A stretch of DNA of 64,000 nucleotides from Mycoplasmatota bacterium (GTDB lineage: Bacteria; Bacillota_I; Bacilli_A; Haloplasmatales; Haloplasmataceae): NCBI GenBank assembly GCA_018394295.1, contig CP074573.1, positions 62,001 through 126,000 of the forward strand, given 5' to 3'. This document shows, in pieces, positions 1 to 64,000 of this stretch. The translations under genes were made by a program, and so were the position numbers. The notes below the pieces were generated by a model, which searched no databases, had not been told where the DNA came from, and saw only the letters and a program-made list of their open reading frames with translations. Position 1 is the stretch's first letter, and every line of letters starts with the position of its first letter.

Positions 1-65
1 GAAGACACTGCAGCAAGCATTTTTGGATCGCCGAGTGTTTTTACAATAATTTCAGTTATATTCAT
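1..65 (-). CDS. 5' end of an unidentified gene running off the window
   Basis: On the minus strand an ATG at 63-65 is preceded by an AAGGATTAAGG-like ribosome binding site and opens 21 codons reading MNITEIIVKTLGDPKMLAAV... before the window edge. The good Shine-Dalgarno and spacing support a real gene start. Too little is visible to assign a family. It is divergent from the AraC regulator at 645. Confidence 0.55.
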   Translation of the reverse strand, partial: MNITEIIVKTLGDPKMLAAVS

Positions 66-644
66 TTCCTTAATCCTTTCTCTCTTGTGTATTATTTCAC
101 ACAGTGCGTGCACCAAATATGTTACACAATTCACAAGGAACTGTATAGTTTATTAAATTATTTTAAGAGTTTTTTAAGTTTTTTAAGTTAATTAAATTTG
201 CTCAGTTAAAATACCAAAAGATCTATCATAACAGCTGTAATCATTTTTAGTTTATTAATTAATGTCTATTGTTACAGCTTCATGCAAGTTTGCTTTAAAC
301 AAACATAATTAGCTTACACATGTTTTAGGAATTATTAATTATGATTATACGTAGGATATAGATTAAATTATTATTAAAATTTAATTCTTAATTCAACTTA
401 TTATCGAAAAGTATAAAAAAATAAATATAAAATATAAATTAACAATTAAATATTTTATAGACTAAAAAAAGCTAAACAAATTAAATTATTTAGCTAGAAG
501 ATGAATACTATCTAGAAAGAACAGTTTTGCATATTTTGAGATGACCTCTTTCTTTATTTATATATAAAAAAAGCATTGTCAGTCATGGATTCATATACAA
601 TTATTGATATAATAATATTATAAATTACAGGAGGGGATGATTTA
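66..644. other. long AT-rich intergenic region between divergent genes
   Basis: About 580 bases without a supported gene. It must hold the promoters of the partial minus-strand gene and of the AraC regulator. T-rich direct repeats (AGTTTTTTAAG twice near 165-185) and general AT-richness are visible. I see no tRNA, riboswitch or convincing hairpin. Confidence 0.5.
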
Positions 645-1532
645 ATGAAAGCTATAGACTCTATAAAAAGGGCAATCGATTATATTGAAGAACACTTGAA
701 AGAAGATATTAAAATTGGTGAGGTTGCTTCAAATTCTTATCTTTCAGTTTTTTATTTTCAAAGGTTATTTCATGAGACGACTGGCTACAGCATAGAGAAA
801 TATATTAAATTCCGTAGATTAGCACATTCTACAGAATTGCTTCTGAAAGATATACCTATGAAAGAAGTCGCAATAAATAGCGGATTTAAAAGTCCAGAAC
901 ATTTTTCAAGGGTATTTAAAGAAACTTATAAAATGACACCTAGTGAATATAAAAAAGAAAAGTTTCCATTATTTCATGTGTATAAGCCTGATGTTATCTT
1001 GCAAAATGCTAAATTAAGTTTGGGTGATAGATATATAGCGGATAATATGGTACTAGAAATAAAATTATGTGAGAAAGAAGAAATAAAAATGATAGGCCTA
1101 GACATATTTTGTCCTTTTGGAATAGAGACACCTGGTATAGATAATCCAGGAATTGCTTGGAATAGATTTCATAAAATGAAACATACAATCTTAGATAAAA
1201 CTTGTCCAACCCAAGAATTTGGTATCTCCTATAATCATGGTGAAAAAGGGTTTCATTATCTTGCATCTACAGCTGTCAATCAAATTGAAGATATTCCTAA
1301 AGACATGATTTCATTTATACTACCTAAAGGACTTTATGCTTGTTGTATATATGAAAATGAGAGTTTTGAAGATGGTACTGGACAAAATTTGAAGAGTGCA
1401 ATGGATTATTTCTTTAATTGGTTTAATGAAAACAATTATCGTCCTGCTAATAATTATGCGATAGAATACTATCATGAAGAAGCATTAAAGAAACCTCATA
1501 AAATAGAAATGTGGGTAAATATAAAACGATAA
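645..1532 (+). CDS. AraC-family regulator with GyrI-like effector domain
   Basis: 295 residues. The N-terminal ~105 residues carry two AraC-type helix-turn-helix motifs (IKIGEVASNSYLSVFYFQRLF and MKEVAINSGFKSPEHFSRVF, ending MTPSEYKK). Residues ~140-295 look like a GyrI/Rob-type small-molecule-binding domain (EIKLCEKEEIKMIGLDI; ends ALKKPHKIEMWVNIKR). The architecture is that of SoxS/Rob-GyrI regulators, which usually sense hydrophobic compounds or drugs and activate export genes. The start is fixed by GGAGGGG at 631-637. It stands alone, so the target is unknown. The family call is firm; ligand and targets are not visible. Confidence 0.92.
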   Translation: MKAIDSIKRAIDYIEEHLKEDIKIGEVASNSYLSVFYFQRLFHETTGYSIEKYIKFRRLAHSTELLLKDIPMKEVAINSGFKSPEHFSRVFKETYKMTPSEYKKEKFPLFHVYKPDVILQNAKLSLGDRYIADNMVLEIKLCEKEEIKMIGLDIFCPFGIETPGIDNPGIAWNRFHKMKHTILDKTCPTQEFGISYNHGEKGFHYLASTAVNQIEDIPKDMISFILPKGLYACCIYENESFEDGTGQNLKSAMDYFFNWFNENNYRPANNYAIEYYHEEALKKPHKIEMWVNIKR

Positions 1533-1556
1533 AATATTTATTATAACTAGGTTAAC

Positions 1557-1576
1557 TAACCTTTGTACAAAGGTTA
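1557..1576. repeat. perfect 20-bp palindrome downstream of the AraC gene
   Basis: TAACCTTTGTACAAAGGTTA is its own reverse complement. As RNA it gives an 8-bp stem with a GTAC loop, but no U-run follows, so a weak terminator or an operator are both possible. Confidence 0.7.
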
Positions 1577-1847
1577 ATTATGAACAAAAGACAATCCAAT
1601 GGAAGAATTTTTTAACAACTAAGGTAATAGGACAACAATCAATTGGATGTAATTTTTAGAATTCGACAAAAAAAGTCATAATACTACATTTTAATACAAG
1701 AAGTGCAAAATTTTATTAAATCCATTAAATTATTTAAGTAATTAAGACAAATTAAGAGTTGAAATAATAAGAATTATTCATTTATGTAGTAAAGAATGAT
1801 AAAATAAAATTGTAATGTTTATTAAAGAATTAGGGGAGGATATGAAT

Positions 1848-2969
1848 ATGAAAACAAACAAGATATTAACTATTATTTTTTTACTTCTTAGTTTAGTTTT
1901 ATTTAATAGTTGCTCACCAAATAATAAAGAAAATGATGAATTAATTTATGAATTTACAGATAAAGAACAATTACCTGAAAGAATATTACTAACTGGAAAT
2001 GAAGAGAATAAAAATTATACATTCTTATTATCAAATTATACAAATAAATATAATAAAATAGCATTTGGAAATTCTTTAGAAGAGATGAATATAATCTATA
2101 CAGCTAGTGGGGATAGTGATATTGAAGAAATTGTTAATAATTTTAAATATATATCATGGTTTGAAACAATAAAAAAAAGTGATGAATCTATAATTAATCA
2201 AATTAAAGTTTATAATAAAGAAACTAAATCTATTAATACAATATTTGAGAAAATAGCCGATGAAAGTTCACCATATCAATTTAATTTTATTGGATTATCA
2301 GGCAATAATATCTTGTATATTGAACTTGATTATGAAAATTCTAAAGGAAAAATAGTTCAATATAATATTTTAGAAGATAAATCGAGTGTATTTCTTGAAT
2401 TACCGTTTACGAATAATGAATTAACAAGAAACTGCCCATTATATTTTATAAATGTTAAGGATAATTTATTGATTACTAGTACAATAAATAATCAAACAGT
2501 TGATCTTCGAGTTTACAATATTGAAACAAAGGAACTAATTCATACGATAACACTTCCTGAATATATTGGACTAGTTTACTATGCAGATTTTGATATGGAT
2601 ACTAAAACTTTTGCGATTTATTATTATAAAATTGAAACCAATGATATTAAATCAGGTGAGGGCGTAGGAATTATAAATATTGTAGATAATGAATTAAAAG
2701 AAATTTTTACTCCAAGTTCAACTACATATTTATATCATGAAAAAATATCTATTTCTGGTAATTTAATTTACTTTGTTTTACAAAAAGTAGTGACAGGAGC
2801 TGTTTACGACCATTATATTGGAATACAATATAATATAAGTAATCATCACTATGAAGAAGTAAAAGGTGCAATTTATTTAGAATTACATGAGGAACTTTAT
2901 GCGGTTTGTTTTGATAAAAAAGAGGCAATACAAAAAATAAATTATTATAAATATCCAAGTATAAAATAA
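1848..2969 (+). CDS. lipoprotein, putative beta-propeller-like sensor
   Basis: About 373 residues from the ATG at 1848, chosen because GGGGAGG (1833-1839) lies 8 bases upstream; ATGs at 1815 and 1842 are badly spaced. A signal peptide ends in a lipobox (LVLFNSC), so the mature protein should be lipid-anchored outside the membrane. The rest is rich in short beta-strand blocks (NILYIELDYENSKGK, NLLITSTINNQTVDLRVYN) as in beta-propellers, but I cannot assign a named family. Probably monocistronic, with a terminator following. Confidence 0.75.
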   Translation: MKTNKILTIIFLLLSLVLFNSCSPNNKENDELIYEFTDKEQLPERILLTGNEENKNYTFLLSNYTNKYNKIAFGNSLEEMNIIYTASGDSDIEEIVNNFKYISWFETIKKSDESIINQIKVYNKETKSINTIFEKIADESSPYQFNFIGLSGNNILYIELDYENSKGKIVQYNILEDKSSVFLELPFTNNELTRNCPLYFINVKDNLLITSTINNQTVDLRVYNIETKELIHTITLPEYIGLVYYADFDMDTKTFAIYYYKIETNDIKSGEGVGIINIVDNELKEIFTPSSTTYLYHEKISISGNLIYFVLQKVVTGAVYDHYIGIQYNISNHHYEEVKGAIYLELHEELYAVCFDKKEAIQKINYYKYPSIK

Positions 2970-2976
2970 TAAATTT

Positions 2977-3013
2977 AAAAGCTTTGTATTTTTTAAATAC
3001 AAAACTTTTTTTA
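2977..3013 (+). terminator. rho-independent terminator of the 1848 lipoprotein
   Basis: The stem TTTGTATTT / AAATACAAA is followed by a T-run (3006-3012). Confidence 0.75.
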
Positions 3014-3206
3014 TTAGGATCATGATACGCTTGCTCATTCCAATGAATATAGGGTATATATACTAGGAGACTTTACTAAAAACGAAAAAATACACATAAT
3101 GTGTTCACAGGAGTAAATAGTAGAATTTATATTAGAATATTTTTTATTAATATTATGTATATAGAAATATAATATGATAAAATAATACAGAAGGAGGATG
3201 TTTATC

Positions 3207-3635
3207 ATGAAAAAATTAATTACAATATTATTAACACTATCTTTTATATTTGGAATAGCAGCATGTGCATCTACAAATAAGGATGTAGAGGATAAACCTA
3301 TAGCTCCAACTGTAAATGAGTTTACGGCAGAAGGTAATAAGGATCTTGAAAATGTGTTTGATCCAATTTTTACTATTAAGTTTAATAATCCTGATGAAGT
3401 TAGAATTTCTCAAATTACTATAAATGGTGAAGTTGCGACTATTTTAGAATCTGAACAAACTACTGAAAATGGTGTTACTACAGTTACTGTCAGCGATGTA
3501 GTTGGTACTCTTCATACAGATTTAACGAAAGAAAAGATTTATATGTTAGATGCATTTAAATGGCGTGATGATTTTGAAGATTATTCTGTTAATGTAACTA
3601 GTGTAATATGGACTTATGAAGCTCCAGCTCAATAA
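3207..3635 (+). CDS. small secreted lipoprotein
   Basis: 142 residues from the ATG at 3207, which lies 9 bases after AAGGAGG (3191-3197); an earlier ATG at 3198 touches the Shine-Dalgarno and is rejected. The signal peptide ends in a classic lipobox (FGIAAC). The mature part (~120 residues, acidic, beta-rich) has no motif I recognise. It contains ITINGEVATILESEQ and VTVSDVVGTLH, possibly an immunoglobulin-like fold. It has its own upstream region and ends before a strong terminator. Confidence 0.75.
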   Translation: MKKLITILLTLSFIFGIAACASTNKDVEDKPIAPTVNEFTAEGNKDLENVFDPIFTIKFNNPDEVRISQITINGEVATILESEQTTENGVTTVTVSDVVGTLHTDLTKEKIYMLDAFKWRDDFEDYSVNVTSVIWTYEAPAQ

Positions 3636-3672
3636 ATGAAACATATAAAGTATTAAAGGTTATGTTCAATAG

Positions 3673-3694
3673 GATATTATACCTATAGAGTAGA
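3673..3694 (+). mobile_element. solo relic of an IS3-type terminal repeat
   Basis: The 22 bases here match 27911-27932, the left end of the IS3-family element at 27916, in 21 positions (GATATTATACCTATA then G for T, then AGTAGA). The similarity fades into an A/T-rich stretch as in the element's end. No transposase follows, so this looks like an IS end left after deletion. Confidence 0.5.
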
Positions 3695-3742
3695 TTTTAA
3701 GTTAAAAAGATGTATAACTAAGTTTTATAGTTATAAAAATAT

Positions 3743-3797
3743 AAAACCGGAATTATCAAATGATATAATGATAATTCCGGTTTTTTTTTTTTTTTTT
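3743..3797 (+). terminator. very strong intrinsic terminator
   Basis: A 16-bp perfect stem (AAAACCGGAATTATCA pairing with its complement) with a 10-base loop is followed by more than 15 consecutive T residues. It closes the 3207 lipoprotein unit. Confidence 0.9.
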
Positions 3798-3905
3798 GTT
3801 CCAATATTTTTTACCATAGTTTCTTATTGTCTCTAGCGGACATATTCCATCATAAAAAATTGTATGATTTAATTTTGAATTATGTTATTTATGTCTGTTA
3901 GAATG

Positions 3906-4760
3906 TTAATATTTTGACCAATAGGTTGGGCGAATTAGCATTACTGGTAACTTTGTATGAGAATCACCTTTAGCTGTGTTAAGTTGGGCTTGGGTAAGGA
4001 AGATGCATTTTGTGAGATCAGCTCCACTAATATCGGCGTCTCTCAAATCAGCTCCTATGAGATCAGCTCCAGTTAAATCGACTCCTCTGAGGTTGGCTGC
4101 AATAAGACATGCACCTCTTAGATCGGCACCTCTAAGATTGGTTTTTCTCAAGTCAACTCCAAAATAATCTAATTGGTGAGGGTTGTCGCTTCGATTTTTT
4201 GAAGGAGTGTTCTTTCCATTGCGGACATTAGAACGAACTAGCTCACTAGTATTTTTAAGTAACCTATTAACCTTGGTTCTATGAGCTACTATATCCAGTG
4301 CTAATAGAGAATCAGTGTCAAGATGAGTAAGTTCTTCAGTATCGTTCAGTAATGAATAAATCTCATCTTTGATACCTTGGTCTGTTTGAAGGAGAGTTGC
4401 TTGAGTAAGATACCATATCATTTCATGAAGTTGCCTCATAATCAGGAATGCTTCAAACATTTGCTTAGAAGATTTGGGCGCTTGTCTCCAGTCATGTCCA
4501 CCAAAAGTGACTTGAGATACCTTTTGACCAGCACCAAAGCAGTCATATGCGCTACATCCCCTAAGACCCTTATTTCTAAGATTTTTATGAACAGAACAGG
4601 TAAAGTCAGATTGTAAGTTAATACAAGGCTTACCTGCTTCTTTATTCGTTGGGAATCCTTCAGAAGCTGAAAAGTATAATGCTACACAGAATAGTCCGAA
4701 ACATTTCTTACAGTCAACTCTCAATTCTTTAATACGTTTATCTTCATGTGTGTCTATCAT
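3906..4760 (-). CDS. pentapeptide-repeat protein with Cys-rich N-terminus
   Basis: 284 residues. The N-terminal ~95 residues hold eight or so cysteines (CKKCFGLFC..., ...C...FTCSVHKN..., GCSAYDCFGAGQKVSQ), probably a metal site. A helical middle follows, then residues ~205-265 are consecutive A(D/N)LxX pentapeptides (NLRGADLRGACLIAANLRGV...), which fold as a right-handed quadrilateral beta-helix. The same Cys-rich/pentapeptide architecture is known in other Gram-positive genomes; its function is not established. GAGGTAAACG precedes the ATG. The gene looks less AT-rich than its neighbours, which suggests acquisition. It is monocistronic. Confidence 0.85.
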   Translation of the reverse strand: MIDTHEDKRIKELRVDCKKCFGLFCVALYFSASEGFPTNKEAGKPCINLQSDFTCSVHKNLRNKGLRGCSAYDCFGAGQKVSQVTFGGHDWRQAPKSSKQMFEAFLIMRQLHEMIWYLTQATLLQTDQGIKDEIYSLLNDTEELTHLDTDSLLALDIVAHRTKVNRLLKNTSELVRSNVRNGKNTPSKNRSDNPHQLDYFGVDLRKTNLRGADLRGACLIAANLRGVDLTGADLIGADLRDADISGADLTKCIFLTQAQLNTAKGDSHTKLPVMLIRPTYWSKY

Positions 4761-4859
4761 TTTCGTTTACCTCATAATAGAAAAATACAATAATTTTTTC
4801 TTTTAAAGTATATCATATATAGGGTGTATTTCAATATCTATATAATACTTGTTGTATCT

Positions 4860-4886
4860 ACTATAATGACCTTACTTCATTATAGT
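4860..4886. repeat. 10-bp inverted repeat hairpin
   Basis: ACTATAATGA, a 7-base loop, then TCATTATAGT. It lies between two minus-strand genes (3906 and 5037). A T-rich stretch follows on the plus strand only, so it is not an obvious terminator for either. Confidence 0.55.
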
Positions 4887-5036
4887 GGAAATTTTTATAA
4901 ATCACTAATTTGTAATTATCCTTTGATTTTATTCACAATGAGATGTATGCAACTGAACGAAAAGGTCTATTATATAGCTTTAAAATATTTACTTAATAAT
5001 ATAAGATATTGTTAGGTAATGTTGTAAATGTATGTA

Positions 5037-5597
5037 TTAATCAACAGCTACAAATTGATAGTCAACATCTTGATAATGCATAAAAAAATTATCAAGTACC
5101 TTGTCCTTAATAATATCAACTAATGACACATGAACCATATCAAAATTTACATTTTTTGCTTTATCTACACTAATACCACTGCTTAAATAATTTATTCCAT
5201 CCATAAAGCAATCAAAAATGAGTACTACATTTTTATAATCATCAAAGTTAATTTGCTTCTCTTCATTAAATTTATAAATTTTTGAAAGTTTCTTCTTTGG
5301 GAAGCATTGAATATGAAAATGTGAAACAGATGGATTACTACTTTCATATACAACTATATTTTTAAAATCAATCTGAATACCATACTTCCATGCAAAAGTG
5401 TTATAAACCAATTCATTAAATAAGTTTTCCGAAATATTATCCCAACTATCATATGCATGAGCTATGACTTTAATAAGATTGGGATAAATTTTAGTTAAAA
5501 CTTCTTTGAAATTTAATAAAATACTACTATCGTCTAAATTTTTAAGGTCTTTTTCTACTTCATAAGTTTTGTTTTTAATACTCCTTCTATCAATCAT
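5037..5597 (-). CDS. hypothetical protein, 186 aa
   Basis: I do not recognise this protein. It is cytoplasmic by composition, with no signal peptide or membrane segment. It is charged and helical at the N-terminus (MIDRRSIKNKTYEVEKDLKNL) and has beta-type stretches later (NVVLIFDCFMDGINYLSSG). GGAGGACCATA immediately before the ATG is a good ribosome binding site and supports a real gene. It is isolated, with ~500 empty bases upstream. Confidence 0.65.
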   Translation of the reverse strand: MIDRRSIKNKTYEVEKDLKNLDDSSILLNFKEVLTKIYPNLIKVIAHAYDSWDNISENLFNELVYNTFAWKYGIQIDFKNIVVYESSNPSVSHFHIQCFPKKKLSKIYKFNEEKQINFDDYKNVVLIFDCFMDGINYLSSGISVDKAKNVNFDMVHVSLVDIIKDKVLDNFFMHYQDVDYQFVAVD

Positions 5598-6137
5598 TAT
5601 GGTCCTCCATAAAAATAAATTTATATGATTTAGCTCTATAAGTTTAGTATATTATTTAGTGAATTTTTCGCAGAATATGTGTCACACTGCAAAGAGTATA
5701 TAATCTATTACCTCATAATTACAAATGTATTTATATACACCTATTACCTATTATACAATAACCTCTTTATTATATAATAACATTTGATGGCTTAAATGTA
5801 TATTTATCTGGTATGATTTATTAATTTTAGCTTTTAGAGGGATTTAGATAGATTTTGTAGATTGGTTTTTATAGATATTTTAGATGTAGTTCAAAAAGCA
5901 ATACAAAACTATATCAATAGATTAATTCATGTTTAGATAACATGAAATAAATGCTATTGATTTTATCTAGTATTTCTAATAAAATGATAGTGTAGTTAAA
6001 GTATGGAAAGAACAACTGGTTTAATAATATTTATTTAAGCACTGTTAATATCAAGAAAATAAACAAATTGTCATTGAACAAATGAAATAAAGCTTAGATT
6101 ATCTTATACAATAGACATGAAAAAGGGAGCAATTGTC
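5598..6137. other. intergenic region upstream of the transposase-like/FAD pair
   Basis: About 540 bases. It contains a perfect 14-bp palindrome TTATTATATAATAA (5767-5780), which may be trivial in such AT-rich DNA, and two copies of CTATTACCT. The promoter of the 6138 gene should lie near its 3' end, but I see no clear -35/-10 pair. No terminal inverted repeats of an IS are visible. Confidence 0.45.
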
Positions 6138-7202
6138 ATGAAATCAGGAGTTTTTAATGCACAATACAAGTATATGATTTTAAAACATGCCTTGAAAGAA
6201 AACAATGTTTCTGAGACATGTAAGTTGTTTGGTATTTCAAGAACGACATTTTACAATTGGAGTAGGGCTTATCAAAAGAAGGGCATGATTGGACTAGAAA
6301 TCAAAGAGCCTAAAAAGCCTCAAATGTCAAATAAAGTGAATAAAACGGTTGAGCGTAAAATTTTATCATATGTAGGGAGACGCCCTGAAGATGGACCTAA
6401 AAGAATTTACTATGAGTTAAAAACAGAAGGGGTTAATATTGGGGTTTCAGGCATTTACAATGTCTTAAAGAGGCACAATCTGTCAAAGAAAACTCAACGA
6501 ATAGAATATTCGAAAAATAAAGTGTTTCATTTCAACAAGAAACAAAAAAATAAAAAGTTTATATCATGCTTTGAATACACAGAAGAAGCTTATCCAGGAT
6601 ATTTGGTTATTCAACGAGTTGATTATATAGGTAAATTTGAGGGAATTGGTAAAATATATCAATATAGTCTTTATGACACCTATTCAAAATGGGGTTCTGT
6701 TAAATTATATAATAAAAAACTAGATATAGATATTTGGTATTATTTTGAACTAAAACTTGTCTATTTGATGAAAACTTTAAATTTGAACATAAAGAATTTA
6801 ATCACTGAAAAAACAAGAGAGTTTGTACCTTTTTATGTTAAAAGCAACAAGTATAAGGAGATTTTGGAAAATCTTCACATCAACCATCGGTTCATTGAAC
6901 ATGAAGAAGATATTATTTTGGATGATATGGGTGACTTTAATAAGTTCTTAGTTCAAGAATTTTTTAATAAAATTCCTATGAATAAGAATCTCGACTCTTT
7001 TACTAAGGTTGAACACGCGCTTCACAAATTTTTAAGGCATTACAATTTCTCTAGAAAAATCTCTAGTGGATGTAATGTAGGTAAAGTACCGGCTAAAGTC
7101 ATCCTTGAAAGAGCTATTCATAATAATGTAGACTTAGATACATTACCACTTTGGATTTTGGCTTTAATTGATCTACTTAAACGAGGTGATCAAAATGATT
7201 AA
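6138..7202 (+). CDS. domesticated (catalytically dead) IS481-like transposase protein
   Basis: 354 residues. The start at 6138 is chosen because GGGAG at 6124-6128 is 9 bases upstream. An N-terminal helix-turn-helix (NVSETCKLFGISRTTFYNW) is followed by a second winged helix (GPKRIYYELKTEGVNIGVSG) and an RNase-H-like integrase domain resembling IS481 transposases (PGYLVIQRVDYIGKFEGIGKIYQYSLYDTYSKWG). The catalytic triad is not preserved: the usual TDNGxEF appears as TEKTREF, and the region that normally carries the last glutamate reads DDMGDFNKFLVQEFF. The protein keeps its full reading frame, so it is probably a DNA-binding protein under selection. It overlaps the FAD enzyme gene by 8 bases, implying coupled translation. 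Confidence 0.7.
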   Translation: MKSGVFNAQYKYMILKHALKENNVSETCKLFGISRTTFYNWSRAYQKKGMIGLEIKEPKKPQMSNKVNKTVERKILSYVGRRPEDGPKRIYYELKTEGVNIGVSGIYNVLKRHNLSKKTQRIEYSKNKVFHFNKKQKNKKFISCFEYTEEAYPGYLVIQRVDYIGKFEGIGKIYQYSLYDTYSKWGSVKLYNKKLDIDIWYYFELKLVYLMKTLNLNIKNLITEKTREFVPFYVKSNKYKEILENLHINHRFIEHEEDIILDDMGDFNKFLVQEFFNKIPMNKNLDSFTKVEHALHKFLRHYNFSRKISSGCNVGKVPAKVILERAIHNNVDLDTLPLWILALIDLLKRGDQND

Positions 7203-8448
7203 ACAAAACGATAGGGTGGCTATTATTGGTGGGGGACTTTCTGGACTTGTAATAGCAGAAGGTTTACAAAAAAAAGGGTATAAGAATGTTACTGTTTTTG
7301 AAAGAAGCAATCGGGTAGGCGGTAAATTGGATACGATTTGGTATAAAGGTAAATCTTATGAATTTGGTGCTAATTTTGGACTACCTCCTCAGAAACATTT
7401 AAAAACGCTTATGAAAGCATTCAATATCAAAATTGATGGACCTAGTTTATCCCGTGTTAATTATGATACAGATGGTAATAAAATTATGCAAATACCAAAA
7501 GAGGCATTGGGTGCTTTTGTCGAAGAACTCGATAGACTTCCAGATGTTTTGGCGAAGTATAAATCACTAGAAAAGGTTAATATTCAAAATGTAGAGGCTT
7601 CTTTGATGCTTCCTTTTTCAAAGTGGTGTGATATAAATCAGTTTAGTACTTTGAAAACAATTTATGCTCATTATTTCACCTGTTACGGCTTAGGGGATAT
7701 AGATGATGTACCAGCACTTTATGTTCTTAGGATATTGAATTATGATAATTTAATGTCTTTTATGGAGTTACCAGAATTCTGTACGTGGAAAAGGGGTGTT
7801 TCCTCGTTAATTGAATGCTTAACGCAGGAAATAAAAGATATTAGGTTGACACAAAACGTAAAAAAGATTTCTTTCTCAAAGGATGAGAAACTATATGTTC
7901 AAACGGAATTTGAAGTGCTTGAATTTGATAGAGTAGTCATTACCGCACCTTTAAATCAATTTTCTGATATTTATGGAGAAAATCATGAAATAAAACAATT
8001 TTTGAGTTGTTTAAAATATCAAGATTTTAACGTATATGCATTCATAGTGGATAAGGTCCCAAAAAGATGTGGGTGTGTGCTTGATAACTTGTCTATAAAA
8101 AAGAGAGGACATATCATATTCTGGAATTCTAGGTGGGATTCATGTGATGGTGAAGCGTTGATTATGGTTTATGCTTATGACCATCCTGAAAAATCTAAAT
8201 CAGAATCTTTAAAAATTATTGAAAGTGATTTATTGAAACTGGGTTTTCACAATCCAAGGCTCTATCAGTTTAAACGTTGGAAACAGTGTCCATATGTAGA
8301 AACCAGTGTTTTACAAAATGGCTTTTATGAAAAGCTGGAAGAGATGCAAGGGAGACACAATATATTTTTAGCGGGTGAAATCATGAGTACTGTGTTAATG
8401 GAAAACTGTATTCGATATTCAAACTATTTAATCAATAAGTATTTTTAA
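7195..8448 (+). CDS. FAD-dependent amine-oxidase-like oxidoreductase
   Basis: 417 residues from the ATG at 7195, which has GAGGTGA 5-6 bases upstream inside the preceding gene. The N-terminal Rossmann motif VAIIGGGLSGLVIAEGLQKKG and the second FAD contact ERSNRVGGKLDT are typical of the flavin-containing amine oxidase/protoporphyrinogen oxidase family. The C-terminal FAD-capping motif is present (NIFLAGEIMSTVLMENCIRYSNYLI), though less canonical. Length is normal for the family. The substrate is unknown and could be an amine, a carotenoid-type or another hydrophobic molecule. It is translationally coupled to the dead transposase-like protein, so both are likely needed together. Confidence 0.85.
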   Translation: MIKQNDRVAIIGGGLSGLVIAEGLQKKGYKNVTVFERSNRVGGKLDTIWYKGKSYEFGANFGLPPQKHLKTLMKAFNIKIDGPSLSRVNYDTDGNKIMQIPKEALGAFVEELDRLPDVLAKYKSLEKVNIQNVEASLMLPFSKWCDINQFSTLKTIYAHYFTCYGLGDIDDVPALYVLRILNYDNLMSFMELPEFCTWKRGVSSLIECLTQEIKDIRLTQNVKKISFSKDEKLYVQTEFEVLEFDRVVITAPLNQFSDIYGENHEIKQFLSCLKYQDFNVYAFIVDKVPKRCGCVLDNLSIKKRGHIIFWNSRWDSCDGEALIMVYAYDHPEKSKSESLKIIESDLLKLGFHNPRLYQFKRWKQCPYVETSVLQNGFYEKLEEMQGRHNIFLAGEIMSTVLMENCIRYSNYLINKYF

Positions 8449-8459
8449 TAAACTAAGCT

Positions 8460-8496
8460 AATGCTTGGATGATTGTGAATCATCCAAGCATTTTTT
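8460..8496 (+). terminator. intrinsic terminator of the FAD enzyme unit
   Basis: A perfect 15-bp stem (AATGCTTGGATGATT, GTG loop, complement) is followed by TTTT. Confidence 0.9.
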
Positions 8497-8636
8497 ACTT
8501 TCAAGTTCACTTTACACTTTATATTCATATATCTTCTAAATAAACAAGAAATATATAGACTATTTCATTTTTTATATGTAAATTATACTTAAAACATATT
8601 TTAAAAAAACCTATATATAGCATAATTATTCCTTAT

Positions 8637-8665
8637 TTGACAAAAGTACCTTTATTAAATATACT
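8637..8665 (+). promoter_or_regulatory. sigma-A promoter of the hypB operon
   Basis: TTGACA (8637-8642), a 17-base spacer, then TATACT (8660-8665). The start of transcription would be about 100 bases upstream of hypB. Confidence 0.8.
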
Positions 8666-8770
8666 GAGATTGATAAAACTTTCACAATCTAATACTAGAA
8701 TGCACTAAGGACTGTAATCTTTTTTAGATGTGAAAAACAAAGTTTAAGATTAAAAGGAGGTATAGATGAT

Positions 8771-9442
8771 ATGGATACATATAAAGTTCTTGAGATTAAG
8801 CAAAGTGTTTTTGAAGATAATGATCGACAAGCGGATTTACTTAGGAAAGAATTGAAAAAAGACAAGACCTTTTTATTGAATTTGATGTCATCACCAGGTT
8901 CTGGTAAAACAACAACTGTTTTAAGAACAATTGAGGTTTTAAAAGATGAAATGAGCATTGGAGTTTTAGAGGCAGATATTGATTCAGATGTAGACGCTCA
9001 TACTGTTGCACAGACTGGTGCAAAAGTAATCCAATTGCACACAGGCGGGATGTGTCATCTTGATTCAGATATGACCAAACAAGGTCTGTTGGGGCTAGGA
9101 ACAGAGGGAATTGACTTCGCTATTTTAGAAAATGTAGGGAATTTGGTATGTCCTGCTGAGTTTGATACTGGTGCATCAAAAAATGCGATGATTTTAAGTG
9201 TACCAGAGGGAGATGACAAGCCTTTAAAATATCCATTAATGTTTTCGATTGTTGATGTTTTATTAATTAATAAGATGGATGCAGTAGAATATTTCAATTT
9301 TGATCTAGAGGCAGTAAAAGAACGTGTAAAAAAATTGAATCCTAATATTAAAGTTATCCCAATTTCAGCGAAAACAGGTGAGGGAATTAATGAGTGGGCT
9401 GATTGGATTCGTACTGAAGTAAAAGAATGGAATAAAGAGTAG
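8771..9442 (+). CDS. hypB: HypB, nickel-delivery GTPase for hydrogenase maturation
   Basis: 223 residues. Walker A is SSPGSGKTT (~39-47). The SIMIBI-type motifs follow: EADIDSDVDA, HTGGMCHLD with the conserved Cys/His metal site at the G-domain, ENVGNLVCP, and the NKMD guanine motif. HypB hydrolyses GTP to place nickel in [NiFe]-enzyme active sites with HypA. There is no N-terminal His-rich nickel store. AGGAGG (8755-8760) fixes the start; the ATG at 8766 is out of frame. It heads an operon with the flavoprotein and hypA. No hypCDEF or hydrogenase subunits are in the window. Confidence 0.95.
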   Translation: MDTYKVLEIKQSVFEDNDRQADLLRKELKKDKTFLLNLMSSPGSGKTTTVLRTIEVLKDEMSIGVLEADIDSDVDAHTVAQTGAKVIQLHTGGMCHLDSDMTKQGLLGLGTEGIDFAILENVGNLVCPAEFDTGASKNAMILSVPEGDDKPLKYPLMFSIVDVLLINKMDAVEYFNFDLEAVKERVKKLNPNIKVIPISAKTGEGINEWADWIRTEVKEWNKE

Positions 9443-9469
9443 GACTTAAGTAAAGGTGGAGGAGATTAG

Positions 9470-12148
9470 ATGGTAAAACAAAAGTTATTGGATCTTGCGA
9501 ATAAGATTAGTGGAACTAAACCTGGTTCAAAATTAGAAATTAAACCAGAACATCCTGAATATAGGATTTTAGTACCTGTTGTAACAGAAGAGATGGCAGA
9601 AGTAGCACTTTGTCTGGGATTACGTGAACCCATGAGTGCTGAAGAGATTGCTCCTTTATGTGGTAAACCTGTAGAGGAAACAGAGAAGCTTTTATGGGAG
9701 TTGGCAGTTGCTGGGGTTGCTTTTGTCAATAAAATTGATGGTGTTGATAAATACTGGCATGAAGTTTGGGTTCCTGGTCATATGGAAATGATGGTTAACA
9801 ACAAAGAAAATGTTGAAAAGTATCCAGAAATTGCGATATGCTTTGATGACTATGGAAGAAAAAAAGGACCGATGGCAGCTGGTAATATTCCAATGGGTGT
9901 AGGTCCGATGCGTGTTATCCCTATTGAACAATCCATTTCTGGTGAAACTAGAAGAGCCTCTTATGAGGAAGTTTCGAAATATCTCGATGAAAACACCATT
10001 TTTTCAGTTTCAGATTGTGCCTGCCGTACATCCAGAGAGGCTATGGGCGAAGGGTGCGGTCATTTGAAGGAAGATATGTGTATTCAGTTGGGACATGCGG
10101 CTGAGTACTATATCCGTACAGGTAGAGGTAGAGAGATTACCCGTGAAGAAGCCTATGATATTATTAAAAAAGCCGAAGAAAACGGACTGATGCATAATAT
10201 ACCGAATTTAGATGGTGCTGGAAAAACGCATGCTATTTGTAACTGTTGTGAATGTTCATGTTTTGCCTTAAGACTTGCTAATATGTGGACAAATCCTGAT
10301 ATGATACGTTCAAACTATGTTTCTCATGTTGATAAAGATAAATGTGTTGCTTGTGGAGAATGTGTTGAAAATTGTCCTACTAATGCATTGAAATTAGGTC
10401 AGAAACTTTGTACAAAAACACCGATTATAGAGAAGAAAAGAGATCTTCCTTATGATACAGAATGGGGTCCAGATAAGTGGAATCCTGATTATCGTATTAA
10501 CAAAAAAGTTGTTGTTGATACAGGGACAAGTCCATGTAAATCAGAATGTCCTGCCCATATAGGTATTCAGGGATACATCAAACTGGCTTCTCAGGGAAGA
10601 TATACTGAGGCACTTGAGCTTATAAAACATGAAAATCCGTTCCCAGCAGTATGTGGACGTGTCTGTCCAAGATATTGTGAATCAGCTTGTACAAGAAGTG
10701 ATATTGATGATCCAATTGCGATCGATGATATAAAGAAATTCATTGCTGAACAAGATTTGAATAAGGATGTTCGCTATGTACCTAAACATAGACATGAATA
10801 TGGAAAGAAAATTGCGGTTATTGGTGCAGGTCCTGCAGGACTTTCTTGTGCTTATTACTTAGCTATTGACGGTTATAAGGTTACAGTATTTGAAAAACAA
10901 AAGGTACTTGGTGGTATGTTGACACTTGGAATTCCATCATTTAGACTTGAAAAAGATGTAGTAAATGCAGAAATCGACATTTTAAGAGAATTAGGTGTTG
11001 AGTTTAAAACAGGTGTTGAAGTTGGAAAAGATGTTAGCTTAAAGGATTTAAGAAGTCAAGGATATGAAGCATTCTATCTTGCAATAGGTGCTGGGGCTGG
11101 TAGAAGTCTTGGTATTGAAGGAGAAGATGCTAAGGGCGTTATCACAGGTGTTGATTTCCTAAGAAATGTAAATCTTAACGAGACTTCAAAACTTGAAGGT
11201 TCAGTCGTTGTAATCGGTGGTGGTAATGTTGCTATCGACGTTGCAAGAACTGCTACAAGATTAAGTGTTTCAAAAGTTGAAATGTTCTGTCTTGAAAGTC
11301 GTGAGCAAATGCCTGCTCTTGAAGAAGAAATTGATGAAGCAATTGCAGAAGATATCACAATCAATAATTCTTGGGGACCAAAACGTATTATTACAGAAAA
11401 CGGTCGTGTTGTTGGTGTAGAATTCAACAAATGTATTTCTGTATTTGATGAGAATAAAAAGTTTAATCCTAAATTCGATGAAAATGAAACAAAGATAGTC
11501 AAAGCTGATAATGTTCTGATTTCAGTAGGTCAAGCAATGGATTGGGGTAACTTGATTGAGAATAGTAAGATAGAATTGAATCCTAACAAGACAATCAAAG
11601 CTGATTCGGTTACTTATCAAACTGGAGAGCCTGATGTATTTGCAGGAGGGGATGCTTTAACTGGTCCTAAGTTTGCAATCGACGCAATTGCTTTAGGTAA
11701 AGAAGGTGCAATTTCAATCCATCGTTATGTTCAACCGGGTCAAAGTTTAATTCTTGGTCGCATTAAGAGAGATTATCGTTCCTTTGATAAAGAAAATCTT
11801 GTTCTAGAAGGATATGATTGTATTCCAAGACAAAAAATAAGCCATAATGACGGAAATAAATCAAAAGAAACGTTCAAGGATTTACGTGGTACATTTACAG
11901 AAGAGCAAGTTAAGAAAGAAACTGACCGTTGCTTAGGTTGCGGGGCTACAGTTGTAGATGAATTCATGTGTGTAGGATGTGGATCCTGTACAACAAAATG
12001 TAAGTTTGATGCAATTTCACTTGTCAGAAAATATGATAAAGTTGGTGTAGAATTAAAAGATTTGAAACCTACAGTAGTTAAATATGTATTAAAACGTAAA
12101 GGGAAAATTGCAATTAAAAAGGTTAAAAATCTTTTTACAAGAAAGTAA
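9470..12148 (+). CDS. large Fe-S/FAD NAD(P)H oxidoreductase (GltD/NfnB-like)
   Basis: 892 residues, multidomain. Residues 1-~280 form an unusual N-terminal domain with Cys clusters (SDCACRTSREAMGEGCGH near 180, ICNCCECSC near 262). A [4Fe-4S] ferredoxin motif CVACGECVENCP lies near 291. A GltD-type Cys region follows (CKSECPAHIGIQGYI ... VCGRVCPRYCESAC). Then come an FAD-binding Rossmann motif (KIAVIGAGPAGLSCAYYLA, ~446), an NAD(P)-binding motif (VVVIGGGNVAIDVARTA, ~580), the FAD motif VFAGGDALTGP, and a C-terminal ferredoxin domain (CVGCGSCTTKC). It probably moves electrons between NAD(P)H and a ferredoxin-type partner. The gap to hypB is 27 bases and to hypA 40 bases, so one operon. The physiological substrate is unknown. 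Confidence 0.85.
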   Translation: MVKQKLLDLANKISGTKPGSKLEIKPEHPEYRILVPVVTEEMAEVALCLGLREPMSAEEIAPLCGKPVEETEKLLWELAVAGVAFVNKIDGVDKYWHEVWVPGHMEMMVNNKENVEKYPEIAICFDDYGRKKGPMAAGNIPMGVGPMRVIPIEQSISGETRRASYEEVSKYLDENTIFSVSDCACRTSREAMGEGCGHLKEDMCIQLGHAAEYYIRTGRGREITREEAYDIIKKAEENGLMHNIPNLDGAGKTHAICNCCECSCFALRLANMWTNPDMIRSNYVSHVDKDKCVACGECVENCPTNALKLGQKLCTKTPIIEKKRDLPYDTEWGPDKWNPDYRINKKVVVDTGTSPCKSECPAHIGIQGYIKLASQGRYTEALELIKHENPFPAVCGRVCPRYCESACTRSDIDDPIAIDDIKKFIAEQDLNKDVRYVPKHRHEYGKKIAVIGAGPAGLSCAYYLAIDGYKVTVFEKQKVLGGMLTLGIPSFRLEKDVVNAEIDILRELGVEFKTGVEVGKDVSLKDLRSQGYEAFYLAIGAGAGRSLGIEGEDAKGVITGVDFLRNVNLNETSKLEGSVVVIGGGNVAIDVARTATRLSVSKVEMFCLESREQMPALEEEIDEAIAEDITINNSWGPKRIITENGRVVGVEFNKCISVFDENKKFNPKFDENETKIVKADNVLISVGQAMDWGNLIENSKIELNPNKTIKADSVTYQTGEPDVFAGGDALTGPKFAIDAIALGKEGAISIHRYVQPGQSLILGRIKRDYRSFDKENLVLEGYDCIPRQKISHNDGNKSKETFKDLRGTFTEEQVKKETDRCLGCGATVVDEFMCVGCGSCTTKCKFDAISLVRKYDKVGVELKDLKPTVVKYVLKRKGKIAIKKVKNLFTRK

Positions 12149-12188
12149 TTCTTAAAGACTTTACGTATAAAAAGGTAGGTGAGTTATT

Positions 12189-12530
12189 TTGCATGAATTG
12201 GGAGTTGTAATTGAAGTAGTTAAGAATGTAGAGATTTTTGCGAAAAAAAATGATATAAAAAAAATCGACACATTAGTTTTGCAAATTGGTGAATTCTCAT
12301 CAATGGTTCCAAGATATGTTGAAGCCTGTTATCCAGCTGCAGTAGAAGGTACCTTATTGCAAGAGACCAAATTAAAAATTGAAATATTACCAGGTAATGC
12401 TATTTGCAGAAAGTGTAATAAAGTTTTCAATCTAATTGAGTATAAAAATAAGTGTCCAAAATGCGAAAGTGATGAATGGGAGTTATTATGTGGAAAAGAG
12501 TTTATGATTAAGGAAATCATTGCTTGCTAA
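12189..12530 (+). CDS. hypA: HypA nickel metallochaperone, TTG start
   Basis: 113 residues. HypA needs an N-terminal Met-His-Glu to bind nickel, and only the TTG at 12189 (TTG CAT GAA TTG) gives MHEL; AGGTAGGTGAG precedes it. The C-terminal half has the structural zinc site CRKCNKV...CPKCES. HypA hands nickel to the target enzyme together with HypB. It is the last gene of the hypB operon. Confidence 0.93.
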   Translation: MHELGVVIEVVKNVEIFAKKNDIKKIDTLVLQIGEFSSMVPRYVEACYPAAVEGTLLQETKLKIEILPGNAICRKCNKVFNLIEYKNKCPKCESDEWELLCGKEFMIKEIIAC

Positions 12531-12574
12531 AATGAAGCTAGAATCTACATCTAGTTAAAATTAAAGTAAAATAA

Positions 12575-12617
12575 AAGAGGTGGTTAATAAAATTAATCAC
12601 CTCTTCTTTATATTTTT
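12575..12617. terminator. probable bidirectional terminator between convergent operons
   Basis: The stem AAGAGGTGGTTAAT / ATTAATCACCTCTT (one G-U pair) has an AAA loop. A-rich DNA flanks it on one side and T-rich DNA on the other. It lies between hypA (+) and the ABC ATPase (-). Confidence 0.75.
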
Positions 12618-12695
12618 ATCATGCTATATCTTCTTATTGAATTTTATAAATTTCATAAAATAGTATTCATAACTTTTTACTAGGTAATAGAATAT

Positions 12696-13469
12696 TTAAA
12701 TTCCCATATTGATTAACCATGAAGAGAGTAGTGCTTCACGTTGTTTTATATCATCATTTTCTTTTACATATTTACCTAAGTGTTTATCTTCAACAATATT
12801 TCCATCTACCATTAATAATACACGTTCTGATTTTGCAGCTACTTTAACATCATGTGTAACAAGAAGAATAGTGGTACCTGTTTCATTGATGGTTTGTAGT
12901 AATTCCATAATCTCATTAGATGCTTTTGAGTTTAATGCTCCTGTTGGTTCATCACCAAAAATAATTTTAGGTTGGTTAATAAGTGATCTACAAATACCGA
13001 CTCTTTGAAGTTGGCCACCAGAAGCTTGTGTAATATCTTTATTAGCAAGTTCAGATATCCCTGTTTTTTCCATTAATTCAACAGCTCTTTTATTGATATC
13101 TTTACGGCTATCACTTTTTTCTAAGTAAGCAGATAGAATGATATTATCAAAAATACTTAAATTTTTCAGAAGATGAGCTTGTTGAAAAATAAATCCCATT
13201 TTTCTTAGACGTAAATTAGAAAGTTCTTTTTCAGATAATGAAGATAGGTCCTCTCCATCAAATGTAACACTTCCTGAGGTCATTTTATCCATACCACTTA
13301 TATTGTAGAGAAAAGTTGATTTTCCACTACCAGAAGCCCCCATAACAGTAACAAATTCGCCTTCTTTAATTTTTACATTGACACCTTTAAGCACAATTTG
13401 GGAGTTGCCTTTACCAATATAATAAACTTTTTTCAAATCATTTGTTTCTAATATAATATTATTCATCAT
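12696..13469 (-). CDS. ABC transporter ATP-binding protein (MacB/LolD type)
   Basis: 257 residues. Walker A GASGSGKST, Q-loop FIFQQAHLL, signature ASGGQLQRV, Walker B KIIFGDEPTG and switch histidine LLVTHD are all present. The ALNSKAS D-loop and the sequence around it are typical of ATPases partnered with FtsX-type permeases that export lipopeptides or antibiotics by mechanotransmission. AGGAGGG precedes the ATG. The gap to the permease gene is 10 bases, and it is last in the tetR-headed operon. Confidence 0.95.
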   Translation of the reverse strand: MMNNIILETNDLKKVYYIGKGNSQIVLKGVNVKIKEGEFVTVMGASGSGKSTFLYNISGMDKMTSGSVTFDGEDLSSLSEKELSNLRLRKMGFIFQQAHLLKNLSIFDNIILSAYLEKSDSRKDINKRAVELMEKTGISELANKDITQASGGQLQRVGICRSLINQPKIIFGDEPTGALNSKASNEIMELLQTINETGTTILLVTHDVKVAAKSERVLLMVDGNIVEDKHLGKYVKENDDIKQREALLSSWLINMGI

Positions 13470-13479
13470 TGAATCCCTC

Positions 13480-15819
13480 CTATTCTGAAATCATTTTAGT
13501 TACATCAATTTTCTTGATAGATAAAGTACAGATTAGTGTAGTAATCGTTACAATAAGTATCAATATAAAAGGACATAAAAGATAAGATACAATCGGATTG
13601 ATCACAAACTCAATTTTTGAAGCACCCATAAATGACATTAGTATACTAACTAAGCCTTGGCCGATTGTATTAGAGAAAATAGTTCCAACTATTATTCCTA
13701 TTCCTAACACAAGCAGTGTTCTTACAATATACTGAACTTGTATTTTTCCAAAAGTGAAGCCTAAACTTCTCATTATCGCTATTTGAGATGTGTCTTTAGC
13801 AATTAACATTTTAAGGAATAAGGATGTTATTAAAATAGCAATTAATCCAGCAATCACAATTGCTAATGTAGTTATTAGTTGTAATTGTTTTATGTTCGTA
13901 CCAAATGTTTGTGATAAGTAATCCTCTATGTATGTAACCTTAGCATCTGGAAAATTCTTAGAATATTCAGTAATTTTATTACTAATACTAACATCCTCTT
14001 TTACATCTACATTAATGGTATACCTAATTACTGTTTCAGGATTGTGAGGTAGTAAAGCTTTTGCTGTCTTACCACCATTAGTAATATCTTGATAAATACC
14101 ACTCACTAACATTTCTTTTTCCTCGCCATTAACAATTAATATAAGTGTATCACCAACCTCTTTTCCTAGTCCATCAGCATTTAAGAGCGAAAGAGCTATT
14201 TCATTATCAACTTTTGGTACCGTTCCTTTTAAATATTTCAAAGGAAAAATTGAAAAATCTCCTGTTTCTATATCCATATTTTCATAAACGCCCTCATCAT
14301 TTAATACTTCGTATCGACAAGTGATATGTGGAGAAAGTTTTTCTATGTCTTCATCCTCTTTTATATAGTCAACCATATCTGTAAACTCTTGCATTGTGTT
14401 ATTTGATTGTTGTATATCAATACGAATATCACTTCTACCTACTCCCATATAAGAGATGAAACTTGGTGATTGAATGGTGTTTAAGAAATTTATAGGTACT
14501 ATAATGATAAAAGAACAGATTACGAAGATAGTTAGTAGCAATAAATACATTTTTGTTCTACCAAATACATCTTTTATACCTAAAAATATGTTCGTATTCA
14601 GTAATCTACTTTTTCTAAGTGTAAACAATTTTGTATTCACTCTTGTAGTTCCCATTGTTCCAGAGCGTAATGCTTCAACTGCAGTAATCTTTTTGAATCT
14701 TCTAAGAACAATAATACAAAATAAAATGACTACAAAAAATAGTATAACAGTTGTAAGAAAAGGAATGATAATTTGTATAATATTTTTACTAGCTGTCCCT
14801 AAGTATAATGAGATATTAGAAGTAAATAATTTACTTACAATTAATGATAATAAATAACCACTTATACAAGCTAATGAGGTCATGGCTATGTATTTGATAA
14901 GATATATTTTTCTAATATCTTTTTGTGTAATTCCTATTGCTTTCATTACCCCTATTTCTTTGAAATCTTCTTCCATTGTTGTTAATATAATAAATCGCAA
15001 ACATAGTAGAGCAATAATTATAAGTAAAATACTTACTAAAAAGATAACTGCTGCAACAATACCAGTTGTTATCGCATTCAATGTTACAAATAATGAATGA
15101 TCGATAGTAGGACCTCTTTGAGGTAAATCTGAAGATAGGTAATCATTTGTAAACTTACCTATATTGTTTAAATCATTAAGTTGAAACTCAATTAAATAAT
15201 CTACTTTATCAATTTTTTGAATAAGAAAATCAAAATCTTCTTCGTTTATTACATACCTTTTTGAGGTAACAATGGATGGATTCATCTGCGCGTCACGAAC
15301 AAAATCAGTAATGGTAAAGACTTTTTCAAATGAACCATCGGATATTTTGATAGAGTCACCTACTTTTAGGTTTTTTTGTTCCATAAAGTAGATAGGGACT
15401 GCTATCTCTCCCTTTGAAACTTCTATTACTTCATTCTTTAAATTAAGTAATAAATCAAATGAATTGTTTTGTTTGATAAAATAATTATCCATAACACTGT
15501 TGTCATCTGTTGTTAGGATATCTTTAAAGAATATATCTCTCCCATCAACAGCTATCATTTCAACAATTTGATGATCTTCTATAAGGTCATTTTCAGATAC
15601 AAAAGTATTAATTTTAGATTCATCTATATCCCCAGAATGCATTTGAACAAAATGAGGGATTTTTGCTTTATCAAATAAATTATCTATAGAACCGAATAAC
15701 TCTGTAATAACATTAGTTCCACTTGAAACAAGTAGTGAAGAGATCATTATAAAAATAAATAATGCGATTGCAATAACTTTATTTCTAAAAAAATCTTTTT
15801 TTAATATTTTCAATAACAT
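13480..15819 (-). CDS. FtsX-family ABC permease, two-domain
   Basis: 779 residues. There is an N-terminal TM helix, a large extracytoplasmic region (~45-245), and a three-helix FtsX block at ~250-375 (IVAAVIFLVSILLIIIALLC). A fourth-type TM follows near 425-445, then a second extracytoplasmic region, then a second FtsX block at ~650-775. The duplicated FtsX organisation is that of MacB-like/BceB-like exporters. It should form the membrane part with the downstream ATPase. AGGAGG precedes the start; the gap to the MFS gene upstream is 30 bases. Confidence 0.9.
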   Translation of the reverse strand: MLLKILKKDFFRNKVIAIALFIFIMISSLLVSSGTNVITELFGSIDNLFDKAKIPHFVQMHSGDIDESKINTFVSENDLIEDHQIVEMIAVDGRDIFFKDILTTDDNSVMDNYFIKQNNSFDLLLNLKNEVIEVSKGEIAVPIYFMEQKNLKVGDSIKISDGSFEKVFTITDFVRDAQMNPSIVTSKRYVINEEDFDFLIQKIDKVDYLIEFQLNDLNNIGKFTNDYLSSDLPQRGPTIDHSLFVTLNAITTGIVAAVIFLVSILLIIIALLCLRFIILTTMEEDFKEIGVMKAIGITQKDIRKIYLIKYIAMTSLACISGYLLSLIVSKLFTSNISLYLGTASKNIIQIIIPFLTTVILFFVVILFCIIVLRRFKKITAVEALRSGTMGTTRVNTKLFTLRKSRLLNTNIFLGIKDVFGRTKMYLLLLTIFVICSFIIIVPINFLNTIQSPSFISYMGVGRSDIRIDIQQSNNTMQEFTDMVDYIKEDEDIEKLSPHITCRYEVLNDEGVYENMDIETGDFSIFPLKYLKGTVPKVDNEIALSLLNADGLGKEVGDTLILIVNGEEKEMLVSGIYQDITNGGKTAKALLPHNPETVIRYTINVDVKEDVSISNKITEYSKNFPDAKVTYIEDYLSQTFGTNIKQLQLITTLAIVIAGLIAILITSLFLKMLIAKDTSQIAIMRSLGFTFGKIQVQYIVRTLLVLGIGIIVGTIFSNTIGQGLVSILMSFMGASKIEFVINPIVSYLLCPFILILIVTITTLICTLSIKKIDVTKMISE

Positions 15820-15849
15820 AACTCATCTTTCCTCCTTCTATTTAAAATA

Positions 15850-17127
15850 TTATTTTTCTAAAGTTTTTATAGATTTTATGTTCAATATAATAAGAGATAA
15901 AATCACTATAAATAGTCCTGAAATAATAAATAATAATCCTATCCCTCTACCTTGACCTGTCCCGATTACTTTTCCAATGTTTGAAGCAAGAAGTCCATTT
16001 TCTGATAATAGGGGGTTAAATATATGGTCCACTAATATACCAGCTAAACCATAAGCAAATACATAACCTAATTGCGAGATGACACCAATAATTCCCCATG
16101 CTCTCCCTTGAGCTTCATTTGCTATATTTTTTCTAATTAATACATCTGCACTCATATTGATAAATGGAAGTGTAGAGAAAAATAAAAATCCTGCGCCTGT
16201 AATTAAATAAATATTTGTTGTTAGTCCTATTAGAGAATAGAAAATTCCTGCCAATCCTAATCCCATAACTAAAACATGTGTATAACTTTTTTTGATAGTA
16301 AAAGCACTAATAAATAAGCTACCTAATAGCATCCCCACAGCACTAATAGACTCTATCATACCTAATGTCTTAGTATCTGCTAATGGTAATATCAATGGCG
16401 TGAACAAAGTTTGTAAAAAACCAATATAGAATGTAACAATTGTAAGTAATACTGTGAGATGTATAATACCTTTTGTAGAAATATTTTTCCATCCTTCATT
16501 CAAATCTTTAATAAAATTAGGACATTCTTTTATTATTTGTTGAGACTTCAAAGTTTTTCTTACCATTGCAACGGCGAAAATAGTTACAAAGAAGGTACAT
16601 ATATCAATTACTAGAATCGTCTTTACAGTTGTTATAACGAGTAAAAATCCTGCTATGATAGGTGATAGTAAATACTTAGAAGAACCCGCAAGTTGTACTA
16701 GTCCGCTGGCTTTTGAAAATTCTTCTTTTGTCAATAAATCTGTAATGGTTGCTTTATAAGCAGGTTCTGTAAGCGAGAAAAAAATAGCACTAAACAAAAC
16801 ACCAATACATATTTGCCAAACTTGAATATCTCCTATCATCATAATAACAAAAATATAAATTAGTCCAAAGGTAGAACTGCCATCACCAATAATCATCATA
16901 AGTCGTCTATCAAAACGGTCAGCTAATACACCACCAATGGGGCTTAGTAAAATAGTAGGTAGAAATGCACATAATGTTACTAGTGATACATAAGTAACTG
17001 AATGTGTTGTTTTATAAACAAAAACCCCTAAAGCAAAAGCAGTTAATCCACTTCCAACACTTGAAATAAATTGCCCTAACCATATAATTAAAAATTTTCT
17101 AAAAGATTTATTTTTCCCTTTCTCCAT
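15850..17127 (-). CDS. MFS efflux transporter
   Basis: 425 residues with about 12 hydrophobic segments. The loop 2-3 MFS signature is GGVLADRFDRRLMM. The sequence resembles the MFS_3/enterobactin-exporter-like and macrolide-efflux branch (VSLVTLCAFLPTILLSPIGGVLADR). Its start codon shares one base with the tetR stop (TAATG), implying coupled expression. A drug or siderophore-like substrate is likely but not determined. Confidence 0.92.
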   Translation of the reverse strand: MEKGKNKSFRKFLIIWLGQFISSVGSGLTAFALGVFVYKTTHSVTYVSLVTLCAFLPTILLSPIGGVLADRFDRRLMMIIGDGSSTFGLIYIFVIMMIGDIQVWQICIGVLFSAIFFSLTEPAYKATITDLLTKEEFSKASGLVQLAGSSKYLLSPIIAGFLLVITTVKTILVIDICTFFVTIFAVAMVRKTLKSQQIIKECPNFIKDLNEGWKNISTKGIIHLTVLLTIVTFYIGFLQTLFTPLILPLADTKTLGMIESISAVGMLLGSLFISAFTIKKSYTHVLVMGLGLAGIFYSLIGLTTNIYLITGAGFLFFSTLPFINMSADVLIRKNIANEAQGRAWGIIGVISQLGYVFAYGLAGILVDHIFNPLLSENGLLASNIGKVIGTGQGRGIGLLFIISGLFIVILSLIILNIKSIKTLEK

Positions 17128-17786
17128 TACATATTCTCTATCTCCTCTCCTTCAATTGGTACTTCACCAAATGCTTTAATTAAATAAGCAAAACTCCCTA
17201 TTTCAGCCCCTGAAATAACTTCCATAATATAAATGAATGCTTGTATTTTATGATTTATTTCATCTTCCTGCCAATCAAATAATTCATCATCAAATAAGAA
17301 TGTTGAAGCTACAAGAAAAAATTCTATAGCCTCTTTGGGATAGGGGGTATGAAATAGTCCTTCTTTTTTTCCTTGTAGTAGTACTTCTACTAAGACAGGT
17401 GTCAGTTGTTTGATTGTTTCGACAAGACTTTTATGGTGCATTTCTGCATTTTTGATTTGATGTAATTGATTAATCATTTCTTTTTTTACATTAGTTGTTG
17501 GTTTTTGTGCCATAATAATCTTCAAAAATTTTTCGTGTACGGTAAGATTGTTATTATTAGCAATTTCTTTAGCAGCTGCTACACCACTAGATACAATGCG
17601 TAGTACAATTGCATTCATTACTTCTTCTTTAGATTTAAAGTAATAATAAAAAGTTCCTTTAGCTATACCAACTCCTTTTAAAATATCATTTACGGTTGTT
17701 TTTAAATAACCCTTAGTAATAAACAATGTTTCAGCTTCATCTAAGATCTCATTTCTTCGTTCTTCATGTGTTTTTGTAATTCTCAT
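17127..17786 (-). CDS. TetR-family repressor of the efflux operon
   Basis: 219 residues. The N-terminal TetR helix-turn-helix is clear (RRNEILDEAETLFITKGYLKTT, VNDILKGVGIAKGTFYYYF, KSKEEV). The C-terminal ligand-binding domain is divergent, as usual. As first gene of the operon with a palindromic operator in its own leader, it should autorepress and be released by a substrate of the exporters. GGAGATACAAT precedes the ATG. Confidence 0.95.
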   Translation of the reverse strand: MRITKTHEERRNEILDEAETLFITKGYLKTTVNDILKGVGIAKGTFYYYFKSKEEVMNAIVLRIVSSGVAAAKEIANNNNLTVHEKFLKIIMAQKPTTNVKKEMINQLHQIKNAEMHHKSLVETIKQLTPVLVEVLLQGKKEGLFHTPYPKEAIEFFLVASTFLFDDELFDWQEDEINHKIQAFIYIMEVISGAEIGSFAYLIKAFGEVPIEGEEIENM

Positions 17787-17807
17787 TATTGTATCTCCTT
17801 TTCAATC

Positions 17808-17822
17808 GACCGACCGTCGGTC
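17808..17822. promoter_or_regulatory. TetR-type operator
   Basis: GACCGAC-C-GTCGGTC is a 15-bp perfect dyad, strikingly GC-rich for this DNA. It lies just downstream of the -10 box of the tetR promoter, overlapping the expected transcription start and leader, where bound repressor would block transcription. Confidence 0.85.
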
Positions 17823-17830
17823 TATAAAAG

Positions 17831-17859
17831 ATTATAGAATATCTTTTTTGTGATGTCAA
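17831..17859 (-). promoter_or_regulatory. consensus sigma-A promoter of the tetR-MFS-ABC operon
   Basis: On the minus strand TTGACA (17859-17854), a 17-base spacer and TATAAT (17836-17831) match both consensus hexamers perfectly. Such a strong promoter fits tight control by the adjacent operator. Confidence 0.9.
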
Positions 17860-18109
17860 CAGTTTTATGGAAATTATTTCCAACAAATATCTTTATATAA
17901 GAATAACTGTACTAGATGAACCTATTTAGAGCTCTTTTATAAATTTTAGGTGATTATGAACATTTATAATCACTTTGAATGGATTAAAAAAATGATTAAC
18001 ATATTGAATTATCTGATTGTTGATGTTATAATTATTTTCAATAACGATGATATAATTAAGATTTGATTAATCAAGATTAGAATATCAAGCATATGAGAGA
18101 GTGATTTAT

Positions 18110-18469
18110 ATGGAGTGGAATAAATTTGATAAAGATTTTTGGGAAGTCTTAGACAAATTAACTAAAGAGTCAGAGATAGAAATTGATCGACCAAAAGGAA
18201 GTCATCATCCTAAATATTCTCAAATCACTTATCCAGTAGATTATGGGTTTTTAAAAGAAACTTCTTCTATGGATGGTGGAGGAATAGATATTTGGAAGGG
18301 AAGTTTGTCAAACGGTAAGTTGGATGCTGTTATTTGTACGGTTGACTTACTAAAACGAGATTCAGAAATAAAGTTACTGATTGGTTGTACAGAGGCCGAA
18401 AAAGAACTTGTTTATTTGTTTCATAATGTTAGTGAATATATGAAAGGAATCATGATTAGAAGAGTTTAG
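18110..18469 (+). CDS. small inorganic-pyrophosphatase-like protein
   Basis: 119 residues from the ATG at 18110 (MEWNKFDKDFWEVL); GAGAGA at 18095-18100 is better spaced to it than to the GTG at 18101. The core IDRPKGSHHPKYSQITYPVDYGFLK ... MDGGGIDIW resembles the active-site region of family I pyrophosphatases (usual signature DxDPxD), but the protein is shorter than the ~170-residue enzyme and the acidic signature is altered. It may be a pyrophosphatase paralogue of changed activity. Single gene, with its own terminator. Confidence 0.75.
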   Translation: MEWNKFDKDFWEVLDKLTKESEIEIDRPKGSHHPKYSQITYPVDYGFLKETSSMDGGGIDIWKGSLSNGKLDAVICTVDLLKRDSEIKLLIGCTEAEKELVYLFHNVSEYMKGIMIRRV

Positions 18470-18487
18470 GAAATTATTAATTAAACC

Positions 18488-18521
18488 AAAAAAGTTCTTT
18501 ACTTAAATAAAGAACTTTTTT
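18488..18521. terminator. bidirectional terminator
   Basis: AAAAAAGTTCTTTA / TAAAGAACTTTTTT with a short CTTAAA loop. It is flanked by A and T runs, so it can serve both the plus gene at 18110 and the minus gene at 18544. Confidence 0.85.
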
Positions 18522-18543
18522 ATATATTGCTATAACTAATTAA

Positions 18544-19479
18544 TTATTTTTCTTTTAAATACTCAGAAAGAAATTCAATATTCCACTTGAAACAAGGTCC
18601 CTCGTAATGGTGAAACTTGTTTGGTAGATCATATACTTTTAATTTATGAGATTCAGACATATTATTTTTTACTAGTGATATGAAGGATTCAATATACTCA
18701 ATTTGTTCAGCGACTTTTTCCTTTCCACATATAGGACCATGTCCTGGGATAAAGTACTGTATGTCACAGTTTAATAGTTTACTTAACTCATTTTTAAGAA
18801 GATAAGGGTCTCCTGCCCCAAGATAAGGATGTTCATCAACAAACAACAAATCTCCAACAAAAGCAACCTTACTGTTTTTACAATTTCCAATTATATCTCC
18901 ATGAGAATGAGCTGTAGGGATAACATTTAGTTCAAAATTGTCTAATGTACCGTGAATAGAAAGTTTATCATTAAATGTTAGATTAGGGTTGATGAATTTG
19001 CATCCTTCCATATTTAAATTTTGATGAATGATTAGACTGTTTTTTGTATCTAATATTTCATCAGGATCTTTTAACGTAGTGAGTTTATTTTGTAAATGGT
19101 TTATTTGTTCAGTATACAAATTAGCCTCTAATTTTATTTTTTTACTAGTTTCTATAAATTTAGGATAAGCAATTTCAGAACAAATAATAGTCGTTTTTTC
19201 AGGAAACATACAATTACCTATATAGTGATCTAAATGAGAATGACTATTGACAATGATAAAATTATCATTATTTGTGATATCAATTATTACTCGCTTTAAA
19301 TCTTTTGCAGCTTCAATTGAAAGAAATGTATCAAAAACAACGACCTTATCACCTAAATTAATAAAACCAGCATTACTCATACATAAATCATTGGTCTTAA
19401 TGGCAGCGAATACATTCTCCGAAACCTCATATAACTCAAAGTAATCAGATGTTATACTATGCTTAATCAACCCAATCAT
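18544..19479 (-). CDS. metallo-beta-lactamase-fold hydrolase
   Basis: 311 residues. The MBL zinc ligands are complete: HSHLDH (80-85), the later histidine in TAHSHGD, GDLLF aspartate and the final histidine in PGHGP. An insertion with a helical segment (~105-150) lies between them. The family hydrolyses esters, lactones or thioesters; the substrate is not predictable. The ATG at 19479 follows the Shine-Dalgarno AAGGGAG with no spacer, so translation may really begin at the TTG at 19470 (9-base spacing). It is divergent from the ene-reductase at 19670. Confidence 0.85.
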   Translation of the reverse strand: MIGLIKHSITSDYFELYEVSENVFAAIKTNDLCMSNAGFINLGDKVVVFDTFLSIEAAKDLKRVIIDITNNDNFIIVNSHSHLDHYIGNCMFPEKTTIICSEIAYPKFIETSKKIKLEANLYTEQINHLQNKLTTLKDPDEILDTKNSLIIHQNLNMEGCKFINPNLTFNDKLSIHGTLDNFELNVIPTAHSHGDIIGNCKNSKVAFVGDLLFVDEHPYLGAGDPYLLKNELSKLLNCDIQYFIPGHGPICGKEKVAEQIEYIESFISLVKNNMSESHKLKVYDLPNKFHHYEGPCFKWNIEFLSEYLKEK

Positions 19480-19576
19480 CTCCCTTTTTAATTTTCCATT
19501 TTTAGTGATTATTCAAGATAAAATATAAATCCTAAAAATTAATAAAATAATGTAATAATAGAATGAATATATAAAC

Positions 19577-19606
19577 ATTATACTATTTTTATTGTCATAA
19601 GGTCAA
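19577..19606 (-). promoter_or_regulatory. promoter for the MBL hydrolase
   Basis: Minus strand TTGACC (19606-19601), an 18-base spacer, TATAAT (19582-19577). Confidence 0.6.
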
Positions 19607-19620
19607 TATTTTAGTATTAT
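19592..19620 (+). promoter_or_regulatory. promoter for the ene-reductase
   Basis: TTGTCA (19592-19597), a 17-base spacer, TATTAT (19615-19620). It overlaps the oppositely directed MBL promoter, so the two cannot easily be occupied at once. Confidence 0.6.
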
Positions 19621-19669
19621 AAGATAATAGGAAGACATGAAAAAATTATAAAGAATAGGTGGTAAGAAA

Positions 19670-20710
19670 ATGAATAATATAATAAACAGTCCAATTAAAG
19701 TAAATAAGCATATAGTTAAAAACAGAATTATCATGCCAGCTCTAGTTTGTTTCAATTGGGGAAATTCTGATGGAGTTGAAACAATAGATCGTAGTGCCCA
19801 TTATGGAAAACGAGCTAAAGGTGGAACGGGTCTAATTGTCGTTGAAGCAACTGCAATATCAAAAGATGGTCGCTTAACTGATTCCCAACTTGGACTTTGG
19901 GATGATAAGCATATCCCACAGTTTGAAAAAGTTGCGAAAAGTTGTCATGATGAGGGTTCTATGGTAATCATTCAATTAGTCCATGCAGGTATGAAAGCTA
20001 TTAGTAATCCTGTGTACTCTTCTTCTATCGTTGAGATGAAAGATAAAAGCTGTTTAGAAATGTCAGTTGAAAAAATAGAAGAGATAAAAAAAGATTTTGT
20101 TTCGGCAGCTTTAAGGGCGAAAAAAGCGGGACTAGATGGGGTTGAAATTCATGGCGCCCATGGCTATTTATTAAGTCAGTTTGCTTCTAAAGAAGTGAAT
20201 AAGAGAACAGATATTTATGGGGGTTCATTAGATAATAGATTAAGATTATCAATTGAAATAATTCAATCAGTTAGACAAGCGGTAGGAGAGGATTTTATCA
20301 TCTCTTATCGTCTTGGTGTAAATGATTCAACAATGGAAGAAGATAAATATTTCGCTAAAGAATTAGAAAACTTGGGTGTTGATTTATTAGATGTATCATC
20401 TGGGATAGGTGCAAATAGTATTGTTGTACCAGCTGAATTTCCCTTTTCAAATATTACCTATATGGGAACTAGCATTTATAAAGAAGTAAATATTCCTGTT
20501 GCTTGTGTCTATGGAATTAGAGAACCAAAAGAAGCACAATATTTACTTGAAAATAATATGGTAGATATGGTAGCAGTTGGTAGAGGGTTACTAGCTGATT
20601 CAGAGTGGACAAATAAAGCCATAAGTGGTGAAAGTGTCAATAAATGTTATCATTGTAAACCATGTAAATATCGATTGGATGGAAGAACTTGTCCAAGAAA
20701 TAATCTATAA
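19670..20710 (+). CDS. NADH:flavin oxidoreductase, Old Yellow Enzyme family
   Basis: 346 residues, a TIM-barrel FMN enzyme. Family features are KNRIIMPALV near the N-terminus, QLVHAG, DGVEIHGAHGYLLSQF with the His pair for substrate binding, NKRTDIYGGSLDNR, and MVAVGRGLLADSEW at the phosphate-binding end. A C-terminal Cys cluster (CYHCKPCKYRLDGRTC) resembles the Fe-S-binding tail of 2,4-dienoyl-CoA reductase-type members, but without the added FAD domain. It probably reduces activated C=C bonds. Single gene, divergent from the MBL hydrolase. Confidence 0.92.
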   Translation: MNNIINSPIKVNKHIVKNRIIMPALVCFNWGNSDGVETIDRSAHYGKRAKGGTGLIVVEATAISKDGRLTDSQLGLWDDKHIPQFEKVAKSCHDEGSMVIIQLVHAGMKAISNPVYSSSIVEMKDKSCLEMSVEKIEEIKKDFVSAALRAKKAGLDGVEIHGAHGYLLSQFASKEVNKRTDIYGGSLDNRLRLSIEIIQSVRQAVGEDFIISYRLGVNDSTMEEDKYFAKELENLGVDLLDVSSGIGANSIVVPAEFPFSNITYMGTSIYKEVNIPVACVYGIREPKEAQYLLENNMVDMVAVGRGLLADSEWTNKAISGESVNKCYHCKPCKYRLDGRTCPRNNL

Positions 20711-20717
20711 CTAATAT

Positions 20718-20757
20718 AACCACCAATAGACTGTTAGTTCAGTAATTGGTGGTTTTA
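20718..20757 (+). terminator. terminator of the ene-reductase gene
   Basis: AACCACCAAT / ATTGGTGGTT stem with a 17-base loop and a short T-run. Confidence 0.75.
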
Positions 20758-20793
20758 TATTATTAAAAAATAGAAAAATGTATTAAATCGTTA

Positions 20794-20821
20794 TTGACAT
20801 ATGTCATAAATAGAGTATAAT
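20794..20821 (+). promoter_or_regulatory. promoter of the Mrp/NifX cluster
   Basis: TTGACA (20794-20799), a 16-base spacer, TATAAT (20816-20821). The -35 box lies inside the first TGACATATGTCA palindrome. Confidence 0.85.
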
Positions 20822-20844
20822 GGAATTGAAAATGACATATGTCA
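20795..20844. promoter_or_regulatory. paired operator palindromes
   Basis: The perfect 12-bp palindrome TGACATATGTCA occurs at 20795-20806 (over the -35 box) and again at 20833-20844 (after the start site), 38 bases apart. Two identical sites bracketing a promoter strongly suggest a dimeric regulator that binds both, perhaps by looping. The DUF134 protein of the operon is one candidate. Confidence 0.8.
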
Positions 20845-20865
20845 AAAACTAAAGGTGGTGATTAT

Positions 20866-21081
20866 ATGCCAGGAAGAGACGGGACTGGACCTATGATCAG
20901 AAGAGGTTTTGGTAATACTGATGGTTGTTTAGGGTTAAGACTCGGACGTGGATATGGTTGTAGACGTGGTTTTAGAAGAATTTTATCTGTTTCAACAAAG
21001 CAAAAAGAATGGTTGAAAAGCCAAAAAAAATTACTTGAAGAAAGACTTAATGCTGTAAATAAGCAGCTAGAAAATTGTTAA
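20866..21081 (+). CDS. DUF5320-like small protein
   Basis: 71 residues from the ATG at 20866, 5 bases after AAGGTGGTG; the upstream in-frame ATG at 20839 is part of the operator palindrome. The sequence starts MPGRDGTGPMIRRGFGNTDG, is rich in Gly/Arg and ends in a coiled-coil-like helix (KEWLKSQKKLLEERLNAVNKQLE). This pattern is typical of DUF5320 proteins that accompany Mrp/NifX clusters in anaerobes. Function is not established. Confidence 0.75.
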   Translation: MPGRDGTGPMIRRGFGNTDGCLGLRLGRGYGCRRGFRRILSVSTKQKEWLKSQKKLLEERLNAVNKQLENC

Positions 21082-21138
21082 AGGGGAAAAGAAGTTACAG
21101 CTGTACTCTTTTGCTGTTAAAAAATGAGGTGAATGAAT

Positions 21139-21498
21139 ATGCCAAGGCCTAAAAAATGGAGAAAAGTTTGTTGTTTGCCTGAAAGTGATCGATTTGGACC
21201 GCTAAATGCCCCAATTAATGAAGAATATTTTGTGACAATGACTGTTGATGAATATGAAACGATACGTTTGATTGATTTAGAAGGTTTTACACAAGAAACA
21301 TGCGCTAAACAAATGAATATTGCACGTACAACGGTACAAGGAATTTATAATGATGCAAGGAAAAAACTTGCTGAGTCTTTAGTGAACGGAAAAGTGTTAA
21401 GAATTGAGGGTGGAGATTATAAACTTTGTGAGGGGATAGAAAAATCTTGTAATGGCTGCTACAGACATAGATGTAATAGAAAAATGATAGAAGAGTAA
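21139..21498 (+). CDS. DUF134 DNA-binding protein
   Basis: 119 residues from the ATG at 21139; GAGGTGA is 6 bases upstream, while the ATG at 21133 touches it. The N-terminus [16 protein letters not shown] and the helix-turn-helix ([32 protein letters not shown]) are characteristic of DUF134. A Cys-rich tail ([12 protein letters not shown]) suggests a metal or Fe-S sensor. It is the likely regulator of this cluster. Confidence 0.85.
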
Positions 21499-21589
21499 TA
21501 TAGGTTTTATTAGATGAAAAGCTTAAACACAGGGGTTAAATTGTAGGGTATTTTACTATATATTAAAAGGAATAAAAGGAGGATGTTAA

Positions 21590-21958
21590 ATGAAAATCGC
21601 AATTCCAGTAGATGATAAATCAATTCTAACGAGTGTATGTATGTCATTTGGACGTACACCATATTTTTTAATCTATGATACAGAATCAAAAGAAAGTGTT
21701 TTTTTAGATAATAGTGCAGTAGCTAGTCAAGGTGGTGCAGGAATTAAGGCAGCACAAACCATTGTGGATAATAAAGTCAGTGTTTTACTCACACCTAGAT
21801 GCGGTCAAAATGCTGCAGAAGTATTAAAAGCTGCTAATATTGAGATATACAAAACAATGAATGATTGTATTAAAGATAATATTAATGCTTTTATTGAAGG
21901 TAAGTTAACAATGTTGAAAGAAATACATGCCGGATTTCATAACCATGGTGCTAAGTAA
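21590..21958 (+). CDS. NifX/NifB-type (MTH1175-like) Fe-Mo cofactor family protein
   Basis: 122 residues of the dinitrogenase iron-molybdenum cofactor family: MKIAIPVDDKSILTSVCMSFGRTPYFLIYDTES at the start and GGAGIKAAQTIVDNKVSVLLTPRCGQNAAEVL in the middle. Members bind Fe-S or Mo-containing clusters; the orange protein (ORP) of Desulfovibrio is a relative. AAAGGAGGATGTTAA precedes the ATG. It overlaps the next gene. Confidence 0.85.
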   Translation: MKIAIPVDDKSILTSVCMSFGRTPYFLIYDTESKESVFLDNSAVASQGGAGIKAAQTIVDNKVSVLLTPRCGQNAAEVLKAANIEIYKTMNDCIKDNINAFIEGKLTMLKEIHAGFHNHGAK

Positions 21959-22799
21959 TAAAAAAATAGCAGTCCTAAGCGGTAAGGGGGGTACTGGTAA
22001 AACTTTAGTATCAGTAAATTTGGCAGCTTCAGCTAAAGATGCAGTCTATATAGATTGTGATGTTGAAGAACCAAATGGACACCTTTTTTTAAAACCAAAA
22101 GATATTGAGTCAGAACCAATATCAATCAAGATTCCATCTGTGGATAAAAGTCTTTGTGATGGTTGTCGTAAGTGTGTTGACTTTTGTAAATTTAATGCTT
22201 TAGCTTATATTTATAATAGACTCATTGTCTTTGAAGAGGTCTGTCACTCTTGTGGAGGATGTGCATTATTTTGTCCAAAGAATGCTTTATCAGAAAAAGA
22301 GAAAACAATTGGAGAAGTTCAAAAAGGTGTTTCTGAAAATGTTTCTGTCATTACAGGAATATTAAATACTGGTGAAGCATCAGGGACTCCAATTATAAAA
22401 AAACTTATGAATGAAGCATCTACACTTAAAGAACCTACTTTCATTGACTGTCCACCAGGTAGTGCTTGTATTGTTATGGATAGTATTAAGGATGCTGATT
22501 ATTGTGTATTAGTAGCTGAACCAACTTTGTTTGGTGTTCATAATCTGAATATGGTTTATGAACTTGTTAAGTTATTTAATAAACCACATGGTGTCATATT
22601 GAATAAATGTCTAGAAAGTGAAAATCCTGCAGAAAAATTTTGCATTGAAAAAGGAATCAAGATTTTGGGGAAAATCCCTTTTGATAATCAATTAGGAATC
22701 CTAAATTCAAATGCAAAAGTTGCTGTTAGAGAAAATGAAGAGTATAAAGATATTTTTTCTACACTGCTTCAGAAGATAACTAAGGAGGTTTTAGTATGA
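21945..22799 (+). CDS. MinD/ParA-type ATPase with inserted ferredoxin domain (first)
   Basis: 284 residues. Deviant Walker A SGKGGTGKT (~13-21), an inserted pair of [4Fe-4S] motifs (CDGCRKCVDFCKFNAL and CHSCGGCALFCPKNAL), then DCPPGSACIVMDSI (Walker B) and the VLVAEPTLFGVHNLN segment. The ATG at 21945 lies 14 bases inside the preceding gene; no good Shine-Dalgarno is visible, so translation is probably coupled. The family accompanies ORP/Mrp proteins in anaerobes and may load or sense Fe-S/Mo clusters. Confidence 0.88.
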   Translation: MVLSNKKIAVLSGKGGTGKTLVSVNLAASAKDAVYIDCDVEEPNGHLFLKPKDIESEPISIKIPSVDKSLCDGCRKCVDFCKFNALAYIYNRLIVFEEVCHSCGGCALFCPKNALSEKEKTIGEVQKGVSENVSVITGILNTGEASGTPIIKKLMNEASTLKEPTFIDCPPGSACIVMDSIKDADYCVLVAEPTLFGVHNLNMVYELVKLFNKPHGVILNKCLESENPAEKFCIEKGIKILGKIPFDNQLGILNSNAKVAVRENEEYKDIFSTLLQKITKEVLV

Positions 22800-23659
22800 A
22801 ACAACTATTAATCCTTAGTGGTAAAGGTGGAACAGGAAAAACAACTATTGCAAGTGCGTTTATTAAATTATCAGAAGCAAAAGCATTCGCTGATTGTGAT
22901 GTCGATGCACCTAATTTGCACCTAATCATGAGTCAATCACAAGACTATAAAAGAACAGATTATTTTGGGTTACCAAAAGCTAATATAAATACTGATTTAT
23001 GTATACAATGTGATCAATGCAGGCAAAATTGCCGCTTTGATGCAATTAATGTGGATAACTTTTATACGGTTAGTGATCACGCTTGTGAAGGCTGTGGAGT
23101 ATGTGAAGTCATTTGCCCTGAAGGTGCTATTTCTCTTAAACCAGCTGTTGCTGGAGATTTAATGTTGTATATAGATAATGCTGTTTTTTCCACAGCTAAA
23201 TTAAGAATGGGAAGTGGCACATCAGGAATGCTTGTTACTGAAGTAAAGAAACAGATGAAATCATACGCTGTAGATACAGAACTAGCAATAATTGACGGTT
23301 CTCCTGGAATAGGATGTCCAGTTATTGCTTCATTAAGCGGCGTTGATATGGTTTTAATTGTAGCTGAGCCTTCTATTTCAGGTATTAATGATATGGAGCG
23401 TATTATAAATACTGCAGAAAAATTTAAAACAAAAACAGCTGTCTGTATTAATAAATATGATACCAATATTGAAAATACAGAAAAAATAATGGCTTATTGT
23501 CATCGGTTAAACCTACCTTTCATTGGGAAAATCCCCTTTGATAAAAAGGCAGTAGAAGCAATTAACAATGGTTTAAGTATTGTTGATATTGATTGTATCG
23601 CAGGTAATGAAACAAAAAAAGTTTTTGAAGCCACCCTTAATCTACTTTCGGAGGATTAG
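22796..23659 (+). CDS. MinD/ParA-type ATPase with inserted ferredoxin domain (second)
   Basis: 287 residues, a paralogue of the preceding gene. Walker A SGKGGTGKT, ferredoxin motifs CIQCDQCRQNCRFDAI and CEGCGVCEVICPEGAI, Walker B region IIDGSPGIGCPVIASL. It overlaps the first ATPase gene by 4 bases (ATGA), with AAGGAGG upstream. The two probably form a heterodimer, as such tandem pairs are conserved. Confidence 0.9.
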   Translation: MKQLLILSGKGGTGKTTIASAFIKLSEAKAFADCDVDAPNLHLIMSQSQDYKRTDYFGLPKANINTDLCIQCDQCRQNCRFDAINVDNFYTVSDHACEGCGVCEVICPEGAISLKPAVAGDLMLYIDNAVFSTAKLRMGSGTSGMLVTEVKKQMKSYAVDTELAIIDGSPGIGCPVIASLSGVDMVLIVAEPSISGINDMERIINTAEKFKTKTAVCINKYDTNIENTEKIMAYCHRLNLPFIGKIPFDKKAVEAINNGLSIVDIDCIAGNETKKVFEATLNLLSED

Positions 23660-23662
23660 CGT

Positions 23663-24487
23663 ATGATAATTAAAACACTAGTAGAAAATACTTCAAAATC
23701 AGAAGAATTTAATTGTGAACATGGATTAAGTTTATATATTGAAACGAAAAAGCATAAACTTCTATTTGATTTGGGGGTAAGTGATTTATTTATTGAAAAT
23801 GCACAAAAATTAGGTGTTGACCTTTCTTTAGTTGATTCAGTTGTAATCTCTCATGGACATTATGATCATGGTGGTGGACTAAAAGAGTTTTTGAAGATAA
23901 ATTCCAAAGCGATAATATATCTTCATCAAGAAGCATTTAAAGAACATTATTCAATTAGGTCTAAAGGTGAAAAGGTATATATTGGCTTAGATAAAGAGTT
24001 AATGGATAATAAGCGTATTATATTTGTTAATGATAATCTAAAAATTGATGATGAATTAGAAATAATCTCTAATATTAAGGGCAAGAAATTACTTCCATTA
24101 AGTAATCAAAATTTATTGATGAAAGTAGATTCATCATATGTTCAGGATGATTTCAAGCATGAACAAAACTTGATTATAAGGGAAGATGAATTGACCGTGT
24201 TATTAGCAGGATGTTGCCATAAAGGTATAGTAAATATTATAGAAAGCATTAGTAAAATATATAAAAAGCCATTAGATTATGTGATTGGTGGATTTCATTT
24301 ACATAAACTGCTTTCGAATAAACCCGAAGAGTTAGAATTATTGAAAAAAATAGGACAATACTTGAAAAATACGGAATCAATGTATTATACATGTCATTGT
24401 ACAGGTATCGAACCTTATGAAATATTAAAAGGAATCATGGAAGATAAAATCGAGTATTTATCAACAGGTAATATATTAACCATATAG
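23663..24487 (+). CDS. MBL-fold hydrolase of the Mrp cluster
   Basis: 274 residues. The metal motif SHGHYDHGGG (63-72), LLAGCCHKGIVNII and GGFHLHKL match the MBL branch annotated as dihydropterin-ribofuranosylaminobenzene-phosphate synthase-like. Such enzymes recur in ORP/Mrp/MinD clusters; the true substrate there is unknown. The gap to the preceding gene is 3 bases and GGAGG spans the junction. Confidence 0.85.
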   Translation: MIIKTLVENTSKSEEFNCEHGLSLYIETKKHKLLFDLGVSDLFIENAQKLGVDLSLVDSVVISHGHYDHGGGLKEFLKINSKAIIYLHQEAFKEHYSIRSKGEKVYIGLDKELMDNKRIIFVNDNLKIDDELEIISNIKGKKLLPLSNQNLLMKVDSSYVQDDFKHEQNLIIREDELTVLLAGCCHKGIVNIIESISKIYKKPLDYVIGGFHLHKLLSNKPEELELLKKIGQYLKNTESMYYTCHCTGIEPYEILKGIMEDKIEYLSTGNILTI

Positions 24488-24506
24488 ATTAGAAGGAGAA
24501 AGTAAA

Positions 24507-25703
24507 ATGAGTGAATTATGTGATCAAAATTGTAACACTTGTAGCGATGATTGTGCTGACAGAAAAGAACCTAAAACTGATTTTTCTGAAAAACCGCATG
24601 AATTGAGTAAAATCAAAAAAGTGATTGGTGTTGTTAGTGGTAAAGGGGGAGTTGGTAAATCCCTTGTTACCTCTATGCTAGCTGTCATGATGAACAGAAG
24701 AGATTATAAAACAGCCATCCTTGATGCTGATGTAACAGGTCCATCAATCCCTAAAGCATTTGGCATTAATGAGAAAGCAACACACAATGAATTAGGTTTA
24801 TTCCCTGTGAAAAGTAAAACAGGTATTGATATTATGTCAATTAACCTACTTCTAGAAAATGAAACAGATCCTGTAGTTTGGAGAGGACCGATTATCGCAA
24901 ATACTGTTAAGCAGTTTTGGAAAGAGGTCATCTGGAATGATGTAGATTATATGTTTATTGATATGCCACCAGGCACAGGAGATGTACCACTTACAGTATT
25001 TCAATCAATCCCAGTAGATGGAATTGTCATTGTAACCTCACCTCAAGAATTAGTTTCAATGATTGTATCTAAGGCAGTTAGAATGGCAAAAATGATGAAT
25101 ATACCAATCATCGGGATTGTTGAAAACATGTCATATTTCAAATGCCCAGACTGTGACAAGGAATACAATATATTTGGGCAAAGTCATATTGAAGAGATTG
25201 CTAAAAAGCATAACGTTGATGTTTTAGCTAAGTTACCAATTGATTCAAAAATAGCTTCAGCTTGTGATAAAGGTTTAATAGAACTTTTCATTGGAGATTG
25301 GTTAGAACATACAGCGGATATTTTAGAAAAAAATGGAGGAAAGAAAATGAAAATTGCTGTAGCGAGTGAAAATGGATTTGTAACTCAACATTTTGGACAT
25401 TGTGAAAGTTTCAGTGTTTTTGAAACGGAAAATAATCAAATCGTAAAAAGTGAATCAATACCTAACCCAGGGCATAGACCTGGCTTCTTACCTAACTTTT
25501 TACATGACTTAGGAGTTAATGTTATTATTTCAGGTGGCATGGGTGGTGGTGCCATTGATATATTTAATTCACATGGAATAGAAGTTATAACTGGTGCAAG
25601 CGGAAATGCTAAGGTAGCTGCAGAAGAGTACTTAAAAGGTACTTTAAAATCTACAGGTTCTGTTTGTCATGAACATCAACATCAGGGTGAGTGTGGACAT
25701 TAA
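24507..25703 (+). CDS. mrp: Mrp/NBP35 Fe-S carrier ATPase fused to NifX domain
   Basis: 398 residues. Four N-terminal cysteines (C5, C9, C12, C16) resemble the NBP35 N-terminal Fe-S site. Deviant Walker A GKGGVGKS (45-52), MPPGTGD and the CPDC motif (213-216) that bridges a [4Fe-4S] cluster between subunits are all present. Residues 281-398 are a complete NifX-type domain starting MKIAVASENGFVTQHFGHC and ending in a His-rich tail. GGAGG at 25335-25339 sits 7 bases before the in-frame ATG at 25347 (residue 281), so the NifX domain may also be made as a free ~118-residue protein. Mrp delivers Fe-S clusters to target proteins. Confidence 0.92.
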   Translation: MSELCDQNCNTCSDDCADRKEPKTDFSEKPHELSKIKKVIGVVSGKGGVGKSLVTSMLAVMMNRRDYKTAILDADVTGPSIPKAFGINEKATHNELGLFPVKSKTGIDIMSINLLLENETDPVVWRGPIIANTVKQFWKEVIWNDVDYMFIDMPPGTGDVPLTVFQSIPVDGIVIVTSPQELVSMIVSKAVRMAKMMNIPIIGIVENMSYFKCPDCDKEYNIFGQSHIEEIAKKHNVDVLAKLPIDSKIASACDKGLIELFIGDWLEHTADILEKNGGKKMKIAVASENGFVTQHFGHCESFSVFETENNQIVKSESIPNPGHRPGFLPNFLHDLGVNVIISGGMGGGAIDIFNSHGIEVITGASGNAKVAAEEYLKGTLKSTGSVCHEHQHQGECGH

Positions 25704-25721
25704 TTATTGAATAAAAAAATG

Positions 25722-25766
25722 AAACACGGTTAGATTTTACTCTTATGAGTTGTTCTAACCGTGTTT
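25722..25766. terminator. hairpin between convergent mrp and cotF-like genes
   Basis: A 13-bp stem (AAACACGGTTAGA / TCTAACCGTGTTT) with a ~19-base loop. T-rich on one side and A-rich on the other, so it may work in both directions. Confidence 0.6.
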
Positions 25767-25781
25767 ATTAATGATTATAAT

Positions 25782-26228
25782 TTATTGTACATTATAGGCA
25801 CCTTTACTTTTTAAGTACTTATATATTTCCTCTCCATGTTGTTGTTCTTCTTTTTGAATATGATTTAATGCAGTTCTTATGTTAGGATCATTGAATTCAA
25901 ATATTGCAGTATCATATGTAGATGAAATATATTTTTCTGTTGCAAGTAAATCATAACATAAATCAATGTCTTGTTGATTACTTACACCAGTTTGAGAAGT
26001 GCTTTGTTGTTGAGATTGTTGTTGTCCCATTGTTGGAACCTGTCCACTTAAAATCTGATTAATTGTATTTAAGTGTTGTTGTTCATGTTGAGCGTGTTTT
26101 TTAAACATTTCTTTTAAAACAGGATCTTGTGCTTGATTTGCATAATTAGTATATTTTTTTACACAAAGCTCTTCATGAGATTTTTGATCATTAAGTAAAA
26201 TTATTTCTTTTTGTGTTAAATTATTCAT
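25782..26228 (-). CDS. CotF-like ferritin-fold protein
   Basis: 148 residues from the ATG at 26226-26228, 8 bases after GGAGG; the longer in-frame ATG at 26243 contains that Shine-Dalgarno. Two helical halves (LLNDQKSHEELCVKKYTNYAN and CYDLLATEKYISSTYDTAIFEF), each with E/H-rich partners (HAQHEQQHLNTI, IQKEEQQHGEEIYKYL), are joined by a Gln/Ser linker. This is the coat protein F family, a ferritin-like fold. It is found in sporulating and some non-sporulating Bacillota, so it is not proof of sporulation. Confidence 0.85.
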   Translation of the reverse strand: MNNLTQKEIILLNDQKSHEELCVKKYTNYANQAQDPVLKEMFKKHAQHEQQHLNTINQILSGQVPTMGQQQSQQQSTSQTGVSNQQDIDLCYDLLATEKYISSTYDTAIFEFNDPNIRTALNHIQKEEQQHGEEIYKYLKSKGAYNVQ

Positions 26229-26700
26229 ATTATCAACCTCCATTATTTATAGTTTGTCTTAAAACCTATAATATTCATTATTGAAAATAACTTTTTAAAA
26301 ATATTATTTATAACATCAGGTAGTATTTCACATATACTAAAAATGAAAACTATCAGGAGAGATTTTTAAGTACTAACAAAGGATTTATTTAATTACTAAA
26401 TGAGTAAGAGAATAAAAATAAAGCTTCTTATATCATGTTTGATATGATTGAATAAAAGAAATCTGATAGAAAAGAACAATCTAAACTATCAGGTATAATT
26501 TAATGATGGATATTATTGTAACCATTTGATAAAAAGTTTACCTAGACAAAATGTGATAGGACTTAATTTAAATTATAGCGCTCCGCTTTAGTTAATTGTA
26601 TTTTGTGAATAATGATAGCTATATTTTGGATAGGTTATAATAAACTTTACAGATATTTTTATGTCATGTACAATAAAATATAAATAAAGGAGTGCTAATT
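26229..26700. other. intergenic region, ~470 bases
   Basis: Between divergent genes. CTATCAGG occurs twice (near 26349 and 26487), and CTGATAG / CTATCAG form a short inverted repeat near 26462-26494. The rest is AT-rich without a recognisable RNA or gene. An AAAGGAG at 26686-26692 belongs to the next gene. Confidence 0.4.
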
Positions 26701-27405
26701 TTGACTTTAATTGGAATTTCTTCTTTGAACAAAAAGATAAATCGGAAAACAAATATGAGATTGCCAATTAGTTATATTAATAGTGTTAAAAATTGTGGTG
26801 GAATACCCATTGGTATTCCTGTTGTAAATGATGAGACATATATAGGAGATATAGTAAATAAGATAGATGGATTAATCATACCTGGGGGAGATGATATTAA
26901 TCCCAAGTTATTTCATGAAGAGACTAATTCTTACACCAAAGGAATAGATGATGAATTAGATGAATTTCAAATTAAATTGGTTCTTAAAGCTCTTGAAAAA
27001 GATATTCCTTTATTAGGAATATGTCGGGGACATCAAGTATTAAATGTTGCTTTATCTGGATCATTGTATCAAGATATTAGTGAATTAAAACGAGATATAT
27101 TAATCGTTCATAATCAATTGAAATATGGATATGATGATAAACAAATCGTTCATCAAGTAAGATTTAAAAAAAATAGTATTTTAGAGAAGCTTTATGGTGA
27201 AAAAATAATGACCAATAGTTTTCATCATCAAATTATTAAACAATTAGGTGATGGATTAAAAGCCATTGGTCATACACGTGATGGTGTGGTAGAAGCAATG
27301 ATTAGTAAAAATCATCGGTTTGTGGTAAGTGTTCAGTGGCATCCTGAAAGAAGTGAGGAACAATTTTCATTATTTAGGAAATTTATTGAAGCATGTAATA
27401 AATAA
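26701..27405 (+). CDS. class I glutamine-amidotransferase-like (PuuD/peptidase C26) hydrolase
   Basis: 234 residues from a TTG at 26701, 8 bases after AAAGGAG (26686-26692). The nucleophile elbow LGICRGHQ (Cys) and the catalytic VQWHPER (His-Glu) are intact, along with LIIPGGDDINP. This is the gamma-glutamyl-GABA hydrolase branch, which cleaves gamma-glutamyl amides. No other putrescine-pathway genes are adjacent; a GNAT gene follows after 16 bases. Confidence 0.88.
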   Translation: MTLIGISSLNKKINRKTNMRLPISYINSVKNCGGIPIGIPVVNDETYIGDIVNKIDGLIIPGGDDINPKLFHEETNSYTKGIDDELDEFQIKLVLKALEKDIPLLGICRGHQVLNVALSGSLYQDISELKRDILIVHNQLKYGYDDKQIVHQVRFKKNSILEKLYGEKIMTNSFHHQIIKQLGDGLKAIGHTRDGVVEAMISKNHRFVVSVQWHPERSEEQFSLFRKFIEACNK

Positions 27406-27421
27406 AGAAGGTGGGATTTAG

Positions 27422-27901
27422 ATGAATTATCAAATGGTTAAAATGAATGAAAAATATGCTAGGGAAATCATAAATTGGCAATATGAAGGCAGCTTGTCAA
27501 TTTATAATATGGAGGATAACCAGGAATCACTCGATGAATTGTTAAGTTTAGATTATTACTCAGTAATAGATGTAGAGGGGAATTTAATTGGTTTCTTTTG
27601 TACAAAAGAAGCAGCAATTGTTCCTTACGGGAATACATTTCATGTTTATGATAAAACAGATTATCTAGATATTGGTTTTGGAATGAATCCTAAACTAATA
27701 GGTAAAGGAAAAGGATATTCATTATTTCAGTTTGGATTAAACTATTTTAAGAAGAATTATAATGTAAATCAATTTCGATTAACGGTTTTAGATTTTAATC
27801 ATAAAGCGATTCATATTTATAATAAATCTGGATTTGAATTTGAGAATCAATTTAAATCAAAAACGGGTCATACTTTTTTTGTTATGACATTAGTGGACTA
27901 G
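27422..27901 (+). CDS. GNAT-family N-acetyltransferase
   Basis: 159 residues. GNAT motif A is visible as DIGFGMNPKLIGKGKGYSLFQFG, and the motif B end as LDFNHKAIHIYNKSGFEFENQF. Its start has GAAGGTGGG upstream. It is probably co-transcribed with the amidotransferase gene. The acyl acceptor is unknown. Its stop codon is at the base of a terminator that an IS has split. Confidence 0.88.
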   Translation: MNYQMVKMNEKYAREIINWQYEGSLSIYNMEDNQESLDELLSLDYYSVIDVEGNLIGFFCTKEAAIVPYGNTFHVYDKTDYLDIGFGMNPKLIGKGKGYSLFQFGLNYFKKNYNVNQFRLTVLDFNHKAIHIYNKSGFEFENQFKSKTGHTFFVMTLVD

Positions 27902-27915
27902 GAGTTTTATGATAT

Positions 27916-29394
27916 TATACCTATATAGTAGACACGAAATAAAAAAGTGTTGGTTATGTAGGTATTTTATTTTATAATAGAGAAAGTTGAAGACGGGAGT
28001 AATAATAATGAGTAAAATAAGTATTAAAGAATATATTAAAGAACATCGTCAAGAATTGGAACAGAATCCTAATGTGCTTAAGGTAGGTAAGATACTTCAA
28101 TATACCCCTAAATTTAAGATTAAGGCTGTAGAGATGAGAAAACAAGGATATCCAATGAGGGAAATATTCGAACTAAATAAACTACCATTTAATAAAGATA
28201 AAAATGATATGTATGTACTAAAGTGGATAAAGCAATATGATGAACAAGGAAAAGAATCCTTCTATAAGAAAAATAGAGGTCGTAATAAAAATGGCAAATC
28301 AGGACGACCAAAGAAAGAAATAGAATTATCTAGTGATGAAAAAGTACTGATCCAAGAGAAATTAATAGAAGTCCTAAGAAAAGAAAATGAAGAATTAAAA
28401 AAAGAATACAGGCTAGGAAAGGAAGTGAAACAAAGCGGAAATGAGTTTAAAATTAAGCCTACTCAAGATATTTTCCGTTATATACATAAAATAAAAGATC
28501 AAGTTAAAATATCCATTGAGTTATTATGTAAATATTATGAAGTATCTCGATCAGGTTATTATAAGTGGGTTAAAACAATACCTAATAGACAAAAAAGAGA
28601 AGAACAGGATTACGCTGATTTTGTAGTTATAAAAAAAACATGGTTAAAACATAATAAGAAGCATGGATACTTAAGAATAAATATGGATTTAAAAAACGAT
28701 GAAGGCATTGTCATGAATCCTAAGAAGATTTATAGAAGATTTATAGACTAATGAAGAAATATGGAATACGAGCTGAAATACGTAAGGTTAGGGATTATGC
28801 AGGCAAATAAGGAACACAATTATTTTGAAAACAAATTAGATAGACAGTTTGATGTTAAAGAGCCAGATACTGTATTTGTGACCGACATAACTTATTTAAT
28901 CTATGGTAACCAAAGATATTATTTATCTGTCGTTAAAGAGCTTTGTACGAGAGAAATAGTGGCTTGGAAGCTATCTAGAGGATTAAGTTTAAATTTATCA
29001 CTTGAAATAATTGATCAACTTGTTAAAAAATACGGAAAGAAAAAGTTGAAAAACACCATGATTCATTCAGACCAAGGTGTTCATTATACAAATCCGTCAT
29101 ATGTAAATAAATTGAAAGAATTAAATATAATACAATCTATGTCTAGAAGAGGTAATTGCCTGGATAACGCTAAAATGGAAACATTCTTTGGTCATTTCAA
29201 AGATGAATGTGATTATCAACAGGCTAAAGACTTTTATGAGTTATATAAAATTGTTGATAACTATATGAGATATTATAACTGTAAGAGATATCAATGGACA
29301 TTAAATAAGATGGCCCCTACTCAATATAGAAACCATCTTAAAGCAGCTTAATGAAATTTTTACTTTTTTTATTTCTGTCTACTTGACAGGTGTA
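27916..29394 (+). mobile_element. IS3-family element, inactivated
   Basis: The left end TATACCTATATAGTAGACA (27916 on) matches the inverted right end, which reads TACACCTGTCAAGTAGACA on the other strand; both continue into GAAATAAAAAA-rich DNA. It is about 1.48 kb and holds one frameshifted transposase gene. No clean target duplication is visible. It is related to the copy at 56127 but not identical. Confidence 0.8.
28008..29351 (+). pseudogene. IS3-family transposase, two compensating frameshifts
   Basis: The frame from ATG 28008 encodes the helix-turn-helix/leucine-zipper OrfA-like part and the start of the OrfB part (CKYYEVSRSGYYKW), then stops at 28749-28751. The expected continuation (LMKKYGIRAEIRKVRDYAGK) lies in another frame from 28748 until a TAA near 28808. 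The integrase core then resumes in the original frame with an intact D-D-E set (FVTDITYL, MIHSDQGVHYTN, NAKMETFFGH). The homologous transposase at 56171 is a single frame, so this copy is dead unless two recodings occur. Confidence 0.8.
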
Positions 29395-29538
29395 AGTTCA
29401 TTATACTCCTTTTTTTGTTTACGGAAGCCCATTATTAAACCGAAAAAGCTTTTAGTAATTAATATTTTGTTAATGTCAATATAAATTTCACCAATTTTGA
29501 TTATGATAGATTCACCAATTATGGTAATTTACTCATAA

Positions 29539-30300
29539 TCATTTTTTATTAGGTTCAATACTTTCTATTTTATCTTTAGTTCTGTATGATCTACCGACAA
29601 TATTTATCACATGAGAATGGTGAAGTAATCGATCTAGAATGGCGTTAGCTAATACACTATCTCCAAATATTTCTCCCCATTTAGAGAGTGGTTTGTTTGT
29701 TGTTATAATTGTAGACTTTTTTTCATACCGTCTAGCGATTAATTGAAATAATAAATTAGATGATTCTGTATCAAGAGGTAAAAATCCAACTTCATCAATT
29801 ACTAATACCCTGTATTTGGTGAAAAATTTTAATCTTGTTTCTAATCTGTTTTCTAAATGTGCTCGTTTAAGTTGTAAAATTATATCGTTACAACTTATAA
29901 AATAAGTACTTTTTCTTGATTTAGCTGCTTCAATTCCTATTGACGTAGCTAAATGAGTTTTACCAACCCCTGGAGATCCGATTAGAAGAATATTTTCATT
30001 ATTCTCAATGAATTTTAAATATTTGAAATTTAATATTTCGTCTTTATTTATAGATGGTTGAAACCCAAAATCAAAATCATCTAATGTTTTAAGAAAGGGG
30101 AAATTAGCGACTTTAACACATGACGTTATTGCACGTTCTCGTTTAAAATTCATTTCATACTCTGTAAGTTCATATAACGAATCTACTATATTCTTTTCGC
30201 CTTTTGCGATAAGATTCAAATAAGAGTCGATATTGGCTCTAAAAAGGTTTAAATTTAGGGTTTCTAAGTTATTTAATAATTTATTATAATTATTTAACAT
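29539..30300 (-). CDS. istB: IstB-like ATPase of IS21
   Basis: 253 residues, AAA+ transposition helper. Walker A IGSPGVGKTHLA and Walker B VLVIDEVGFLP are intact, as is the arginine-finger region NAILDRLLHHSHVI. It helps IstA choose targets. GAGGAGT precedes the ATG; it follows istA with a 24-base gap. Confidence 0.95.
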   Translation of the reverse strand: MLNNYNKLLNNLETLNLNLFRANIDSYLNLIAKGEKNIVDSLYELTEYEMNFKRERAITSCVKVANFPFLKTLDDFDFGFQPSINKDEILNFKYLKFIENNENILLIGSPGVGKTHLATSIGIEAAKSRKSTYFISCNDIILQLKRAHLENRLETRLKFFTKYRVLVIDEVGFLPLDTESSNLLFQLIARRYEKKSTIITTNKPLSKWGEIFGDSVLANAILDRLLHHSHVINIVGRSYRTKDKIESIEPNKK

Positions 30301-30324
30301 CGCGTACTCCTCATCTTTCTACTA

Positions 30325-31532
30325 TTATCGTGTTATTTGATCTAATAATGCTAGATTTTCTTTTGCGATTTGATCAATATCTAAATTATCATTTTTAATG
30401 GTGATACCAAGTGCAGCTTTATAATGGCTCTCATTATAATTAAATTTCTTGTTGGATATATTATGTATTATGATTAAATCAGTGTTATAATAGATATAGA
30501 GTTTATCATCAATGGGTATCAATTTAACTCTTTTGTTTATAAACTTACTGGGTACAGAATATCCATTTCCTTTATAATTTACAAGCAGTGTTTGCGGCAC
30601 TGATTGTATATCTACGTTTTCTACGTAGGATTCTAACAGAATTTTGTTAGGTAAAGGATTTAGATATTCTTTTTCTTTTTCAAATAAGACACTCGGTGGT
30701 ATATTGGTGGTTTGATTATTCTCTAGATTGACCTTGTTGTTTATCTTGTTCAATATATTGATCAGTTCCTCTTCATCTTCAAATTCACCATCATAAGGAC
30801 GTAACCAAGCCAAGAATCGGTTAGCGGACTCATCTTTACCTTTTGTTTCTGGAGTCCTTGCCTTACATAATCTTATCGAAATTCCAAAATCCCGTTCAAA
30901 TTGTTTTATTTTAGAATGTTTCTTTTTAGTTCCATTTGTGATGCTAACGACAGCTGACATATTATCCGTTAAAATATGTTTAGGGATACCCCTAGATGAT
31001 TTAATGTATCGATTACACAACGGATGAAGTCTTCTGTCGTTTTTGTTTTTGAATAAACGAATTTATGATACCTTGAGAATCCTAGAGTAGAAGTTAATAC
31101 ATTAAACTCAAATACTTCTCCGTACTTACTTATTAGTTTCATACTTTCTTTCCAATCTACTTGTAGTTGGTCTCCTGGCCTGGTTTCATATCTAACATGT
31201 GGAGTGGTGCTTTTAGGTATGGTAATATGATTATTTTGAGTATAGTGTCTAAAGGTTGAATATGCCGGTATATTTTCATATTTATCTCTTAAATATTCAT
31301 GAACTGCTTTCTTTGTTACGCCAGATTTATTCATCAAATGTGATATTTCTTCTTTATATTGATCAAATCCACTTTCGCGTTTTCTTGTAATCAATTTCTT
31401 TCCTCCATCTTCATAATATTTTTTAATAGTATGTCGGTCTAATCCATAGATTCTTGCTAATTCACTATAATTTGGTTTCATATCATACGTTCTCAATATA
31501 TCTAACATTCCTAGTACATTTATTTCAGTCAC
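30325..31532 (-). pseudogene. istA: istA transposase of IS21 with one frameshift
   Basis: The first part (31532 down to ~30987, GTG start after GCGAGGT) encodes the helix-turn-helix and first catalytic Asp (LQVDWKES). It runs into a stop after HLGVSLNIF. The correct continuation (GIPKHILTDNMSAV, with the second Asp) is in the next frame. The junction lies in a GGGG run (31,000-31,005 region), where one missing G explains the shift. The rest of the protein is intact down to 30325. It is therefore a recent loss, or a sequencing error. Confidence 0.85.
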
Positions 31533-31709
31533 TTTTTTTACCTCGCTTCAGTTCAACTGAAACTATTATACTAAAAAAGATAACCTAATTGATTATGTTA
31601 TTACCAAAATTGGTAACTTTCTCATAATCAAGATTGGTTATCTTTATATTATCATTAATAATATTTAAGAGAGAAATATGTATGTTGTTTTATGAATTGA
31701 ATATATCAG

Positions 31710-31738
31710 TTTACACAATTAAACACTGGTGATAAAAT
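31710..31738 (+). promoter_or_regulatory. promoter upstream of the 31773 pseudogene
   Basis: TTTACA (31710-31715), a 17-base spacer, TAAAAT (31733-31738). Confidence 0.55.
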
Positions 31739-31772
31739 CAAAGTATGAATATTTTAATACATGGAGGGGAAT

Positions 31773-32142
31773 ATGGGTTGTAAATTATAACATTTTAAAA
31801 ATATTGTTAAGATAGATAGTTTAGGGTTAACCTACCTTGATGAGCAACATAATAATTGTTTCATTAAATTTGATGAGTGCAGATTATTTTGGGTTAATTA
31901 TGCCAAAGAAAAATATGATACAAATATTAGTTATGAAGAATCACGTTGTGTTGGTGAAAGAGATATAGCTGCAAATCCATCTTATATTGAATTATTTGGT
32001 GAAGAACATATTAGATTTATCTTTCCTAAGAAGAAAAAATGGTATGAAAAATTTGTTTCATTTGCCTTATCCTGACAAAGAATTTCATAAAATACAATTT
32101 AAATTAATGGAGGTTGGTTACTCTACAGTTGATTTATCATAA
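31773..32142 (+). pseudogene. decayed gene of unknown family (~120 aa)
   Basis: GGAGGGG and ATG 31773 start MGCKL and then hit TAA. One frame away a long stretch continues (HFKNIVKIDSLGLTYLDEQ ... ESRCVGERDIAANPSYIELFG) to a TGA near 32073. A third frame then carries the tail (HLPYPDKEFHKIQFKLMEVG, ending DLS). Two single-base changes, the second near an A-run at ~32045, reunite one protein. It has the size and look of small immunity-type proteins, but I cannot name it. Confidence 0.65.
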
Positions 32143-32197
32143 CTTAAGAGATGGATTGAATCTATTTTTATAGATATTGTTGAAAGGGGAAGATAAA

Positions 32198-32551
32198 TTG
32201 AAAAATTTCTTTCAAATAAGCTTTATAGTTGTATTTACTTTAAATATGTTAATAGATATGAATTTCTTAGATAGCATAATACTGTTATTAATTTCAATTA
32301 TTATCTTATTAATGCTAAGTAATCTACATGTTTTTCTAGTATTAAAAACTATTTTTAATAGAGTATTAATTGTAAATAATACAATATTCTTAGTACTTAT
32401 CTTATTATTAATTAGATATAGGAAAAATATCATCGATTTTGAAACTAATCAGAATATTCCATTTTGTGGAGCCTATCTGTATCTTACTTGGTTAATTATG
32501 ATTATTTTCTTATCTATTTTTCTAAAAAAAAATATTTCTTCAAATAATTAA
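32198..32551 (+). CDS. small membrane protein, TTG start
   Basis: 117 residues from the TTG at 32198, 7 bases after AAGGGGA. Four hydrophobic segments are visible (FFQISFIVVFTLNML, SIILLLISIIILLMLS, NTIFLVLILLLIRY, YLTWLIMIIFLSIFL). No family is recognised. It is close behind the 31773 pseudogene and may once have formed a unit with it. Confidence 0.6.
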   Translation: MKNFFQISFIVVFTLNMLIDMNFLDSIILLLISIIILLMLSNLHVFLVLKTIFNRVLIVNNTIFLVLILLLIRYRKNIIDFETNQNIPFCGAYLYLTWLIMIIFLSIFLKKNISSNN

Positions 32552-32620
32552 CTGTGTATATATAAGTTGTTTATTATTATTTATCAGAGATGTATTTAAA
32601 GAAGCATTTTAGCATAAACC

Positions 32621-32654
32621 AAAAAGAGTGAGAAATAATGATCTCACTCTTTTT
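32621..32654 (+). terminator. intrinsic terminator
   Basis: AAAAAGAGTGAGA / TCTCACTCTTTTT with an 8-base loop; it follows the small membrane protein. Confidence 0.85.
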
Positions 32655-32663
32655 ACGTTTTCA

Positions 32664-32732
32664 TCCTCGGTAACGTATGGTGCAGGAAAAACAGAGATTG
32701 TTTATGAAGTAATATTAACACCATTAAAATAA
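32664..32732 (+). pseudogene. tiny remnant of a P-loop protein (ComFA-like)
   Basis: In one frame the DNA reads SSSVTYGAGKTEIVYEVILT then PLK and stop. GAGKTE followed by a hydrophobic run is the Walker A region of helicase-like ComFA proteins. No start, ribosome binding site or remaining domains exist. It sits alone between two terminators. Confidence 0.35.
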
Positions 32733-32737
32733 TACTG

Positions 32738-32764
32738 AAGAGCAAGAAAAAACTTGCTCTTTTT
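32738..32764 (+). terminator. intrinsic terminator
   Basis: AAGAGCAAG / CTTGCTCTT with an A6 loop, then TTTTA. Confidence 0.8.
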
Positions 32765-32908
32765 AGTCTCATTATTATACTTATTTTAGATGCCTGTTTA
32801 ATGACTCTTGTTTTGTTGCTAATTGAGAATTATTTTCAATAATAGTTTGTAATTGATAGGTATTTTCAATTAGAGTGATTATTTACATAAAGTAGATTGG
32901 TTTTATTG

Positions 32909-32936
32909 ATTTTAAAAATGGAAATAGTATAATTAT
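32909..32936 (+). promoter_or_regulatory. promoter of the CDF transporter gene
   Basis: TTGATT (32909-32914), a 16-base spacer, TATAAT (32931-32936). Confidence 0.6.
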
Positions 32937-32971
32937 TAATAATCATTGAAATAAATGAAGGGAGTTTTTAT

Positions 32972-33892
32972 ATGCAGCCAACTGTTGGAAGGGAAAAAGA
33001 AGCACAGAAAGTTACCCTGCTTGGAATGCTTGTGAATTTTATATTGGTTGTTTTTAAATTTTTAGCGGGTATCTTAGGAGGAAGTGCTGCGCTAGTTGCC
33101 GATGCTATCCATTCTTTATCCGATTTTATAAGTGATATTATTGTTATCATTGGGTTTAAGTTTACCTCTAAACCGGCTGATGAAGATCACAACTATGGTC
33201 ATGGTAAAGTAGAAACAGTCTCAACTGTAATCATTGGATTATTACTCGTAATAATCAGTGTTGCATTATTTAGATCAAGTGGAACCACTATCTACAAGTT
33301 TTTCTTCGAAGGTGAAAAAATACTAGTTCCTAAATTCTATGTTTTATTTGCGGTGCTTGCTTCTATTATTTTAAAAGAAATTATCTTTCATATAACGAAG
33401 GCTGTGGGTAAAAAAATTAATAGTGAAGTCATTATCGCGAATGCTTGGCATCACAGAACGGATGCATTATCTTCTGTAGCTGCCTTTATTGGGATTGTAT
33501 TAGCGATTAGTTTTGGTGAAGATTTTGCAGTATGTGACCCAATTGCTTCATTTGTCGTAAGTATTTTTATTTTTAAAGTTGGATTTGGCATCTTATTATC
33601 AAGTTATAAACAACTGATTGATACCTCTCTAACCGTTGATGAAGTGAAAAAAATTGAAGAAACAATTAAAAGTATTCCTCAAATAAAAGACTATCACAAT
33701 ATTAAAACAAGAAGAATTGGGTATTATGTGTCTATTGATGTGCATATCTTAGTTGATAAAGATTTAAATGTCGAACAAGCACATGATATTGCGACAACTT
33801 TAGAAGATAAAGTACATGATGAATTTGGTCAAGAAACATTTATCAGTGTTCATATTGAACCCTTTATTGAAAAATATATATTAAATAAATAA
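32972..33892 (+). CDS. cation diffusion facilitator metal exporter
   Basis: 306 residues. Six transmembrane segments precede a cytoplasmic beta-alpha-beta domain. The metal site is formed by HSLSDFISD in helix 2 and HHRTDALSS in helix 5. The first of these is H-D..D, typical of the Mn/Fe/Zn-transporting CDF group. The C-terminal domain (~210-300) has DVHILVDKDLNVEQAHDIA. It exports a divalent metal in exchange for protons; metal specificity is uncertain. GAAGGGAG precedes the ATG. Confidence 0.93.
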   Translation: MQPTVGREKEAQKVTLLGMLVNFILVVFKFLAGILGGSAALVADAIHSLSDFISDIIVIIGFKFTSKPADEDHNYGHGKVETVSTVIIGLLLVIISVALFRSSGTTIYKFFFEGEKILVPKFYVLFAVLASIILKEIIFHITKAVGKKINSEVIIANAWHHRTDALSSVAAFIGIVLAISFGEDFAVCDPIASFVVSIFIFKVGFGILLSSYKQLIDTSLTVDEVKKIEETIKSIPQIKDYHNIKTRRIGYYVSIDVHILVDKDLNVEQAHDIATTLEDKVHDEFGQETFISVHIEPFIEKYILNK

Positions 33893-33907
33893 AAAATTAA
33901 TATATTA

Positions 33908-33936
33908 TTGAATAAAATTAATGTTTTGTCTATAAT
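33908..33936 (+). promoter_or_regulatory. promoter of the Hpt gene
   Basis: TTGAAT (33908-33913), a 17-base spacer, TATAAT (33931-33936). Confidence 0.6.
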
Positions 33937-33962
33937 AGAGGTAATATAAAGGGGGATTTCAC

Positions 33963-34322
33963 ATGATTGTTTTAGATGAGTTAAAAGTGGTTGATGTTAG
34001 TTTCGCTTTAGATTTAATAGGAGGTAATGACCAAATATATCATAAAGTGGTTGCAGTTTTTTTAGAGAACCAAAGTCATTTAATTGAAGAGATTGAAAAA
34101 AAATTGGAAGAAGATATGGATGAGGTTCGAATTCTTGTTCATACATGTAAAGGTATTTCAAAAAATTTGGGTTCTGTTCAATTATATGAAGTTTCTCGTT
34201 TATTTGAAGATGCCATTATCAAAAGAAACCATGATTTAATTAGTCGCTATTTTAAACAATTTAGTAGTATTTTCTCTCAAGTTTTAAAAGAGTTAAAAAT
34301 AATCCAAATGCAGAATAATTAG
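33963..34322 (+). CDS. stand-alone Hpt (histidine phosphotransfer) domain protein
   Basis: 119 residues, an all-helical Hpt fold. The phosphorylatable histidine is in VHTCKGISKNLGS (H~60), matching HxLKGxxxxLG. The helix SVQLYEVSRLFEDAI follows. It relays phosphate between response regulators or hybrid kinases, but no kinase or receiver gene is nearby. AAGGGGG precedes the start. It has its own promoter and terminator. Confidence 0.8.
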   Translation: MIVLDELKVVDVSFALDLIGGNDQIYHKVVAVFLENQSHLIEEIEKKLEEDMDEVRILVHTCKGISKNLGSVQLYEVSRLFEDAIIKRNHDLISRYFKQFSSIFSQVLKELKIIQMQNN

Positions 34323-34450
34323 GAACTAATATAATATTATTTTACCTATTAATTATGAATTAGTAGTATTCTATTGTTTTTGTTTTTTAATGATGAAAAT
34401 TCTATCAAAAATAGAGTTAAGTATTCATAATACAATATTATCATTGGATT

Positions 34451-34491
34451 AACGAAAAAGATATTGGAGTACTTCTTTTTCGTTTTTTTTT
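34451..34491 (+). terminator. intrinsic terminator of the Hpt gene
   Basis: AACGAAAAAG / CTTTTTCGTT stem, then T8. Confidence 0.85.
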
Positions 34492-34530
34492 ATGTTAAAA
34501 TGTTTATACTATGATGTAAAGGTGATAATA

Positions 34531-35196
34531 ATGGATTTTGAGAAATATGCCAATAGTAAAGCATATTCATTTTTTGATATACTTTATAAATTAATGGTAA
34601 TCAATTGTTTATGGTTTTTTTCATTGATTATTGGGTTAGGATTTTTAACATTTTTACCAGCAACAATAAGTTTATTTATATTAGTTTATTCTTTGATGAA
34701 GGAATCAGAGTTTCCAGTTTTCAAATCATTTTGGACTATATTAAAAAAGAAATATTGGAAAGGTCAGATTGTATTTTTATTGATGCTTATAATGGGTTTG
34801 GGTCTTTATTTTAATTTTAGAATCTATTATATCAATCATCTTCAAAATTATGTTAGTAGTATAGGGTTTTGGTTAACATGCATTCTTATATTAGTTTATT
34901 TACTTACTTTTCTTCAGGTATTTATGATATTTATTTATTTCCCAAAATTTAATGCCTTTCAAATCATTAAATATGCTTTTCTTTTTGCATTAGCCTACCC
35001 ATTTCGTTCGCTTTTTTTACTTTTAATCTATGGGTTAGTAACCCTAGTTCTTTTCATGTATCCTTTTATTATACCACTTATTTTCTTACTAGTTGTTTCA
35101 TTACTTGCTTACCTCTCAATTAAAGTGATGAAACCTAGATATGATAAGGTTTTAAAAGATAAGACCCCTTTAGATATATATGACTACATTGATTAA
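34531..35196 (+). CDS. DUF624 (YesV-like) membrane protein
   Basis: 221 residues from the ATG at 34531, after AAAGGTGATA; the 34492 ATG lies in the previous terminator's tail. Five to six hydrophobic segments and the start NSKAYSFFDILYKLMVINCLWFFSLIIG fit DUF624/YesV proteins, often linked to sugar ABC importers elsewhere. No such genes are adjacent here. Its function is unknown. Confidence 0.75.
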   Translation: MDFEKYANSKAYSFFDILYKLMVINCLWFFSLIIGLGFLTFLPATISLFILVYSLMKESEFPVFKSFWTILKKKYWKGQIVFLLMLIMGLGLYFNFRIYYINHLQNYVSSIGFWLTCILILVYLLTFLQVFMIFIYFPKFNAFQIIKYAFLFALAYPFRSLFLLLIYGLVTLVLFMYPFIIPLIFLLVVSLLAYLSIKVMKPRYDKVLKDKTPLDIYDYID

Positions 35197-35208
35197 TTGT
35201 GATTTTTA

Positions 35209-35237
35209 TTTACAAATCAAAATATTAATGATATAAT
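35209..35237 (+). promoter_or_regulatory. promoter of rpsF-ssb-rpsR
   Basis: TTTACA (35209-35214), a 17-base spacer, TATAAT (35232-35237). This predicts an ~88-base leader before rpsF. Confidence 0.75.
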
Positions 35238-35249
35238 ACATAGTTGTGG

Positions 35250-35281
35250 GTTATCACCTAATAATATATTAGGCGTATAAC
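35250..35281 (+). promoter_or_regulatory. structured leader hairpin upstream of rpsF
   Basis: A two-tier hairpin: outer stem GTTAT/ATAAC, internal loop CA/CGT, inner stem CCTAATA/TATTAGG with an ATA loop. Ribosomal operons of this type are often feedback-regulated by S6:S18 binding to the leader. I do not see the exact described S6:S18 motif, so this is only a candidate. Confidence 0.45.
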
Positions 35282-35331
35282 GCATTCCTTGCTCATGTTA
35301 TGTGGGCCATAGACCAAAAGGAGGTGTCAGA

Positions 35332-35619
35332 ATGAGAAAATACGAAATTATGTTTATTATTCGTCCGAATTTAGATGATGAATCAAGAAAACAAGTAATT
35401 GAAAATTTCACTAATATTTTAACAGAGCGTAAAGCGGAAATCGTGAAAGTGGATAACTGGGGATTAAAAACTCTAGCTTATGAAATCAACGATTTACGTA
35501 AAGGACATTATGTTGTTATGCAAGTTAATGCGCCACTTGAAGCAGTTAATGAATTTGAGCGTTTAGCGCGTATTAGTGAAGATATCATCCGTTACATCAT
35601 CATTAAAGATGAAGAATAA
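35332..35619 (+). CDS. rpsF: ribosomal protein S6
   Basis: 95 residues from the ATG at 35332, after AAGGAGGTG (the ATG at 35302 is too far upstream). MRKYEIMFIIRPNLDDE, the NWGLKTLAYEINDLRKGHYV block and RISEDIIRYIIIK are canonical S6. It binds S18 on the 30S platform. First gene of the conserved rpsF-ssb-rpsR operon. Confidence 0.98.
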   Translation: MRKYEIMFIIRPNLDDESRKQVIENFTNILTERKAEIVKVDNWGLKTLAYEINDLRKGHYVVMQVNAPLEAVNEFERLARISEDIIRYIIIKDEE

Positions 35620-35635
35620 AAAGGATGTGGATTAA

Positions 35636-36136
35636 ATGTTAAATAAAGTAGTATTAATCGGAAGATTAACAAAAGATCCTGAAATCAGGGTTACAACTAC
35701 AGGCATATCTGTGGGAACTTTCTCACTAGCTGTAAACAGAAATTATACATCATCAAATGGAGAAAGAGAAACAGATTTCTTTAACTGTGTTTGTTATCGT
35801 AAATTAGCTGAAATCGTTGGACGTTATGTTAAAAAAGGTCAATTAATTAGTGTGGATGGTCGTATTCAAAATCGTTCTTATAATGCTCAAGATGGAACGA
35901 AACGTTATATTACAGAAATTATTTGTGAAAATGTTGTCTTTTTAGAATCATCTAGAAGTCAAAATACAAGTAATAATAGTTATCAACAACCACAACAACC
36001 ACAACCAACTTTTAATATAAATAGAGAACAACCTAATTTTAACAATAACAATCATAATAATTATTCAAAACCAAAAGATAATTACTTTGAAGATAATCCT
36101 AATGTAGATATATCAGAGGATGATTTACCATTCTAA
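35636..36136 (+). CDS. ssb: single-stranded DNA-binding protein
   Basis: 166 residues. The OB-fold (~1-105) starts MLNKVVLIGRLTKDPEIR and contains the usual aromatic DNA contacts (FFNCVCYRKLAEIV). A disordered Gln/Asn/Pro-rich linker follows. The acidic tip ISEDDLPF recruits replication and repair partners. The gap to rpsF is 16 bases. Confidence 0.98.
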   Translation: MLNKVVLIGRLTKDPEIRVTTTGISVGTFSLAVNRNYTSSNGERETDFFNCVCYRKLAEIVGRYVKKGQLISVDGRIQNRSYNAQDGTKRYITEIICENVVFLESSRSQNTSNNSYQQPQQPQPTFNINREQPNFNNNNHNNYSKPKDNYFEDNPNVDISEDDLPF

Positions 36137-36153
36137 GAAGGAGGTAGTAAACA

Positions 36154-36423
36154 ATGGCTGAAAGACCACGTCGTAATTTTAGAGGTAGAGGTCGCCGTCG
36201 TAAAGTTTGTAGTTTTTGTGTTCACAACAAAAATCATGACGCTAAAGACAGACATGTTTCTATAGATTATAAAAATTCTGATTTATTAAGAAAATATGTA
36301 TCTGACCGTGGTAAAATTTTACCAAGACGTGTGACAGGAACTTGTGCAAAACATCAACGTGAATTAACAACTGCGATTAAACGCTCAAGACATGTTGCAT
36401 TGTTACCATTTACAAGAGATTAA
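36154..36423 (+). CDS. rpsR: ribosomal protein S18
   Basis: 89 residues. [12 protein letters not shown] and [25 protein letters not shown] are diagnostic. The cysteines indicate a zinc-binding (C+) S18. GAAGGAGG precedes the ATG. Last gene of the operon, followed by a terminator. Confidence 0.98.
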
Positions 36424-36430
36424 TTATATG

Positions 36431-36453
36431 ACCCCTTAAAAGGGGTTTTTTTT
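36431..36453 (+). terminator. terminator of the rpsF operon
   Basis: ACCCCTT / AAGGGGT stem directly followed by eight or more T residues. Confidence 0.9.
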
Positions 36454-36544
36454 ATTGCTTTTTTTAGATTTTTCTAAAATATTTCTTTTATTGTTTGATT
36501 TATTATTATAAAATAGAATTATCAGATACGATAGGAGAAATAAG

Positions 36545-37126
36545 ATGGGGAGCTATATTTCTGTTGGTTTTGTATTTAGAAATAACAAGTTGAACTTAAA
36601 AGAAAAGATGTTTAAGTATCTTGTTGAAAGTTTACAATTAAATGATTATTCTGTACTAATTTATAAAATGTGTACGGAAATGGATGGTAAAGAATCTATT
36701 GAAAAGAAATTATTGTATCGGGATATCACAGATAAGGATTATCATATCATGACAAAATATGATTATGGAAATATCCTTTTAATGTGTCCTTTTTTAGGGA
36801 TTTCGAATCAAATGATAAATATTATTTTTTATAAAGAAAATACCCATTTTGGTTTTTTAATAGAGTTATTTGAAGATGTCTTTAGAAAAAAGATAGCTTA
36901 TGATAAACAAGAAGTGTTGTTAGTTGAATTCATAAAACGCTGTTATCATAATATGCCTTTTGATTATGCTATTTGTGAAAATGAAGGACAAATAGAGTTT
37001 TCACCTGATGATATTGATGCAGAAGATTTAAACTATAGTATTTTAATATTACCGGATAAAGAAGAAGGTTTCATTATTAAAAAAGGTGCGTATTTAATTG
37101 ATGGTGTAACAAAAAGAGAACTATAG
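36545..37126 (+). CDS. hypothetical protein, 193 aa
   Basis: I do not recognise the family. It is a soluble, mixed alpha/beta protein starting MGSYISVGFVFRNNKLNLKE and ending in an acidic then beta-rich region (SPDDIDAEDLNYSILILPDKEE). GGAGAAATAAG precedes the ATG and a terminator follows, so it is a real single gene. It occupies the place between rpsR and gdpP where relatives often have a DUF2232 membrane protein, which it does not resemble. Confidence 0.7.
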   Translation: MGSYISVGFVFRNNKLNLKEKMFKYLVESLQLNDYSVLIYKMCTEMDGKESIEKKLLYRDITDKDYHIMTKYDYGNILLMCPFLGISNQMINIIFYKENTHFGFLIELFEDVFRKKIAYDKQEVLLVEFIKRCYHNMPFDYAICENEGQIEFSPDDIDAEDLNYSILILPDKEEGFIIKKGAYLIDGVTKREL

Positions 37127-37133
37127 TAATATA

Positions 37134-37165
37134 GACAACATTTATTTTTATGTTGTCTTTTTTTT
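37134..37165 (+). terminator. intrinsic terminator
   Basis: GACAACAT / ATGTTGTC stem with T8. Confidence 0.85.
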
Positions 37166-37289
37166 ACCATAGATTAATTAGAAGATATTTCTAGGTTATC
37201 TAGATTTATGTTTTATAAATCCATGCTTAGGTAATTTCTTTTCACATATTTTAATTTTTTGGTTATACTATAGACGGATTGACATAAAA

Positions 37290-37318
37290 TTGTTTTATCA
37301 AATAAAATATGCTATAAT
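37290..37318 (+). promoter_or_regulatory. promoter of the gdpP-rplI-dnaB operon
   Basis: TTGTTT (37290-37295), a 17-base spacer, and TATAAT (37313-37318) with an extended TGC just before the -10. Confidence 0.7.
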
Positions 37319-37378
37319 ATGTTGAATGAAAAGGTGTAACCAACTTTTTGTGGTAAATAGACAAGAGGTGCTATTCTT

Positions 37379-39367
37379 ATGGAAAATAAGTATAAAAAAA
37401 GGTTATCATTTGTGATAATGTTTTATATATTAGTATTTGCCTATATCATTTTAACTATTGTGATGAATCCTAGAACAGAAATTATATCACTTTGTATTCT
37501 TTTGGTCATTATGATGGTAACACAAGTTCTTTTTTTGTATCGATATTATACACATGATAGTAAAACAAAATCGATTGATGAATTAGGTTATCAAATTCGG
37601 AAAATCGGTTCAAGTACATTTAATAATTTTCCTGTAGCGATTATAGTATATAATGAAAAATTCATCGTTGAGTGGGTAAATTTCTTTACAAGAAAAGTAC
37701 TTGGAACAAAGATTATAGGTAAACATTTAGGTGATTTAGATACAACACTTTATGAAAAATTAAGTTTAGAAAATTATGTCATTGAGATGAGTGGGAAAAT
37801 ATTTGAAGTCGTTCATGTCCCATCATACAGAACACTGTATTTAATTGACATTACTGAGCGAGAATCAAAAATAAGAAACTATGAAAGTAAACAATTAGCG
37901 GTTGGATACTTAGTTTTAGATAACATGGATGAAGCGATTAGAGATTTAACGGAACAGAAACGTTATTTGTTTATGGGTCGCGTTAATTCGATGTTAATTA
38001 AATATGCTAGTGAACAAAATATATTTATTAAAACATATTCTGAAGGTCGGTATTTATTATTAATTGAGTCAAATGTTTTGCATAAAATGATTGCGAATAA
38101 ATTTGATATATTACAGAGAATCAAAAAGATTTCAGAACAATTTGATTCTAATTTAACGATAAGTATTGGGATTAGTTTCAATCAAAATAATTTAGTAACA
38201 TTAAATGATAAAGCTTTAGAAGCGTTAGAATTAACACAAAGCCGTGGTGGTGACCAAGTCGCTGTCATTATTGGAGAAAAGGATATTCGTTTCTATGGTG
38301 GAAAATCTAATATTATAGAGAAAAGAAATCGTGTTAGATCACGGGTAGTTGCACAAGATTTATCAGAACTTGTTGATAAAGTGGATCAAGTCATTGTTAT
38401 GGGTCATAAGATTCCTGATGTTGATAGCTTTGGTGCTTGTGTAGGAATCTATAATATTATTAAAAAAAGTGAAAAAGAATGTTTTGTGGTAATTGATACC
38501 AAAGAAATTGATAAAACTTTGGGAAAAGTTTTAACCTATCTGCATGAAAATGATAGTCCGATTTTAAATAAAATTATTACACCACAAATTGCGCTTGATT
38601 TAGTTACTTCAAGAACATTACTTATTGTGGTTGATACGCAAAATCCAAGTTTAGTTATTGAACCTAAATTATTAAATAAAGTGAAAAGTTTAGCGGTGAT
38701 TGATCATCATCGTCGTGGTACTAAATTTATAGAATCACCGGATATTATTTATACAGAAATATATGCTTCATCAACCGTTGAGTTGATCTCTGAATTGATT
38801 GAATATTATCCTTCTAAAGTCCAAATTAGTGATTTAGATGCAACGGTGATGTTGGCAGGAATTATTGTTGATACGAATAACTTTACTTATCGTACAGGAA
38901 GTCGTACTTTTGAAGCGGCATCGTACTTACGTAAGCAAGGAGCAGATACATTATCAGTACAAACGATGCTTCGTGAAAGTTATGAAGAACATATGTTGCG
39001 TGCTGAATTATTTGAGAAAGTTGAAATCACCAAAGAAAATATGGCAATTGTCGTTGCGGATAATATTAACAATTTAACTAAGGTTAAATTAGCCCAAACA
39101 GCCGATTGGTTACTAATGATTGAGAATGTGAAAGCCTCTTTTGTCATTGGTAAAGTGGATGCAAATTTAATTGGAATTAGTTCTCGTTCGTTTGGTGAAG
39201 TAAACTGTCAAGTAATAATGGAGAAATTAGGTGGTGGAGGTCATTTTAATAATGCTGCCACGCAGTTAACTGATATGACCTTACAAGATGCGTATTACTT
39301 ATTAACTGAGAAAATTGATGAATATTTAGAGGAGGAAGAAAATAATGAAAGTAATATTGTTGAATGA
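37379..39367 (+). CDS. gdpP: GdpP cyclic-di-AMP phosphodiesterase
   Basis: 662 residues. Two N-terminal TM helices (~10-30, 35-53) are followed by a degenerate PAS domain (~75-150), a degenerate GGDEF domain (ends SRGGDQVAV), then DHH ([12 protein letters not shown] ~341; IDHHRRG ~440) and DHHA1 ([10 protein letters not shown] ~618). It is a membrane-bound enzyme cleaving c-di-AMP to pApA. The architecture is complete and the length normal. Its 3' end overlaps rplI by 23 bases. Confidence 0.96.
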
Positions 39368-39788
39368 CGTTAAAAATAAAGGAAAAAAAGGACAAGTTAT
39401 TAATGTAGCTGATGGATATGCTAATTTCTTAATTAGTAAAAATCAAGCAGTTCCTGCTAGTGGTGGGAATATAAAGAAATTAGAAGAGGATAAAAAAGCT
39501 AAATTAGAAGCTGAAAGAAAAGCTTTAAAGGAAGCTAAAGAATTAAAAACAGTGGTAGATAATAAACAGTTAATCTTTAAAGTAACTGTTGGTGAAGATG
39601 GTCGATTATTTGGGTCTGTTAGTACCAAACAAATCGTTGAAGAATTTGAAAAGCAATTCGGTGTTAAATTAGATAAACGTAAAATAATGTTAGATGATAG
39701 TATTAAAACTTTAGGATATACAAAGGTTAAAGTTCAACTTCATCATGAAGTTGTCGCTGAATTTCAAGTATTATTAACGAATAAATAA
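39345..39788 (+). CDS. rplI: ribosomal protein L9
   Basis: 147 residues. [20 protein letters not shown], the [18 protein letters not shown] block and the long connecting helix are canonical L9. GAGGAGGAAGAAAATA just upstream lies inside gdpP, so the two are co-transcribed and likely coupled. Confidence 0.98.
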
Positions 39789-39814
39789 TAGTTTAGATAA
39801 TTGTGGGTGGTAGT

Positions 39815-41149
39815 ATGAATGCTGTTCCATTTAATAACGAAGCGGAACAATCCATCATCGGTTCGATTTTTCTAGATAATCGTGTGATGGTTCAAATTGG
39901 TGATAATATACAGCCAGAAGATTTTTATCAAATGCGTCATCAAATTTTATATAAAGCAATTGTTGAATTAACTGAAATTGGTAAACCAATTGATATTACG
40001 ACAATTACAACCATATTAAAAAATAAAAATCAATATTTAGAAGTCGGTGGGATGGAGTACTTAATTGAGTTAACAGAAATTGTTCCAACAACAGCCAATA
40101 TTGATTCCTATGTGGAGATTGTTCGAGAAAAAGCAATTGCTCGTAAATTAATTGATACCGCAAATCAAATTGCACAAAAAGCAACAAATGGTGATATTCA
40201 TTTAGATGATTTGTTAGATGATGCTGAAAAGAAAATCATGTTGGTCGCTAGAAATCGAAGTGCTTCTGATTTTAAAGAAATTAGTAATGTCGTTCATGAA
40301 GTTTTTGAAAAGATTAAAGCACAATCAGAACATGGGATGGAAATTACAGGATTACAGACTGGATTTAGTCGTTTCGATGGATTAACATTAGGCTTACAAA
40401 ATGAAGATTTATTTATTTTGGCAGCTCGTCCAGCGATGGGGAAAACTGCATTTGTATTAAATGTGGCTAAAAATGTCTCAAAGTATAATAATGATCCTGG
40501 AATCGCTATTTTTAGTTTAGAGATGAGTGCAGAACAGCTTGTCAATCGATTATTAACAAGTGAAGCCCAAATTGATGCTCAGAACTTAAGAAAAGGGCAA
40601 TTAGATGGGAATGAAATCAATCGTTTATTAGTAGCTTGTGATACGTTAGCTCGTTATCATATTTATATAGATGATACACCAGGTATTAAGGTTAGTGAAG
40701 TAAGAGCGAAGTGCCGTAAATTAGTTCAGACAAAGGATAATCGTTTAGGACTCATTATTATCGATTATTTACAGTTATTAACAGGTAGTGCTAAAAATGG
40801 TGGGAATAGGGTTCAAGAAGTTTCTGAAATTTCAAGAACGCTAAAAGAAATCGCTCGTGAGTTCAAGGTACCAGTGGTAGCTTGTGCTCAATTATCTCGT
40901 CAAGTTGAAAATAGAGAAGATAAAAAACCAATTATGGCAGACTTGCGTGAATCAGGAAGTATTGAGCAAGATGCTGATATCGTATCCTTTTTATATCGTG
41001 ATGACTACTATCATAAAGATTCACCTAGACCAGGTCAAGTGGATGTTATTTTCGCGAAGCATAGACATGGACCTACAGGTGAAGTATCTTTGTTTTTTAA
41101 TAGACAATGTAGTTCATTTTCTGATATCGATAATTATCATAATGAATAA
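39815..41149 (+). CDS. dnaB: replicative DNA helicase DnaB
   Basis: 444 residues from the ATG at 39815 (MNAVPFNNEAEQSIIG), with GGGTGGT upstream; the in-frame GTG at 39803 is less likely. N-terminal primase-interaction domain, then the RecA-like motor with Walker A ARPAMGKTAF (~204), Walker B LGLIIIDYLQLL and the KHRHGPTGEVSL motif. It unwinds DNA at the replication fork. Third gene of the gdpP-rplI-dnaB operon. Confidence 0.98.
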   Translation: MNAVPFNNEAEQSIIGSIFLDNRVMVQIGDNIQPEDFYQMRHQILYKAIVELTEIGKPIDITTITTILKNKNQYLEVGGMEYLIELTEIVPTTANIDSYVEIVREKAIARKLIDTANQIAQKATNGDIHLDDLLDDAEKKIMLVARNRSASDFKEISNVVHEVFEKIKAQSEHGMEITGLQTGFSRFDGLTLGLQNEDLFILAARPAMGKTAFVLNVAKNVSKYNNDPGIAIFSLEMSAEQLVNRLLTSEAQIDAQNLRKGQLDGNEINRLLVACDTLARYHIYIDDTPGIKVSEVRAKCRKLVQTKDNRLGLIIIDYLQLLTGSAKNGGNRVQEVSEISRTLKEIAREFKVPVVACAQLSRQVENREDKKPIMADLRESGSIEQDADIVSFLYRDDYYHKDSPRPGQVDVIFAKHRHGPTGEVSLFFNRQCSSFSDIDNYHNE

Positions 41150-41172
41150 GAGCACAAATGTGCTCTTTTTTT
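41148..41172 (+). terminator. terminator of the gdpP-rplI-dnaB operon
   Basis: AAGAGCACA / TGTGCTCTT stem, then a T-run. The stem begins at the dnaB stop codon. Confidence 0.9.
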
Positions 41173-41310
41173 ATAATTAACAATAAATTTCACCTGCGAA
41201 ATTAGTGGATTTAGTACAAAAAACACAAATTAATAAATGATATCATTAAAAGTATTGATAATAAACGTACTAGTGATAAAATATTATGTAGTAATTATGT
41301 TTACGTAATT

Positions 41311-41326
41311 ATAGTATTTATACTAT
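41311..41326. repeat. palindrome upstream of the LRR lipoprotein Shine-Dalgarno
   Basis: ATAGTAT-TT-ATACTAT, a perfect 7-bp dyad ending a few bases before CAGGAGG. It may be an operator or a 5' hairpin. Confidence 0.5.
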
Positions 41327-41344
41327 TATACAGGAGGATTTGTT

Positions 41345-43411
41345 ATGAAAAAATTATTAGTAATTCTTTTTATTTGTTTTTTATCAACTATTATCGTTGG
41401 ATGTGATAATTCAACAAGAATAACATTTAATAGTAACGGTGGAACAGAAGTATCATCTATAACTCAAGACTATAACACAAAAGTAACAAAGCCAACCGAC
41501 CCAAGTAAAACAGGGTATGTTTTTGATGGATGGTACAGTGATAGGGATTTGTCAACAGTTTATGAGTTTAAAACAATGCCAAAAAGAAACATTACATTAT
41601 ATGCTAAATGGACCATAAAGCAATATACAATAACATTTAATAGTAATGGCGGATCAGGAGTATCATCAATAACACAAGATTATAACACAGAAGTAACAAA
41701 ACCAAATGATCCAACTAAAATAGGATATACCTTTGATGGATGGTACAGTGATAGTGATTTGACAACAGTTTATGAGTTTACAACAATACCAAAAGAAGAT
41801 ATCACATTATATGCAAAGTGGATAGAATATTCAACTGAAGGTTTGAGGTATACCCTTTTAGAAGATAATACATATTCTGTAACTGGATATAGTGGGTCAG
41901 ACCATAATGTTGTTATTCCTAGTGTTTACAATGGATGTTTAGTAACAGAAATAAATACTATGGCATTTTATGGGACAGGTTTGACAAGTATAACAATACC
42001 AAAAAGTGTAACAACAATAAGAAATTCAGCTTTTCATGGTATAACAAGTCTCACAACTGTTATATTTGAAGAAGGAAGTCAATTAACAACAATAGGAGAT
42101 TACGCATTTTTTGGAACAAGTTTATCTAGTATAGCAATCCCAAAAAGTGTAGTAACAATAGGTGATAATGCTTTTTTAGATGTAACAAGTTTAACAACAG
42201 TAATATTTGAAGAAGGAAGTCAATTAACAACAATAGGTTATGCTGCATTTTCTGAAACAGGCTTAAAAAGTATAACATTACCTAATAATTTAACAACAAT
42301 AGGATGGTTGGCATTTCATTGTACAAGAAATTTAACAAGTATAACAATACCAAAAAGTGTTACATCAATCGGAAGATCTGCATTTGCTGGTACGGTAAGT
42401 TTAACAACAGTAATATTTGAAGAAGAAAGTCAATTAACAACAATAGGACCAGGTTCATTTTCTTCTACAATAAGTTTAACAAGTATAACTATACCAAAAA
42501 GTGTAACTACAATAGGTGAATATGCTTTTCATGGAGCAAGAAGTCTATCAACAGTAATATTTGAAGAAGAAAGTCAATTAACAACAATAGGAGATTACGC
42601 ATTTTCTGGAACATGTTTAACTAATATAACAATACCAAAAAGAATGACATCAATAAGAAATTATGCTTTCCATGGTATAACCAGTCTAACAAATGTTATA
42701 TTTGAAGAAGGAAGTGAATTAACAACAATAGGAGATTACGCATTTTTTGGAACAAGTTTATCTAGTATAACAATACCAAAAAGTGTAGTAACAATAGGTG
42801 AAAATGCTTTTCGTGGTATAACAAGTCTAACAAATGTTATATTTGAAGAAGGAAGTCAATTAACAACAATAGGTTATGCTGCATTTTCTGAAACAGGTTT
42901 AAAAAGTATAACATTACCTAATAATTTAACAACAATAGGATGGTTCGCATTTAATTGTACAAGAAATTTAACAAGTATAACAATACCAAAAAGTGTTACA
43001 TCAATCGGAGAAGCTGCATTTGCTGGCGCGGTAAGTTTAACAACAGTAATATTTGAAGAAGAAAGTCAATTAACAACAATAGGACCAGGTTCATTTTTTT
43101 CTACAATAAGTTTAACAAGTATAACTATACCAAAAAGTGTAACTACAATAGGTGAAAATGCTTTTAGTGGAGCAAGAAGTCTATCAACAGTAATATTTGA
43201 AGAAGAAAGTCAATTAACAACAATAGGAGATGATGCATTTTCAACAAGTTTAACAAGTATCATAATAACTGCTACAACACCACCAACAATAAATTATCCT
43301 GTAGTTAAACATAGTAACTTAAAAATCTATGTTCCAACTGATTCTGTTGATGATTATAAAGAAGCATGGTCATTTTATAGCAGTATTATTTACCCGATTT
43401 CAGAATCGTAA
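41345..43411 (+). CDS. BspA-type leucine-rich-repeat lipoprotein (first)
   Basis: 688 residues. A signal peptide ends in the lipobox IVGC (C20). Two Listeria-Bacteroides (Flg_new) repeats follow (each ITFNSNGGxxVSSITQDYN ... ITLYAKW, ~25-152). Residues ~190-640 are LRR_5 repeats of the type SLTSITIPKSVTTIGxxAF, alternating with TVIFEEGSQLTTIG. A C-terminal cap ends LKIYVPTDSVDDYKEAW. It should sit on the cell surface and bind ligands or other cells. The LRR part is a tandem duplication of a 636-bp unit. CAGGAGG precedes the ATG. Confidence 0.93.
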   Translation: MKKLLVILFICFLSTIIVGCDNSTRITFNSNGGTEVSSITQDYNTKVTKPTDPSKTGYVFDGWYSDRDLSTVYEFKTMPKRNITLYAKWTIKQYTITFNSNGGSGVSSITQDYNTEVTKPNDPTKIGYTFDGWYSDSDLTTVYEFTTIPKEDITLYAKWIEYSTEGLRYTLLEDNTYSVTGYSGSDHNVVIPSVYNGCLVTEINTMAFYGTGLTSITIPKSVTTIRNSAFHGITSLTTVIFEEGSQLTTIGDYAFFGTSLSSIAIPKSVVTIGDNAFLDVTSLTTVIFEEGSQLTTIGYAAFSETGLKSITLPNNLTTIGWLAFHCTRNLTSITIPKSVTSIGRSAFAGTVSLTTVIFEEESQLTTIGPGSFSSTISLTSITIPKSVTTIGEYAFHGARSLSTVIFEEESQLTTIGDYAFSGTCLTNITIPKRMTSIRNYAFHGITSLTNVIFEEGSELTTIGDYAFFGTSLSSITIPKSVVTIGENAFRGITSLTNVIFEEGSQLTTIGYAAFSETGLKSITLPNNLTTIGWFAFNCTRNLTSITIPKSVTSIGEAAFAGAVSLTTVIFEEESQLTTIGPGSFFSTISLTSITIPKSVTTIGENAFSGARSLSTVIFEEESQLTTIGDDAFSTSLTSIIITATTPPTINYPVVKHSNLKIYVPTDSVDDYKEAWSFYSSIIYPISES
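41963..43234 (+). repeat. tandem duplication of a 636-bp LRR unit
   Basis: Unit 1 (41963-42598) and unit 2 (42599-43234) are in phase, 212 codons each, and nearly identical over long stretches. The beginning of a third copy (GCATTTTC...) follows at 43235. Each unit encodes about nine LRR modules. Confidence 0.85.
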
Positions 43412-43627
43412 TTATTCTAGTAATTAAATATAATTACGAATAATTTTATAGACGAGTATCGATTATTTTGTGGTTACTCCTACAAGTTAATTACTCAAGA
43501 CATCTTTTACAAAAGGTTAGTGGAAGTATGGAAATTAATGGAGATAGAGTTACTTGATTATTAAGAAATCAAAAAAAATATATATTAGGAAGTTAATATA
43601 AATATAACAATAGATACGGAGGGTTTT

Positions 43628-46507
43628 ATGAAAAAATTATTAGTAATTATTTTTGTTTGTTTTTTATCAACTATTATTGTAGGATGTGATAATTCAACAA
43701 CAATAACATTTAATAGTAACGGTGGAACAGAAGTATCATCAATAACTCAAGATTATAACACAAAAGTAACTAAGCCGGATGATCCAACTAAAACAGGATA
43801 CTTTTTTGATGGATGGTATAGTGATAGTGATATAACAACGATTTATGAGTTTACAAAAATACCAAAAAAAGATATCACCTTATATGCTAAATGGAATATC
43901 AAGCGATATACCATAACATTTAATAGTAATGGTGGAACAGAAGTATCATCAATAACTCAAGACTATAACACAAAAGTAACTAAACCAAATGATCCAACTA
44001 AAACAGGATATGCGTTTGGTGGATGGTATAGTGATAGTGATATAACAACAGTTTATGATTTTACATCAATACCAAAAGAAGATATCACATTATATGCAAA
44101 ATGGATAGAACTTTCAACTGAAGGTTTGAAGTATACTCTTTTAGAAGATAATACTTATTCTGTAGAAGGATATAGCGGTTCATACCCTTATCTTTTGATT
44201 CCAAAAGTTTACAATGGGCGTGCAGTTACAGCAATAGATTCTTATGCATTTTCAGGAGTAACAAGTTTAAAAAGTGTAACTATTCCAAATAGTATAACAA
44301 CCATAGGTGGTTTTGCATTTTATTTAGATTCAAATCTAACGACAGTCATATTTGAAGAAGGTAGTCAATTAACAACAATAGAATTTTCCTCATTTGCGGA
44401 AGCAAAAAATTTAACAAGTATAACAATTCCAAATAGTGTAACAACAATAGAACAGGGTGCATTTTCAGGAGTAAGAAGTTTAAAAAATATAACAATCCCA
44501 AGTAGTGTAACAACTATAGGATCGCGTGCATTTGACAATACAACAAGTTTAACTAATATAACTATTCCTAGTAGTGTAACATCAATAGGTAATAATGTAT
44601 TTTCAGAAGCAACAAGTTTAAAAAGTATAAATGTTGATGTTGATAATCCTGTATATAGTTCTAAAGATGGAGTTTTATTAAATAAAAATCAAACTAAAAT
44701 TATTTGTTATCCAGCAGGAAAAAATGAAACTACGTATACAATTCCAGATAGTGTAACATATATTAGTAATCAGGAATTTAAAGGAGCAACAAGTTTAGAA
44801 AGTATAAAAGTTGAAGTAGATAATCCTGTATATAGTTCTAAAGATGGAGTTTTATTAAATAAAAATCAAACTAAAATTATTTGTTATCCAGCAGGTAAAA
44901 ATGAAGCTACCTATACAATTCCAGACAGTGTAACAAGAATAGGTAATTATGCATTTTATAAGGCAACAAATTTAGAGAGTATAACAATTCCAGACAGTGT
45001 AATAAGAATAGATGATTTTGCATTTTATAAAGCATCAAATTTAACAAGTTTCACAATTCCAAATAGTGTAACATCAATAGGTAATTATGCATTTAAAGGA
45101 GCAACAAGTATAACAAGTATAACAATTCCAAACAGTGTAGCAATAATTGGTATGGGTACATTTGAAGGAGCAACAAGTTTAAAAACCGTAATATTTGAAG
45201 AAGGAAGTCAATTAACAAGTATAGGTTACTATGTATTTAAAGGAGCAACAAGTTTAACAAATATAACAATTCCAGATGGTGTAACAACAATAGGTGAGGG
45301 TGCATTTGAAGGAGCAACAAGTTTAACGAGTATAACAATTCCAAATAGTGTAAAAGAAATAAAATCTAAAACGTTTAAAGGAGTAACAAGTTTAAGGACA
45401 ATAATATTTGAAGAAGAAAGTCAATTGTCATACATTGGTTGGTCTGCATTTGAAGGAGCAACAAGTTTAACGAGTATAGCAATTCCAAATAGTGTAAAAG
45501 AAATAAAATCTAGAACGTTTAAAGGAGCAACAAGTTTAGCAAGTATTATAATTCCAGATAGTGTAGAAACAATAGAATCTTATGCATTTGAAGGAGCAAG
45601 AAGTTTAACGAGTATAACAATTCCAGATAGTGTAATATCGATAGAATCTTATGCATTTAAAGGAGCAACAACTTTAGTAAGTATAAATGTAGATGTTAAT
45701 AATCCTGAATACAGTTCAAAAGATGGAGTTTTATTTAGTAAAAATCAAACAACAATAATTGCTTATCCAGCAGGAAAAAATGAAATAACTTATACAATTC
45801 CAGATAGTGTAACAATCATAAGTAATTATGCATTTGTTGGAGCAACAAGTTTAACAAGCATAAATGTAGGTGTTAATAATCCTGAATACAGTTCAAAAGA
45901 TGGAGTTTTATTTAATAAAAATCAAACAACAATAATTGCTTATCCAGCAGGAAAAAATGAAATAATTTATACAATTCCGGACAGCGTAGAAACAATAGAA
46001 TCTTATGCGTTTTATAAAGTAACAAGTTTAACTAGTATAACAATTTCATATAGTGTAACAACCATAGGATGGTCTGCATTTGAAGGTGCAGAAAGTTTAA
46101 CAAGTATAAATGTAGATGTTGATAATCTTGAATACAGTTCTAAGGATGGAGTTTTATTTAATAAAAATCAAACAGCAATTATAACTTATCCAAAAGGAAA
46201 AAATGAAATAACCTTTACAATTCCAAACAGTGTAACAACCATTGGTAGTCATGCATTTGAAGGAGAAACAAGTTTAATGAATCTAACAATTTCAGACAGT
46301 GTAACAACAATAGGAAATCATGCATTTGAAGGAGCAACGAGTTTAACAAGTATTATAATAAATGCTACGACTCCACCATTAATAGAAAATATAGGAGTTT
46401 CGAATAGTAATTTAAAAATCTATGTTCCATCTGATTATATTAGTATTTATAAAGATGCATGGCCTAAATATGCTAGTATTATTTACACAATTGAGAATAA
46501 TAATTAA
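43628..46507 (+). CDS. BspA-type leucine-rich-repeat lipoprotein (second)
   Basis: 959 residues, a paralogue of the preceding gene; the first ~150 residues (signal peptide with IVGC, both Flg_new repeats) are nearly identical. The LRR_5 array is longer. It is punctuated by modules of the type NPxYSSKDGVLFNKNQTxII-YPAGKNE, as in BspA proteins. The C-terminal cap is similar (LKIYVPSDYISIYKDAW). Surface adhesion is likely. GGAGGG precedes the ATG. Its stop codon lies within the 8-bp target duplication of an IS1595 element. Confidence 0.93.
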   Translation: MKKLLVIIFVCFLSTIIVGCDNSTTITFNSNGGTEVSSITQDYNTKVTKPDDPTKTGYFFDGWYSDSDITTIYEFTKIPKKDITLYAKWNIKRYTITFNSNGGTEVSSITQDYNTKVTKPNDPTKTGYAFGGWYSDSDITTVYDFTSIPKEDITLYAKWIELSTEGLKYTLLEDNTYSVEGYSGSYPYLLIPKVYNGRAVTAIDSYAFSGVTSLKSVTIPNSITTIGGFAFYLDSNLTTVIFEEGSQLTTIEFSSFAEAKNLTSITIPNSVTTIEQGAFSGVRSLKNITIPSSVTTIGSRAFDNTTSLTNITIPSSVTSIGNNVFSEATSLKSINVDVDNPVYSSKDGVLLNKNQTKIICYPAGKNETTYTIPDSVTYISNQEFKGATSLESIKVEVDNPVYSSKDGVLLNKNQTKIICYPAGKNEATYTIPDSVTRIGNYAFYKATNLESITIPDSVIRIDDFAFYKASNLTSFTIPNSVTSIGNYAFKGATSITSITIPNSVAIIGMGTFEGATSLKTVIFEEGSQLTSIGYYVFKGATSLTNITIPDGVTTIGEGAFEGATSLTSITIPNSVKEIKSKTFKGVTSLRTIIFEEESQLSYIGWSAFEGATSLTSIAIPNSVKEIKSRTFKGATSLASIIIPDSVETIESYAFEGARSLTSITIPDSVISIESYAFKGATTLVSINVDVNNPEYSSKDGVLFSKNQTTIIAYPAGKNEITYTIPDSVTIISNYAFVGATSLTSINVGVNNPEYSSKDGVLFNKNQTTIIAYPAGKNEIIYTIPDSVETIESYAFYKVTSLTSITISYSVTTIGWSAFEGAESLTSINVDVDNLEYSSKDGVLFNKNQTAIITYPKGKNEITFTIPNSVTTIGSHAFEGETSLMNLTISDSVTTIGNHAFEGATSLTSIIINATTPPLIENIGVSNSNLKIYVPSDYISIYKDAWPKYASIIYTIENNN

Positions 46508-46509
46508 TT

Positions 46510-47685
46510 TACGCTAAATTCAATTTAAGTGTTGATATTTTTTTATTGTTACATCTATGATGTAATAAGTCACTTTATAATGAAATTATAAAGTGAGGTA
46601 ATTAGAATGATAAATAAAATAGATTTAATTAATGAATTAAATAAACTATCTATAAAGAATTATGAAGATGTTTTTAGTTTCATTATGTCTTTCAATAACC
46701 CTATAGAATCTAAAAGCGATATTTGTTTGAATTGTCCACATTGTGGTTCAGTTGAGTTTGTTAAAAATGGAAAAACAAACAAAGGAATTCAAAGATACAT
46801 TTGTCGCGAGTGTAATAAATCATTTTGTGATACATCTAACACTCTTCTTTATAGAAGTAGATGTACTGAAGATATATGGCTAAAATTTATTGATTGTGAA
46901 ATATCAGGATTATCTTTAAAAGAAACTGCTTATTATAATAATTTAAGTATCACAACTTGTTTTTATATGCGACATAAGCTTTATAAAGCAATCAGAAACT
47001 TAAAGATGAAGGAAACTTTATCTAGTAAAGTTGAATTAGATTGTATTTATACAAAGATAAATCTTAAAGGAACCAAACCATCAAATATGCCTAGACATAG
47101 TAAAAAAAGAGGTAATACATCTGCTTATTCAGGAATATCTCATCATAAAGTTTGTATTGTTGCTGCAATCGATGAAAATGATAATATGTTGCTTGAGATA
47201 GCTGGAGTTGGATCGGAATCAATGGAAAAATACACTAAATATACCGATAAATTTATGGATACAACTTTAATTATTTCTGACAGTAAACCATGTATTCAAC
47301 AATTTGCGAATAATTTAGGTGTTAAGAATGATAAAGTTCCTGTGATAGCTAATAAAAAACGTTATACTACTAATCTAGGTAATAGTTTAGGTGATATTAA
47401 TCAATTGGCTACCGGGATTACTAAGATTATAAAAAATAGTCATGGTGTATCTATAAGACATTTACAAGATTACTTATCATTTTACCTATATAAAAAACAA
47501 TTACATTATAGAACTAATCGAAAAGATCATGCAAATATAATGTATAACTTATTAAAATACAATCATCATTTATCTAATAAGGATACGTTAAATTTTGATT
47601 ATCCAATATCTTTAAAAGATGCTTATTATGAATATCGATATGGGATCTTTGCATAATCATCAACACTTAAATTGAAAAGAACGTT
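46510..47685 (+). mobile_element. IS1595-family element with 8-bp target duplication
   Basis: Inverted ends share TTCAATTTAAGTGTTGAT (46519-46536; complement 47659-47676), with an imperfect outer part TACGCTAAA / AACGTTCTT. AATTAATT occurs directly outside both ends (46502-46509 and 47686-47693), the 8-bp duplication expected of IS1595. The transposase is intact, so insertion looks recent. Confidence 0.85.
46607..47656 (+). CDS. IS1595-family transposase
   Basis: 349 residues. An N-terminal zinc ribbon (CPHCGSVEFVKNGKTNKGIQ, then CRECNKSF) precedes a helix-turn-helix. The DDE-like core has VELDCIYTKI (first Asp), LIISDSKP (second Asp) and the SHGVSIRHLQDYLSFYLY end typical of this family. 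GTGAGGTAATTAGA precedes the ATG. No frame damage is seen. Confidence 0.9.
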   Translation: MINKIDLINELNKLSIKNYEDVFSFIMSFNNPIESKSDICLNCPHCGSVEFVKNGKTNKGIQRYICRECNKSFCDTSNTLLYRSRCTEDIWLKFIDCEISGLSLKETAYYNNLSITTCFYMRHKLYKAIRNLKMKETLSSKVELDCIYTKINLKGTKPSNMPRHSKKRGNTSAYSGISHHKVCIVAAIDENDNMLLEIAGVGSESMEKYTKYTDKFMDTTLIISDSKPCIQQFANNLGVKNDKVPVIANKKRYTTNLGNSLGDINQLATGITKIIKNSHGVSIRHLQDYLSFYLYKKQLHYRTNRKDHANIMYNLLKYNHHLSNKDTLNFDYPISLKDAYYEYRYGIFA

Positions 47686-47726
47686 AATTAATTAAATCTA
47701 TATAATTTTTATTATAAAAGATAAAC

Positions 47727-47757
47727 AGAAGTCATATTTTTGTGACTTCTTTCTTTT
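47727..47757 (+). terminator. hairpin downstream of the IS1595 element
   Basis: AGAAGTCA / TGACTTCT with T-rich tail TTCTTTT. It may be the original terminator of the LRR gene, now separated by the insertion. Confidence 0.65.
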
Positions 47758-47950
47758 CGTATTTTTTCTAGATTATTAATGAATAGGATATCCATGAATA
47801 ATTATTAAACCTTTTTTGTTTGATATTTATGTCTGGTTTGTAATCGATAATATTTGGTATAATAATTAAGAATAAAATGATGCAAATCCATTGTTGAATT
47901 AGCTGAAATTGGGTATAATAGATTAAGTTTTGTGAAGGAGAACTTATAGT

Positions 47951-49351
47951 ATGACAAATAATAAATATAATCTCACCCGTGGAGATATATTACCTCAATT
48001 ATTAAAAGTTTCATTACCAGTCATGTTAACATCATTGATGCAAATGGCTTATAACTTAACAGATTTGCTTTGGTTAGGTAGAGCTACAACAATTAAAGAT
48101 ATTAATACGGGTTATATTGCTAGTGCTGGTTTTGGAGGGTTTTTCACTTGGTTAGGTATCGCTATTGTTTTACTCGTTAAAATTGGAACAGAAGTTTATG
48201 TTTCTCAATCAGTTGGTCGTCAAGATGAAAATAGTGCCCGAATTTATGCGAGAACTGGTGTACAACTTGAAGTAATATTAGCGCTTATATATGCAATTAT
48301 CATTTTTTCTTTTGCCCCTTTCTGGATGGGTTTATTTAATATTGAAGAAATAGATGTATTTAATAATGCAGTATTATATCTTAAGATAATTTCTTTTGGA
48401 TTAGTGTTTTATTTAGTAAATCCTGTATTTAGTGCTACCCTTAATGGAACTGGAAATACAAAAATTCCATTCATTATAAGTGCAACAGGATTAGTTTTAA
48501 ATATGATACTTGATCCAATTTTGATCAAAGTTTTTCATTTAGACATTACGGGAGCAGCTATTGCTACGGTCATTTCTCAATTTACTGTCTCATTAATTTT
48601 TGTCATTTATTTTTATAAGAAGAATACTTTATTAAGTAAAGCCCATTTTTTTAAAGGAATTGATAAAGAAAAAGCACTAGCTATTTTACGGTTAGGTTTT
48701 CCTGTTGCCATACAAAGTGCTTTATTTACTTTTATTTCTATGTATATTGCTGGTATGGTAAGCCCATATAATAAATCAGCCAATGCGGTTCAAAAGATTG
48801 GCTCTCAAATTGAATCATTATCGTGGCTTGTCGCTGGTGGTTTTCAAACAGCACTTGGTGCTTTTGTAGGACAAAATTATGGTGCTAATCAACCAAAACG
48901 GGTATTAAAAGGAATCAGATATTCACTTTTATCGATGACGATTTATGGTGTTATTATTTCTGTTATTATGTTTTTTCTAGCTGAAGGTATTTTTAGAATA
49001 TTTACAGATGATAGTGAAGCGATTATTAGAGGAATTGATTATTTACATATTCTAGCATTTTCACAGTTATTTATGATAATTGAAGCTTTAATTGGTGGTG
49101 CCTTTAATGGTTTAGGAAAAACCATTCCACAGTCTATTGTTAGCTTGTTATTTAATGCTTTAAGAATTCCTTTAGCTTATTTCTTTATTAGGTTCTATGG
49201 ATTAAATGGCATATGGATAGCAATATCAATTTCCTCTATTTTAAAAGGAGTAGTCATTTATATTTGGTTTAAACTATATATTAGAAATAGTACCTTATTT
49301 AAAAATATTGATTTGTCAAAAGCTTATTCAAGTGATAAAATAAAGGTATAA
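47951..49351 (+). CDS. MATE-family efflux transporter
   Basis: 466 residues with twelve predicted transmembrane helices. MATE features include VSLPVMLTSLMQMAYNLTDLLWLGR near the start and GFPVAIQSALFTFISMYIAG at the beginning of the second half. It exports organic cations or drugs with Na+ or H+. GTGAAGGAG precedes the ATG. Two small membrane-protein genes follow in the same direction. Confidence 0.95.
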   Translation: MTNNKYNLTRGDILPQLLKVSLPVMLTSLMQMAYNLTDLLWLGRATTIKDINTGYIASAGFGGFFTWLGIAIVLLVKIGTEVYVSQSVGRQDENSARIYARTGVQLEVILALIYAIIIFSFAPFWMGLFNIEEIDVFNNAVLYLKIISFGLVFYLVNPVFSATLNGTGNTKIPFIISATGLVLNMILDPILIKVFHLDITGAAIATVISQFTVSLIFVIYFYKKNTLLSKAHFFKGIDKEKALAILRLGFPVAIQSALFTFISMYIAGMVSPYNKSANAVQKIGSQIESLSWLVAGGFQTALGAFVGQNYGANQPKRVLKGIRYSLLSMTIYGVIISVIMFFLAEGIFRIFTDDSEAIIRGIDYLHILAFSQLFMIIEALIGGAFNGLGKTIPQSIVSLLFNALRIPLAYFFIRFYGLNGIWIAISISSILKGVVIYIWFKLYIRNSTLFKNIDLSKAYSSDKIKV

Positions 49352-49371
49352 AAAAATAAGGGGTTGATTAT

Positions 49372-49767
49372 ATGTCACAAAAATATGAATATGATGAAAA
49401 AACCAAATCTTACATTCCAGTTGATGATGATAAACTAGATAATAATAGTAATAGTGATGATAAATTAATTGCTATTCTGATTTGGGCTGCCAATTTTGTA
49501 ATTCCTCTAATCGCAGGTATTATTGCTTATCTTTATTATGAAAACAAAAATGATTTCTTAAGAGATACCGCAAAAGAATCATTAAATTATGGAATATCTC
49601 TACTGATATATGGTATGATTTCGACTGTCTTTACTTTTATACTTATTGGATTTTTACTTTATCCTGTAGTCTTCTGTTATTATGTGGCGATTCCAATTGT
49701 TGGTTTATTAAAAGCATCTGAAATGAATGTATATAAACCTCATTTTACCATTCGATTTATAAAATAA
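49372..49767 (+). CDS. DUF4870-like (Tic20-type) small membrane protein
   Basis: 131 residues. A charged N-terminal tail (~1-30) is followed by DDKLIAILIWAANFVIPLIAGIIAYLYYENKN, then FLRDTAKESLNYGISLLIYG and two further hydrophobic segments, the pattern of DUF4870. Function is unknown. The gap to the MATE gene is 20 bases and to the next gene 15 bases, so co-transcription is likely. Confidence 0.78.
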   Translation: MSQKYEYDEKTKSYIPVDDDKLDNNSNSDDKLIAILIWAANFVIPLIAGIIAYLYYENKNDFLRDTAKESLNYGISLLIYGMISTVFTFILIGFLLYPVVFCYYVAIPIVGLLKASEMNVYKPHFTIRFIK

Positions 49768-49782
49768 TAAAGGAGAGGTGTT

Positions 49783-50154
49783 ATGGCTACACGTGGAAGA
49801 AATAACACGTTGTCTATCATTGTCTGGTTTTTAGGTCTTTTAGGATGTGTTGGGTATATTGATTATTTTTATCCTTTAGGATTTTTTCCTTTAGTTGTGC
49901 CATTATTATTTTGGTTATTTGGTTCTAAATTTACAAAAATGCATTGTAAAGTTTATTTTAATGTATTGCTTACAGCGGTTATTATACATGTTGTTGGTAC
50001 AGTCATTGACCAATTGCTTCTGTTATTTAAAGTAGATATATTTAGATTTATGTATTTAGGGTTGATCTATTTTTCCATTCTATGTTTATTTGGTTTAATT
50101 GCTGCTCTAAATAATAAAAAGTATCGACCTGAACTAGTTGTTCATGTATTTTAA
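49783..50154 (+). CDS. small membrane protein
   Basis: 123 residues, four hydrophobic segments (LSIIVWFLGLLGCVGYIDYF, FFPLVVPLLFWLF, VLLTAVIIHVVGTVIDQLLLL, LGLIYFSILCLFGLIAALN). It resembles DUF4870/TM2-type proteins loosely and may be a relative of the preceding gene. GGAGAGGTG precedes the ATG. Confidence 0.7.
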   Translation: MATRGRNNTLSIIVWFLGLLGCVGYIDYFYPLGFFPLVVPLLFWLFGSKFTKMHCKVYFNVLLTAVIIHVVGTVIDQLLLLFKVDIFRFMYLGLIYFSILCLFGLIAALNNKKYRPELVVHVF

Positions 50155-50158
50155 AGAT

Positions 50159-50188
50159 AAAAGATAGAACAGTCATGTTCTTTCTTTT
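50159..50188 (+). terminator. terminator before prfA
   Basis: AAAAGATAGAACA / TGTTCTTTCTTTT stem with one mismatch and a GTCA loop. Confidence 0.7.
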
Positions 50189-50247
50189 AATTTAATTAAA
50201 AATGTAGTATAATATAGTGTCGGAATGAATCCCAAGGAGGAATTTGT

Positions 50248-51321
50248 ATGTTTGAAAGATTAGACGCAATAGTTGAGCGTTATAATAAAGTAAATCATTT
50301 ATTAGCGGACCCACAAATAGCAACTGATATTAAAAAATTAAAAGAATTATCAAAGGAATTAAGTTCATTAGATAAAGTTGTACAAAAATATAAAGAATAT
50401 CAATCAATTGAAGATCAAGTAAAAGATTTGAAACAAATGTTAGATGATGATGAACCAGAAATTGTCGAGATGGCAGAAATGGAATTAGAAGAGTTAAAAC
50501 CTAAATTACCAGAATTAGAAGAAGAACTAAAAATATTATTAATTCCAAAAGACCCGAATGATGAGAAAAACGTAATTGTTGAGATTCGTGGTGCAGCAGG
50601 TGGAGATGAAGCTAATATTTTCGCAGGTGATTTATATCGCATGTATTGTAAATATGCAGAAACCCATAATTGGAAAATTGAAATATTAAACGTTGAAGAA
50701 AGTGATGCTGGTGGGTTCTCACAAATTGAGTTCATGGTTTCAGGAGAATCTGTTTATTCCTATTTGAAATATGAATCAGGTGCTCATCGTGTCCAACGTG
50801 TTCCACAAACGGAAACACAAGGGCGTGTTCATACTTCAACAGCGGTTGTTTTAGTAATGCCAGAAGCAGAAGAAGTTGAAGTTGAATTAAATTTAGAGGA
50901 TGTTAGAATTGATACGTTCTGTTCATCAGGTCCTGGTGGCCAATCTGTTAATACAACCAAGTCAGCCATTCGTGTGACGCATACGCCAACTGGTTTAGTT
51001 GTTTCATGTCAAGATGCAAAATCACAACATGAAAATAAAGCTAATGCCTTAAAGGTATTACGTGCACGTCTTTATGATTTAATTATGCGCGAAAAGAATG
51101 AAAAAGAAGGCGAAGAACGTCGCTCTAAGATTGGTTCAGGAGACCGTAGTGAAAAAATAAGAACGTATAATTATCCACAAAATCGTGTAACAGACCATCG
51201 TATTGGATTTACGATTCAACAATTAGATCGTGTAATGGAAGGAAAAGTTGGTCCTATTGTTGAGGCGTTGATAACTGAGGATCAAAAGCGTCAATTATCA
51301 GAAGATCCAAATCAACAATAA
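50248..51321 (+). CDS. prfA: peptide chain release factor 1
   Basis: 357 residues. The GGQ motif is in CSSGPGGQSVNTTKSAIR (~229). The codon-recognition domain and the HENKANALKVLRARLYD end are canonical RF1. It ends translation at UAA and UAG. CAAGGAGG precedes the ATG. Its usual partner prmC lies 6.4 kb downstream, displaced by the sigma/beta-propeller genes and an IS. Confidence 0.98.
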   Translation: MFERLDAIVERYNKVNHLLADPQIATDIKKLKELSKELSSLDKVVQKYKEYQSIEDQVKDLKQMLDDDEPEIVEMAEMELEELKPKLPELEEELKILLIPKDPNDEKNVIVEIRGAAGGDEANIFAGDLYRMYCKYAETHNWKIEILNVEESDAGGFSQIEFMVSGESVYSYLKYESGAHRVQRVPQTETQGRVHTSTAVVLVMPEAEEVEVELNLEDVRIDTFCSSGPGGQSVNTTKSAIRVTHTPTGLVVSCQDAKSQHENKANALKVLRARLYDLIMREKNEKEGEERRSKIGSGDRSEKIRTYNYPQNRVTDHRIGFTIQQLDRVMEGKVGPIVEALITEDQKRQLSEDPNQQ

Positions 51322-51333
51322 GTATTGTATCCT

Positions 51334-51370
51334 AAAAATCCACTCATAATATAATGAGGTGGATTTTTTT
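51334..51370 (+). terminator. prfA terminator overlapping the next gene's ribosome binding site
   Basis: The stem AAAAATCCACTCAT / ATGAGGTGGATTTTT (one bulged base) has an AATATA loop and a U-run ending at 51370. The descending arm contains GAGGTGG, the Shine-Dalgarno of the gene that starts at ATG 51371 immediately after the U-run. Confidence 0.8.
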
Positions 51371-53074
51371 ATGCATGGAATAGTAGTTTTAATTATAATA
51401 GGTGTTTTATATATTTTAATATTAAAAAATAAAATTAAAATAAATTTTATTACCTTATTTTTATTAGCGCTTATTGGTGTTTCTTCAGTTTACTTACTCA
51501 CAAACATAAAAAAAACAAATGTGACCTATGTAAAAATGGAAACCCCAGAACAAATCAGTGAGATATGGAAAAATTATAGTAATCAGGTATTAGAAAATGA
51601 TGTTCAATTAACACGGACATTAAATCCATACAAAGTATTAGATGAGAATTTAAGAGAACCTAATCAAGTCATTACAGATGATGAGAATATTTACAGTATT
51701 TCGGGTAGTAAAGTAGTGATAACGCAAGTTAAAGATTTAGATGTGATTCATGAAATTACTTATATAGGTCAACCTTTTAGACCGATGTTTTTATATGTTA
51801 CTAATGAGAAGTTAATCGTTATTGGGGAGGCAGGAAAGAAAACACGAGGTTATATTTATAATAAGGGGGATTATAGTGAATTTAAAAATTTTCAGATGGA
51901 TGCGACTTATATAACTAGTCGCTTAATAAATGATGAATTATTTATTGTATCGTCTAAAATACTTGATCATAAAATGAAAACAAAGGAACGACCTATCTAT
52001 CGGTATAATGGAGTAACAAAATACGTACCTTATTCAAGTATTTATTATGTTAAAAATACCTATCCAAATAATTATGTGAATATAATGAAAACCAATATAA
52101 ATAAAAAAGATGATCCAAAGATAATGAGTTATTTAGGATTAGGGCAAGTATTGTATTTTTCTCCAGCGCATATCTATATTGCTGAAGAACGGTATGCGAA
52201 AGACACAGGTAATTCCAATAAAACAATTTTAATAAAAATTAATAATCAAAATTTAAATATATCAGGGTTACAAGAAGTTTCTGGATATGTCTTAGATCAA
52301 TATTCATTAAATGAATATAAAGGTAATTTACGGGTGGCAACCTCAACACATGATGAAAAGAATACAAAAGAGAGTAATCATGTGTATATTTTAAATGATG
52401 ATATGAAGATTGTTGGTCGGTTAGAAAACTTTTCAGAAGGAAATGAAATTCAAGCAGCAGTTTTTATTAAAGATAAAGCCTATATAGAGACATTTAATAT
52501 ATTAGATCCGTTTTATGTGATTGATTTAAAAAATGAGAAAAAGCCAAAAATTATTAATGAATTAAAGTTTGAAGGGTATAATACAAATTTTGTACCATAT
52601 GATGAGAATCATATTCTTGCTTTTGGTTTAGTGTTAAATAATAATAAACAATCGATTGGTTTAAAAGTTTCTTTATATGATGTAGAAGACCCACATAAGG
52701 TAACCATTATTTCCAAAGATACGATCATGTATAAAGATTACAACAGTGCCTATACCGATGTGTTATATGATTGTCAGTCATTATTATTAGATAGAGATAA
52801 AAATATTCTAGGATTTCCGATTGTCTATTGGATTAATGAAAAAGGAAAGGAAGTTGCCTATTATAAACAGTTTTACTCTATTTATCATGTGGATACGAAA
52901 GGGTTAAAAAAACTCGGTAAAATCAGTCATTATGAAAAAGCGATGTTTAATAATGTAGATGATGATATTAAACGTGGTTTAATTATTAATAATAAGATAT
53001 ATACAGTTTCTGATAAGTTGATTAAAGAAAATTCCTTAAATAAGTTGCGATTAATTAATGAAGTACATTTATAA
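51371..53074 (+). CDS. membrane-anchored beta-propeller protein (PF09826 type)
   Basis: 567 residues from the ATG at 51371 (GAGGTGG 8 bases upstream). Two N-terminal TM helices (~3-18, 25-44) precede an extracytoplasmic beta-propeller. Blocks such as VITDDENIYSISGSKVVITQV, AAVFIKDKAYIETFNILDPFYVIDL and VPYDENHILAFGL are shared with the lipoprotein at 54080, so they are paralogues. The family is secreted or surface-bound; the function is unknown. It is followed by its own terminator and then the sigma-factor gene. Confidence 0.85.
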   Translation: MHGIVVLIIIGVLYILILKNKIKINFITLFLLALIGVSSVYLLTNIKKTNVTYVKMETPEQISEIWKNYSNQVLENDVQLTRTLNPYKVLDENLREPNQVITDDENIYSISGSKVVITQVKDLDVIHEITYIGQPFRPMFLYVTNEKLIVIGEAGKKTRGYIYNKGDYSEFKNFQMDATYITSRLINDELFIVSSKILDHKMKTKERPIYRYNGVTKYVPYSSIYYVKNTYPNNYVNIMKTNINKKDDPKIMSYLGLGQVLYFSPAHIYIAEERYAKDTGNSNKTILIKINNQNLNISGLQEVSGYVLDQYSLNEYKGNLRVATSTHDEKNTKESNHVYILNDDMKIVGRLENFSEGNEIQAAVFIKDKAYIETFNILDPFYVIDLKNEKKPKIINELKFEGYNTNFVPYDENHILAFGLVLNNNKQSIGLKVSLYDVEDPHKVTIISKDTIMYKDYNSAYTDVLYDCQSLLLDRDKNILGFPIVYWINEKGKEVAYYKQFYSIYHVDTKGLKKLGKISHYEKAMFNNVDDDIKRGLIINNKIYTVSDKLIKENSLNKLRLINEVHL

Positions 53075-53099
53075 AAGTTACTATTAAAGTAACTTTTTT
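53073..53099 (+). terminator. terminator of the 51371 gene
   Basis: AAAAGTTACT / AGTAACTTTT stem, ATTAA loop, T-run. It begins within the stop codon. Confidence 0.85.
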
Positions 53100-53108
53100 A
53101 ACTATGAC

Positions 53109-53137
53109 TTTTCATTAATAATTTTTTTGTATATAAT
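53109..53137 (+). promoter_or_regulatory. possible promoter of the ECF sigma operon
   Basis: TTTTCA (53109-53114), a 17-base spacer, TATAAT (53132-53137); the weak -35 leaves room for an activator or autoregulation. Confidence 0.45.
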
Positions 53138-53197
53138 AAGGATATAGTGCAATAAATAGTAAATTAGATTCGTCTAATTGATGAGAGGAGTGGCATC

Positions 53198-53695
53198 TTG
53201 AGGGAACAGTCACAAATTGAAAAAGATATTGAACGATTAATTCAAGATTATGGAAATGATGTATTACGCCTGTCCTATATGTATTTAAAAGATAAACAGT
53301 TAGCAGAAGATGCCTTTCAAGAAGTATTTATCAAAATCTATCATAAGTGGGATAGTTTTCGACATGAAAGTAGTGAAAAGACTTGGATTATTAGAATTAC
53401 AGTGAATGTCTGCAAAGACATGTTAAAAAACAATTGGATTAAAAAAGTATCTTTTTATGATACAGATGACATATTTACTAGAAATGAAGGAATAGATTAT
53501 GTTGAAGAAGCGATAAATAAAAAAGAAATATATCAAGGGGTATTAACCTTACCTGATAAATATAAAGAAGTCATTTTATTATATTATTATAATGGATTTA
53601 GTGTTGCTGAGATTGCTTCTATTTTAGAGACGACAACAGGGACTGTTGGTAGTTTATTGTCTCGGGCAAGATCATTATTAAAACAAGTTTTGTGA
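53198..53695 (+). CDS. ECF-type sigma-70 factor, TTG start
   Basis: 165 residues. The start is TTG at 53198, 7 bases after GAGAGGAG. Region 2 is DVLRLSYMYLKDKQLAEDAF then QEVFIKIYHKWDSFRHESSEKTWI. Region 4 helix-turn-helix is YKEVILLYYYNGFSVAEIAS, ILETTTGTVGSLLSRARSLL. Regions 1 and 3 are absent, as in ECF factors. It overlaps functionally with the next gene, a membrane protein likely acting as its anti-sigma. Confidence 0.95.
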   Translation: MREQSQIEKDIERLIQDYGNDVLRLSYMYLKDKQLAEDAFQEVFIKIYHKWDSFRHESSEKTWIIRITVNVCKDMLKNNWIKKVSFYDTDDIFTRNEGIDYVEEAINKKEIYQGVLTLPDKYKEVILLYYYNGFSVAEIASILETTTGTVGSLLSRARSLLKQVL

Positions 53696-53704
53696 GGTGA
53701 AAAG

Positions 53705-54070
53705 ATGAATGAATTAGATGAATTAAAACAAATTATTGATGAAAATTTAGAACATATACAAGTAAGTAATCAATTAAAAAAGAGAACCTTAAAAGCAATT
53801 CAAAAGAGTGAAAATGGAATTTTAAACGAAAATAATATTTTCATTTTTATAAAAAGAAATTTTATGAAGACAGCAACCGTTTTTTCACTATTAGTGATTA
53901 TATTTACGATAAGTATTAATTCCTATCTAAGTCAAAATAATCCTAAAAAGATTACACCCACAACAAATCCTAGATCACTTACACAATGTCCAGCAAAAAA
54001 TGAATATGATTTCGATCAGTCATCAGAATCTGAATTGGAGTCGAATGATGATTGTCAAATAAATCCTTAA
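53705..54070 (+). CDS. putative anti-sigma factor, single-pass membrane protein
   Basis: 121 residues. A ~53-residue cytoplasmic helical part (MNELDELKQIIDENLEHIQV...) precedes one TM helix (~54-72) and a short acidic external tail with two cysteines. Position 9 bases after the sigma gene and this topology suggest an anti-sigma factor, but no zinc-binding HxxxCxxC motif is present, so this is by context. GAGGTGAAAAG precedes the ATG. Confidence 0.65.
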   Translation: MNELDELKQIIDENLEHIQVSNQLKKRTLKAIQKSENGILNENNIFIFIKRNFMKTATVFSLLVIIFTISINSYLSQNNPKKITPTTNPRSLTQCPAKNEYDFDQSSESELESNDDCQINP

Positions 54071-54079
54071 GGAGGTAGT

Positions 54080-56083
54080 ATGAAAAAAATAGTATTGAGT
54101 TTTATGATTATGTTTTCTTTCTTGTTTTTATTTAGTTGTGAGGGACAATTAAATAAAAAGACAGAAACAGAAGTAAATATTTCTTCAAAAGAAGACTTGA
54201 TTCGTTTATTAGAAAAATATCAAAAACATGATAGTAATATCGCGATATATGGAGATGCTGCAGAAGGTACTGAAAAAAGTAGTGATGAAAATAGTAGTAA
54301 TCAAGACCGTGATTATTCTAAAACGAATACACAAGTCACAGGGGTTGATGAGGCCGATATTGTTAAAACAGATGGGACTTATATCTATTTACCAGTCCGT
54401 AATAAAGTTCTAATATCTAAAGCTTATCCAGTAAGTGAAATGAATCTTACTCATACAATAACTTATGAAGATGGTTTTTATCCAAATTCATTATATGTTG
54501 ATAATGATTACCTTATTGTAATCGGAATAGATTATAATCGGGATGAAAACTACCGTTACTATTATGAGCCAACTTCTAGAATCATCATTTATGATAAAAC
54601 AAATTATGAAACACCTAAAGATATTATTGATGTTGATGGTTATATAACAACAACACGTAAAGTAAATGGTGAATTATTAGTGATATCTAATCAGTATATC
54701 TATTATAATCCTAAAGATACTGATTCATTAAAATTACCTGAAGTAAGTATCAATGATACTAAGCACAACATGTCTTACGAAGATATCCATTATCAAGAAG
54801 GGACTTATCCAAATAGTTTTGTTTCTTTACTAAAATTTAATTTAGATAATCCTAATAATCATTTTGATCAATATACTTATTTAGGTTCAGCAAATAATGT
54901 TTATGTATCACAGGAAAATGTGTATGTTGCTCAATATATCTATCATTATGCATTCTTTATAGAGGATGACGCTGAGGAACCAGTTACAAGTGAAAGTAAA
55001 TCAAGTGATGATGATGCAGTTTCTCCAGATGAAGAAGGTAATACAAATGGTAGTACAGGAGATGTAATCTCTTCGGATGAAGAAGTGGTGACTACTACAG
55101 AAGAAAAAGTAGTTGAAGAAAATCAAACGATTGTCACTAAAATTAATTATACTGATGAACAGTTCGGTGAAAGTAAGAGTGTAAAAGTGAAAGGTTATGT
55201 TAATAATCAGTTTTCAATGGATGAATATCAAAACACCTTTAGAATCGCAACGACAAGTGGTAATAGGTGGTGGGGTGATGGTTCATCAAATAACCTATAC
55301 ATTTATGATGAAAATTTAGAATTATTATCTAAGGTAGAAGGAATAGCGAAAAATGAGCGTATTCAATCAGCACGTTTTATGGGAGAACGAATTTATCTTG
55401 TGACCTTTAGACAAATTGACCCATTCTTTGTGATTGATGTAAAAGACCCTAGAAATCCAAAAATATTAGGAGAATTAAAAATACCTGGATATAGTACTTA
55501 TCTACATCCATATGATGAAAATCACATCATAGGGTTTGGTTTTGATACAACAACCGTGATGTATGGTGATAATGAAGTGACCAGAATTACAGGAATTAAG
55601 ATGTCCATGTTTGATGTGGAAGACCCTGAAAATCCAGTAGCTTTATTTAATGAAATCTTACCATTTGGTGAGGGTGGTTATGCTTATTCAGAATTAAGTT
55701 ATAATCATAAAGCGATGTTATTTAGTAAAGCAAGAAATTTAATCGCCTTTCCACTGACTTTCTCATCCTATCATAATGAAGAGGGAAAATATCATTATTA
55801 TCGTCATCAATCTTATAAAGTTTATCAAGTCGATTTAGAAAATGGATTTACTTTTAAAACAGATATAACGCATTTTGATACTGAAAAAGAAAATGGTTAT
55901 CAATATGGATATCAAATTCTAAGAGGTATTTATATTGAGAATAATTTATATACTGTTTCATACTCAAAAATACAAGCACATAGTTTAACAACTTTTGAAG
56001 AACTAAATACATTAGATTTAGGATTTGATCCACATCATTATTATTATTGGTGGGGATATCCTGAAACAGATGAAGCAAAATAA
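54080..56083 (+). CDS. beta-propeller lipoprotein (PF09826 type)
   Basis: 667 residues. A signal peptide with lipobox LFSC (FLFLFSCEGQ) anchors it outside. The family hallmark TQVTGVDEADIVKTDGTYIY opens the propeller. There is an acidic Ser/Asp/Glu-rich insertion near 290-350. Later blocks (QIDPFFVIDVKDPRNPKILG, LHPYDENHIIGFGF) match the 51371 protein. It is third in the sigma/anti-sigma operon (9-base gap, AAGGAGG), so it is probably the output or sensor of that system. Confidence 0.9.
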   Translation: MKKIVLSFMIMFSFLFLFSCEGQLNKKTETEVNISSKEDLIRLLEKYQKHDSNIAIYGDAAEGTEKSSDENSSNQDRDYSKTNTQVTGVDEADIVKTDGTYIYLPVRNKVLISKAYPVSEMNLTHTITYEDGFYPNSLYVDNDYLIVIGIDYNRDENYRYYYEPTSRIIIYDKTNYETPKDIIDVDGYITTTRKVNGELLVISNQYIYYNPKDTDSLKLPEVSINDTKHNMSYEDIHYQEGTYPNSFVSLLKFNLDNPNNHFDQYTYLGSANNVYVSQENVYVAQYIYHYAFFIEDDAEEPVTSESKSSDDDAVSPDEEGNTNGSTGDVISSDEEVVTTTEEKVVEENQTIVTKINYTDEQFGESKSVKVKGYVNNQFSMDEYQNTFRIATTSGNRWWGDGSSNNLYIYDENLELLSKVEGIAKNERIQSARFMGERIYLVTFRQIDPFFVIDVKDPRNPKILGELKIPGYSTYLHPYDENHIIGFGFDTTTVMYGDNEVTRITGIKMSMFDVEDPENPVALFNEILPFGEGGYAYSELSYNHKAMLFSKARNLIAFPLTFSSYHNEEGKYHYYRHQSYKVYQVDLENGFTFKTDITHFDTEKENGYQYGYQILRGIYIENNLYTVSYSKIQAHSLTTFEELNTLDLGFDPHHYYYWWGYPETDEAK

Positions 56084-56126
56084 TAAGAAATAATATTTAT
56101 ACAAAAAAAGATACACAATATTAAAC

Positions 56127-57572
56127 TGTACCCTATGTCAAGGACATATTGAAAAAAAGAATATATTATATTATGCTGCTTTAAGCTGATTCCTGAATTC
56201 AATAGGAGTCAGCTTATTTAGTTTCCACTGATATCTTTGGTGATTGTAATAGTACATATAATCATCTATTTTTAGTTCTACATCTTTTAATGTTTTACAT
56301 TCTGAAAAGTCTATATAGTCTTTCATATGGCCAAAGAACGATTCTATAGGTGCATTATCCCAACAGTTACCTCTACGAGACATTGATTGAAGTAAGTTTC
56401 TTGACCTCACTTCTTTTGAGAATTTAGGACTTGTATAATGACTTCCTTGGTCCGAATGTATAATGGCATTTTCGGGTAAGTTTATATTGTCTAATTCTTT
56501 AACTGTATCCAATACAAAGTCAATTTTAAGATTATTTGATACCTTATAAGCAACTAATTCTTTCGTACTACCATCTAATATGGTAGATAAATATGCGAAT
56601 CTATTATTATACCTTATATACGTAATATCAGTCAGTAACACCTTATATGGAGACTGCTGATCAAAGTTTCTATTTAAATGATTCTTGTGTACTCTATGGT
56701 TTTGATCTGCTTTTAACATCTGCTTATAAGGATCCTGTCTACGTATTTTACATACTAGACCATATTTACTCATAATTCTTCTAATGGACTTCAAATTCAT
56801 GTTTTCCTTTAAATGCATCTTAATTTGTTTAGCACCATACTTTTTCTTTCCAACCTCAAATACTTCCTTGATGAGTTTAAATCTTTTCTTATCATTTTGT
56901 TCCTTTTTCATTCTATTCTTCTTTGATTTTTCTGAATGGTAGTTATAGTAACCACTTCTTGATACTTCTGCCACACTACATAAATAATCTTGTATTCCTG
57001 GTCTTCTAGATTTATGGATGACTTTTTTGATCATCTCAAATTTATCACTTTTTCTTATTTCTTTCCCATTCCTCCTTTCGCTTTCGTCGAGCTTTTTTAA
57101 CATATCATTTTCCATTTCTATTAAAGCAATTTTAGCCTTTAATTTCTCAATCTCTTGTTCTTCGGTTTGAATTTCATGCTTATATCTTCCTCGATTATCT
57201 TTACGGGAATCATCAAGTGAAACAACGCCTCCGTCATTATAAAGTCTCTTCCATCTAGTTGCACATTGTTCTATTCGTTTCATCCCTATAATATCAACAT
57301 CAAAACCATGTTCAATAAATATTTGACGTGGTAATTTTCCGCCTCTATATTCATGCATAAAGTCAATCTTGAATTCAAGGGTATAAGTAATAGATTTACT
57401 TGACACACGCTTAACATTTGGATTATTTTTTATTAGTTCAATTTCTGTTTCATTAAATACATTAATGCTCATATCCTCTTCTCCTTAATACACACTAAAA
57501 CTATTATAACATACAAAAATACCCTATAGAGGGAACACTTTCTTTTTCAAAGTGTCCACACTATAGGGTATA
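56127..57572 (-). mobile_element. IS3-family element, apparently intact
   Basis: The ends TGTACCCTATGTCAAGGACA (56127 on) and, inverted, TATACCCTATAGTGTGGACA are similar, continuing TTGAAAAA inside. It is ~1.45 kb with one uninterrupted transposase gene on the minus strand. No clean 3-bp target duplication is visible. It is related to the decayed copy at 27916. Confidence 0.85.
56171..57472 (-). CDS. IS3-family transposase, single reading frame
   Basis: 433 residues. An N-terminal helix-turn-helix and a leucine-zipper-like coiled coil (EEQEIEKLKAKIALIEMEND) are joined in one frame to the integrase domain. Its catalytic residues are in LLTDITYIRY (D), AIIHSDQGSHYTS (D) and NAPIESFFGHMKD (E). 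Most IS3 members make this by a -1 frameshift between two genes; here it is a single gene. AAGGAGAAGAGGAT precedes the ATG. Confidence 0.92.
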   Translation of the reverse strand: MSINVFNETEIELIKNNPNVKRVSSKSITYTLEFKIDFMHEYRGGKLPRQIFIEHGFDVDIIGMKRIEQCATRWKRLYNDGGVVSLDDSRKDNRGRYKHEIQTEEQEIEKLKAKIALIEMENDMLKKLDESERRNGKEIRKSDKFEMIKKVIHKSRRPGIQDYLCSVAEVSRSGYYNYHSEKSKKNRMKKEQNDKKRFKLIKEVFEVGKKKYGAKQIKMHLKENMNLKSIRRIMSKYGLVCKIRRQDPYKQMLKADQNHRVHKNHLNRNFDQQSPYKVLLTDITYIRYNNRFAYLSTILDGSTKELVAYKVSNNLKIDFVLDTVKELDNINLPENAIIHSDQGSHYTSPKFSKEVRSRNLLQSMSRRGNCWDNAPIESFFGHMKDYIDFSECKTLKDVELKIDDYMYYYNHQRYQWKLNKLTPIEFRNQLKAA

Positions 57573-57696
57573 TTTTAATATTGTGTGTCTTTTTTCATCA
57601 ATGAGGGTGTATACTCTTTTTTTATATTTCTTTAATTGCTTTTCATAAATATGTGCTTTATACTAAGACTATTAATAGTGTTTGAGGTGGATAAAA

Positions 57697-58542
57697 ATGA
57701 CAGTAAGAGAATTATTAAAGTATGGAGAGAAATTGGCAATTGATCATAATAAAGAAGGAAGTGCGATTAAGTTATTGTTAATGCATTTTTTAGAAAAAGA
57801 AAGTTATGAACTTATTATGAATATGGATAAAGCAGTGAATGAAACATTAGCCGCAAAGTATAAAGAAGGCGTTTCATTATATGTAATAGAGAATATCCCT
57901 GTTCAACATATTATCGGTTTTGAACATTTTTATGGTTATCAGTTTATTGTTGGACCTGAGGTACTTATTCCTCGCTTTGAAACTGAAGAATTAGTCGCAA
58001 AAGTTCTTTCATGTTATGATGAATATTTTCATAAAGAGCTAGTTGATGTGGTTGACGTTGGAACTGGTTCTGGAGCGATTGCGATCACATTAAGTTTAGA
58101 AGAAGAAATGATGAATGTTGATGCAACCGATATTAGCGAAGAAGCGTTAAAGGTTGCCAAAGAAAATGCGAAGAATTTAAACGCAAAGGTAAACTTTTTA
58201 AGTGGTGATATGTTAGAACCATTAATTGAATCAGGGAAAAAATATGATATTTTAGTTTCTAATCCTCCCTATATTCCTGAAGAAGAATATGTGGAATCAT
58301 TAGTGAAAGATAATGAACCTCATCTTGCCTTATTTGGGGGAAATGATGGAATGGTTTTTTATGAGAAAATATTAAAGAACGCTCATCATATTTTAAAACC
58401 TAAAAGCATGATCGCTTTTGAACATGGGTGGAATCAAAAAGAAAAAATGGAAGTTTTGATTAAAAAATATTTTCCAAAATCAAAGTATGAGATTATTAAA
58501 GATATGAATGGTAAGGATAGAATAACGATTATATACAATTAG
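57697..58542 (+). CDS. prmC: PrmC, release-factor glutamine methyltransferase
   Basis: 281 residues from the ATG at 57697 (GAGGTGG at 57684-57690). SAM-binding motif VVDVGTGSGAIAITLSL and the NPPYIP catalytic motif (~188) are intact. It methylates the GGQ glutamine of RF1/RF2 and normally follows prfA. The dead glgA starts 11 bases downstream. Confidence 0.96.
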   Translation: MTVRELLKYGEKLAIDHNKEGSAIKLLLMHFLEKESYELIMNMDKAVNETLAAKYKEGVSLYVIENIPVQHIIGFEHFYGYQFIVGPEVLIPRFETEELVAKVLSCYDEYFHKELVDVVDVGTGSGAIAITLSLEEEMMNVDATDISEEALKVAKENAKNLNAKVNFLSGDMLEPLIESGKKYDILVSNPPYIPEEEYVESLVKDNEPHLALFGGNDGMVFYEKILKNAHHILKPKSMIAFEHGWNQKEKMEVLIKKYFPKSKYEIIKDMNGKDRITIIYN

Positions 58543-58553
58543 AGGTGATAAAC

Positions 58554-59975
58554 ATTAACGTTCTATTTGCTGTTTCAGAATAACCATTATATGCGAAAAC
58601 TGGTGGTTTAGCTGATGTAGCGGGGTCTTTACCAAAAAGTTTAAGTTTAGCGGGATGTAATATAAGGGTTGTAATGCCAAAATATAAAAGTATATCTTTA
58701 AATTATCAAGAGGAATTTAAAAGAGAAAAAGAATTTACAATTGATTTGAATAATGATGAGATTAATTGTGTACTTGAAAGCTATCAGTATCAAGATATAA
58801 AGTATTATTTTATTGATCATGAATATTATAATCGAGATAAGATTTATGGATATTCTGATGACGGTGCTCGTTTTGCGCTTTTTTCTAAAGCTGTCTTAGA
58901 AATGATTAGTCATATTAAGTTTATACCTAAAATTATTCATATAAATGATTGGCATTTAGGATTATTACCTCTGTTTTTACAAGTTCAATACAAAAATAAC
59001 AAGGATTATCAAAATATTAAAACCGTGTTAACGATTCATAATTTACAATATCAAGGTAGTTTTGATAGACCATTGTTAGATTATTGTATGCTAGGTGATG
59101 AGGTATTTGAGTTAACTAATCATCATAACTTAGTTAATTTCTTAAAAACAGGAATTACCTTAGTTGATTGCGTAACAACGGTCAGTAAAACATATTCTGA
59201 AGAAATCAAGACAAAGACTTATGGTGATGGATTAGAAAAAATCTTAAGTGAAAAAAAAGAGGTCATAGGGATTTTAAATGGTTTAGATATAAATGATTTT
59301 GATCCAAAGACAGATGAATTGATTAAAAAAAATTATGATTTAAGCAGAATGAGTCCAAAGAAAATAAACAAATCCTTTCTCCAAACCTTTTTTAGTTTAC
59401 CTAAGAAAGATGTTCCCATAATAGTAATGATATCTCGACTAGTAACACAAAAGGGATTAGATATAATTTTGAAGGGATTTCATGATTTGATGAATTTAGA
59501 TTGTCAATTCATTATTTTAGGTTGTGGAGAACCTCATTATGAACATACTTTAAAAGATTTAAGTAAAATATATCCTCATAAATTTAAAATCATGATTGAT
59601 TTTAACCCAACATTGGCTAGATTTATGTATGCAGGTGGAGACTTCTTACTTATGCCATCTCTATTTGAACCCTGTGGATTAACTCAACTAATCGCAATGC
59701 GGTATGGTACGATTCCTATTGTAAGAGAAACAGGTGGCTTAAAGGATACTGTTGAGGTATATAATGAAATAACACAGAGTGGCTATGGATTTGGATTTCA
59801 ATCCTTAAATGAAAGAGACATGATAAATGTGATAAAATATGCATTTGAAGTTTATCAAAATAAAAAGGTATTTAAAACATTAAGACAGAATGCGATGAAA
59901 CAAGATTTTAGTTGGAGGGTATCAGCTAAAACTTATAAAACCCTATATGAAAAGTTATTAGATAAAAACACGTAG
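58554..59975 (+). pseudogene. glgA: glycogen synthase with lost start codon and early stop
   Basis: After GAGGTGATAAAC the frame opens with ATT (not ATG) and reads INVLFAVSE, then TAA at 58581-58583. It continues PLYAKTGGLADVAGSLPKSL, the ADP-glucose-binding KTGGL motif of GlgA. The remaining ~460 codons are open and keep the GT5 features (HINDWHLGLLPLF, PSLFEPCGLTQLIAMRYGTI, VRETGGLKDTV). An ORF from ATG 58674 would lack KTGGL. Total length equals a normal GlgA, so inactivation is recent. No other glycogen gene is nearby. Confidence 0.85.
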
Positions 59976-59992
59976 CAAGTGCTACGTGTTTA
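59966..59992 (+). terminator. terminator after glgA
   Basis: AACACGTAGCA / TGCTACGTGTT perfect stem with a 2-base loop; the glgA stop TAG is in the left arm. Confidence 0.7.
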
Positions 59993-60192
59993 TTGATATA
60001 TAATAAAAGTAATATCAGTAAAAGTATAACGGTAATGAATATTTCTTTATCCGTATTTTACAACATTATGTTATTGTATTGATGGTTAAATATGGTAATA
60101 TAATAGTTAAGTATCGTTATATAGTAACATTATTTAAGAATGAACAATTATACATTCATAGAACCTTTTTAGAAGGAACAGAGCGTGGATAG

Positions 60193-60318
60193 GTGATAGT
60201 TTATGATAATGTTAATAAAGGTTGGAGAGTAATAGGTTCTAAAACACCATCACGAATAGGTGGAGTTTTTCTAAGTCCAAGGCTAACACAGATAATTAAA
60301 AAATTATCTGGTATCTAA
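60193..60318 (+). pseudogene. gene fragment of unknown origin (possible toxin tail)
   Basis: A 41-codon open stretch reads VYDNVNKGWRVIGSKTPSRI, then GGVFLSPRLTQIIKKLSGI and stop. It has no ribosome binding site and is preceded in frame by a TAG (60190-60192) and a further open stretch (RTFLEGTERG). It looks like the C-terminal end of a larger protein left after deletion. Confidence 0.35.
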
Positions 60319-60335
60319 GAAATGGAGGTATATTC

Positions 60336-60497
60336 ATGAGATTTATTGAGAAATTAATAAGTAAATATGCTATATATTGTCCTTATTGTAATGATGAGTT
60401 ATATTGGAATGCTTCATTTAAAGATACAGATATATTAGAATGCAAAACATGTAAATTATATTTTAAGTATAAAGGAAACAAAAAGCAGTATAAATGA
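60336..60497 (+). CDS. small zinc-ribbon protein, truncated by IS21
   Basis: 53 codons from ATG 60336 with GGAGG at 60324-60328. MRFIEKLISKYAIYCPYCND and later CKTCKLYFKYKG give a CxxC...CxxC zinc ribbon. The frame ends at TGA 60495-60497, which is formed by the first bases of the IS21 left end. The original C-terminus is therefore probably lost; a candidate 3' piece lies after the IS at 62667. Confidence 0.65.
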   Translation: MRFIEKLISKYAIYCPYCNDELYWNASFKDTDILECKTCKLYFKYKGNKKQYK

Positions 60498-60583
60498 TAA
60501 GATAGATATGTACAGAAGTGATCACTTTAAAATGTACAGTTAATATAGTATAATTTCATAGTTAATCAATGGGAGGACAACTA

Positions 60584-61870
60584 ATGATACTAAACTATGA
60601 AATAGATACTAATATAGAAATACAGAAATTAACTGATTTGAAGGTATTAAAGAATTTAATGGAAACAACAAACTTAAAGGTAAATAAAAGTCGATTAGCA
60701 AGAGAGTTAAATGTTGATAGAAGAACGATAAGTAAGTACATTAATGGTTATGAGAAGTCTAAAAATAGAAAACGATCAAGTATAGTAGATGATTATTACT
60801 ACTTAATTAAAGATTTACTCAATGATAAAATAAAAGTTTTTGAATATAAAAAAGTGCTTTGGCAGTATCTTAGTGATAATTATGGACTAAAATGTGCTGA
60901 ATCATCATTTAGGCGATATATAAGTAAAACACCAGAATTTCAAGAGTACTTTGATCAAAAGAAAAAAAGTGCTATCAAAGCACCTTCAGTTATACGTTAT
61001 GAAACAGATAAAGGTCACCAAGCACAGCTAGATTGGAAAGAATCAATGAATTTCGTGCTTGATACAGGAGAAGTCATCACAATCAATATATTCGTTTTAT
61101 TATTGAGTTACTCAAGGTTTAGAGTTTATAGATTATCATTAACTAAATCTCAAGACATACTGTTTAACTTCATAGACGAAGCATTTCAAGCATTTGGTGG
61201 TGTACCTCATGAAATACTAACTGATAATATGAAAACAGTAATGGATGTACCAAGAACTGAATATTCAAAAGGAAAAGTAAATAATAAATTTCAACAATTC
61301 GCTAATGATTATGGATTTGAAGTTAAACCCTGTATCGCAGGCAGACCAAATACAAAAGCAAAGGTTGAATCCCCTATGAAAATTTTAGATGAATTAAAAG
61401 CATATAGTGGTGATTTAAATTATGAACAATTAGTAAAAAAGGTACAAGAAATAAACAACAGAGAAAACAGTAGGTTACATAGAGCTTATGATATGATTCC
61501 ACTATTTGGCCTACAAAATGAAAAAGATTTCTTACAGTCCCCTCCACGAGACACGATAAGAAATCCATACTTGATTAAAACCATAACAGCGAAAGTAAAC
61601 TCATCATCAATGATTAGTTATAAGGGTAATCAATATTCGGTACCACCTAAATATATGAACCGTACACTTCAACTGCAGGTATATGATAATCAAATTCACA
61701 TATATTCTAACACAAATTTGGTGACAATACACTCGTTAAGTAGTAAAAAGTTGAATTATTTAGAGGAGCACTATATACAGATTGCCAGAATGACTCTATC
61801 TTTTGATGATGAAGACATTCAAAAATTCGCAAAAGAAAATCTTAACAAGATAGGAGAACGTTATAAATAA
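60584..61870 (+). CDS. istA: IstA transposase of IS21
   Basis: 428 residues from ATG 60584 (GGGAGG at 60571-60576). Helix-turn-helix NKSRLARELNVDRRTISKYI. DDE core: AQLDWKES (D), HEILTDNMKTV (D), KAKVESPMKIL (E). C-terminal beta-barrel YKGNQYSVPPKYMNRTLQL. Full length, and its stop overlaps the istB start by one base. Confidence 0.95.
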   Translation: MILNYEIDTNIEIQKLTDLKVLKNLMETTNLKVNKSRLARELNVDRRTISKYINGYEKSKNRKRSSIVDDYYYLIKDLLNDKIKVFEYKKVLWQYLSDNYGLKCAESSFRRYISKTPEFQEYFDQKKKSAIKAPSVIRYETDKGHQAQLDWKESMNFVLDTGEVITINIFVLLLSYSRFRVYRLSLTKSQDILFNFIDEAFQAFGGVPHEILTDNMKTVMDVPRTEYSKGKVNNKFQQFANDYGFEVKPCIAGRPNTKAKVESPMKILDELKAYSGDLNYEQLVKKVQEINNRENSRLHRAYDMIPLFGLQNEKDFLQSPPRDTIRNPYLIKTITAKVNSSSMISYKGNQYSVPPKYMNRTLQLQVYDNQIHIYSNTNLVTIHSLSSKKLNYLEEHYIQIARMTLSFDDEDIQKFAKENLNKIGERYK

Positions 61871-62619
61871 TGACAACAGCACACGAGCAATTAATCTCAA
61901 ATTTAGAATATTTAAAATTAAAAGAAATGAAAAATCATTTAGACGATACTATTAACTTTATTAATAAAAATAATCTATCGTTCGTTGATGGGCTTATTAA
62001 GTTAACAACATATGAAATTGATTATAAAGAGGCTAGTATGATCAAAGCTATGGTTAAAGTAGGGGCGTTCCCCCATTACAAAGAATTGAAGGATTTTGAC
62101 TTCTCTTTCCAAGAAAATATAAACAAAGAACAAATATTAGATTTTGAGAGTCATAGATTCATCCATCAATGCGAGAACATCGTTTTTATGGGAACGAGTG
62201 GTGTTGGTAAAACCCACTTATCTACATCAATAGGTATATCCGCTGCGAAGAAGCGTATATCAACATACTTTATAAAATGTAATAATTTGATAGCCCAGTT
62301 AAAGAAAGCTAAGTTAGAAAATCGCTTAAACGATAGGCTCAAGCATTTTACCAAGTACAAATTATTGATTATTGACGAACTAGGTTATTTACCTATCGAC
62401 AAAGAAGATTCTAAATTGTTCTTTCAGCTAATAGATAGACGATATGAAAAACGAAGTACGATAATTACAACCAACATTAACTTTTCTAATTGGGATGATA
62501 TTTTTAAAGACCCTATAATAGCTAACGCCATTCTTGATCGAGTTCTTCATCATGCTCATGTAGTTAACATTACAGGTAAATCTTATCGACTTAAAAATTA
62601 CTTTATCGAAGAAAATTAA
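61870..62619 (+). CDS. istB: IstB helper ATPase of IS21
   Basis: 249 residues, AAA+ domain with Walker A MGTSGVGKTHLS and Walker B LLIIDELGYLP; the C-terminal NAILDRVLHHAHVV motif is intact. It overlaps istA (TAATG). Confidence 0.95.
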   Translation: MTTAHEQLISNLEYLKLKEMKNHLDDTINFINKNNLSFVDGLIKLTTYEIDYKEASMIKAMVKVGAFPHYKELKDFDFSFQENINKEQILDFESHRFIHQCENIVFMGTSGVGKTHLSTSIGISAAKKRISTYFIKCNNLIAQLKKAKLENRLNDRLKHFTKYKLLIIDELGYLPIDKEDSKLFFQLIDRRYEKRSTIITTNINFSNWDDIFKDPIIANAILDRVLHHAHVVNITGKSYRLKNYFIEEN

Positions 62620-62666
62620 AAATGTACATTATTAAATGATCAAAAATGTACATTCTTATCTTGACA

Positions 62667-62816
62667 TTTATAAAGCAGTTAATAATAGATGAAAATCATA
62701 TTAACATAATTAATAATTTAAAAGATAGTATGAAGGGGAATTATATAGAATCATATAATAAAACAAGTGAGTATTATTCTCCTGAATGGATAAAAAAATT
62801 AAGAAAGAAAAAATAA
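62667..62816 (+). pseudogene. 3' fragment of the gene interrupted by IS21
   Basis: Directly after the IS right end an open frame reads FIKQLIIDENHINIINNLKD, then SMKGNYIESYNKTSEYYSPE, then WIKKLRKKK and stop. It has no start or ribosome binding site. It may be the C-terminal half of the zinc-ribbon protein at 60336, though a one-base frame offset must be assumed. Confidence 0.5.
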
Positions 62817-62830
62817 TAATTTGAAATTAA

Positions 62831-62860
62831 ACTTCAAAATGATTTGAAGTCTTTTTATTT
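62831..62860 (+). terminator. intrinsic terminator
   Basis: ACTTCAAA / TTTGAAGT stem, ATGA loop, then CTTTTT. Confidence 0.8.
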
Positions 62861-63274
62861 AAACAAACCAAGAGATTGATTCTCTTTCATTTTATTTTTA
62901 ACAAATATTATATATTAACTGAAATTAAGGTTTTAAGTATATCAAACCAATATAATGACAGTATATAAAGTTTTTTAAACTCTAAATCATATCAAGTAGA
63001 TAATAATCATGATTATTTTCTATCAAAAGAACAATAAGAAGTACTATTAAAGCTTTAAGTATTTAAACAATAATGTATGATTCTTGAAAAATATTAGTCA
63101 AACCCTTTATAAATTTAATGCGAGGTATTAGGTTCATAAAAAACAAAATAAAATTATGAAAAAGGTTATATATGTAAGGTATAGCAGATTAAATCTTAGC
63201 GTGATATAATACATGATAGAAACAACTATTGCCCCTATAAAGAATCTTAAAATATAAACTAATGTATTTTATGA
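62861..63274. other. AT-rich stretch without a gene
   Basis: About 410 bases. A 14-bp palindrome ATAATCATGATTAT lies near 63000-63015 and a weak AAGAGA/TCTCTT hairpin near 62870-62886. No open frame with a ribosome binding site is visible. It is probably eroded coding DNA of a toxin-type gene. Confidence 0.4.
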
Positions 63275-63561
63275 TATATAACAAAATCTGTCAAGGAAAT
63301 GAACTTTATACTTGATAAACAGTTCTTTGCCTCTGGTCCAATATCTACAGATAATGATGCTAATAAAGCTTAAAAAAGATAGGTCAAAATGGATTGGATG
63401 CTTTTAAAAAAGCTGTGATTAAGGGATTAAGTAATATTCCAAATGGATATATATATGAATTAAAATTGTTTAATAAACAATATGCTAATTATAGATTTTA
63501 TAGAAATGTAAATGAATATGGTGACATTATATTTGATTACTTTGGTAAAGAATTACATTAA
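63275..63561 (+). pseudogene. C-terminal fragment of a polymorphic-toxin-like protein
   Basis: One frame reads YITKSVKEMNFILDKQFFAS then GPISTDNDANKA and stop. One base away the sequence continues (SLKKIGQNGLDAFKKAVIKG, LSNIPNGYIYELKLFNKQYA, ending IIFDYFGKELH) to TAA 63559-63561. A single frameshift in the A-run at ~63371-63377 joins them. A toxin-domain-sized C-terminus without an N-terminus, followed after 12 bases by a small ribosome-bound gene, is the layout of an orphan toxin/immunity cassette. The toxin class is not identified. Confidence 0.5.
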
Positions 63562-63573
63562 GGAGTAAATTAC

Positions 63574-63885
63574 ATGGAACTTGATGAATTGATAATAAAA
63601 CATAATATTAAAAAAAGGTCATTTAAATGTTATGAAGAGTACATGAAAAATTATAAACTGGAAGATCCTAATGATTATGAAGACCTTTTTCTGTCAAAAA
63701 ATATTAATGAAGTAGAGTTAAGGATTCACAGTATTGCTTATGTTATAAATTGTTATTTTGATAAAGATATTAGATATTTAGCTTCAACAATAAGATTGAT
63801 ATATGATGATATAGAATTCGCTGAATATAAAGTTTTTTTTAACTTACATGGGGAAATAGAAGATGATTATTTAATAGAGATATAA
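63574..63885 (+). CDS. putative immunity protein
   Basis: 103 residues, acidic, soluble, starting MELDELIIKHNIKKRSFKCY and ending FNLHGEIEDDYLIEI. TAAGGAG 8 bases upstream supports translation. I do not recognise the family; the call rests on its size, acidity and position right behind the toxin-like fragment. Confidence 0.5.
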   Translation: MELDELIIKHNIKKRSFKCYEEYMKNYKLEDPNDYEDLFLSKNINEVELRIHSIAYVINCYFDKDIRYLASTIRLIYDDIEFAEYKVFFNLHGEIEDDYLIEI

Positions 63886-64000
63886 AATTATAACTATATA
63901 GAAATATTAAATATATCTTATATTATCGAAATAAAATTAAGGGAAAACTATGGATTATATGAGAAAATTAGTTATAATTTAAACTTTATTCTGAGGGGTG
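63886..64000. other. window end with a ribosome binding site
   Basis: A ten-codon frame (MDYMRKLVII) at ~63951 is too short to call. The last bases GAGGGGTG resemble a Shine-Dalgarno, so another gene probably starts just past the window. Confidence 0.35.

Follow-up and report, generated by a model that had tools for sequence, protein, structure and literature searches.

RNA-guided TldR proteins are among the closest described precedents for a transposon-encoded protein re-used in gene control. They are nuclease-dead transcription factors derived from TnpB (PMC13418256), and TnpAREP/RAYT proteins are domesticated transposases that are linked to specific DNA sequences and associated with high-copy REP repeats (PMC8266576). 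No description of a dead IS481-type regulator was found in the literature searched. Among metabolic systems, the part of the IsrA paper searched (PMC10134865) presents IsrA as a putative isoprene reductase of Acetobacterium wieringae and names HypA, HypB, DUF5692 and TetR regulators as neighbours of its homologues, with oleate hydratase in two species; that part of the text makes no mention of a transposase, an amine oxidase or an isomerase. Others have proposed that IsrA-like reductases hydrogenate conjugated C=C bonds.

The locus described here lies in a 64,000-nucleotide stretch of a Mycoplasmatota bacterium genome (contig CP074573.1), referred to below as the window, and opens with an overlapping gene pair, T and AO:

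6138..7202, + strand: T, an IS481-derived, catalytically dead transposase-like protein of 354 amino acids (354 codons), predicted to bind DNA
7183..7188, + strand: GAGGTG, a plausible Shine-Dalgarno sequence of AO, within T
7195..8448, + strand: AO, an FAD enzyme of 417 amino acids from the group of PAI (polyunsaturated fatty acid isomerase)-like proteins
8460..8492, no strand assigned: bidirectional terminator-like hairpin downstream of AO, with a 15-bp stem

T ends at 7202 and AO starts with the ATG at 7195, so the genes overlap by 8 bases; this overlap, and the Shine-Dalgarno sequence inside T, are as the initial annotation had them. That annotation also placed one promoter and one terminator around the pair: the terminator stands, but the candidate promoter upstream of T in the window is indistinguishable from chance. 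Five relatives of T at 67–73% identity were present in the genome collection and further ones came from whole-genome searches, showing the T-AO pair to be kept across many genera of Clostridia. A wider search, made after the site motif described below had been fixed, supplied a held-out set of 11 unused loci, eight of which carry T, from nine further genomes. AO lies directly downstream of T in all 37 T loci (29/29 in the first set and 8/8 held-out).

Our preferred reading, to which we give a probability of about 0.75 on comparative sequence evidence, is that T is a dead transposase that has kept its two helix-turn-helix (HTH) domains and would use paired sites as its operator to control an IsrA-like operon, with AO a PAI-like enzyme. 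Like TldR, T is a transposon protein without catalysis and a proposed transcription factor; unlike TldR, it belongs to the DDE type, carries HTH domains and has a candidate operator made of a fixed pair of DNA sites. It shares domestication and a tie to particular DNA sequences with TnpAREP/RAYT (PMC8266576), but its catalytic triad is lost and, in place of high-copy repeats, it has a single local site pair. New here is the inverted pair of 20-bp sites before the hypB-reductase operon. If the reading is true, this would be a clear bacterial example of a DDE transposase recruited as a local transcription factor whose operator is already identified; it would also link a fatty-acid-isomerase-like enzyme to IsrA-like reductases and offer testable genes by which conjugated or polyunsaturated compounds might be reduced anaerobically, fatty-acid biohydrogenation being one example. 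The unit first proposed was T with its flavoenzyme: the pairing holds, but the functional unit would reach into the downstream hypB-reductase-hypA operon, which carries the likely binding sites:

8771..9442, + strand: HypB-type nickel GTPase (TIGR00073, 245 bits)
9470..12148, + strand: FeS/FAD, GltD-like reductase of 892 amino acids, IsrA-like by description
12189..12530, + strand: HypA-like nickel chaperone with a TTG start; relatives in 21/30 loci, the one in L055 matching PF01155

An FeS/FAD reductase of about 900 amino acids is found near T-AO in every T locus of the first set (29/29) and in 7/8 held-out loci; held-out L182 has DUF5692 only, without a reductase. The neighbours usually include HypB and often HypA and the membrane protein DUF5692. 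Genes usually all point the same way in T-AO subfamily A, and in most of subfamily B T-AO is divergent from hypB-reductase. Compared by description only with IsrA VUZ27132.1 and the IsrA-like reductases of clade 9, the window operon matches the published account of putative IsrA operons, as far as that account was covered (PMC10134865), in its FAD/FeS GltD-like oxidoreductase of about 900 amino acids and in HypA, HypB and DUF5692, with TetR in some relatives; unlike the isr operon of the same description, no ferredoxin or second HypA was found next to it. Besides its T-AO copy, Alkaliphilus peptidifermentans (G399) has a second IsrA-like gene beside a TetR-like gene (L112).

AO was first annotated as amine-oxidase-like. 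Pfam does assign it to Amino_oxidase, but its sequence is nearest to PAI rather than to amine oxidases: the best solved relative is 2b9w (full-length, E = 1e-73), which we take to be the Propionibacterium acnes polyunsaturated fatty acid isomerase and whose record title reads putative aminooxidase. Arg88, Phe168 and Phe193 are presumably pocket residues of PAI. AO has Arg (26/28) or Lys (2/28) at the first of these positions, Tyr or Phe at the second (28/28) and Phe at the third (26/28); the window protein has R87 and F189 at pocket positions and Tyr at that of Phe168. Subfamily A AO proteins retain the PAI site residues and the FAD motifs. Those of subfamily B keep the pocket residues but, unlike PAI, are missing the Glu of the C-terminal AGE motif, and AO as a whole differs from PAI in being paired with a dead transposase.

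For comparison we used twenty T-less loci with close reductases. Their operons mostly adjoin or lie near a TetR, LysR, AraC or XRE-cupin regulator, and L100–L103 have no adjacent regulator. AO tracks T and not the reductase, because it is absent from all of these T-less close operons (0/20). The T and AO trees are congruent, and the reductase tree is discordant with both. Together with the unbroken adjacency of T and AO, and with subfamily B proteins that have the pocket residues without the C-terminal Glu, this gives some weight to a two-part sensor, in which AO, instead of catalysing a pathway step, would be a flavoprotein that senses a ligand or redox state and gates T; its absence from T-less close operons is at least as compatible with a sensory role as with one in the pathway. 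Against such a sensor, a T-free operon in L163 (4759–10118) combines a PAI-like gene with those for HypB, HypA and an IsrA-like reductase, an independent link between the PAI-like and IsrA-like enzyme types. At L164, L165 and L166, PAI-like genes adjoin a second FAD oxidoreductase gene and, as judged by eye, apparent acyl-ligase and thioesterase genes, neighbours that suggest a fatty-acid context, and the site residues and FAD motifs retained in subfamily A also speak for an enzyme. We hold the sensor as a tentative alternative to AO as an enzyme of the pathway. On these sequence comparisons AO probably acts on the same unsaturated substrate class as the reductase, for example forming a conjugated diene, and it may be a pathway enzyme, a sensor for T, or both.

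The operon is preceded by an inverted pair of 20-bp sites of the form ACTTT-N8-GTTTACA ... TGTAAAC-N8-AAAGT, which in the window lie after the terminator (8460–8492) and before the hypB promoter (8637):

8497..8516, + strand: distal candidate operator half-site, ACTTTCAAGTTCACTTTACA
8577..8596, − strand: proximal candidate operator half-site, TGTTTTAAGTATAATTTACA (read on the − strand), inverted and 60 bp from the distal one
8637..8665, + strand: promoter TTGACA-17-TATACT of the hypB operon, its −35 box starting 41 bp past the proximal half-site

The site pair is present in 27/29 T loci and 0/20 T-less loci; the motif was first spotted by eye in intergenic regions of these same loci, and only the eight held-out T loci are independent of it. 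With three mismatches or fewer, the pair was found in 21/29 T loci, in none of the T-less loci (0/20), in neither of two T-remnant loci (L054 and L068, from genomes outside those matching the reductase) and in one of 870 shuffled loci. Scrambled motif cores gave a pair in at most 2/29 T loci. A clear pair is absent from L048 and L062, and L007, L009, L051 and L052 have one at the expected place with five mismatches, as many as some pairs in shuffled sequence show. Across each T locus as a whole, the best-scoring pair lies where the (DUF5692-)hypB-reductase operon begins; this holds even for L049, where T-AO lies downstream of the reductase and the pair is still upstream of hypB. In the window genome these two sites are the only exact matches to the window-derived pattern; no further perfect sites were found there, and sites with two mismatches occur at chance level.

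Spacing within the pair is mostly 60–62 bp, and otherwise 49, 64, 70, 72, 73, 90, 103 or 104 bp. Outside the 60–64 class the spacings give a suggestive sign of helical phasing (p = 0.002 by permutation of 7 clade-level values; an earlier set without an 82-bp case gave p of about 0.07). In 17/18 subfamily A loci the −35 box begins 40–44 bp from the proximal half-site. Promoters of subfamily B are weak and less evenly placed, with several −35 boxes beginning at 34–35 bp. Descent of the operator halves from IS481 ends was considered and set aside: some reference ends start with TGTA and have ACTTGA within them, but in a different register, and the likeness may be chance. One lone, perfect operator-like site (L061:1399–1418) lies away from the reductase operon, beside a predicted chemoreceptor-like gene, and is a possible second target of T.

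In the held-out set, all eight T loci have a dead T (8/8), AO downstream and a site pair at the operon start with 0–4 mismatches (8/8; three or fewer in seven), and both AO and the pair are missing from all three loci (3/3) whose IS481 transposase is intact. In leave-one-out classification, operator type matched T type in 26 of 27 calls, among them two natural swaps that show the operator following the protein: L050, where an A-type T-AO sits on a B-clade reductase, and L055, where a B-type T-AO sits on a reductase outside the B clade, each with the operator of its T type. Binding of the sites by another regulator, with T in some other DNA-related role, would suit a protein whose binding we infer and whose fold beyond the HTH domains is poorly modelled; that alternative is quite unlikely, given sites that are missing from T-less and T-remnant loci and that, in both swaps, are of the type belonging to the T subfamily present. 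Two genomes, G790 (L178/L188) and G751 (L180/L187), carry both A and B T-AO modules, each with its own operator type.

Descent of T from IS481 is clear. Like IS481-family transposases (NF033577; for example ISAs19), it has two HTH domains, is collinear over most of the protein and shares the GVGRIYQ...DTYSK region, at 17–27% identity to four IS481 references. It scores 128.9 bits against the NCBIfam IS481 model, below the 224-bit equivalog cut-off, and also matches HTH_28/23/29 and HTH_32, with the HTH domains N-terminal. It differs from those transposases in its sub-cut-off score, an extra conserved C-terminal LPLW segment, a fixed genomic partner and a replaced triad, read from an alignment of T proteins with four intact IS481 transposases in which the catalytic positions are D, D and E (4/4):

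6615..6617, + strand: codon of R160, position of the first catalytic Asp (D in 4/4 references; R in 12 and K in 1 of subfamily A; W in 15 of subfamily B)
6807..6809, + strand: codon of E224, position of the second catalytic Asp (Asp in none of 28 T proteins)
6930..6932, + strand: codon of G265, position of the catalytic Glu, from the alignment with IS481 references

Across subfamily A (13 proteins) the three positions hold R/K, E/A/Q/K/I/C and G/S/D/N/K; all 15 proteins of subfamily B have W at the first position, 12 have F at the second and one has E at the third. The triad is thus intact in none of 36 full-length T proteins (28 from the first set and eight held-out), a larger loss than the change at the second and third positions reported in the initial annotation, since the first (R160) is also replaced. 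Homologues with an intact triad, or a pair unconserved elsewhere, had been named as grounds for doubt; neither was found.

T evolves with an omega of 0.05–0.30, close to that of AO and indicating purifying selection. Conservation between subfamilies A and B is higher in the HTH regions (36–37%) than in the catalytic-domain region (16%). The 3.29-Mb genome from which the window comes has one copy of T, and no terminal inverted repeats were found flanking that copy, unlike several intact IS481 elements. An ordinary or decaying IS481 copy, by chance beside an unrelated gene, would account for the evident descent but is very hard to square with a triad lost throughout, open frames under purifying selection, a single copy without terminal repeats and a conserved genomic context. 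The original proposal of a catalytically dead, domesticated transposase acting as a DNA-binding partner has gained in strength: domestication, with T as a local transcription regulator, is well supported by comparative evidence, and the predicted DNA-binding role is very probable. AlphaFold models from six-row alignments had a mean pLDDT of 50 for T, confident only in the two HTH domains, and of 52 for AO; poor models outside the HTH domains therefore lend no support to an RNase-H fold, oligomerisation or a T-AO complex. Foldseek with the T model gave weak matches to TnsB and IstA, and a PADLOC search gave no convincing defence family.

On the preferred reading, T would have lost catalysis and kept the DNA-binding domains of an IS481-family transposase, and the two inverted sites upstream of the hypB-reductase-hypA promoter would be its operator. 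A T oligomer would bridge the two sites, much as a transposase brings together the two ends of its element, and the bound pair would control the hypB promoter from a fixed distance, setting expression of the IsrA-like FeS/FAD reductase and the nickel chaperones. Looping is proposed because the sites are paired and inverted, with spacings of 60–62 bp or near whole helical turns from that. Activation is slightly favoured over repression, because in subfamily A the sites stay clear of the core promoter, on its upstream side. The fullest version—in which a looping regulator derived from a DDE transposase, with a PAI-like flavoprotein sensing ligand or redox state, controls an operon for the nickel-dependent hydrogenation of dienes in Clostridia—we regard as doubtful.

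By eye, the window also holds an IS3-like transposase at 27987–29351, split into open reading frames at 27987–28751 and 28761–29351, the second with intact-looking DDE motifs, and, at 29539–30300, a gene that may encode the IstB-like ATPase of an IS21-type element.
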